Of a stretch of 32,666 nucleotides of DNA, positions 1 to 32,666 are shown piece after piece. Position 1 is the first letter of the stretch. Each line of letters begins with the position of its first letter. Made by a program: the position numbers and the translations under genes. Source of the DNA: Terriglobia bacterium (GTDB lineage Bacteria > Acidobacteriota > Terriglobia > Bryobacterales > Bryobacteraceae); NCBI GenBank assembly GCA_020073115.1, contig JAIQFU010000004.1:25007-57672 (forward strand), in the 5' to 3' direction. Under the pieces are notes generated by a model. It was not told the origin of the DNA. It searched no databases and saw nothing but the letters and a program-made list of their open reading frames with translations.

Positions 1-2
1 CC

Positions 3-1517
3 GACGGCCGCACGATCGTCTACAGCGCCATCTGGGAGGACGAGCCCGCCGAGGTTTTCACGGCGCGCCTGGAAAGCCCCGAGTCGCGCCCGCTCGGCTT
101 TCCAGGGGCGGGGCTGCTCGGCATTTCCCACTCCGGCGAACTGGCGCTGGCTTTGAAGCAGAGCATCGGGAACTCGCCGTTCGCGTTCCAGGGGGTATTG
201 GCGCGGGTACCGTTTTCCGGGGGCTCGCCTCGCTCCATGGAGGACCGGATCACCGCCGCGGATTGGACGCCGGACGGGCGTGAACTCGCCATCGTCCGCC
301 AGACCGACTCGGGCGTGCAACTCGAATCCCCGCCGGGGAAGGTTCTTTGCCGGAGCGCCGGGTTTATCAGCAATGTGCGAATCGCGCCCGCCGGCGGGAG
401 AATCGCCTTCCTCGATCATCCCCTGGCGTTCGATAACTCCGGGTCCGTAGCCATGGTAGACGCATCGGGACGCATGACAAGCCTGACGGCAAAGTTCAAC
501 ACGTCCGACGGCCTGGCCTGGTCGCGCAAAGGCGACGAGATATGGTTCTCGGCCGCGCAGACCGGGTCGAAGCAGGACCTGTGGGCCGTGACCACGGGGG
601 GCCGGCTGCGCCTGGTCTACCGGCAATCGGGGAGCCTGGCGCTTCACGACATCGCGGGCGACGGGCGCGTTCTGATGGCGGACGTGCAATGGCGGCAGGG
701 GATGACGTTCCGCGGTCCGGCGGACGGGCGCGAGCGGGAACTCTCGTGGCTGGACTGGTCGCTGCCCACCGGAATTTCGCCCGATGGCAAGCTGGTGGTT
801 TTTTCGGAAACGGGGGAGGGCGCGGGAGGGGGCGCGACCCTCTACGTGCGCGAGACCGGCGGCGCGCCGGCCGTCAAACTCGGGAAAGGCGCGTTCGCCA
901 CCTTCTCACCGGACGGGAGGTTCGTGGTTTCGACGGATCTGGACGGCTCGGAGATCACGGTATACCCTATCGGCACGGGGGCCGTGAAGCAAGTGCGGCT
1001 CAAGGGTTTCACCATCGTCATGGCCGGCCTGCTGCCGGATGGCAAACGGATCTGGTTCGACGGGAACGAGCCTTCGCAGGGCCGCAGACTGTATCTGACC
1101 AGCCTGGAGGGCGAGAAGCCGCGGCCGATCATACCCGAGGAAGCGCAGGCGATTCCGCCGTACGCGTCGGACGGCAGGAACGTGATTGCGATGGTGGCGG
1201 GCAAGATGGTGGCGGTTCCGCTGGAAGGCGGCCGGCCCGAGCCGTTGCCGGGCGTCGAAGAGGGGGAGCGCATCACCGGCTGGGCTTCCGACAGCCGCTC
1301 CTTCTTCACCTTTCACCGGAGCGACCTGCCGCTGAAGGTGTACCGGGTGGAGCGCGAAACGGGCCGGCGGACCTTCGTCCAGGAAATCGGTCCCGGCGAA
1401 CGGGCCGGCATCGGCCGTACGGGGCTGAATCTGCTGATGACCGCGGACGGCAAAAACTACATCTACGTCACGCGACGGAATCTTTCCGAACTGTACCTGG
1501 TGAGCGGCCTGGAATAA
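3..1517 (+). CDS. TolB/PD40-type beta-propeller protein, 5'-truncated
   Basis: The reading frame is open from base 3 with no start, so the gene begins outside the window; 504 residues remain, ending at TAA 1515-1517. The visible part is a run of WD40-like PD40 blades, each marked by a PDG or SDG turn followed by a beta-strand: TPDGRELAIV, SPDGKLVVFSE, SPDGRFVVSTD, LPDGKRIWFDG and ASDGRNVIAMV. It therefore folds as one or two beta-propellers, probably for protein or ligand binding. In Acidobacteriota such propellers often form the C-terminal half of membrane Ser/Thr kinases or winged-helix regulators; the missing N-terminus could be either (inference). A TTG at 153 could start translation, but the blade homology continues upstream of it, so I treat the gene as partial. 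It converges with the next gene, with a 14-nt gap. Confidence 0.8.
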   Translation, partial: DGRTIVYSAIWEDEPAEVFTARLESPESRPLGFPGAGLLGISHSGELALALKQSIGNSPFAFQGVLARVPFSGGSPRSMEDRITAADWTPDGRELAIVRQTDSGVQLESPPGKVLCRSAGFISNVRIAPAGGRIAFLDHPLAFDNSGSVAMVDASGRMTSLTAKFNTSDGLAWSRKGDEIWFSAAQTGSKQDLWAVTTGGRLRLVYRQSGSLALHDIAGDGRVLMADVQWRQGMTFRGPADGRERELSWLDWSLPTGISPDGKLVVFSETGEGAGGGATLYVRETGGAPAVKLGKGAFATFSPDGRFVVSTDLDGSEITVYPIGTGAVKQVRLKGFTIVMAGLLPDGKRIWFDGNEPSQGRRLYLTSLEGEKPRPIIPEEAQAIPPYASDGRNVIAMVAGKMVAVPLEGGRPEPLPGVEEGERITGWASDSRSFFTFHRSDLPLKVYRVERETGRRTFVQEIGPGERAGIGRTGLNLLMTADGKNYIYVTRRNLSELYLVSGLE

Positions 1518-1531
1518 AGAGGCGGAGATGG

Positions 1532-3151
1532 TCACTCGGGCTGCGCTGACTTGAGGTTCACGCGCTTCCGCTCACCCTCGGCGAACTTGACCGCCTGGCC
1601 GTTTTTCTCGAACGGCTTCAGCGCGTCCGGATCGCGGCGATCGACCTCCAAGCCGCCAGGAAACGCATAGACGTGATATGCGCCGGGAGTGATTCCCACG
1701 ATGTTGCACGTCCCGTCGGCTTGTGTCCGGCATTCGCCGAACAGGGCGGCCTGCCGCTGTTTCGGCGCATCCGGGGCGAGCAGGACGGTAGCGCCGGGAA
1801 CCGGGCTGTCTTTTTCGTCCTTGACCGCGCATTCGGCGGCGCCGCCGTTCGGCTTCAGAACGATCTCGAGCGGGGGCGGCGCCGCGTCGGCGAGCCGCAC
1901 TCCTTCGGCAAGCGCGTCGACGGCGCCGATCCGAATCGCCTCAATGTAGGCATCGTCTTCGGCTCCCGTGGTGGAGGCAACCAGCACGTCGTACTCGCCA
2001 GGCGTGATCTGCGTTAGGGTGAATGCGCCATCCGCGCCGACTTGCGCCATTCCGCCGGCTTGCCTCTCTCCCACCTCACGCGACTGCAACGCCACAAGCA
2101 ATCCAGATGGCAGCTTCCGGCCCTCCGGCGCGACGATTCGGCCTTTCAGGAGCTGCGGTTTCGCCGGAGTCAGTTCAATCCCGTCGATATCCGCCCCGCC
2201 CACTTCGAGCATCCGCCGGGCGGTCGTTCGATTCTCGCCGTTCAGATTGACGGCCTCGAGTTCCAGGCGATAGGAGCCAGGCAATACGTCCTCGAATACG
2301 AAGTCGCCGGTGGGGCTCCGAACCAGGAAATCGCGATTTTGAGCCGGCTGGCCGATCGGAGCCAAAATGACCACGTGCAAGAGGGGGGCCGAGGCGCCGC
2401 CGGAAGCGCCGGCGACGCGGCCGCGGACCTGCGCGCCGCGCACCGGGATCAGATGCAGGTCGAATCCCTGCAATTCGGCGCCGGGCTCAAGCTTTACCGT
2501 GGCCGCCTGGCGGACGTTCGTGACGCCCGGATAATAGACGGCCGGATAAGCTTCGCCTCCTGACGCAGCGCCGGGGGGCCGCTGGACACGGACTCCATCG
2601 AGACCGTTTCGCGGAGCGTATGTGGCGGAAATCCGGTACTCGCCCGGTGCGAGATAGAATACGCGATACTCGCCCCGGTCGTTCGTGGTGGCGTAACCCC
2701 CGGGGAACTGACTCCCGGATCTCGCGCGCGCAGGCGATACCGCAATGTTGACGCCGGAGACCGGATCGCCATCGGCGTCGAGGATCCGTCCGGAGATCGC
2801 GCCGGTGCGCAGCAACTTCAGTTGGCCGTCCGTGGTCTGGCCCGCCTGCACCACTACGGTCTGAGGCCCTTCGCCGGAGGCGACATATCCATCCCGGTGG
2901 ACCGCCAGAACGTAAGCGCCCGGTTCCACATCGCGCAGCGCGAACTTGCCATCCGGGCCGGCGACGGCGGCGATGCCGCCCGCCTCCTCGCGGCGGAGGA
3001 TCACGACTGCCTTGGGGACGGGGTCGCCCGATTTCCCGTCGGAAACGATTCCCGCTACCGATCCGGTCCTGGGCGGCTCCTGGGGATTCTCCTGCGCTGC
3101 GACCGGAACGGCGGCAAGAAGCGCCAGGGCAGCCAGCGGCCGGATTCTCAT
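1532..3151 (-). CDS. Exported protein with repeated carboxypeptidase-regulatory-like domains
   Basis: 539 residues with ATG start and a Sec signal peptide (residues 1-20, ending VAAQ). The mature protein is a string of Ig-like beta-sandwich domains of the CarboxypepD_reg type. The clearest are at about 31-100 and 117-180, with further copies near 240-310, 335-395 and 435-500. Each has the family pattern of a G-x-V/I strand (GSVAGIVSDG, GAISGRILDADG), a 'DG(K/E)F' or 'RGEY' turn and the closing 'PG.Y' strand (VEPGAYVLAV, LAPGEYRISA, ITPGEYDVLV, ITPGAYHVYA). There is no peptidase or TonB barrel domain, so it is probably a structural or surface-binding protein; the exact role is unknown. No good Shine-Dalgarno is visible. 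A CATAAT sequence about 20 nt upstream on the minus strand could be its -10. Confidence 0.8.
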   Translation of the reverse strand: MRIRPLAALALLAAVPVAAQENPQEPPRTGSVAGIVSDGKSGDPVPKAVVILRREEAGGIAAVAGPDGKFALRDVEPGAYVLAVHRDGYVASGEGPQTVVVQAGQTTDGQLKLLRTGAISGRILDADGDPVSGVNIAVSPARARSGSQFPGGYATTNDRGEYRVFYLAPGEYRISATYAPRNGLDGVRVQRPPGAASGGEAYPAVYYPGVTNVRQAATVKLEPGAELQGFDLHLIPVRGAQVRGRVAGASGGASAPLLHVVILAPIGQPAQNRDFLVRSPTGDFVFEDVLPGSYRLELEAVNLNGENRTTARRMLEVGGADIDGIELTPAKPQLLKGRIVAPEGRKLPSGLLVALQSREVGERQAGGMAQVGADGAFTLTQITPGEYDVLVASTTGAEDDAYIEAIRIGAVDALAEGVRLADAAPPPLEIVLKPNGGAAECAVKDEKDSPVPGATVLLAPDAPKQRQAALFGECRTQADGTCNIVGITPGAYHVYAFPGGLEVDRRDPDALKPFEKNGQAVKFAEGERKRVNLKSAQPE

Positions 3152-3201
3152 GATTCGGAGAAACCTCGATTGCTATTATGCCGCAAAACCGGACAGAACC
3201 A

Positions 3202-3231
3202 CCGGTGGCAAAAATCGACCACCGGCGGTAC
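3202..3231. repeat. GTACCGCC-type hairpin repeat, single arm
   Basis: A 30-nt element with a perfect 7-bp stem, CCGGTGG (3202-3208) and CCACCGG (3219-3225), a 10-nt A-rich loop, and the tail GCGGTAC ending at 3231. The stop codon of the CRTAC1 gene (3232-3234, minus strand) begins at the next base. Related arms lie at 22597-22683 and 23647-23728. Confidence 0.75.
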
Positions 3232-4953
3232 TCAACGGGAGATCATCCCCGAGCCTTCTTTGACCGTCACCAACCTGTTCGCGGGGAGCTTGGGCAGCGT
3301 CTCCTTGACGCCGCTGGGCCAGTGGATCTCCAGGTCGGCGGTTTCGGCGGGGCCCAGGCCGAAGTGCAGGCGAGAGTCGTTGACCGAGTAGAAGCTCGAT
3401 TGCGCCAGGACCTCCTGCGCCTGCGTCTTGCCGCCGTAGCGCGCGATCACCCGCGCGCCGATGGCGCTGCGGTTCGATTTCACCCCGACGAGCTTCACCT
3501 TGAGCCAGTGGTTCGTCCCATCGACGTCGTTGCGCAGCAGAGAAGGCGGCTCGTTCAGGTTGACGATCAGCGCGTCGAGGTCGCCGTCGTTATCGAAATC
3601 GCCGAAGGCGCAGCCGCGGCTGCAATGCGGCGCGGCGATGGCCGGGCCGGCAGTCTCGATCAGCTCTTCGAAATGGCCGTTGCCCAGGTTGCGGAAGATC
3701 ACCCGCGGCGTTTTCAGGGGGTACTGCGGCAGCCTGGCTTCGATCTCCGGGTAAACGCTGCCGGTGACCTGGAAGAGGTCGGGATAGCCATCGTTATCCA
3801 GATCCACCATGCCCGCCCCCCAGCCGGTGAAGCGCGTCTCCACGCCAAGGCCGCTGACGACGGTCACGTCGTCGAACATGGCATGGCCGTCGTTGCGGTA
3901 GAGAATGCTGGTGTCCTCGGAGAAGTGGGTCTTGAAGATATCGAGATGGCCGTCGAGGTTGAAATCGCCGATGCCGAGACCCATGCCGGCCTGCTCCATG
4001 CCGTCTTCGTTCAGCGCCACGCCGGCTTCGAGCCCGATATCGGTGAAGGTTCCGTCGTGGTTGTTGCGCAGAAGGAAGCTGGGGGTGGAATCGCAGGCCA
4101 CGTAAAGGTCGGGCCAGCCGTCGTTGTTGAAGTCGGCGGCGACGGCGGTCATCATGTAACTGCCCTTGGCCTGGAGCACGCCGGAGGCGGCGGTGACGTC
4201 GCTGAACGTGCCGTCGCCGTTGTTGTGGAACAGGAGCGGCGTCTCGGGAGGCAGGCCGCGCGGACCGCAGTTCACGGGGATCCCCTTCCAGTTGCAGTTG
4301 GCGTTGGCGCCCGGCCTGGTGGCGGATTCCAGGTCGAACTTCAGGTAATTGGCGACGAACAGATCCAGTCGCCCGTCGCGATCGTAATCCACCCACGTGC
4401 AGCCCGAACCCCAGCGCGCCGGGCGCAGCAGGCCGGCCTCTTTGGTGACGTCGGTGAACGTGCCGTCGCCGTTATTGCGGTAGAGCGCGTTCTGGCCCCA
4501 GTAGGTGACGAAGAGGTCTTCGAAGCCGTCGTTGTTGTAGTCGCCCACGGTCACGGCGGAGGCCCAGCCGGTACGGCGCAAGCCGGCCTTTTCGGTAACG
4601 TCGGTGAATGTGCCGTCGCGGTTGTTCTTATAAAGACGGTTGGTGGCGCCGGGGGCGCCCTCAAAGCGCGTGCCGCCGAGGAGGAAGATATCCAGCCAGC
4701 CGTCGTTATCGTAGTCGAAGAAGGCCGCGCCGCAGCCCACGGTTTCGAGGATGAAGTTCTTGTGATCCGCGGGGCCATAGAAAACCGGCGCGCGCAACCC
4801 GGCGGTGTCCGCGATATCGGTGAACCGCGCGTGAAAGGGCAGGCCGGAGGGCTTCCCGCGCGGCGTGGGAACCGCCTTGCGCGTGGCCACGCCCTGGCCG
4901 TAGGCGCGCAGGGCGGGAAGAAGCAGCAGGCGGGAGAGGTCGCGTCGGGTCAC
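3232..4953 (-). CDS. CRTAC1-family protein (FG-GAP/VCBS repeats plus ASPIC/UnbV domain)
   Basis: 573 residues from a GTG start. The N-terminus TRRDLSRLLLLPAL resembles a short Tat or Sec export signal. Residues about 45-460 hold a series of FG-GAP/VCBS blades, each with a calcium-binding loop such as FFDYDNDGWLDIF, VGDYNNDGFEDLF, WVDYDRDGRLDLF, AADFNNDGWPDLY and FGDFDNDGDLDAL, often preceded by 'NNGDGTFTDVT'. The last 90 or so residues (NHWLKVKLVG...LHFGLGPAE...IHWPSG) are a typical ASPIC/UnbV domain. Such proteins form integrin-like beta-propellers exposed outside the cytoplasm; biochemical roles are mostly unknown. The gene runs away from the TonB receptor to its right and stops directly against a hairpin repeat. 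A paralogue lies at 23733-25388. Confidence 0.9.
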   Translation of the reverse strand: MTRRDLSRLLLLPALRAYGQGVATRKAVPTPRGKPSGLPFHARFTDIADTAGLRAPVFYGPADHKNFILETVGCGAAFFDYDNDGWLDIFLLGGTRFEGAPGATNRLYKNNRDGTFTDVTEKAGLRRTGWASAVTVGDYNNDGFEDLFVTYWGQNALYRNNGDGTFTDVTKEAGLLRPARWGSGCTWVDYDRDGRLDLFVANYLKFDLESATRPGANANCNWKGIPVNCGPRGLPPETPLLFHNNGDGTFSDVTAASGVLQAKGSYMMTAVAADFNNDGWPDLYVACDSTPSFLLRNNHDGTFTDIGLEAGVALNEDGMEQAGMGLGIGDFNLDGHLDIFKTHFSEDTSILYRNDGHAMFDDVTVVSGLGVETRFTGWGAGMVDLDNDGYPDLFQVTGSVYPEIEARLPQYPLKTPRVIFRNLGNGHFEELIETAGPAIAAPHCSRGCAFGDFDNDGDLDALIVNLNEPPSLLRNDVDGTNHWLKVKLVGVKSNRSAIGARVIARYGGKTQAQEVLAQSSFYSVNDSRLHFGLGPAETADLEIHWPSGVKETLPKLPANRLVTVKEGSGMISR

Positions 4954-4998
4954 AGTGGATTAGAGTACCAAAAGCGGCAAGTAGGTTCAGGCGGCCGG

Positions 4999-5046
4999 AG
5001 CGTGTCCCCATGAGTGGGGACAAGGCAGGCAGGAGCGCCTACGCCA
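4999..5046. repeat. Two-hairpin intergenic element
   Basis: Contains a perfect 8-bp stem TGTCCCCA (5003-5010), loop TGAG, TGGGGACA (5015-5022). It is followed by a second hairpin, AGGC (5027-5030) and GCCT (5037-5040), with an outer GGC/GCC extension. It lies between the divergent CRTAC1 and TonB-receptor genes. The build matches the hairpin chains at 14203-14237, 20261-20337 and 32369-32415. Confidence 0.65.
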
Positions 5047-5108
5047 CGGATGTGACGAATCGCCCTATCCACTAAGTGAAAACTGCTATCAGCGGGGGCA
5101 GGCAGCGA

Positions 5109-5114
5109 TATAAT
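5109..5114 (+). promoter_or_regulatory. Candidate -10 box of the TonB-receptor gene
   Basis: A perfect TATAAT lies 27 nt upstream of the chosen ATG (5142) and is followed by a strong ribosome binding site (GGAGGGGAAA, 5127-5136). No convincing TTGACA-like -35 is seen at the usual spacing, so this is a sigma70-type -10 match only. Confidence 0.45.
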
Positions 5115-5141
5115 TTCCCCACAGTTGGAGGGGAAAGCTTC

Positions 5142-8100
5142 ATGGGTTACACGCGCCAGAGTCTGTTCGCAGCGGTTCTAGCAGCCGCCGCATTGTTATT
5201 CACTTCCGCCGGGTTCGCGCAGATCGATACCGGCGCTATTGTCGGGACCGTTCACGATTCCACCGGGGCCGCCGTTCCGCACGCCGCGGTCACGGCCACC
5301 AACACAGCCACGGAGGAAAAGCGGAGCACGCTGACCAACGACGCCGGCGAGTATCTGTTCGGCGCTCTCCGGCCGGGTACGTACAACGTCGAAGTCAGCG
5401 CGCCGGGATTCACCAAGCAGGTTCAGAACGAAATCGATATCCACGTGCAATCGCGTCCTTCCGTGGACTTCACGCTGAAAGTCGGCGAGGTCACGGAAAC
5501 CGTGGAGGTGACCTCCGCCGCGCCGCTGCTGCAGACGCAGACCGCGGATGTGGGCGGCGTGATGCCGTCGCAGCAGATCGTCGATCTCCCGCTGAACGGG
5601 CGGCGCTACGCCGACCTGGCGCTGCTGGAGGCGGGAGTTCAGAGGAACCTGACGAACCAGAACAACACCGCGCCGGACCGCATCAGCTCGAACGGCAATC
5701 TCGACACGCAGAACTACTTCTCGCTGGACGGCATCGATAACAATTCCGGGTCCACCAACTTGCAGGAGGGCTCGGTGCAAACGGTGCAGCCGCCGCCGGA
5801 CGCGCTGCAGGAGTTCCGGGTGCAGACGCGCACCTATTCAGCCGAGTTCGGGACCTCGGCGGGGGCGGTGATCAACGCCGCGCTGAAGAGCGGCACCAAC
5901 GGGTTCCATGGCGATGTCTGGGAATTCCTCCGGAACAGCAAGCTGGACGCGAACTCGTTCTTCAACAACTCCGGCGGGGTGGGCCGCGGCCGTTTCAGCC
6001 AGAACCAGTTCGGCGGCACGATCGGCGGGCCCATCGTCAAGAACAAGACTTTCTTCTTCTTCGACTACCAGGATTTCATCAGCCGTAAAGCCACCACCGT
6101 GTTCTCCACGGTCCCCACGCCGCTGATGAAGCAGGGCAACTTCAGCGAGTTGAAGAACGCATTGCCGCAATCCTCCGTGCCGAGCCAGGCGGGGTGCATC
6201 AGCGGGAACGTAATCTCCGCATCGTGCATCGATCCGGTGGGCGCGAACCTGCTGGGCCTGTTCCCCGCCCCGAATACTCCCGCGGCGCTGGCCGTGCTGG
6301 GGCAGCCGGGGAGTTTCACGGGCGCCCCCAACTACCAGTTCCAATACTCGGTCCCGAACAACACGTATAACCTCGACACGCGGATCGACCATACCCTGAC
6401 GACCAACAACCGGATCTACGGCCACTTCAGCATGGACCACATCGCCCGGCAGGACCCGCCTTGGACCAGCAACCCGCTGGCGGGCAACGGGAACTTCGCG
6501 ACGCAGTATCGCATTCACGGCTACTCCGCGGCGCTGGCCTGGACCGATATGGTCACGCCGTCGCTACTGAACGAGCTGCGGGGCGGGTTCAACCGCGACT
6601 TCGCGCACAGCGATCCCATCGGCCTGCAACTGGGACAATCGACGGCGGCCACTTATGGACTTACGGGCATCCCGTCCAGCCCGAATGCGGCGGGCATTCC
6701 GCCCATCAATATCTCGGGAATGACGCGCCTCGGATCGTCCCCGTGGAGGCCGCAGTTCCAGGTGGCGCAAGTCTGGCAACTGCTGGACACCTTGAGCTGG
6801 CTGAAGGGCAGCCACAGCTTCAAGTTCGGCTACGAGCACAGGCGCACCAGCGACAACTTCCTGGATATCCAATCGCCGCAGGGCCAGATCACGGCCAGCG
6901 GCATCTACACCGGCAACAACGGTCTGGGGGTTCCCGACTTCCTGCTCGGCGATGTGAGCACGGCCCAGTTCACAACCCCGACCGTGGCTCACAATTACCA
7001 GGACGCGAACAACTTCTTCGCCATGGACACGTGGCGGGCGACGCAGAACCTGACCCTGACCTACGGGCTGCGCTACGAGCTGTTCACGCCGGTTTTGAAC
7101 CATCAGAACGCGATGGCCAATTTCACCCCGGCCAACGGCGGCGGGTTCGTGCTGGCTACCGACGGCGACCTGTACCAGCGGGCGCTGATTCACCCCGACC
7201 GCAACGACTTCGCCCCGCGCTTCGGCTTCAGCTACCAACCCACGGAGAAACTGGTGCTGCGCGGCGGCTACGGCATCTTCTACCAGCATGCGTACCGCAT
7301 CGGCTCGGAAAGCATGCTGGCGCTCAACCCGCCATTCGTGATTGACGGCTCGCTCTCGCAGTCATTCCCCAGCACAACGCCCGTGTTTCAACTACGGAAC
7401 GGTTTCCCATCGAGCGAGTTCACGCCCGCGCTCGTAGATCTGACGAAGCTGCAGGTGCGCGCGCAGGATCCCAACGAACGAACCCCGTATGTCAGCCAGG
7501 TGAGCTTCGGACCGCAGTTCGAGATTTCGCGGAGCACGGTGCTCGACGTATCGTACGTAGGCAACTTCGGGCGTAAGATGATCCGGCTGCGCAATGCCAA
7601 CCAGGGGCTGGTGGTCGGTTATGACGCGTCGGGAAAACCGATGACCGCGTTCCCGTACGCCAACCTCAACAGCAACCTGAACAGCCTGGCCGGCAATCAC
7701 GCCTTCCTGGAACTGGCGACGGCGGACGGCAACACCAACTACAACGGCCTGCTGGTGAGCCTTCGGAAGCGGTTCTCCAAGGGCTTGGCCTACGGCCTGA
7801 GCTACACCTGGAGCCACAACATCTCGGATTACGTGGACAATTTGACTGGCGGCGCTACCCCGGCGAACGCGTACGACTACAGCCTGGAGCGGGGCAACTC
7901 GCCGTTCGACGTACGGCACCGTTTCGTGGGCTACGGGACCTGGAATCTGCCCATCGGCAAGGGCGGCGCCATTCTGAACAACAACTCCGTAGCCAGCCGC
8001 GTGATCGGCGGGTGGCAGGTGAACGCCATCGTGACGCTGGAAACCGGGACGCCTTTCTCGGTCACCGCGCCGGACGTGAGCGCTACCGGCGGGAACCATG

Positions 8101-8483
8101 CGAGCCGCGCCAGTTGCATCTCCGACCCGTACGCGGGGGCCACGTCGGACCGTTCGCAGTACGTCGGAGCGGGCGCGCCCGGCTTCTTCCTGAACCCGGC
8201 GGCTTTCGCCATTCCGGCGGCGGGCACATTCGGCAACTCCGCTCCGCGCGCGTTCCACGGGCCGGGCATCCAGGACACGGACCTGAGCCTGTTCAAGATC
8301 TTTTCCTTCACGGAGAACTGGCGGCTGGAGTTCCGTAGCGAGTTCTTCAACGCGTTCAACCACGCCAATTTCCAGAACCCGAACTCCAGCATCTCGCCCT
8401 CGCAGATCGGGTCGTTCGGCAAGACCTTCAGCACGATTACGGATCCGAGGGAGATTCAGTTCGCGTTGAAGTTGTATTTTTGA
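5142..8483 (+). CDS. TonB-dependent receptor, Oar-like, with N-terminal carboxypeptidase-regulatory domain
   Basis: 1113 residues from ATG 5142, chosen because GGAGGGGAAA sits 5-15 nt upstream and a signal peptide (MGYTRQSLFAA...FAQ) follows at once; the frame can be extended to a GTG at 5076 but that part lacks both. After the signal comes a CarboxypepD_reg domain (about 27-105: GAIVGTVHDSTGAAVPHA...GEYLFGALRPGTYNVEV), then a plug-like region (LPLNGRRYADLALL, FSLDGIDNNSG) and a long beta-barrel ending in an aromatic residue (ALKLYF), as expected for BAM-assembled proteins. This outer-membrane receptor class is expanded in Acidobacteriota; the substrate cannot be read from the sequence. No neighbouring substrate-binding lipoprotein (SusD type) is present. 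A long inverted repeat follows 10 nt after the stop. Confidence 0.93.
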   Translation: MGYTRQSLFAAVLAAAALLFTSAGFAQIDTGAIVGTVHDSTGAAVPHAAVTATNTATEEKRSTLTNDAGEYLFGALRPGTYNVEVSAPGFTKQVQNEIDIHVQSRPSVDFTLKVGEVTETVEVTSAAPLLQTQTADVGGVMPSQQIVDLPLNGRRYADLALLEAGVQRNLTNQNNTAPDRISSNGNLDTQNYFSLDGIDNNSGSTNLQEGSVQTVQPPPDALQEFRVQTRTYSAEFGTSAGAVINAALKSGTNGFHGDVWEFLRNSKLDANSFFNNSGGVGRGRFSQNQFGGTIGGPIVKNKTFFFFDYQDFISRKATTVFSTVPTPLMKQGNFSELKNALPQSSVPSQAGCISGNVISASCIDPVGANLLGLFPAPNTPAALAVLGQPGSFTGAPNYQFQYSVPNNTYNLDTRIDHTLTTNNRIYGHFSMDHIARQDPPWTSNPLAGNGNFATQYRIHGYSAALAWTDMVTPSLLNELRGGFNRDFAHSDPIGLQLGQSTAATYGLTGIPSSPNAAGIPPINISGMTRLGSSPWRPQFQVAQVWQLLDTLSWLKGSHSFKFGYEHRRTSDNFLDIQSPQGQITASGIYTGNNGLGVPDFLLGDVSTAQFTTPTVAHNYQDANNFFAMDTWRATQNLTLTYGLRYELFTPVLNHQNAMANFTPANGGGFVLATDGDLYQRALIHPDRNDFAPRFGFSYQPTEKLVLRGGYGIFYQHAYRIGSESMLALNPPFVIDGSLSQSFPSTTPVFQLRNGFPSSEFTPALVDLTKLQVRAQDPNERTPYVSQVSFGPQFEISRSTVLDVSYVGNFGRKMIRLRNANQGLVVGYDASGKPMTAFPYANLNSNLNSLAGNHAFLELATADGNTNYNGLLVSLRKRFSKGLAYGLSYTWSHNISDYVDNLTGGATPANAYDYSLERGNSPFDVRHRFVGYGTWNLPIGKGGAILNNNSVASRVIGGWQVNAIVTLETGTPFSVTAPDVSATGGNHASRASCISDPYAGATSDRSQYVGAGAPGFFLNPAAFAIPAAGTFGNSAPRAFHGPGIQDTDLSLFKIFSFTENWRLEFRSEFFNAFNHANFQNPNSSISPSQIGSFGKTFSTITDPREIQFALKLYF

Positions 8484-8493
8484 AAAGCAATAT

Positions 8494-8570
8494 GGCCACG
8501 GATGAACACGGATGAACACGGATAAGGCAAAACGCTTTCGTCGTGTTCTTATCCGCGTTCATTCGTGGCC
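8494..8570. repeat. Inverted repeat with CACGGATGAACACGG arms
   Basis: Left arm from 8494 reads GGCCACGGATGAACACGGAT and contains a tandem 10-nt duplication (GATGAACACG at 8501-8510 and 8511-8520). The right arm (8548-8570) is its reverse complement with about two mismatches once the extra 10-nt copy is skipped. The spacer is about 22 nt. It starts 10 nt after the TonB-receptor stop and ends 22 nt before the next start, so it can fold into a long hairpin in the mRNA. I recall similar words being scattered in many environmental bacterial genomes (memory, not checked). Confidence 0.75.
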
Positions 8571-8592
8571 AATTCTCTTTTTGGCGCCGGGC

Positions 8593-11292
8593 ATGAAAGC
8601 TATTCTTCTTTCCTCTCTCGCGGCCTGCGCGTTTGCGCAGACGCCGTATGATACTTCGATCCAGCCTTCGGCAGCCGCCCACGAGATCACGGTTGACAAG
8701 GGCTCGACGGCGCTGTGGCAAACGCTAAAAAAACTCCACACGCGCGCCAGCCTGATCATGATCACCGCCCACCCGGACGATGAAGACGGCGGCATGCTCA
8801 CTTACGAATCGCGCGGCCGAGGCGCGCGAGTGACGCTGCTGACGCTCAACCGGGGCGAGGGCGGCGCCAACGTGATGTCGCCCGACTATTTCGACGCGCT
8901 GGGGCTGGTCCGCACCGAGGAACTGCTGGCGGCGGACCGATACTACGGCGTGGACCAGTACTGGACCCGCGTGGTGGATTACGGTTTTTCGAAAACCATG
9001 GCGGAATCGATCCAGCACTGGACGCGCGACCGCGTGCTCTACGACGTGGTGCGGGTGGTGCGGATGACGCGCCCGCTGGTGATCACGTCGGTGTTCGTGG
9101 GAGGGCCGAGCGACGGCCACGGGAACCACCAGACCGCGGGGGCGATGGCGCAGGCGGTGTTCCAGGCCGCGGGCGATCCGAACGTGTTTCCCGAGCAGAT
9201 GCGGGAGGGGTTGCGGCCGTGGTCGCCGCTGAAGGACTACGCGCGCGTGCCGTTCCGCGCCAGGATCGCGTCCCGCCGGCCGGGCGGGGCTGAGCAACTG
9301 ACGGCGAACGTCGAAATTCCCGAGGGGACTTACGACCCGGTGCTGGGGGCTTCCTACGTTCAGATCTCGCGCCAGGGACTGGGCTACCAAAAGTCGCAGA
9401 ACGGCGGCCCGAGCCTCCCCGAGCCGGGCCCGATGAACAGCCCCTACCATCGTTACGGATCACTGGTGGAATCGCCGGAGAAGGAAGGCGACATCTTCGA
9501 TGGCATTGACGTTTCGCTGACGGGCCTCGCTACCCTGGCCAAGGGCGGCGACACGGTATTCGTCACCGCCGGCCTCGCCCGGATCAACGCCGCGGTGGAG
9601 AACGCCATGGCGAAGTTTACGGCCGCGCATCCCGAACAGTGCGCGCCGGCGCTGGCCTCGGGGATGAAGGAGACAATCGCGCTGATCGACGCCGTGGGGA
9701 AGAGCAATCTGTCGGACGATTCCAAGTACGACCTCCTGCACGAACTGAACATCAAGAAGGCGCAGTTCAACAGCGCGCTGGCGCAATCGCTGGGGCTGGC
9801 AGTGGCGGCCACGGTGGCGCCGGAGCGCGCGGTGGATCCGTTGTTCGCGGAGTTTATGGGCGCGCCCGACACCTTCCGCATGGCGATCCCCGGGCAGACG
9901 TTGGGCGTCAAGGTGAGGGTAGCCAACCAGAGCGGCGCGCCGGCGAAGGTGGAGAAGGTGAGCGTGAGCGCCGAGACCGGGCCGGCGTGGCAGACCACCG
10001 CCGGGACAAACAGGGACCAGGACTGGACGTTCACGGTGCGGGCGCCGGACGACGCGCCGTTCACGCGGCCGTACTTCTCACGGCCGGACATCGAACAGTC
10101 TTATTACGATATCCGCGACCCGCGCTCTCTGAACCGGCCGCTGGCGCCGTATCCGCTGGCGGCGTGGGCCGACCTGAGTTTCGACGGCGCACCCATCCGC
10201 ATCGGGCAGTACGTGCAGACGGTGAAGCGGGAAAACGGTCTGGGGGCGGTGCTGGAGCCGCTGGCCGTGGCTCCGGCGGTGAGTGTGGCGATATCGCCGC
10301 GGAACGGGATCGTGCCGCTCGAGGAGAAGTCGTTCCCGGTCACGGCCGTCGTACACAGCAACGTGAAAGGGGCCGCGCAAGGCGGGGTACGGCTGGATCT
10401 GCCTTCGGGCTGGAGAGCGGACCCGTCCACGGCGCGGTTCGCCACGGCCACGGATGGCGAAGACCAGTCGCTGACTTTCACGGTCACACCCGCGAACCTG
10501 GGCGAAAAACCGTACGAGATCACCGCGGTGGCGGAATATGGCGGGAAGCAGTACCGGGAAGGCTACACGCTGACGGGCTACCCGGGGCGGCGGCCGTATT
10601 TCCTGTACAAGCCCTCCATTTACAAGACCACGGGGGTGGACGTGAAGGTCGCGCCGGGCCTGAATCTCGGCTATATCATGGGCAGCGGCGACGAGGTCCC
10701 GGAATCGCTCGAACACCTGGGCGTCAAGGTCCATTTCCTGGCGCCGAACGACATTGCCAGCGGCGACCTGAGCCGGTACGACGCCATTCTGCTCGGCGTC
10801 CGGACCTATGCCGCGCGTCCCGAACTGGCCACCTACAACAACCGCCTGCTCGATTACGTGAGGGGCGGCGGCGTGGTGATCGTGCAATACAACACGCCCG
10901 AGTACGACCACAATTTCGGCCCGTACCCCTACTCCATGACATCCAACCCGGAGGAGGTGACCGACGAGGCGTCCCAGGTCCGGATTCTCGACCCCTCCAA
11001 CCCGGTTTTCAACTGGCCGAACAAGATCACCGGCAGCGACTTCACGGGATGGGCGGAAGAGCGCGGCTCGAAATGGATGAAATCCTGGGATCCCCGCTAT
11101 GAGGCGCTGCTGGAAACGCACGACCCGGGGCAGGAGCCACAAAAGGGCGGACTGCTCTACGCGAAATACGGCAAGGGCGTGTACATCTACGACGCGTACG
11201 CTTTCTACCGGCAGTTGCCGGAGGGCGTGCCGGGGGCGTACCGCATTTTCGCCAACCTGATCAGCCTGCCCAAAAACCCCGGGCAGCAATAG
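8593..11292 (+). CDS. PIG-L/LmbE-family deacetylase fused to NEW3-like and GATase1-like domains
   Basis: 899 residues from ATG 8593, where a signal peptide starts (MKAILLSSLAACAFAQ). An upstream ATG at 8512 lies inside the inverted repeat and is unlikely. Residues about 50-250 are a PIG-L deacetylase domain: the zinc-binding AHPDDE is at 59-64 and a further candidate ligand pair is at H176-G-N-H179. PIG-L enzymes remove N-acetyl groups from sugars such as GlcNAc conjugates. The middle has two Ig-like stretches, one at about 610-660 (GGVRLDLPSGWRADPST...SLTFTVTPANLGEKPYEI) resembling NPCBM-associated NEW3 domains. The last 220 residues (YDAILLGVRTYAARPEL, YVRGGGVVIVQYN, YGKGVYIYDAYAFYRQLPEG) look like a ThuA/GATase1-like fold, without an obvious catalytic Cys. 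A periplasmic sugar-modifying role is inferred; the substrate is unknown. Confidence 0.88.
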   Translation: MKAILLSSLAACAFAQTPYDTSIQPSAAAHEITVDKGSTALWQTLKKLHTRASLIMITAHPDDEDGGMLTYESRGRGARVTLLTLNRGEGGANVMSPDYFDALGLVRTEELLAADRYYGVDQYWTRVVDYGFSKTMAESIQHWTRDRVLYDVVRVVRMTRPLVITSVFVGGPSDGHGNHQTAGAMAQAVFQAAGDPNVFPEQMREGLRPWSPLKDYARVPFRARIASRRPGGAEQLTANVEIPEGTYDPVLGASYVQISRQGLGYQKSQNGGPSLPEPGPMNSPYHRYGSLVESPEKEGDIFDGIDVSLTGLATLAKGGDTVFVTAGLARINAAVENAMAKFTAAHPEQCAPALASGMKETIALIDAVGKSNLSDDSKYDLLHELNIKKAQFNSALAQSLGLAVAATVAPERAVDPLFAEFMGAPDTFRMAIPGQTLGVKVRVANQSGAPAKVEKVSVSAETGPAWQTTAGTNRDQDWTFTVRAPDDAPFTRPYFSRPDIEQSYYDIRDPRSLNRPLAPYPLAAWADLSFDGAPIRIGQYVQTVKRENGLGAVLEPLAVAPAVSVAISPRNGIVPLEEKSFPVTAVVHSNVKGAAQGGVRLDLPSGWRADPSTARFATATDGEDQSLTFTVTPANLGEKPYEITAVAEYGGKQYREGYTLTGYPGRRPYFLYKPSIYKTTGVDVKVAPGLNLGYIMGSGDEVPESLEHLGVKVHFLAPNDIASGDLSRYDAILLGVRTYAARPELATYNNRLLDYVRGGGVVIVQYNTPEYDHNFGPYPYSMTSNPEEVTDEASQVRILDPSNPVFNWPNKITGSDFTGWAEERGSKWMKSWDPRYEALLETHDPGQEPQKGGLLYAKYGKGVYIYDAYAFYRQLPEGVPGAYRIFANLISLPKNPGQQ

Positions 11293-11368
11293 GGGCGCCC
11301 CGGGTGGCCGGGCCAGAGGGCGCCCCGGCTCCAGCCTGTCGCGACCGGGCGGCGCCCGTCCTACAGGC
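11292..11368. repeat. GC-rich nested hairpins at a convergent gene junction
   Basis: First structure: GGGGCGCCC (11292-11300) pairs with GGGCGCCCC (11318-11326) and encloses TGGCC-G-GGCCA (11305-11315). Second: GCCTGT (11334-11339) pairs with ACAGGC (11363-11368) around GAC-GGGC/GCCC-GTC (11343-11360). The structures begin on the last base of the deacetylase stop and end inside the last codons of the PEP-CTERM gene. No T-run follows on either strand, so termination would not be of the classic intrinsic type. Confidence 0.6.
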
Positions 11369-12110
11369 GTCGTCGGAGGAAAGCCAGGGCGATGAGGCCG
11401 GCGGCGGCCAAACCGGCGCCGGCGGGCTCGGGAACGGGATCCAGAGAGAGGCTGCCGTTTACCCCCAGGTCATTTCCCTGGTCGGGAGTCCCGGCGGCGG
11501 AGCCGATTCCGGGCACCACGAAGGATACGTTCACGAGCACCGAATCGAAGACCGACGGCGGCAACGTCAGGGAAACGGGGTCATAGTAGCAGGACGGCCC
11601 CACCGCGGGGTCGCAAACCGTCGTGCCGATGCTCAACTGCCACGACGGGCTTCCGCCCTGAATAACGGCGATGCCGCCGCCGTTGGGCGGCGCAATCGTC
11701 CCCCTGCCCGCCACCCCCGAGCCCGACAGGGTGGCATCGGCGGCGAAGTAATAGTCCGGCTGGAAGACGGCCGTGAAACTCAAGTTGTACATCAAGGGCC
11801 CGGCGCCGTAGTTCGTGGCCTCGTAGCTGTAAGTCAGAAATCCCGTCACGGGGTCGTAGGCGACGAAACCGTTTAGAACCGATTTCACGCCGGACAGCGT
11901 TGTGGGGGACAGGCAATAGGCGACGAGCGACGGGTCGGGCGCGGGGACGCAGTCGCCGAAAACGGAGTCTCCGGTGAGGCGATTTCCATTCTGGTCCGAG
12001 ACCCACGCCACGGGAGATCCCAAGGCAGCCGGGGCCGACAGAGCGCAGGCGGCGGCCAGATACCAGAGGCCACACCCGCGAAACCTCAATCCTGAGCGAT
12101 TCCAGAGCAT
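11361..12110 (-). CDS. PEP-CTERM sorting-signal protein
   Basis: 249 residues with a Sec signal peptide (about 1-31, ending APAALGS) and a C-terminal PEP-CTERM tail at 226-249: VPEPAG, a hydrophobic segment and the basic end RRRL. The middle is rich in Gly, Ser, Asn and aromatic residues in beta-strand patterns (YNLSFTAVFQPDYYFAA, SVLVNVSFVVPG) and has four or more Cys; no catalytic domain is recognised. PEP-CTERM proteins are processed by an exosortase (EpsH/XrtA type) and usually end up in extracellular polymer or biofilm matrix. No exosortase lies in the window. It follows the other PEP-CTERM gene after 15 nt and is probably co-transcribed with it. Confidence 0.82.
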   Translation of the reverse strand: MLWNRSGLRFRGCGLWYLAAACALSAPAALGSPVAWVSDQNGNRLTGDSVFGDCVPAPDPSLVAYCLSPTTLSGVKSVLNGFVAYDPVTGFLTYSYEATNYGAGPLMYNLSFTAVFQPDYYFAADATLSGSGVAGRGTIAPPNGGGIAVIQGGSPSWQLSIGTTVCDPAVGPSCYYDPVSLTLPPSVFDSVLVNVSFVVPGIGSAAGTPDQGNDLGVNGSLSLDPVPEPAGAGLAAAGLIALAFLRRRL

Positions 12111-12125
12111 CGGATCCTATAATAC

Positions 12126-12887
12126 CTAAATTGACCTTCGCAAAAGCGCCACCGACAACAGCGCCAGCCCGGCCAGGAATAGCGTGCCCGGTTCGGGGGC
12201 CGGGGTGAGATCCAGGATTTCTACGCGGCCATTCACCGTGGCGGCCGAGCCGAGGCCCGCCAGGATGAAGTGAACGTAGACGTCCAGCGTGGAGTCAGAC
12301 TGCACCGCCACGCTTTGTGAAGTCGATACGCTGTAGCATGCAACCGCGCCCGCGCGGGCGGACGAACAGTCCCCGCCCACCCCCACCTGACGATCCTTCG
12401 CGTCCACGGAGGCCTGCCGCACGACGCCATCCTGGGCGGGGGAAATAAAGAAGCCGCTCTGGCCGCCGACGGATGCGATGCTCAGGGTCGCGGTCACGGC
12501 ATTCCATGGCCCCCCGTCCAGTTGGATCGAATAGTGCTTAAACACGTCCAGCGGCTGGTTGGACAGGTTCATGACCGAGAACCCGTACGTCAGGAATGGA
12601 TCCGGATCGACGGCGGCCTCCACCTCCAGGCTGTATTCCGGCGTGTCTATCTTTTGCGAGTACCTCCAGACAGACTGCCCCGGTAACGGCGGAATGAGGT
12701 TCTCCGGCGCGGTGACAGGCTGCGATGCGACCAGAATGTCGACCGCCGGTTCCAGGAGTAAGCTGGCCTGAGAGACCGGCGCGGTGAGGAAGAATATCGC
12801 GGCTGAGAAGCAGGCCACCGCGGCCTTCGGAATTGCGAATGACGCGAGCATAAGCAAGCGGCTGCTATCTTTAGTTATCGCGCGCAT
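12126..12887 (-). CDS. PEP-CTERM sorting-signal protein
   Basis: 253 residues. Residues about 12-41 form a signal peptide (ending PVSQAS), with either M1 or M13 as possible start. The C-terminus 230-253 is a PEP-CTERM signal: APEPGT, a hydrophobic segment (LFLAGLALLSVALL) and RRSI. The mature part is predicted beta-rich, with a segment (SLEVEAAVDPDPFLTYGFSV, then LSNQPLDVFKHYSIQLDG) like other PEP-CTERM matrix proteins, and two Cys near the middle (GGDCSS, AVACYS). No enzyme motif is seen. It is the first gene of a two-gene unit with the PEP-CTERM gene at 11361-12110. The two proteins share the tail but little else, so they are different proteins using the same sorting route. Confidence 0.8.
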   Translation of the reverse strand: MRAITKDSSRLLMLASFAIPKAAVACFSAAIFFLTAPVSQASLLLEPAVDILVASQPVTAPENLIPPLPGQSVWRYSQKIDTPEYSLEVEAAVDPDPFLTYGFSVMNLSNQPLDVFKHYSIQLDGGPWNAVTATLSIASVGGQSGFFISPAQDGVVRQASVDAKDRQVGVGGDCSSARAGAVACYSVSTSQSVAVQSDSTLDVYVHFILAGLGSAATVNGRVEILDLTPAPEPGTLFLAGLALLSVALLRRSI

Positions 12888-12986
12888 CCGCCTGGAAATT
12901 AAGGTGTAAACCAGGGATCTAGTAATAGCGCGGTTACGGTACGATCATGCCGAATACGGAGTTTTCTTAGTACTGGCCCAGAGAAA

Positions 12987-14189
12987 TCAGAAGCTGTAAC
13001 GCCACGCTCCGGCGGCGTGCGAATTGCGGTGAAACTGCCCGATAAAATCGGTGTCGGACCCGGTAATCCAGGCGAAGGAGGCCGTTCCACGCCAGTGTTG
13101 GCCGAAGGCCTGGCTGTATTCGGCGCGGAGCCAGACGCCGTGGAAGTTCTGCCGGGCGACGCCCTCGAAGGCCAGGCTGCGATTCACGTCGATGGTGTAC
13201 CCCGCCCGCCCGACAAACGAGCGGGTAAAGCCGCGCACGGGAGAAAACCCCGCGGCGGCGCCGTGACGGGTGATCGCCTGGCCGGCGTAGCCGCCCACGA
13301 ACGACCACTCACCGCTCTGCCGCTCCAGTTGCAGGACGTAGAGCGCGTATTCGTCGGCGGCGCGCGTGGACGAAGTGAAATAGCCGGCCTCGGCTTTCAC
13401 GGTGACCCACCGGAAGGGCGCCGCGGCATCGCCCCCGTACATGCGCATCTGTGGATGGAACCGCTGGAGTACTAGGCCGGGCGGAGTGGGCTGTCCGCGG
13501 AACAGCGGGAGGTGGTCGTAACCGTTGTAGAACGAGAACGAGTATTCCACGGCGGCGCCGATGTGGTTCCAGCGCGCGCCGAACTGCGGCCCACCCGGGA
13601 AATCCGGCGCGAGTTCGCGGTAGGGCAGGCCGGCCGGCAGGGGCGACCAGCGCTGGTTCAGCAGCGGGATGCGGCTGGGGGTGAGACAGGGCGCGTATAC
13701 CAGGTCTATGGTGTTGGACTGCCCGCCGTAGGTCGCGCGCGCGGCCGTGATGCCCAGGAAATCGCTGTCCACCACGTCGAGAAAATCGCGCGGGGCGAAA
13801 CGGTCGGTGGGGGTGAGGACGTCGGCTTTGCCCCAACGGACGAACTGCTTGCCGGCTTCGAGCGTCAGCTTGCCGCGAGTGTACGCGGCGCTCAGGCGGC
13901 GGATCTCGAAGGCCGGCCGCTGCCGCTCGCGGTCCCACCAGGAAAGGTGAAGCATCCGCTCCGTTTCGCGGTGGGTGTCCGTGCGGGCGTCGATAGCCCC
14001 CGCGATCTGCAGCCCCGCGAGGGGCTTGTAGAAGGCTTCATACCGCAGCAACGCCTGTCCCACGACGTAGCCGCTGTCGTTGGGAGCGGCCTGCGGATAG
14101 AAAAAGCCGCTGGTTTCGAAGAACCCGCGCTGGGTGAACGTCTGGGCCGCGGCGACGGCGGCAGCGGCCAAGAGGAGCAGCAGCCTCAC
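12987..14189 (-). CDS. Outer-membrane beta-barrel protein, DUF1302-like
   Basis: 400 residues with a short signal peptide (MRLLLLLAAAAVAAAQ) and a C-terminal aromatic residue (AGAWRYSF), typical of barrels inserted by BAM. Alternating amphipathic strands run throughout. Residues 113-140 (GKQFVRWGKADVLTPTDRFA and following) strongly resemble the GKQ.V.WGeaD...D..sP.D signature of DUF1302-type outer-membrane proteins. DUF1302 proteins are often encoded beside LolA-like proteins and lipid or hydrophobic-compound exporters; that matches this locus. It is the last gene of the ABC/LolA-like operon, 67 nt after the LolA-like gene, with two hairpins in the gap that may set its expression. The transported substrate is unknown. 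Confidence 0.78.
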   Translation of the reverse strand: MRLLLLLAAAAVAAAQTFTQRGFFETSGFFYPQAAPNDSGYVVGQALLRYEAFYKPLAGLQIAGAIDARTDTHRETERMLHLSWWDRERQRPAFEIRRLSAAYTRGKLTLEAGKQFVRWGKADVLTPTDRFAPRDFLDVVDSDFLGITAARATYGGQSNTIDLVYAPCLTPSRIPLLNQRWSPLPAGLPYRELAPDFPGGPQFGARWNHIGAAVEYSFSFYNGYDHLPLFRGQPTPPGLVLQRFHPQMRMYGGDAAAPFRWVTVKAEAGYFTSSTRAADEYALYVLQLERQSGEWSFVGGYAGQAITRHGAAAGFSPVRGFTRSFVGRAGYTIDVNRSLAFEGVARQNFHGVWLRAEYSQAFGQHWRGTASFAWITGSDTDFIGQFHRNSHAAGAWRYSF

Positions 14190-14202
14190 GGCTCAGCGCC
14201 AC

Positions 14203-14237
14203 GCGGGTTGAGGACCCGCCGCAGGTTGGCAACCTGC
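14203..14237. repeat. Paired hairpins between operon genes
   Basis: Two back-to-back hairpins: GCGGGT (14203-14208), loop TGAGG, ACCCGC (14214-14219); then GCAGGTT (14221-14227), loop GGC, AACCTGC (14231-14237), both perfect. They lie in the 67-nt gap between the LolA-like gene and the outer-membrane protein gene. They could act as an mRNA-processing or attenuation point, or be a mobile hairpin chain. Confidence 0.65.
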
Positions 14238-14256
14238 CCCACAACACTCAACGCGC

Positions 14257-15105
14257 TCATTGCTCCCGCCGCAGCGCCTGGACGGTGAAATCGTCGTCCT
14301 TCACGGGAATGTTGTACTCCAGCTTCTCGATCCGCAGAAGAGTGCGGCTTTTGCGGCGCAGGTCCGTCATTTCCAACAGGCGCGCGGTCCAGATGCCCTG
14401 CACGTTGTCGATCTGGCTTTCGTGGAGCCGGCGCGCCAACTGGTCCTTGACGTAGTTCTCATACTGCGCCGGCACGTAATTGTCTTTGCGGATCCAGACA
14501 AGCGAGAGCGTATACTGGGAGACCTTTCCCTGGCGGGGGCGCGACTCGATGCGCCAGCAGGGCGCGCCGTCGATGGCCTCCTCGCCCAGGAGCCGGTAAT
14601 CGTACTGGTTGACGTCGCGCTCCTCCAGGTCTTCGAAGCTGAAATCGGTGCCGAAGAAGCGGGAGGAGCGGTCCTGGAGGGCGATCCGCCGGTCGCGGCC
14701 GATGGCGGGCGTCCACATCCACTGGTCGGAGGACCGGTCGGGATGATTGACGACCAGCAGCGCCACGCCTTTCACTTCGGCGGGAGCGGTGAAGCGGATG
14801 ACGGCTTTGCTGTCGCCGTAGGAGCCGATGCGGATGTAGTTCCACGATTTCCTGGAAACCTTGTTATTGGCGGCGACCACCTCCAGCACACCTTCGTACC
14901 GTTCGGACCTGGCCTTCCCGCGGCGCTGCGACTCCTCCACGATCTGGCGGGCGTCCTGACTGAGCACCGGCGCCGCGAGTGTAAGCCCAAGAATGGCTGA
15001 TAACAGCACGGCGGCCAGGGGGCGGGGGCCGGGGCAGGTGGAGAAGCGCAACGCCGTTGCCCGGCCCCGGGCCCCGGGCCCCGGGCCCCCGGTGAGTCTA
15101 TTCAT
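14257..15105 (-). CDS. LolA-like outer-membrane lipoprotein-sorting protein
   Basis: 282 residues from ATG 15105, which overlaps the permease stop by 8 nt. A hydrophobic signal segment (LAAVLLSAILGLTLAAPVLS) lies at about 31-50, preceded by an odd 30-residue Gly/Pro/Arg-rich leader encoded by a GC repeat. The mature part fits the LolA-like superfamily of periplasmic lipid or lipoprotein carriers: KARSERYEGVLEVV, then RIGSYGDSKAVIRFTAPAEV, WMWTPAIGRDRRI, the FFGTDFSFEDLEERDVNQYD segment typical of COG2834 members, IDGAPCWRIESRP and VWIRKDNYVPAQYE. Given the ABC-FtsX pair upstream and the barrel downstream, it probably shuttles a hydrophobic ligand across the periplasm. Whether the cargo is a lipoprotein or another lipid cannot be told. 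Confidence 0.87.
   Translation of the reverse strand: MNRLTGGPGPGARGRATALRFSTCPGPRPLAAVLLSAILGLTLAAPVLSQDARQIVEESQRRGKARSERYEGVLEVVAANNKVSRKSWNYIRIGSYGDSKAVIRFTAPAEVKGVALLVVNHPDRSSDQWMWTPAIGRDRRIALQDRSSRFFGTDFSFEDLEERDVNQYDYRLLGEEAIDGAPCWRIESRPRQGKVSQYTLSLVWIRKDNYVPAQYENYVKDQLARRLHESQIDNVQGIWTARLLEMTDLRRKSRTLLRIEKLEYNIPVKDDDFTVQALRREQ
15014..15093. repeat. GC-rich inverted repeat inside the 5' end of the LolA-like gene
   Basis: A G-rich left part (15019-15039, e.g. GGGGGCCGGGGCA) is complementary to the C-rich right part, which contains a three-fold GGGCCCC-type repetition (15060-15093). The core TTGCCCGGCCCC near 15056-15067 pairs with the left arm with one base missing. It encodes the unusual N-terminal leader of the LolA-like protein and lies next to the permease stop codon. 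Confidence 0.55.
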
Positions 15106-17650
15106 ATTCCAGCGCCTCCACGAGCGAGCTGCGCACAGCCGTCTCGGCGGGCAGGATGGCGGAGCCTACCGCGGCCGCCAGGATCACCGGAACGAGCAGC
15201 GCCACCATTGCCGCCGGGAACGCGTACTCCAGGGGCATTCCGGTGAGGTCCCGCCGGATGACCTGCAATTCGTAATACAGCATGACGGCGCCGCTGGCAA
15301 TCCCCAGCGCCAGGCCGATGGCCCCGATGGCGGCGGCCTCCATCCACACCGCGCCGCGGATCTGCGCCCGCAGCCCGCCGACGGCCCGCAACACGCCGAG
15401 CTCGCGCCGGCGGTCGGCGATGGAAACCGTCAGCGTGTTGATAATTCCCAGCACCGCGACGATGACCGCCACAATCACCTGGATGTAGGTCATGCCGAGC
15501 CATTGATCGGTGAGACGCATCACCCAATCGCGAACTTCGCGGTTCAAGAGGACGAAAATGCGGCGCTGCTTCCCCAGCGAGTCAATGATGCGCGCTTTGA
15601 CTTCCGCCGCGGAGACGCCGCGCTTCAGGTAAATGCGGAAGAGGTCCGCGCTGTCGTCCTGGAAATACCGAATGTAGGTCTTGCGGTCCACGATGACGCT
15701 GCCGAGCTGATTGGAGTAGTCGCGCACCACCCCTACCACCGGAAGCCGCAGAGGGCCCCGCGGGGTGGGCAGTTCCACCATGTCGCCCACGCGCAGCTTA
15801 TCGAGGTTCGCCAGCGTCTCCGCGAGGATCACGCCCTTCTCTTCGGAAGCCAGGCGGTTCATGCCGTCCGGATCGCCGGCGACGACGATGCGGTGCACGC
15901 GCCGCGCCAGCCGGAGGACGTCGATGGCGATGATCATCACCGGGCTGCCGCGGAACTGGACGCGCGCCGTGCGCACCGGCTCCGCTTCATCGACTCCGGG
16001 GATCTGCTCCAACTCGCCGCGCATGCTCGCGGGGAAGCGGAAGTCCCGCGCGGCGATGGTTTCCGAAGCGGTGACGAACAGATCGGGATTGAGGCTGGTG
16101 GTGACCCATTCCTCGATGGACCGGAAACTGGCGACGGACACGCCGCCCTGGGCGATCACCAGCGCGAGCGAGAGCATGAGGGCGGCCACCGTGGCGGAGG
16201 TGCGGCGGGGCGCCTGGATGAGGCTGTCCACCGCCAGGGACCCTTCCACCGGTTTGAGCCGCTTCAACGGCACACGCAGGACGCGAGCCAGCTCCAGCGC
16301 CAGAAAGGGAGTGAGCAGCAGGAACGCCAGGACGGCGAGCAGATAGCCGAGGTAGAAGGCGAGGAGATAACTGCGAAAGGCGAGACACGCGACGGCGCCG
16401 GCCGCCGCCCCCAGCGCCACGACGCGGCGGACACGGCTTTCACCCGCTCCGAGCACCTGGTACCTGCCCTTCTGGAGCGCCTGCACCGGCTCCACGCGCG
16501 CGGCGTTACGCGCCGGAATAAACGCCGCCGCCATGCTCACCGCTACCCCCATGGCCATGGCGAACAGCAGAAAGCGGGGCTCCAGGATCACCTCGTTGGC
16601 ATTCTGCGGCACGCCGAAGATCGATTCCATCATCCGCCCGGTGAAGCCCGTGAGGCTGCGCGCGAACGCCAGCCCCACCCCGACCCCGCACGCCGACCCG
16701 ATGAGGCCCGCCAAGGCGCTTTCACCCAGAAACAGGGTCCCGATCTGGCGCCGCGTCGCGCCCAGCGCGCGCAGGATGCCGATCTCCGAACGCCGCTGCG
16801 TCACCGCGATGGAGAAGGAGTTGTAGATGATGAACATCCCGATGAACAGAGCGAAGGCGCTGGAGATCCCGATGGCGATCCGGTAAATGCCCAGGAGAGA
16901 TTGAAACTGCCGGGCGCGGCCGGAAGGCGGCTCCACGGTGAAGCCCGGACCGAGCGCCTTCTGGAGCGCCTCCTGGCCGCGCTCCACCGGGACATCTTCG
17001 CGCAGCCCGACGTCGATGCGGTCGAACCTCTGCCCGCGTCCGAAAACCTTCTCGGCGGCGTAAATGTCCATGATCCCCAGGTTGCCGCCGAAGGCCGCGG
17101 CCATGCCGCCGGCCTTGAGGATGCCGCGGACGGTGAACTGCTTCGGCCCCTCCATGGTGTCGAACGTGATTTTCCCACCCGAGCGGATGCCGTTGCGGTC
17201 CGCGAACTCGCGGGTCAGGATCAGCGAATCGGGCTGCGCCAGAAAAACGAGCGGGTCGTCGATGACGTCGTCGTCCCCGCTCTCGAAATCGTAGTCGCGC
17301 AGGCTGCGGTCGCCGGTCATATCGACGGCCAGGATGAGCAGCTTGCCCTGGCCGGGGAGTCCCGTATCGACCGAGGCTTCGATCACGGGCGCGGCGGCGC
17401 GCACTTCCGGCGCGCTTTCGACGCGCTGGAGCACGTCTTCGGGGAAGCCGGCGTCCCCGGCGGTGACCTGGAGCTGAGCCTTACCCGCGATGCGGTCCAC
17501 GGTCTGGTTGAAGGACTGCAGCACGGATTGATTGGCGGTCTGCATCCCGACCAGCAGCGCCACTCCCAGGACGATCCCGGCCGTGGTCAGGATGGAACGC
17601 AACAGGTGCTTGCGGATATACGGCCAACTAATGAGCCGCAGCAGCATCAT
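15098..17650 (-). CDS. ABC transporter permease, FtsX/MacB/LolCE type
   Basis: 850 residues. It begins with a membrane anchor (about 18-40: SILTTAGIVLGVALLVG), followed by a periplasmic MacB_PCD-like domain to about 250. A first FtsX domain follows at about 260-390 (SAFALFIGMFIIYNSFSIAV, then TQRRSEIGILRALGATRRQI, the conserved coupling segment). Two more membrane segments lie near 415-450, then a second extracytoplasmic domain and a second FtsX domain at about 720-840 (DRRRELGVLRAVGGLRAQI). This duplicated layout fits the large permeases of type VII ABC systems (MacB, LolCE), which use ATP-driven motion to act on periplasmic substrates rather than to pump across the inner membrane. The start ATG overlaps the ATPase stop by 4 nt (ATGA), so the two are translationally coupled. 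Confidence 0.93.
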   Translation of the reverse strand: MMLLRLISWPYIRKHLLRSILTTAGIVLGVALLVGMQTANQSVLQSFNQTVDRIAGKAQLQVTAGDAGFPEDVLQRVESAPEVRAAAPVIEASVDTGLPGQGKLLILAVDMTGDRSLRDYDFESGDDDVIDDPLVFLAQPDSLILTREFADRNGIRSGGKITFDTMEGPKQFTVRGILKAGGMAAAFGGNLGIMDIYAAEKVFGRGQRFDRIDVGLREDVPVERGQEALQKALGPGFTVEPPSGRARQFQSLLGIYRIAIGISSAFALFIGMFIIYNSFSIAVTQRRSEIGILRALGATRRQIGTLFLGESALAGLIGSACGVGVGLAFARSLTGFTGRMMESIFGVPQNANEVILEPRFLLFAMAMGVAVSMAAAFIPARNAARVEPVQALQKGRYQVLGAGESRVRRVVALGAAAGAVACLAFRSYLLAFYLGYLLAVLAFLLLTPFLALELARVLRVPLKRLKPVEGSLAVDSLIQAPRRTSATVAALMLSLALVIAQGGVSVASFRSIEEWVTTSLNPDLFVTASETIAARDFRFPASMRGELEQIPGVDEAEPVRTARVQFRGSPVMIIAIDVLRLARRVHRIVVAGDPDGMNRLASEEKGVILAETLANLDKLRVGDMVELPTPRGPLRLPVVGVVRDYSNQLGSVIVDRKTYIRYFQDDSADLFRIYLKRGVSAAEVKARIIDSLGKQRRIFVLLNREVRDWVMRLTDQWLGMTYIQVIVAVIVAVLGIINTLTVSIADRRRELGVLRAVGGLRAQIRGAVWMEAAAIGAIGLALGIASGAVMLYYELQVIRRDLTGMPLEYAFPAAMVALLVPVILAAAVGSAILPAETAVRSSLVEALEYE

Positions 17651-18321
17651 CGGCGGACGTCTCCGGCCACGCGCGCGTCTCGCAGCGTAACGGTGCGCAG
17701 ACAGCTTTCCGCCACGGTGGCATCGTGAGTGACGATGAGGATGGTGGAGTTCAGCCGCTGGTGCAGGTCGCGGATGAGCGCCAGGATTTCCGCCCCGGTC
17801 TGCGTGTCGAGATTGCCGGTGGGTTCATCGGCGAGGAGTATGGGCGGATAGAAAGCCAGCGCGCGGGCGATGGCCACCCTCTGCCGCTCTCCGCCCGAGA
17901 GCTCGTCCGGAAGGTGGTCGAAGCGCGCGCCGAGCTGCACCAGCTCCAGCAGCTCCCGAGCCCGTTTTTCGATCTCTTTGCGGGGCATGCCCTTGAGGTG
18001 CAGCGGGAGAGCGACGTTCTCCACGCAGGTCAGGCTGGGCAGCAGGTTGAAGAACTGAAAGACGAAGCCGATTTTATCGCGGCGCAGGCGGGTGAGGTCG
18101 TCATCGGAAAGATTGGCGAGAGCCCGGCCGTCGATGCGGATTTCGCCGGAGGTAGGCCGGTCGAGCCCCCCAATCAGGTTCAACAGGGTGGATTTCCCGG
18201 AACCCGACGGACCTACGATTGAAACCATCTCCCCGTGGCCGACGTGGAGGTTGACGGAATCGAGCGCCACGACCTTCCGCTTGCCGTTGTAGTGCTTGGA
18301 GACGGAGGTGAGGGAGATCAA
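17647..18321 (-). CDS. ABC transporter ATP-binding protein, LolD/MacB type
   Basis: 224 residues. All nucleotide-binding motifs are present: Walker A GPSGSGKST at 37-45, Q-loop Q89, signature LSGGERQ at 141-147, Walker B ILLADE at 161-166 and switch His199. The LDRPTSGEIRIDG segment and a length near 225 residues match the LolD/MacB/FtsE subfamily, which drives FtsX-type permeases. The only plausible start in this frame is a TTG at 18319-18321; no Shine-Dalgarno is visible, so translation may start weakly. It is the first gene of the operon ATPase, permease, LolA-like protein, outer-membrane barrel, and overlaps the permease by 4 nt. Confidence 0.94.
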   Translation of the reverse strand: MISLTSVSKHYNGKRKVVALDSVNLHVGHGEMVSIVGPSGSGKSTLLNLIGGLDRPTSGEIRIDGRALANLSDDDLTRLRRDKIGFVFQFFNLLPSLTCVENVALPLHLKGMPRKEIEKRARELLELVQLGARFDHLPDELSGGERQRVAIARALAFYPPILLADEPTGNLDTQTGAEILALIRDLHQRLNSTILIVTHDATVAESCLRTVTLRDARVAGDVRR

Positions 18322-18390
18322 GTCACAGTGTAGCGCCAGCGAGGGCCGCCAGCGCTCGACACGGGCCGGGCGCCGGCGGCGCTCAAACGC

Positions 18391-18594
18391 CTACACCGCC
18401 CGCCGGGTAACCAGCATGCCGATCAGGGCGGAGAGGCCGAAGGCGGCGCCCAGGAAGACCCAGGGGCGACGGTCGTACTGGACATGCCAGTCGGCCTCCC
18501 TTTTGACCTTGTACTCCAACTCATTCAGGTTCTGGCCCAGGCGGCTGCGCGCCTGTTCGATTTCCTGCCTTATCGCGTCCGTTGTCGTGCCCAT
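18391..18594 (-). CDS. Small membrane protein, DUF3618-like
   Basis: 67 residues. Residues 5-35 (TDAIRQEIEQARSRLGQNLNE) form the amphipathic helix typical of DUF3618, which usually starts with 'I..dIe..R..l..tl..L'. A membrane helix (about 46-62, WVFLGAAFGLSALIGML) and a basic end (VTRRAV) follow. Function is unknown; such proteins are thought to help anchor or protect membranes under stress. The start lies 25 nt inside the end of the preceding gene on the same strand, which suggests translational coupling. It is the last of three co-directional small membrane-protein genes. Confidence 0.75.
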   Translation of the reverse strand: MGTTTDAIRQEIEQARSRLGQNLNELEYKVKREADWHVQYDRRPWVFLGAAFGLSALIGMLVTRRAV

Positions 18595-18983
18595 TCTATG
18601 TCTTCTTTCACGCTTTGAACGGTCTGCTCGGGGACCGGATTGACCTTGCGCAGGCGGGAACGGCCGCCGGCGTAGCAGGCGCCGGCGATGCAGGCCAGAA
18701 AGATGGCCGTCAGCAGCGCCGCCAGCCATACCGGCATGGCCAGAGCCAGCGCGGCGATGCACGTCACCACCAGGCACGCCGCCGCGAACAGCCCGGAAAC
18801 GGCCGCCGCGCCGAGCAACCCTCCCGCTTTTCCGGCGCGGCGGGCCTTTTCCGTCATTTCCGTGCGCGCCAGCCGCAACTCGGAGCGGATCACATTCTGC
18901 ATATCGCGCAGAATATCCTGAACGATTTCACCCAGCGAGCGCGTATCCCGAATCTCCGCTGGACGAACGACTCGATCTGCCAT
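18570..18983 (-). CDS. Phage-holin-family/YqjE-like membrane protein
   Basis: 137 residues with a good ribosome binding site (GGGAGGAA, about 8 nt upstream of ATG 18983). The cytoplasmic N-terminal helix (about 14-50, SLGEIVQDILRDMQNVIRSE then LRLARTEMTEKARRAG) is characteristic of the YqjE/holin superfamily III domain. Two membrane helices follow, at about 53-80 (LLGAAAVSGLFAAACLVVTC) and 83-108. Despite the family name these are usually chromosomal proteins unrelated to lysis; in E. coli yqjE lies in a stress-induced operon with yqjD. The gene order here (YqjD-like, YqjE-like, DUF3618-like) is the same kind of trio. No phage genes are nearby. Confidence 0.78.
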   Translation of the reverse strand: MADRVVRPAEIRDTRSLGEIVQDILRDMQNVIRSELRLARTEMTEKARRAGKAGGLLGAAAVSGLFAAACLVVTCIAALALAMPVWLAALLTAIFLACIAGACYAGGRSRLRKVNPVPEQTVQSVKEDIEWARQRTR

Positions 18984-19000
18984 GTATGATTCCTCCCGGA

Positions 19001-19297
19001 TTACCGGCGGGAGCGAGCGGCGCGGCCTACCAGGAAGCCCGCGGCAATGGCGACCGCGATCGCGTAAGCGGGCCGCCGGCGGACCAGCCGTTCGATCCCG
19101 GCGGTGAAATCCCTCGCCGAATGGACGTGCACGTAGCGGGCCGCACGCTGCATACCGTTCGCGGCATTACGTACAGCGCGGCTGGCGCCGATCTTACGAG
19201 CCAGGTTTTCCAGCAGCCGCTCGGCGGATTCGCGTGATTTGTCCAGCTCCGATTGCAGATCCTGAGGGCTGTGAACGGGCGCGGTCTCGTCAGGCAT
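19001..19297 (-). CDS. YqjD/ElaB-like membrane-anchored small protein
   Basis: 98 residues from ATG 19297, chosen because GGAGGGGAA lies 4-12 nt upstream. An acidic, helical N-terminal part (LQSELDKSRESAERLLENLA) is followed by a basic stretch (RRRPAY) and one C-terminal membrane helix (AIAVAIAAGFLVGRAARSRR). That is the layout of YqjD/ElaB proteins, whose C-terminal helix is a tail anchor and some of which bind ribosomes in stationary phase in E. coli. Assignment rests on architecture and operon context rather than on clear sequence identity. It is the first gene of the three-gene unit, 17 nt before the YqjE-like gene. Confidence 0.68.
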   Translation of the reverse strand: MPDETAPVHSPQDLQSELDKSRESAERLLENLARKIGASRAVRNAANGMQRAARYVHVHSARDFTAGIERLVRRRPAYAIAVAIAAGFLVGRAARSRR

Positions 19298-19398
19298 AGC
19301 TTCCCCTCCCGGTGATGAGGACATCATAGCGCCGGGGAGCGGGCCGATACCGCGAGTTTGATTACGAACGAAGGGAGAGGTCGGTGGCCTGTCCCACG

Positions 19399-20241
19399 CT
19401 ACGCCTGATCGTACCCGCCCAGCCGCCGGATCCAGATGTTCCGGTAGCGTACCGGGTTGTTGTGGTACTGCAGCATGAGCGAGTCTTCCGGGGGGTGGGG
19501 CGTGTAGTGCGCCGCCTGCCGGTAGACCATGGGACCGAACGACTCCTTGCGGTTGTGGACCACCACGCCGTTGTAGAAGACGGTGAAGTACGCAGGTTTG
19601 CTGAGCTTTTCCCCATCGAACTTCGGCGCCTCGAAGACGATATCGTAGGCGTTCCACTCGCCCGCCCGGCGGGCCGGCGTCACCAGCGGGGGCCACTGGC
19701 CGTAGATGCCGCCGGCCCCGCCGTCCGCGTAGGTGACGTTGTCCCACATATCGAGAACCTGGATCTCGTAGCGGGTCATCAGCAGCACGCCGCTGTTGCC
19801 GCGGCCCTGGCTGTTCCCGGTGACGGGGACCGGGGAAGTCCATTCGACGTGGAGTTGGACGTCGCCGAACTTTTCGCGGGTGAGCAGATCGCCATTTCCC
19901 GGGGTCACCTCGAACCAGCCGTCGCCGACTTTCCAGGCTGCGTCCACTACGGCGTTGCGATTGGCGCCGCGGCCGCGGTGACACCACTTGGAGAGGTCCT
20001 TGCCGTCGAACAGGACCATGGCGTCGGACGGCGCGCCGCCGGGCGCAGCCGCCGGCGTGATCTGTTTAGGGTGCGGCCGGTCCGGGTCGTGCACGTGCCA
20101 AGAAAGACCGCCCGGCTCCATGGGGGTATCTTTGAAACCGAGGTCGGGATTGACCTGTTGGCTCGCCTCTTGAGCGCGCGAAACGGCGGCTCCGCCAAGG
20201 GCGGCGGCCGCGGAGAGTTTGAGAAAATCCTGGCGGGTCAT
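19399..20241 (-). CDS. DUF1080 (3-keto-disaccharide hydrolase-like) protein, exported
   Basis: 280 residues. The start at 20241 is chosen for its export signal (TRQDFLKLSAAAALGGAAVS), Tat-like in shape although it lacks a full RR pair. Residues about 70-275 form a DUF1080 concanavalin-like beta-sandwich: FDGKDLSKW, WKVGDGWFEVTPGNGDLLTR, FGDVQLHVEW, GRGNSGVLLMTRYEIQVLD, AGEWNAYDIVF and the terminal RYRNIWIRRL are all hallmark segments. Some members hydrolyse 3-keto-glycosides; many are uncharacterised carbohydrate-binding proteins. The stretch between the signal and the domain is Pro/Ala-rich. It diverges from the propeller-TPR gene at 20374, and the shared upstream region holds a hairpin chain. 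Confidence 0.88.
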   Translation of the reverse strand: MTRQDFLKLSAAAALGGAAVSRAQEASQQVNPDLGFKDTPMEPGGLSWHVHDPDRPHPKQITPAAAPGGAPSDAMVLFDGKDLSKWCHRGRGANRNAVVDAAWKVGDGWFEVTPGNGDLLTREKFGDVQLHVEWTSPVPVTGNSQGRGNSGVLLMTRYEIQVLDMWDNVTYADGGAGGIYGQWPPLVTPARRAGEWNAYDIVFEAPKFDGEKLSKPAYFTVFYNGVVVHNRKESFGPMVYRQAAHYTPHPPEDSLMLQYHNNPVRYRNIWIRRLGGYDQA

Positions 20242-20253
20242 AAACGACTGATT

Positions 20254-20337
20254 GTACCGCCACGTGGCGTGAACATTCGTGTTCGCCGCGTCGGCCGGAT
20301 GTCGGCAAGACTGCCGGCACGGCGGGCAGAAATGCCC
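20254..20337. repeat. Three-hairpin chain with TTCG, AAGACT and GAAA loops
   Basis: Hairpins in order: GAACA (20271-20275) TTCG TGTTC (20280-20284) with an outer GGC/GCC; GTCGGC (20301-20306) AAGACT GCCGGC (20313-20318, one G-U pair); GGGCA (20324-20328) GAAA TGCCC (20333-20337). The chain starts with GTACCGCC (20254-20261), the end sequence of the other repeat family. Bases 20261-20293 match 32369-32401 with two differences. It lies in the divergent promoter region of the DUF1080 and propeller-TPR genes. Confidence 0.7.
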
Positions 20338-20358
20338 ACTCTCGACTTTCGCCTGGGA

Positions 20359-20364
20359 TATAAT
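20359..20364 (+). promoter_or_regulatory. Candidate -10 box 9 nt before a GTG start
   Basis: A perfect TATAAT ends 9 nt before the GTG at 20374. A transcript starting at the usual distance would have a leader of only a few bases, so the mRNA could be nearly leaderless. No clear -35 is visible, and the 17-nt upstream position falls at the edge of the hairpin chain. Confidence 0.4.
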
Positions 20365-20373
20365 CAGCAACAC

Positions 20374-22593
20374 GTGAAACTGGGCGCGTGGAGCGCGCTG
20401 CTCGTCGCGCAGCTCGCTGCGGCGCAGTCACCGCCGGCCATCTTCATCGATTATCCGGAAGAGAGTTCGATCTTCCCGCCCGATTTCGCCGCTCCCACTT
20501 TTCTGTGGCGCGACGCGCAACCCGGCTCCACGATGTGGCGCATCGAGATCGAGTTCAGCGACGGCGCGCCCGCGATCCGTCGAATATCAAAAGGCGAACC
20601 GATGCGCGTTGGCGAGATCGACCCGCGCACGACGGCCCCGACGAACGAACTCCCCAGGCTCACGCCGCAGCAAGCCGCGGCCCATACATGGAAGCCGGAC
20701 GCAGCCGCCTGGGCGGAGATGAAGCGGCATCCGGCCACGATTACCATTGCCGGGATGCCGGGCGGGGCGTCGGCGCGGGTGCGCATTTCGACATCCGGGG
20801 ATCCGGTGGGCGCGCCGATTTTTTATCGCGACGTACCGTTGATGCCCTCGGAGCTGGAAAAGGGCGTCATCAAACCGATTGTGCCCTCGGCCGTCCCGCT
20901 GATCACGTGGCGGCTGCGCAATGTGGCGGACAGCGAAAGCCGCCTGTTGATGGACGGCCTGCCCACCTGCGCCAACTGCCATTCCTTCTCGCGCGACGGA
21001 AAATGGCTGGCGATGGATGTGGATGGGCCGCAGAACGACAAGGGCATGTACGCCATCGCCGCCATCGCTCCGCGCATGGCCATCCGCAACGAGGACGTCT
21101 TCACCTGGAACGATTTCCCCGGCAGGCCGCCGGGCAAACGCACCATCGGGTTCATGGCGCAGGTCTCGCCTGATGGCGCATACGCCGTTACCACGGTCAA
21201 CGAAGACGTTTTCGTCGCCAACTTCAAGGATTACCGGTTCCTCCAGGTCTTCTACCCCACGCGCGGTATCCTGGCGTGGTACAGCCGTTCCACAAGTCGC
21301 ATCCGCGCGCTCCCCGGGGCGGACAATCCGGCCTTCGTACAGACCAACGGCGTGTGGACGCCCGATGGAAAATACGTGGTCTTCTCGCGCGCGGTGGCGA
21401 AGGACGCGTATCCGCCCGGCCGCGAGATGGCCCGGTACGCGGGAGATCCCTTTGAGCCGCGGATTCAGTACGATCTCTATCGCATCCCTTTCAATGGCGG
21501 CAAGGGTGGGCGGCCCCGACCGATTGCGGGGGCCTCGAGAAACGGCATGAGCAATTCGTTTCCGAAGGTATCGCCCGACGGACGCTGGATCGTTTTCGTC
21601 GAGTCCCGCAACGGCCAGTTGATGCGCCCCGATGGTCGGCTTTATATCGTCCCGGCGGAAGGCGGCGCGGCCCGCCGGATGCGCTGCAATACGCCGCTCA
21701 TGAATTCCTGGCACAGCTTTTCTCCCAACGGCCGCTGGCTGGTGTTTTCATCCAAGAGCGGCTCGCCGTACACCCAGATGTTCCTCACGCACATCGACGA
21801 GGAGGGGAACGACAGCCCCGCGATTCTCATTGAAAACGCCACGGCCGCGAACCGCGCGGTGAACCTTCCGGAATTCGTCAACATCGCGGTGGACGGGCTG
21901 CAGCGCATCGATGTCCCCGCGGCCGAGTTCTACCGGCTGTTCGACCGCGCGTGCGAGTTGGCCGAAAAGGGCGAGTTCGAAGCGTCGATCGCCGAGTGGA
22001 ATCAAGCTCTCGCGATCAGTCCGGATGACGCCAAAGCCCACAACAACCTGGGCCGCGCGCTCGCCGGCCAAGGCGACTTTGAGAGGGCCATCGTCCATTG
22101 GCAGAGGGCGATCGAGATCAATCCACGCTATTGGGAGGCCCACAACAATCTGGGCGTGGGATTAGGCAGCAAAGGCAAGGTCAACGAGGCAATCGCACAG
22201 TTCCAACTGGCCCTGGAAGCGAACCCGAATTCCGCCGCGACACAGGGCAACCTGGCCCGCGCGCTGGCGATGAATGGCAAGTCGGACCATGCGATCGCGC
22301 ACTGGCGCAAGGCCATCGAACTGGCTCCCGAATACGTCGAGGCCTACAACGACCTGGGAACCGAATTGCTGCGCCGGGGCAGGACGGATGAAGCCCTGGC
22401 GGCGTGGCAGAAGGCGACAGAGGTGAACCCGTCGTTCGCGCCGGCGTACTTCAACCTGGGGAATGCGCTTGCCGCGCGGGGGAGGACGGAGGGGGCGTTG
22501 GCGGCGTGGCGGCGGGGACTGGAGTTGGCGAGCGGGCAAGGGAATCGGGAATTGGCGTCCGCGATTCAGCAACGGATTGCAGGCTTTCGGTAG
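20374..22593 (+). CDS. PD40 beta-propeller/TPR protein with CxxCH motif
   Basis: 739 residues from GTG 20374, chosen because a signal peptide follows directly (VKLGAWSALLVAQLAAAQ); upstream sequence in frame is antisense to the neighbouring gene. Residues about 20-190 are beta-rich with no domain I recognise. C199-A-N-C202-H203 is a c-type haem attachment motif at the head of the first propeller blade (CHSFSRDGKWLAMDVDG). PD40 blades continue to about 510 (VSPDGAYAVTTV, WTPDGKYVVFSRA, VSPDGRWIVFVES, FSPNGRWLVFSS). Residues about 518-739 hold around six TPRs (e.g. AKAHNNLGRALAGQGDFERA), a protein-protein interaction scaffold. A periplasmic redox or sensing role is possible, but the Cys pair could also bind metal or form a disulphide. 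A palindromic repeat starts 3 nt after the stop. Confidence 0.87.
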   Translation: MKLGAWSALLVAQLAAAQSPPAIFIDYPEESSIFPPDFAAPTFLWRDAQPGSTMWRIEIEFSDGAPAIRRISKGEPMRVGEIDPRTTAPTNELPRLTPQQAAAHTWKPDAAAWAEMKRHPATITIAGMPGGASARVRISTSGDPVGAPIFYRDVPLMPSELEKGVIKPIVPSAVPLITWRLRNVADSESRLLMDGLPTCANCHSFSRDGKWLAMDVDGPQNDKGMYAIAAIAPRMAIRNEDVFTWNDFPGRPPGKRTIGFMAQVSPDGAYAVTTVNEDVFVANFKDYRFLQVFYPTRGILAWYSRSTSRIRALPGADNPAFVQTNGVWTPDGKYVVFSRAVAKDAYPPGREMARYAGDPFEPRIQYDLYRIPFNGGKGGRPRPIAGASRNGMSNSFPKVSPDGRWIVFVESRNGQLMRPDGRLYIVPAEGGAARRMRCNTPLMNSWHSFSPNGRWLVFSSKSGSPYTQMFLTHIDEEGNDSPAILIENATAANRAVNLPEFVNIAVDGLQRIDVPAAEFYRLFDRACELAEKGEFEASIAEWNQALAISPDDAKAHNNLGRALAGQGDFERAIVHWQRAIEINPRYWEAHNNLGVGLGSKGKVNEAIAQFQLALEANPNSAATQGNLARALAMNGKSDHAIAHWRKAIELAPEYVEAYNDLGTELLRRGRTDEALAAWQKATEVNPSFAPAYFNLGNALAARGRTEGALAAWRRGLELASGQGNRELASAIQQRIAGFR

Positions 22594-22596
22594 CGA

Positions 22597-22683
22597 GTAC
22601 CGCCGGCGGCCGGTTTTCGCCATCAGTTGGTTTTGGGTTGAAGCTTCAAACAACCGGTGACAAAAGGCGATCACCGGCGGTAC
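22597..22683. repeat. Full palindromic element with GTACCGCC ends
   Basis: An 87-nt imperfect palindrome between two TPR genes. The left arm starts GTACCGCCGGCGG and the right arm ends ACCGGCGGTAC, with a central perfect palindrome TTGAAGCTTCAA (22638-22649). The right arm contains its own perfect 7-bp hairpin, CCGGTGA (22654-22660) and TCACCGG (22671-22677), with a 10-nt loop. The left arm has a decayed version of the same inner stem. Confidence 0.75.
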
Positions 22684-22706
22684 ATTTCGGAACGGGACTA
22701 GCGACT

Positions 22707-23684
22707 ATGTTGGCGTGGTTTTCCTGGCTTTTGCTCTTCGCGCCGCAGACCAACCCGGACGCGATGCCGCGGCTGAAGGAATGTTCGGCGGCCCTGGAAC
22801 GCAATCTCGCTCAGGACGCGGTGAAGGCCTGTAAAACAGCGGTGGGCATCGACCCGCAATCGGCGGCCGCCCACATGCTGCTGGGGCAGGCGTACCTGGA
22901 GCTGCGGTCGGCCAGTATGATCGCGGAGGCCAAAGCCGAGCTCCAGCAGGCCCTCGACCTCGATTCCGGCCTGGTGTGGGCCCGCTTTTACCTGGCCAAG
23001 ATCTACCTGGACACGGGCCGCCCCGACAAGGCGAAAGCCGAGTTGGAAGAGGCGTTGCGGGCGCGCCCCGGGGTTTCGCATTTCCTCTCGCTGTTGGGGG
23101 AGGCCGAGCGCAAGTCGGGACATCCCGAGAGGGCTCTGGAACTGCACCGCCAGGCGCTGGCCGCGGATCCGAAGATGAACACGGTGCACTATTACGCCGC
23201 GCTCGCTTACATGGACCTGAAGAAAGACGAAGAGGCCATCGCGGAATTGGAGGCATCCATCCAATCTCCGTACGTAGCCCCGGAGCTCTATCTGACCTTG
23301 GGTTCGCTCTATGCGCAGCGGAAACGGTACCGGGAGGCGGAGGCCGTCTGCCGCAAGGCCATTGCTCTCGACTCCACGCGGTCGGAAGCCTGGCTCAACC
23401 TGGCGCAGCTTTTCAACGCGCAGGGCCAGAGCGACCAGGCCCTGGCCGCGCTGCGCCAAGCTCTCCCGCCCGGCAAAACGTTTCCGACCTCGCCCTATTA
23501 CCAGCAACTGCAGGCGGACCTCTATTTCGAACTCGGCCGGGCCTATGCCGGCAAGAGCGCGCGACAGGAGGCTATCCAGGCGTTTGAGCAGTGCCTCTCG
23601 CTCGATTCGAACCGCGTTGAGGCGCGGAAGCGGCTGGAGGAACTCCGTACCGCGGGCGGCCGGCTTCTGCCGCCGGTTCATTGA
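22707..23684 (+). CDS. Exported TPR-repeat protein
   Basis: 325 residues from ATG 22707. A short hydrophobic N-terminus (MLAWFSWLLLFA) looks like a signal peptide or anchor. From about 20 to 310 there are eight or so tetratricopeptide repeats with the usual W/L-G-Y-A-A pattern (AAAHMLLGQAYLELRSASMI, PELYLTLGSLYAQRKRYREA, SEAWLNLAQLFNAQGQSDQA, ADLYFELGRAYAGKSARQEA). It should act as a scaffold in the periplasm, possibly together with the CRTAC1 lipoprotein encoded convergently next to it; TPR and ASPIC/UnbV genes are commonly neighbours in this phylum (general impression). The last 12 codons (RTAGGRLLPPVH) and the stop lie inside the arm of a palindromic repeat, so the C-terminus is probably repeat-derived. 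Confidence 0.87.
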   Translation: MLAWFSWLLLFAPQTNPDAMPRLKECSAALERNLAQDAVKACKTAVGIDPQSAAAHMLLGQAYLELRSASMIAEAKAELQQALDLDSGLVWARFYLAKIYLDTGRPDKAKAELEEALRARPGVSHFLSLLGEAERKSGHPERALELHRQALAADPKMNTVHYYAALAYMDLKKDEEAIAELEASIQSPYVAPELYLTLGSLYAQRKRYREAEAVCRKAIALDSTRSEAWLNLAQLFNAQGQSDQALAALRQALPPGKTFPTSPYYQQLQADLYFELGRAYAGKSARQEAIQAFEQCLSLDSNRVEARKRLEELRTAGGRLLPPVH

Positions 23685-23728
23685 ACGGGGACCCAAAAGA
23701 GCCGGCGAAAGCCGACCGCCGGCGGTAC
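23647..23728. repeat. Second palindromic element, half inside a coding region
   Basis: An 82-nt palindrome. The left arm begins GTACCGCGGGCGGCCGGCTT (23647 onward) and the right arm is its near reverse complement, ending CGCCGGCGGTAC at 23728. An inner stem in the right arm pairs CCGGCG (23702-23707) with CGCCGG (23717-23722). The left arm encodes the end of the TPR protein; the right arm ends 4 nt before the stop of the convergent CRTAC1 gene. Confidence 0.7.
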
Positions 23729-23732
23729 TGGA

Positions 23733-25388
23733 TCACCTGGCGTTCGCTTCGTCCAGTTCGAGAATCTGATCGGCCTTCACATTCTCCAGCGTCTGCTTCT
23801 TTCCCAAGGGCCACTCGATCTCCAGGCGCGCCGCCGCTTCCTCTTTGCCGAGCCCGACGTACAGCCGCATATCGCTGGTGCTCAGATAGCTCCCGTAGGG
23901 ATTGATCTCGCGATATTGCGTGACGCCCCCGGCGGTGACGCGCACCTTCGAACCCAGGCCGAAGCGGTTGCTCTCGCGGCCGCGCGCCTTGATGGCCAGC
24001 CAGTGGTTGCGGTTGCCGCCTTCGTTGCGGTAAAGCATTGCAGTTCCGCCGCAATCGGCGATCACGATATCCAGGTCGCCGTCGTTATCGATGTCGCCAA
24101 CGGCGGCGCCGCGGCCCACGTGCTTGATGCGGAACGCGGGCCCGCTTTCGGCCGAAACGTCCTTGAAGCGGCCGCCGCCGATATTCTCGTAGAGCAGGTC
24201 GCTCTGCTTGTAAGCGAGTTGCGGATCGTACAGCTCCACGTTGTCCGTCACGTGGCCGTTGGAACAGAAAATATCCAGGTCGCCATCGCTATCGTAATCG
24301 AAGAGCTTGGAGCCAAAGGCCAGGGTCAGGAATCCGGATTCCAGGCCGGCCTGGATGGTCACGTCCTTGAATATCAGCTTCCCGAGATTGCGGAAGAGAG
24401 TGTTGTATTCGCGGGAGAACGCCGTGAGGAAAACATCGGGGAGCCCGTCGCCGTCAAAGTCGGCGATCTCGACGGCCATGCCGGCCATAGCCTTCCCGTT
24501 CGTATCAAAGCCCGTGCCGGCGGTGTAGGTGATGTCCTGGAACGCGCCGTCGCGCTTGTTGTGGTACAGGAAATTGCGGACGCCGTCGTTGGTGACGAAG
24601 ATGTCGGGCCAGCCATCGAGATCGATGTCGCCGACCGCGACGCCCAGCCCCTTTCCCGCGCGGTTTGAGACGCCCGCCTTGACGGAGACGTCGGTGAAGC
24701 TTCCATCGCGATTGTTATGGAACAGTTGCGCCGGCACGCCGTCGAATTGCTGCGGATCGCAGTACATGCGGTAGCCTTCCTGTTTGTAGCCGCAGTAGGG
24801 GGCGTTCTTGATGTCGTAATCCAGGTAGCGCACCACGAAGAGATCCAGAAACCCGTCGCGATCGTAGTCCAGCCAGGCGGCGCTGCTGCTCCATCCTGCG
24901 CCCGACACGCCCGCCCTGGCGGTGACGTCGGTGAACGTTCCATCGCCGTTGTTATGGAAAAGCTGGCGGGAATTGTAGCCGGTGACGAAGAGATCGAGGT
25001 AGCCGTCGTTGTCGTAGTCGGCCACGGTCGCGCCGGTCGCAAACATGCCGTTGCCGGCCACGCCGGCTTTACCAGTGATGTCCTCGAACTTGCCGTTCCC
25101 CAGGTTGCGAAAAAGAGCGTTGCCGGGCGAGGGCTTGCCGTGCGCAAGGTCGGCCCCGTTGGCGAAGAAGATGTCAGTGAAACCGTCGTTGTCGTAATCG
25201 ATAAAGGCCACGCCGGAGCCAAAAGTCTCCGGCATCAGTTTTTCCTTCGAAGCGCCATTTTCGTGTTTGAACGCCATCCCCAGTTCGCGCGCGACGTTTA
25301 CGAATTGCACGCGCGGCTCCGAAGAGGTGGCGCAGGAAAGCGCGAACCCGAGAAGCAGCGACGCCGGGATGCCGGGGCCCTTGGACAT
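23733..25388 (-). CDS. CRTAC1-family lipoprotein (FG-GAP/VCBS repeats plus ASPIC/UnbV domain)
   Basis: 551 residues from ATG 25388. The N-terminus (SLLLGFALSC) ends in a lipobox-like ALSC with Cys19, so it is probably a lipoprotein. FG-GAP/VCBS blades fill about 30-455, each with a D-x-D-N-D-G-x-x-D calcium loop (FIDYDNDGFTDIFF, VADYDNDGYLDLFV, WLDYDRDGFLDLFV, VGDIDLDGWPDIFV, IADFDGDGLPDVFL, FDYDSDGDLDIFCS). The last 90 residues (NHWLAIKARG...LYVGLGKEE...IEWPLGKK) are the ASPIC/UnbV domain. It is a paralogue of the protein at 3232-4953 but differs in anchoring (lipoprotein instead of Tat/Sec-like signal). It lies downstream of the TonB-receptor gene on the same strand but is separated by a terminator, so it probably has its own promoter in the short gap; none is obvious. 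Confidence 0.9.
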   Translation of the reverse strand: MSKGPGIPASLLLGFALSCATSSEPRVQFVNVARELGMAFKHENGASKEKLMPETFGSGVAFIDYDNDGFTDIFFANGADLAHGKPSPGNALFRNLGNGKFEDITGKAGVAGNGMFATGATVADYDNDGYLDLFVTGYNSRQLFHNNGDGTFTDVTARAGVSGAGWSSSAAWLDYDRDGFLDLFVVRYLDYDIKNAPYCGYKQEGYRMYCDPQQFDGVPAQLFHNNRDGSFTDVSVKAGVSNRAGKGLGVAVGDIDLDGWPDIFVTNDGVRNFLYHNKRDGAFQDITYTAGTGFDTNGKAMAGMAVEIADFDGDGLPDVFLTAFSREYNTLFRNLGKLIFKDVTIQAGLESGFLTLAFGSKLFDYDSDGDLDIFCSNGHVTDNVELYDPQLAYKQSDLLYENIGGGRFKDVSAESGPAFRIKHVGRGAAVGDIDNDGDLDIVIADCGGTAMLYRNEGGNRNHWLAIKARGRESNRFGLGSKVRVTAGGVTQYREINPYGSYLSTSDMRLYVGLGKEEAAARLEIEWPLGKKQTLENVKADQILELDEANAR

Positions 25389-25407
25389 GGTTGTTCACAG
25401 ACTAGCG

Positions 25408-25437
25408 AAAAAAAGGGGGAGGCTGGCCGCCTCCCCC
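25408..25437 (-). terminator. Rho-independent terminator of the second TonB-receptor gene
   Basis: On the minus strand a perfect 9-bp GC-rich stem (GGGGGAGGC at 25415-25423 paired with GCCTCCCCC at 25429-25437, 5-nt loop) is followed by seven T residues (AAAAAAA at 25408-25414 on the plus strand). It lies 21 nt after the receptor stop. It is the only classic intrinsic terminator I found in the window. Confidence 0.88.
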
Positions 25438-25458
25438 GCTCTTGCTACGCCGTTCGAG

Positions 25459-28400
25459 CTACCACTCGATGCGGAATTTGAGATCGACCTGGCGATAGCC
25501 CTGCTTTTCCGGCTCGTAGTTCGGCCTCGTGGAGGTGAACATGCCGGGATTCGGATTCGAGATGTTGGTGTTGATGCTCGCGAAATGCGGATGGTTGAAC
25601 AGGTTCGAAAACGCTCCGGTGAGCGTGAACCGCAGGCGCTCGGTGATGCGAAACTGCTTGGCCACGCTAAGGTGCTGGACGGCGATGCCGTAGCCCTGCA
25701 GGCAGTTGGGGCTGGCGTCGCCGAAGCGGCCCTTGGGCGGCGGGGCGAAGGCAGCGGCGTTGAACCAGGAGGTGATGGTCCGGTTGAAATTGTCGTACGG
25801 GCTGCCGATCGCATCGGGCAGGCCGCCGGATGTGTTCGTGCCCGAAGGGTCGGACCCGGAGAACGAGGGCGAGACGTACGTGGGCGTGGCGAAGGTCGAG
25901 ACGAACTGCGCCGTCCATCCGCCGAGCACGGTGTCGATCACGGCGGGAGCGCTGGACAGGAAGCGCTGCTGCCTGCCGACCGGCAGTTGCCAGGTCCCGC
26001 TGGTGACCCAGTACCAATCGCGGTTGGAGCCGTCGCGCGCCCACTGGTTGGGATTGTAGGGATTCTCCAGGTTGGCCCAGTTGTACAAGTTCTTCGACCA
26101 GGTGACGTTGGAGTTGAACGTGAACGCGCCCATGCGCTTACGGATTTCCGCTTGCAGCGAGTTGTAACGGACCTCCCCGTTGTCGCCAAACACATTGACC
26201 GAGGTGAACAGGTTGTAGGGCCGCATCGACTGCGTGAAGGTGGCGGTGCTCGGCTGCGGCTTGTCCATGTTGTACGTGCCGTAGGCAAGCCCGCTATTGC
26301 GCATCCCGATATAGGAGAGGCGGAGTCCGAGATTGTGGACTTCGCGCTCGATGGTGAAGTTGATCTGGCGCACCGTGCCGATTTTGGTGTCGAGCGGCAG
26401 AGCGGTCACGCCCTGGCTCGGAACTGTCGCCGCGGAAAGACTGGACGGGAACGGGTTCGGCAACGTGAAAAGCGGCCCTGTCGTGCTCGAGATCACCTGG
26501 TTGTAGGTCTCTGACAATTGGAAGGGGGAAGCGCCCGGCCGCCGCGCGGTATAGCTCCAGCTATCCGTATACTCGCCGTAGCCGCCGCGAACCACCATGT
26601 TGCTGCCGATGCGGTACGCCGCCGAAATCCGGGGATGCAGATTGTGCAGGGGCACGTTTGGCACAACCTGCCCGGTGGTAATGGGGATGTTCTTGGGATA
26701 CAGCGCATTGACCTTGGATAGCGCCGCCTGGGAGACCACCACGTTTCCGGTCTTCAGATCGAAGTTGTACATCAGCCCGTCGTCATAGGTCGTGATGCCG
26801 TAATAGTCCCAGCGCAGCCCGTAATCGAGCGTCAGGTTCGGAGTCACCTTGAAAGTGTCGGCGATGAACAAGCCGGCCTGAATGTCATGGCTGTTGCGGT
26901 TGGTGATGGGGTCGAGCCTGGTGGCCGTGTAGGGAACCCCCAGGAGGAAATCGGCGAACCCGACGCCGGTGATGGACCCGTTGAAATTGAAGTCTCCATA
27001 GGTCCCTGCCGGGATGCTGCCGGAAAACCACCAGTAACGGCGAATCTCACCGCCGAACCTCAGCACGTGCTTCCCCTTGTTCCAGGTCAGCGTTTCGGTG
27101 TACGTGTTGGCGCCGTCGTCGTTCATGGCGTAATTGTTGGCGCCGTCCGAGTTATAGAGGGTGCTGAGGCCGTTCACCGTCATTCGCGGGAAGCCCATCG
27201 TATGGTAGCCCTTGGGGTTGACGCCTTGCAGGCCAATGGCCTTCACAACGTCATCGCCGAAGAGTGGAACGATGCCCTTCTCGTCTTCGCCATACAGAAA
27301 GTGATCGGTCTGGTGGCCGAAGGTGAAGATGTTGACCAGCGTGGGAGTAAACACGTGCGTATCGGAAGCAACCAACTGCCGGTGATCGCGCGCCTGGGTG
27401 TAGACGGCGTTGTCGAATCCGTTCCCGGGCCGGATGTAAGGCGTCTTGCGACGCATCCACCGCACATACATGCTGTTCTTGCTGGTGACGTTGTGGTCGA
27501 TGCGGAAGAACGGCCAGTCGCCCTTATAGAGGTCCGAGTTATACGGAAAATACCAGCCGTAGTTGTTGGTGAAGGTGTTGGGGCCGCCCTGGTTCGGCTT
27601 GGGATAGTACAAGTCCATCACCTTCTGCGAGACGCTGCTCCACCGATTGGAGGGGACTTGCTTCAGCGGGAACGCTGCGTTGCCGTTGAACGGGTCCTTG
27701 ATCACGGCGACGGTGGTGAACTGGCTGAAATCGCCGGCGCGCATTTGCAGCGTGGGGGTGCTGCGGTTCGTCCAGGAGCCGAGCGGGATCGCCTGGTGGA
27801 CCCAGCCAAAGTAGAAGAAGGTCCGGTTCTTGATAATCGGCCCGGTGACGTCGGCGTCGGCCTCGTGCAGAATGTACGGCGTCTTATACGGCGTGAAGAA
27901 CTCCCGCGCGTTGAGCGCCGCGTTCTCGTGCTTGTAGTATGCGGACGCGTGCCAGTCGTTGGCGCCACGCTTGGAGATCATGTTGAAACTGGTGGCGCGC
28001 GCCATGTCGGTGCCGGTGCTCACTTCGTTGACCTGCACGGTCTCGAAAAACGCCGGGTTGTCGAGCTGGTCCCCGGTGGTGTCGTTCGCGACCCCGTCCA
28101 TGGCCCAGGTCTGCTTATTCCGGTCGGTGACTCCCGACATAACCAGGTTCCAGCCATTGCCTTGGATCCCGGGCATCGTGGTCATCAGGGCCAGCGGAGA
28201 AGGGTAGACGTCAACCAGCGGCCGGTCCAGGAACTTCCTCTTGTCCAATTCCCCCGAAATAGCGCTGGTTTCGGTCTGAATCAGCGCCGCGCCGGCTTCC
28301 ACGGTGACCGTTTCGGCCGTCGTACCGACCTGAAGCGCCACGTCGATGCGCCGGGTCTGGCCGGCGTCCAGCAGGACGTCTTCCGCCACATAGTTGCGAA

Positions 28401-28656
28401 ATCCGGCCTTGTCCACCTTGATTTTATAGCGGCCGGGCTTCAGGCCCGGGGCTTCGTAGTTGCCGTTATCGTCGGTCGCAAGGGTGCGCGCCGCGATATT
28501 GGTGCCTAGTTCTTCCACCACTACCTGCGCGTTGGGCACAACTAACCCGCTGGGGTCTGTGACGGTACCGCGAAGGGTGACGCGATCAGTCTGTGCCAGG
28601 AGAATACCTGAGACAAACGCAAAGGGAAGGATGAGCCGAATCAAACCTCGAAGCAC
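25459..28656 (-). CDS. TonB-dependent receptor, Oar-like, with N-terminal carboxypeptidase-regulatory domain
   Basis: 1065 residues from a GTG start (28656) with a clear ribosome binding site (GGAGGTT, about 8 nt upstream). The signal peptide ends FVSGILLAQ. A CarboxypepD_reg domain follows at about 25-105 (VTLRGTVTDPSGLVVPNAQV, GNYEAPGLKPGRYKIKVDKA), then the plug-like region (LALMTTMPGIQG, WAMDGVANDTTGDQ) and the barrel, which contains the segment GPIIKNRTFFYFGW shared with the other receptor and ends with VDLKFRIEW. It is an outer-membrane receptor of the same class as 5142-8483 but clearly divergent. The enolase-superfamily gene lies upstream on the same strand, 186 nt away, so the receptor might serve uptake for that pathway (inference). 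Confidence 0.92.
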   Translation of the reverse strand: MLRGLIRLILPFAFVSGILLAQTDRVTLRGTVTDPSGLVVPNAQVVVEELGTNIAARTLATDDNGNYEAPGLKPGRYKIKVDKAGFRNYVAEDVLLDAGQTRRIDVALQVGTTAETVTVEAGAALIQTETSAISGELDKRKFLDRPLVDVYPSPLALMTTMPGIQGNGWNLVMSGVTDRNKQTWAMDGVANDTTGDQLDNPAFFETVQVNEVSTGTDMARATSFNMISKRGANDWHASAYYKHENAALNAREFFTPYKTPYILHEADADVTGPIIKNRTFFYFGWVHQAIPLGSWTNRSTPTLQMRAGDFSQFTTVAVIKDPFNGNAAFPLKQVPSNRWSSVSQKVMDLYYPKPNQGGPNTFTNNYGWYFPYNSDLYKGDWPFFRIDHNVTSKNSMYVRWMRRKTPYIRPGNGFDNAVYTQARDHRQLVASDTHVFTPTLVNIFTFGHQTDHFLYGEDEKGIVPLFGDDVVKAIGLQGVNPKGYHTMGFPRMTVNGLSTLYNSDGANNYAMNDDGANTYTETLTWNKGKHVLRFGGEIRRYWWFSGSIPAGTYGDFNFNGSITGVGFADFLLGVPYTATRLDPITNRNSHDIQAGLFIADTFKVTPNLTLDYGLRWDYYGITTYDDGLMYNFDLKTGNVVVSQAALSKVNALYPKNIPITTGQVVPNVPLHNLHPRISAAYRIGSNMVVRGGYGEYTDSWSYTARRPGASPFQLSETYNQVISSTTGPLFTLPNPFPSSLSAATVPSQGVTALPLDTKIGTVRQINFTIEREVHNLGLRLSYIGMRNSGLAYGTYNMDKPQPSTATFTQSMRPYNLFTSVNVFGDNGEVRYNSLQAEIRKRMGAFTFNSNVTWSKNLYNWANLENPYNPNQWARDGSNRDWYWVTSGTWQLPVGRQQRFLSSAPAVIDTVLGGWTAQFVSTFATPTYVSPSFSGSDPSGTNTSGGLPDAIGSPYDNFNRTITSWFNAAAFAPPPKGRFGDASPNCLQGYGIAVQHLSVAKQFRITERLRFTLTGAFSNLFNHPHFASINTNISNPNPGMFTSTRPNYEPEKQGYRQVDLKFRIEW

Positions 28657-28716
28657 AAGCGCAACCTCCGTTTCAAGAATTTGGGGTGATTTTATCCTTA
28701 ACGCAGAGAGGTGTCA

Positions 28717-28750
28717 ATCCGACCGAAGTCGGATGTCGACCGAAGTCGGA
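28717..28750. repeat. Tandem CGAA-loop hairpins
   Basis: ATCCGAC (28717-28723) CGAA GTCGGAT (28728-28734) is a perfect hairpin. The word GACCGAAGTCGGAT recurs 17 nt later (28738-28751), giving a second, weaker hairpin. It lies upstream of the TonB-receptor gene. Confidence 0.6.
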
Positions 28751-28780
28751 TCAATTCGGAATAGAGGAGGAGTCGGCGTT

Positions 28781-28834
28781 GTGGGGCGGGCCTCGCTGGC
28801 CGCTTTTCAAAGGCAGCCGGGAAGCCCGCCCCAC
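28781..28834. repeat. 54-nt hairpin after the enolase-superfamily gene
   Basis: GTGGGGCGGGC (28781-28791) pairs perfectly with GCCCGCCCCAC (28824-28834), with an inner stem CTGGC (28796-28800) and GCCGG (28816-28820). It begins 8 nt after the stop of the minus-strand enolase-superfamily gene. No T-run follows on the minus strand, so it may protect the mRNA 3' end or slow polymerase rather than terminate classically. Confidence 0.65.
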
Positions 28835-28842
28835 CCGGAAAA

Positions 28843-30267
28843 TCAGCTCCAGAGCCTGTCGTTCGGCCGGCCGACATTGTTCCACTGCTCGGTGGGCTCG
28901 AACCAGCCCTCGCCCTGCATGAGGTGTTCTTTGCAGGCGGCTTCGTTGAGCGTGATGCCCAGACCCGGCTTGTCGGGAATCGTGATGAAGCCCTTGTTCA
29001 CGATGGGCTTGTCGATGCCGTCCACCAGCGAATCCCAGAAATTGATCTCCTGGGCGTGGTTCTCCATCACCAGGAAGTTCTCGGTGGCAGCGGCGCAATG
29101 CGCGGTGGCCATGGCGCCCACGGGCGAATGCGCGCAATGCAGGACCATGGGCACGCCATACTCCTGCGCCATGTCGCCGATCTTCTTGGTCTCGAGGATT
29201 CCGCCGGAGGTCTCGAGGTCCGGTTGAATGATATCCACCGCGTGCGCTTTGCAGAGGACTTCGAAGGGCTCCTTCAGATAGATGTCCTCGCCGGTGAGGA
29301 TGGGGATGTCCACCTCATCGGTGATCTGCTTCAGGAGTTCGGTGTTCTGCCAGGGGATCATGTCCTCCAGCCAGGAGAGGTTATATTTGGTGAGAGCTTT
29401 GCCCAGCCGGATGCAGCTATTGACGCCGATGCTGCCGAAGTGGTCCGCGGAGAGCGGGATGTCGTAGCCCACGGATTCGCGCACCGCCGCCACGTAGTCG
29501 CACATCATGGCGATGCCCTTATCGGTGAGCTCGGTGCCCGTGAACATGTGCTGGGTGGGCAGGCCGCCCCCGCCGAAACCGCCCATGCCTCTGCCGCCAC
29601 GTCCGCCGCCCGCGCCCGCCTGCCCCGCCGGAGGGGCGTTCAGCGGCGGAATCGCCGCCGGCCGGGTCACGGTATTCGGGGTCTGCATCACCAGTTGCAT
29701 CCCCAGGTCCATCTTCAGCCAGGTGAATCCGCGCTGATCGCGGCGCTCCTTCAAGCGCTCGGCGAACACCTTGGGGTCATTAGATCCCGTGGTGTCGCAG
29801 TAGACCCGGAGCCGGTCGCGGAACTTGCCTCCCAGCATCTGGTAGATGGGTACGTTGTAGACCTTCCCCGCCAGGTCCCACAGCGCCATCTCCACCGCGC
29901 AGACGCCGCCGCCCTGCCGCGCGTGACCGCCGAACTGTTTGATCTTCCGGAAAATGCGGTCGATGTTGCAGGGGTTCTCGCCGAGGATCCGGCTTTTCAG
30001 CTCCAGCGCGTAGTTCTTGCTCGCGCCATCGCGGACCTCGCCGAGGCCGTAGACGCCCTGGTTGGTGTCGATGCGGATGATGGGCGAAGTCATCGGAACG
30101 CGGTTGAGTACCGCCACCCGCATATCCGTGATCCGCAGATCCGAAGGTTTTGAATTGGTATTGACGTTCTGGGGATAGGCTTCGAGCTCGACATTGCTCC
30201 ACAGCCCGAGCCCCAACGCGCCGGCGGCGCTCTTCAGGAACGTACGGCGGCCCTTTGCATTCTTCAC
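28843..30267 (-). CDS. Tat-exported mandelate racemase/muconate lactonizing enzyme-family protein
   Basis: 474 residues from GTG 30267, with AAAGGAG 8 nt upstream. GRRTFLKSAAGALGLGL (6-22) is a Tat signal. The enolase-superfamily fold follows: capping domain about 45-160 (VYGLGEVRDGAS, AVEMALWDLAGKVYNVPIYQ), then the barrel with WLKMD (183-187), metal ligands D275 (SADHFG), E301 (WLEDMIP) and E327 (LTGEDI), D350 and the HCAHSP segment (377-382). The His-bearing last motif and KxD rather than KxK suggest the galactonate/sugar-acid dehydratase side of the family; the substrate is not determined. Residues about 188-248 form a long insertion with a Gly/Arg-rich stretch (214-236), which widens the usual gap between the KxD strand and D275. 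It follows the DUF362 gene after 16 nt, so the two are probably co-transcribed. Confidence 0.9.
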   Translation of the reverse strand: MKNAKGRRTFLKSAAGALGLGLWSNVELEAYPQNVNTNSKPSDLRITDMRVAVLNRVPMTSPIIRIDTNQGVYGLGEVRDGASKNYALELKSRILGENPCNIDRIFRKIKQFGGHARQGGGVCAVEMALWDLAGKVYNVPIYQMLGGKFRDRLRVYCDTTGSNDPKVFAERLKERRDQRGFTWLKMDLGMQLVMQTPNTVTRPAAIPPLNAPPAGQAGAGGGRGGRGMGGFGGGGLPTQHMFTGTELTDKGIAMMCDYVAAVRESVGYDIPLSADHFGSIGVNSCIRLGKALTKYNLSWLEDMIPWQNTELLKQITDEVDIPILTGEDIYLKEPFEVLCKAHAVDIIQPDLETSGGILETKKIGDMAQEYGVPMVLHCAHSPVGAMATAHCAAATENFLVMENHAQEINFWDSLVDGIDKPIVNKGFITIPDKPGLGITLNEAACKEHLMQGEGWFEPTEQWNNVGRPNDRLWS

Positions 30268-30283
30268 GGGTTTCTCCTTTGAT

Positions 30284-31450
30284 CTACGCCAACTTGCGGT
30301 CGGAAATGGGCGTGGTCCAGCCCAGGTTAAACGGCACTTCAGTCATGGGACCCTGCCACTGCAACTCCCGCTCGATGTCGGGGTGCATGCGGTAGGCCTT
30401 CTTCACGTCGGCGACTTTGGCCCCGATCACGTCAATTTTAGCGGGATCGAACTGCCCCAGCCCGAGCTGGCCGGAGTACTTGCAGTAGCCGAGCCATTCC
30501 GGGTCGATTCCCATGGTTTCCGCCGCCACGCGGTCGGCGGCGACGATATCGGTGGAGGCGATGGCGATGCGCGAGGGCACCGGCGTCCCCGAGTTGGGCC
30601 CGTTGCCTTCCATCCCCTCATACCCGTCGATCAGCGTCGCGCCCCAGTTCAGCCGCTGGATCGTGACCATCATGTTGTAGTGCGTCTGGCGCAGGCCGAC
30701 GTGGTACTTGCGTTTCTCGTTCCAGCGCGGCGTCTCGCCGGTGGCTTGGTGCAGGGGCGCGCCCAGCGCCATGTTCTTCATCCCCAGCGACGCGATCACC
30801 GTATTGTGCGTCTTGAGCATGGCGGAGGAGATGACGAACGCCTCGGGGTCGACCAGGCGGGCGGCGATGCGGCACGGGACGATGTGCAGGTCTTTATCGA
30901 GCAGGGCGACCCGCTCGTACTTGGCTTCATCGTTGAGGTCGATCAGTTTCAGTTGCTGTTTGGCGTAATCCGATTCCAGGGCGCGGAATTTATAGTTGTC
31001 GTAGCCCTGCTTGGTATCGCCCGCCGATGATTCCGCGATCACCACCGGGCCCCTGAAGCTCTCCTGGAGGTAATCGAGGATGCCGCGCATGGTGTCCGCG
31101 TGGCTGCCGGCCAACTGGTTCTGCGTGTTGACGAAGTTCGGCTTGATCACCACGTACTTCTTGCCGGCCATCTTCGCCTTGAGGTCTTTGTCGATCGCCT
31201 TTAACGCGTTGTAGACGTTCTTGCGGCGCTCTTCTCCCTGATGGATGGCCACGGTGGCGCGGCGGTCTGGGCCGGGGAAAGCCTCGGTATGGCCGCCGAG
31301 CCCCATCGGGCGCCCGCCTCCCGGCCCCCTTCCGGGCTGTCCCGGCTGGGCGGGCGGTTGGGTTTGCTGTGCCTTGGCGATGCGGCTCCGCAGCAACGCT
31401 GCGGCCCCGGCCAATTGAATGAGACTCCTGCGCTCGATACCTCTTGCCAT
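30284..31450 (-). CDS. Tat-exported DUF362 protein
   Basis: 388 residues from ATG 31450, chosen because GGAGAGGAGA lies just upstream and a Tat signal follows (IERRSLIQLAGAAALL). A Pro/Gly-rich linker spans about 33-60. From about 65 onward it is a DUF362 domain: KKYVVIKPNFVN, GPVVIAESSAGD, VISSAMLKTHNTVIASLGMK and NWGATLIDGYEGMEGNGP are typical. DUF362 proteins have no settled function; many have a 4Fe-4S ferredoxin extension, which is absent here. It is the first gene of a two-gene unit with the enolase-superfamily enzyme; both carry Tat signals and Gly/Pro-rich segments, suggesting a shared periplasmic task. It diverges from the DUF6599 gene. Confidence 0.88.
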   Translation of the reverse strand: MARGIERRSLIQLAGAAALLRSRIAKAQQTQPPAQPGQPGRGPGGGRPMGLGGHTEAFPGPDRRATVAIHQGEERRKNVYNALKAIDKDLKAKMAGKKYVVIKPNFVNTQNQLAGSHADTMRGILDYLQESFRGPVVIAESSAGDTKQGYDNYKFRALESDYAKQQLKLIDLNDEAKYERVALLDKDLHIVPCRIAARLVDPEAFVISSAMLKTHNTVIASLGMKNMALGAPLHQATGETPRWNEKRKYHVGLRQTHYNMMVTIQRLNWGATLIDGYEGMEGNGPNSGTPVPSRIAIASTDIVAADRVAAETMGIDPEWLGYCKYSGQLGLGQFDPAKIDVIGAKVADVKKAYRMHPDIERELQWQGPMTEVPFNLGWTTPISDRKLA

Positions 31451-31515
31451 ACGATCTCCTCTCCGTGCGGATGGGAAATAGGATATTATCACCTTTTCCG
31501 CACCGGAGATAACCC
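31451..31515. promoter_or_regulatory. Divergent promoter region
   Basis: This 65-nt gap separates the DUF362 gene (left) and the DUF6599 gene (right). Its only AT-rich patch, GGATATTATC (31481-31490), offers TATTAT on the plus strand and GATAAT on the minus strand as possible -10 boxes. Each start has a GGAG-type ribosome binding site. No convincing -35 is seen for either direction. Confidence 0.4.
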
Positions 31516-32352
31516 ATGAACCGCCTTGTAATCCTTCTCTTCCTCCCGGCCTGTTTTGTGGCGCCCGCACAGGACAAAACCCCGGCTCCCTCTTGCGCCC
31601 TCGTCGCAGGCTGGACACAGGCCGGCCAGCCCCGGACGTACACCGCCGATAACCTGTTCGAATACATGGACGGCAACGCCGAAGGCTACATCCAGTACAA
31701 CTTCCAGGAAATGCGGGGCGTCACCTGCAAGAAGGGGGAGACCACTTTCGTAGTAGACATATCCGACATGAGCGATCCCGACTTCGCTTACGGCCTGTTC
31801 ACCTCAAACCGGGACCTCCGGCAGCCGGCCTACAAAGTGGGGGCGGGCGGGCAGATTGTGCCCCGCCGGCTGATCTTCGCCAAGGGCCAGTACTACGTGG
31901 AGATCGCCGCCAACCCGGAGGGCGACTACACCGCCGTGTTGCAGCAATGGGCCGCCGCGCTGGAGAAGGCCGTACCCGGCGGCAATTCCGTTCCTCCGGC
32001 CCTGGCGTGGTTCCCCCCGGAGAAGCAGCAGACGCTCAGGCTGGTTCCGGAAAGCGTCCTGGGTTTGCGGATTCTGAAGCGCGGCTACATGGCGCAGTAC
32101 GATTTCGGCAAAGCCTTCGTGGTGTTCGAGGATACGCCGGCCTCGGCGGCGGACGTGATGCAGAAGCTGAAGGCGCGTTTCGGCGAGACCACCCCGGCCA
32201 AAGTAGCGGATGAAGCCTTCCAGGCCACGGACAAGTACCTCGGCCGCATGTGCGTATTCCGCAAAGGCCGCTACATCGCGGGATACGCCGTCACGGCCGA
32301 AAACATGGACCCGGTAGCGCCGTCGGTTCAGTTGGCGGCGAAGATACAGTAA
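31516..32352 (+). CDS. DUF6599-family exported protein
   Basis: 278 residues from ATG 31516 with GGAG 9 nt upstream. The signal peptide is MNRLVILLFLPACFVAPAQ. NLFEYMDGNAEGYIQYNFQE (about 50-69) is the conserved opening of DUF6599 proteins, followed by alternating strands (VVDISDMSDPDFAYGLFTS, RRLIFAKGQYYVEIAA) and a second half (about 160-278) that repeats the same fold, with LKRGYMAQYDFGKAFVVFED. The function of the family is unknown; members are periplasmic and common in Acidobacteriota and Verrucomicrobia. The last 30 or so codons plus the downstream region form the first unit of a tandem repeat that continues past the gene. Confidence 0.8.
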   Translation: MNRLVILLFLPACFVAPAQDKTPAPSCALVAGWTQAGQPRTYTADNLFEYMDGNAEGYIQYNFQEMRGVTCKKGETTFVVDISDMSDPDFAYGLFTSNRDLRQPAYKVGAGGQIVPRRLIFAKGQYYVEIAANPEGDYTAVLQQWAAALEKAVPGGNSVPPALAWFPPEKQQTLRLVPESVLGLRILKRGYMAQYDFGKAFVVFEDTPASAADVMQKLKARFGETTPAKVADEAFQATDKYLGRMCVFRKGRYIAGYAVTAENMDPVAPSVQLAAKIQ

Positions 32353-32368
32353 CCGATCTTGGGCCGCA

Positions 32369-32415
32369 CACGTGGCGTGAACATTCCTGTTCGCCGTGTC
32401 GACATTCGTGTCGAC
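32369..32415. repeat. Two-hairpin chain inside the tandem unit
   Basis: GAACA (32379-32383) TTCC TGTTC (32388-32392), then GTCGACA (32398-32404) TTCG TGTCGAC (32409-32415), the latter a perfect 7-bp stem with a TTCG tetraloop. The same chain recurs 173 nt later, where one base change (A to C) shortens the second stem. The first 33 bases match 20261-20293 with two differences. Confidence 0.75.
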
Positions 32416-32429
32416 ATCCGGCCCCGCGG

Positions 32430-32525
32430 TTCCACAAAGCCCGCTACATCGCGGGATACGCCGTCACGGCCGAAGGCATGGACCCGGTAGCGCCGTCGGT
32501 TCAGTTCGCGGCGAAGATACCGTAA
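32430..32525 (+). pseudogene. Duplicated C-terminal fragment of the DUF6599 gene
   Basis: Unit 2 of the tandem repeat re-encodes the last 30 or so residues of the DUF6599 protein (HKARYIAGYAVTAEGMDP and following, stop at 32523-32525). It has no start of its own and is out of frame with the parent gene. It is a by-product of the tandem duplication rather than a working gene. Confidence 0.7.
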
Positions 32526-32666
32526 CCGATCTTGGGCCGCAGACGTGGCGTGAACATTCCTGTTCGCCGTGTCGACATTCGTGTCGCCATCCGGCCCCGC
32601 GGTTCCACAAAGCCCGCTACATCGCGGGATACGCCGTCACGGCCGAAGGCATGGACCCGGTAGCGC

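Follow-up and report, generated by a model that had tools for sequence, protein, structure and literature searches.

A GTAC-tagged REPIN family placed just past stop codons, beside a tyrosine-less RAYT gene, in a Bryobacteraceae genome

The palindromes found at gene ends in the window, by which we mean the whole 32,666-nt stretch of DNA analysed here, belong to a high-copy family of REPs, mostly paired as REPINs, which very probably represent non-autonomous, single-strand-hairpin mobile elements formerly moved by a linked Y1/HUH RAYT (TnpA_REP). Copies would have settled mainly in a narrow permissive strip just past stop codons, sparing genes and ribosome-binding sites, where the hairpin and T-tract could serve as a two-way terminator or 3'-end hairpin, and movement may have stopped once the linked RAYT lost its tyrosine. 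In kind, the system is a known one, that of REP/REPIN-RAYT; as far as we searched among openly licensed papers, what is new is the GTAC tag, the matching GA flank, the tyrosine-less RAYT next to its copies and, for an acidobacterium, the strong stop adjacency. REP tags in the literature are GTAG/GTGG, CGTC and CnGA.

Results

Copy number and distribution of the family

The 7.19-Mb, 683-contig host genome contains 194 (103 + 91) exact matches to the 16-mer arm end, as compared with 3 (1 + 2) for the reversed control, so that the few copies noticed at the outset are drawn from a large family. Finer counts (doublets, flanks and stops) refer to 361 kb sampled around copies in the host genome, hereafter the sample, in which we identified 77 inverted doublets, with a length mode of 81-88 bp, and 31 single arms. 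The copies are many and mainly extragenic, with approximately 12 arms in the sample having a gene that reads into the element. Among the genomes searched, the family is specific to the host species, with 0-2 matches in any one of the other 236 genomes from the taxonomic family: the 16-mer search did not find it in three congeners, and it is effectively missing from the 233 further genomes (0-2 matches apiece). The congeners feature instead hundreds of matches to GTGGGRCRGRC (548 in genome G003 versus 44 in the control); the host sample has only 9 matches to this pattern.

Copies in the window

Allowing up to 2 mismatches, the 16-mer arm pattern matched the window five times against 0.69 expected, a number reached in none of 100 shuffles, and Rfam gave no match. 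The related arms reported in the preliminary description are present at 22597-22683, at 23647-23728 and 3' of the gene at 3232-4953 (Table 1), and its distances of 0, 3 and 4 nt to the respective stop codons are correct. Its inverted pairs stand for REPINs A and B, while REP C is a single arm rather than a pair; as a further correction, the REPIN B left arm starts with GTACCGCG and lies inside the TPR-repeat gene.

Table 1. Positions of the family's copies in the window and of the genes beside them
Feature	Position	Strand	Description
REPIN A	22597..22683	.	inverted REP doublet, 87 bp; arm-pattern matches 22597-22612 (+), 22668-22683 (-)
REPIN B	23647..23728	.	inverted REP doublet, 82 bp, between convergent genes; arm-pattern matches
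REP C	3193..3231	-	single arm; exact arm match 3216-3231
PD40/TPR-repeat gene	19384..22593	+	ORF, Pfam TPR and PD40; ends 3 nt before REPIN A
TPR-repeat gene	22708..23684	+	ORF, Pfam; first in-frame ATG 22708, caller start 22731
FG-GAP / ASPIC-UnbV gene	23733..25388	-	ORF, Pfam; end 4 nt from REPIN B
FG-GAP / ASPIC-UnbV gene	3232..4953	-	ORF, Pfam; end at REP C

The three copies differ in how they adjoin their genes. REPIN A follows the stop codon of the PD40/TPR-repeat gene, and its left arm no longer has its own stem. In REPIN B the left arm (23647-23684) encodes the C-terminus of the TPR protein, roughly 12 residues, together with its stop codon (23682-23684), giving stop distances of -38 for this gene and 4 nt between the right arm and the FG-GAP / ASPIC-UnbV gene; the doublet has a DNA fold z of about -5 and is terminator-like on the minus strand. 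In REP C the GTAC directly abuts the TGA stop codon, and the arm folds as RNA at -23 kcal/mol (z -5.5). Octamers of GTACCGCC at 20254 and 30108 were considered as extra copies and rejected, as the longer arm pattern is unmatched there. Two other repeats were observed in the window: a 54-bp inverted pair at 28781-28834, bounded by GTGGGGCGGGC and similar to the GTGG-tagged REPs, which abound in the congeners and are rare in the host, and, at 28720-28760, GACCGAAGTCGGAT in tandem repeat upstream of the minus-strand gene at 25459-28656.

Arm anatomy

The consensus arm reads GTAC-CG-CCGGTGG-TCGGTTTTTG-CCACCGG-TTSTTTT and thus comprises a GTAC tag, a 7-bp stem, a 10-nt loop TCGnTTTTTG and a T-rich tract. 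Stem positions 7-13 pair with 24-30 in 88-96% of arms, and covariation is found at two pairs, T11-A26 changing to C11-G26 in 13 arms (p 2e-7) and G13-C24 to A13-T24 in 4 arms (p 1e-6), with both p values being optimistic because the arms have common ancestry. Tag, stem and fixed loop bases are nearly invariant among the analysed arms, which were chosen for similarity. The consensus arm folds by itself and arms are also found singly, two inverted arms forming a REPIN of ~85 bp.

As imperfect palindromes in the 20-50-nt range with a conserved tetranucleotide at the 5' foot, extragenic and multicopy, arranged in inverted doublets and linked to a RAYT with flanking elements, the repeats have the features of REPs and REPINs. 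The tag, however, is not the canonical GTAG or GTGG: GTAC is found in 155 of 183 arms and GTAG in 3. We take GTAC as a tag variant rather than as grounds for exclusion, since reviews describe the REP tag as 'most often GTAG' and other tags are on record.

A GTGG-tagged REP in genome G023, from the same taxonomic family, has another stem, yet carries the loop TCGnTTTTTG at equal distance from its tag, as would be the case with related transposases that recognise tag and loop. Doublets of this REP at L201, L212, L213 and L218-L221 have common flanks (agctgcgtggtgaga ... gaggggcacgaaatc) and, given this shared flanking sequence, lie inside a larger repeated unit.

The linked RAYT gene

Among 10 matches to PF01797 in the genome, repeats adjoin just one, at 5350-5892 of locus L080 (G000:C538), where REPINs are found at 5255-5340, 5863-5937 and 6677-6764. 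The preliminary description had proposed looking for a RAYT-type transposase, and this gene is one, bordered by the family's own elements. It probably starts 9 nt past the first REPIN and ends inside the second, with the third ~0.7 kb further. The product matches NF047646 (REP-associated tyrosine transposase) with E 8e-19 and 68 bits, under the curated cut-off of 80; PF01797 with 31 bits, above the cut-off of 23; and the E. coli TnpA_REP structure 4er8 with E 1.4e-4. It carries the HUH motif of the Y1_Tnp family (MPNHVHL).

Alignment of positions 5788-5830 with the relatives' homologues reveals that HVH is kept, that the catalytic Tyr is replaced by Cys and that the following NP (2 residues) is deleted, leaving the frame open. 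The class 2 motif Y---NP, present in nearly all complete homologues from relatives, is thus absent. From its sequence we consider the gene to be a RAYT by descent and not a working RAYT; with catalytic Tyr and NP missing it cannot be the present mobiliser, and the family may therefore no longer move. No second close RAYT copy was found in the host assembly. The REPIN system is thus likely dead, with a working RAYT being possible in the unassembled part of the genome or in other strains. RAYTs ~50% identical to the L080 protein occur in many relatives, where they are flanked by hairpins, many of them GTGG-tagged, and the nearest named records with related genes belong to Solibacteraceae and Bryobacteraceae. 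As a separate observation, genome G023 contains 16 matches to the L080 RAYT subfamily, which is unusually many, as such a gene is normally single-copy.

The tag and its preceding dinucleotide

The base before the GTAC tag is A in 64% of 183 arms, and the dinucleotide is GA in 33% versus a background of 7.8% (4.3-fold). In two congeners, CA precedes 23% of the GTGG-tagged REPs (4.3-fold; 4.6-fold and 4.1-fold separately), with GA at background. Comparison of the GA and CA counts between GTAC and GTGG gives a Fisher p of 7e-7, or 3e-5 when stop-abutting arms are omitted, in both cases from copies that are not independent. GA as a part of the element itself was rejected, as its occurrences at a doublet's two ends are statistically independent.

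For one TnpA_REP in vitro, tag bases T2 and 4 choose the cleavage dinucleotide: CA for GTAG, and GA or GT for an engineered GTAC (PMC8266576). The natural GTAC/GA and GTGG/CA families fit this guide rule. The tag would then act as a guide that pairs with the cleavage or target dinucleotide, T2 with A and base 4 with C or G, and a change of tag base 4 would have shifted the insertion dinucleotide from CA to GA. GT, the other site predicted for GTAC, is not enriched before the tag in the 183 arms. The GTGG-tagged family of G023 departs from the rule, with 11 GA and 5 CA among 54 flanks that are partly redundant copies inside larger repeats.

Placement at stop codons

Because initial gene calls ran across REPINs and fused neighbouring genes (18 'inside' cases), calling was redone using a codon-usage caller with the elements masked. 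Of 112 arms facing a gene's 3' end, 80 start -1 to 9 nt from the stop codon, compared with 6 of the 50 facing a 5' end. Placement is thus not random with respect to stop codons: among doublets with both neighbours, 47 of 61 have a facing stop at -1 to 9 nt, compared with 33.7 +/- 2.2 (maximum 41 in 10,000) upon random re-placement of the 61 doublets within their own residual gaps. The preliminary description had named two outcomes that would count against it, a handful of copies or random placement, and neither is observed. Elements in tandem pairs lie a median of 2 nt from the stop codon and 20 nt from the start that follows. Stop adjacency is weaker in the congeners' GTGG family (12 of 48 3'-facing arms).

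Most orthologues in the congeners stop no more than a few residues from the corresponding position, so the stop codons are native, and we rejected the idea that REPINs created them. At locus C67, the element separates the stop codon from a purine-rich stretch ahead of the next start; in two congeners this gap is shorter than 20 nt. The site illustrates the permissive-strip reading. Comparison with the congeners, which are too diverged between genes, resolved no empty sites at base level, so the insertion itself was not seen.

Terminator-like features

Read from the gene, the first arm presents a GC-rich hairpin immediately followed by a T-tract, the sequence signature of an intrinsic terminator, and a simple terminator scan was positive at 49 of 78 REPIN-bearing gene ends in the sample, which represent one sequence copied many times rather than 49 independent events, versus 5 of 155 REPIN-free ends. 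Given the latter number, the lineage seems to use few intrinsic terminators. Convergent junctions are over-represented (23/53 versus 20/131), and in tandem pairs the T-tract is better in the stop-facing arm (paired p 0.03). Terminator-like arms make up 47 of 76 stop-facing and 30 of 59 start-facing arms (p 0.22), core mismatches are equal, and single arms in tandem gaps have no clear orientation bias; a signal of selection for terminator orientation is weak or absent. On these sequence features, bidirectional termination at stop-facing copies is plausible. A ribosome-stalling role is equally open, such stalling having been reported for stop-proximal E. coli REPs in work cited in PMC12306157.

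Discussion

The possibility that GC-rich palindromes came to be alike by chance, for which nothing speaks except the GC-rich host, is close to negligible in view of the 194 matches against 3 in the control and of the 181 matches here against 0-2 in relatives. Inverted ends, a length of ~85 bp and high copy number would also suit a MITE with terminal inverted repeats and a DDE transposase as mover, yet 76 doublets display no target-site duplication beyond chance (in 73, flanking direct repeats amount to 0 or 1 nt), the arms fold independently and exist singly, and the copy-flanked gene encodes a Y1 transposase, all of which makes such an origin highly improbable.

As for the placement, the preliminary description had proposed either insertion targeted to 3' ends or selection for a transcript-end function. 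Homing to stop codons, with the GTAC guide directing insertion to TGA, would account for the GA before the tag and for the TGA before 14 of the 20 exactly abutting arms. Nevertheless, stop usage next to REPINs (29 TGA, 26 TAG, 12 TAA) equals that of all genes (129, 102 and 48), most stop-near arms lie 1-9 nt off, and the 20 exact abutments compare with 17.6 from the A preference alone. Since stop usage matches the background, TGA recognition fails to explain the placement; homing is very improbable, and stop codon recognition as such is disfavoured. A function-first reading, according to which two-way intrinsic termination or a role as mRNA 3'-end hairpin is what keeps copies at stops, those elsewhere being lost, overlaps the preferred one and makes selection rather than tolerance the main factor. 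The hairpin and T-tract of the stop-facing arm with the excess of positive terminator scans, the surplus of convergent junctions, the better stop-facing T-tract in tandem pairs and the far weaker stop adjacency of the congeners' GTGG family all favour it. On the other hand, stop-facing arms are not clearly better kept, single arms in tandem gaps lack a clear orientation bias, and the scan-positive ends are copies of one sequence. We therefore regard this reading as a serious if unlikely alternative, and the evidence for selection on the terminator-like arm as weak.

A bolder, and in our estimate rather unlikely, elaboration of the mobile-element reading would be that a tag change from GT[AG]G to GTAC retargeted the family from CA to GA, and that it spread to gene ends in a near-terminator-free genome, where its copies are now two-way terminators kept after the death of the transposase. 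If true, a mobile element would have become a dispersed regulatory part, and the stop-hugging, terminator-like copies provide a test of whether REPINs turn into 3'-end regulatory parts. Site choice by TnpA_REP is still open, the guide model having held in vitro for one REPtron only (PMC8266576); families of one genus that differ naturally in tag, and correspondingly in flank, give it evolutionary support.

Comparison with known systems

The REP/REPIN-RAYT systems (REPtrons) of E. coli, Pseudomonas and Stenotrophomonas (PMC2817692, PMC3116915, PMC8266576) share with the host family the short imperfect palindrome that begins 5' with a conserved tetranucleotide, the inverted doublets, the hundreds of extragenic copies and a linked HUH/Y1 RAYT gene, present once and bordered on either side by elements. 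Stop-codon proximity has likewise been described for E. coli REPs (PMC12306157). The host family differs in its GTAC rather than GTAG/GTGG tag, the GA before the tag, the 10-nt loop TCGnTTTTTG and the lack of the catalytic Tyr in the linked RAYT, and its stop adjacency is much tighter than that of the congeners' GTGG family.

Two further systems come from the same bacterial group. The TIRYT/TIRtron elements of Acidobacteria (Di Nocera 2013, PMC3733652) likewise comprise tyrosine-transposase genes with inverted-repeat flanks, which form moderate repeat families, but their repeats are unrelated to GTAG REPs according to PMC3733652, whereas those of the host are tagged, looped hairpin REPs of very high copy number; we set the two apart by description. 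The Class 3 TnpA_Y1 of Solibacter usitatus (PMC6006769) is similarly linked to high-copy hairpins, with ~600 CnGA-tagged copies. It carries a Y----Q motif, in contrast to the homologues of the host RAYT, which have Y---NP, the motif of class 2, together with a GTGG or GTAC tag and come nearest, by motif, to the YIxNNP of subclass 2.4 (PMC6006769).
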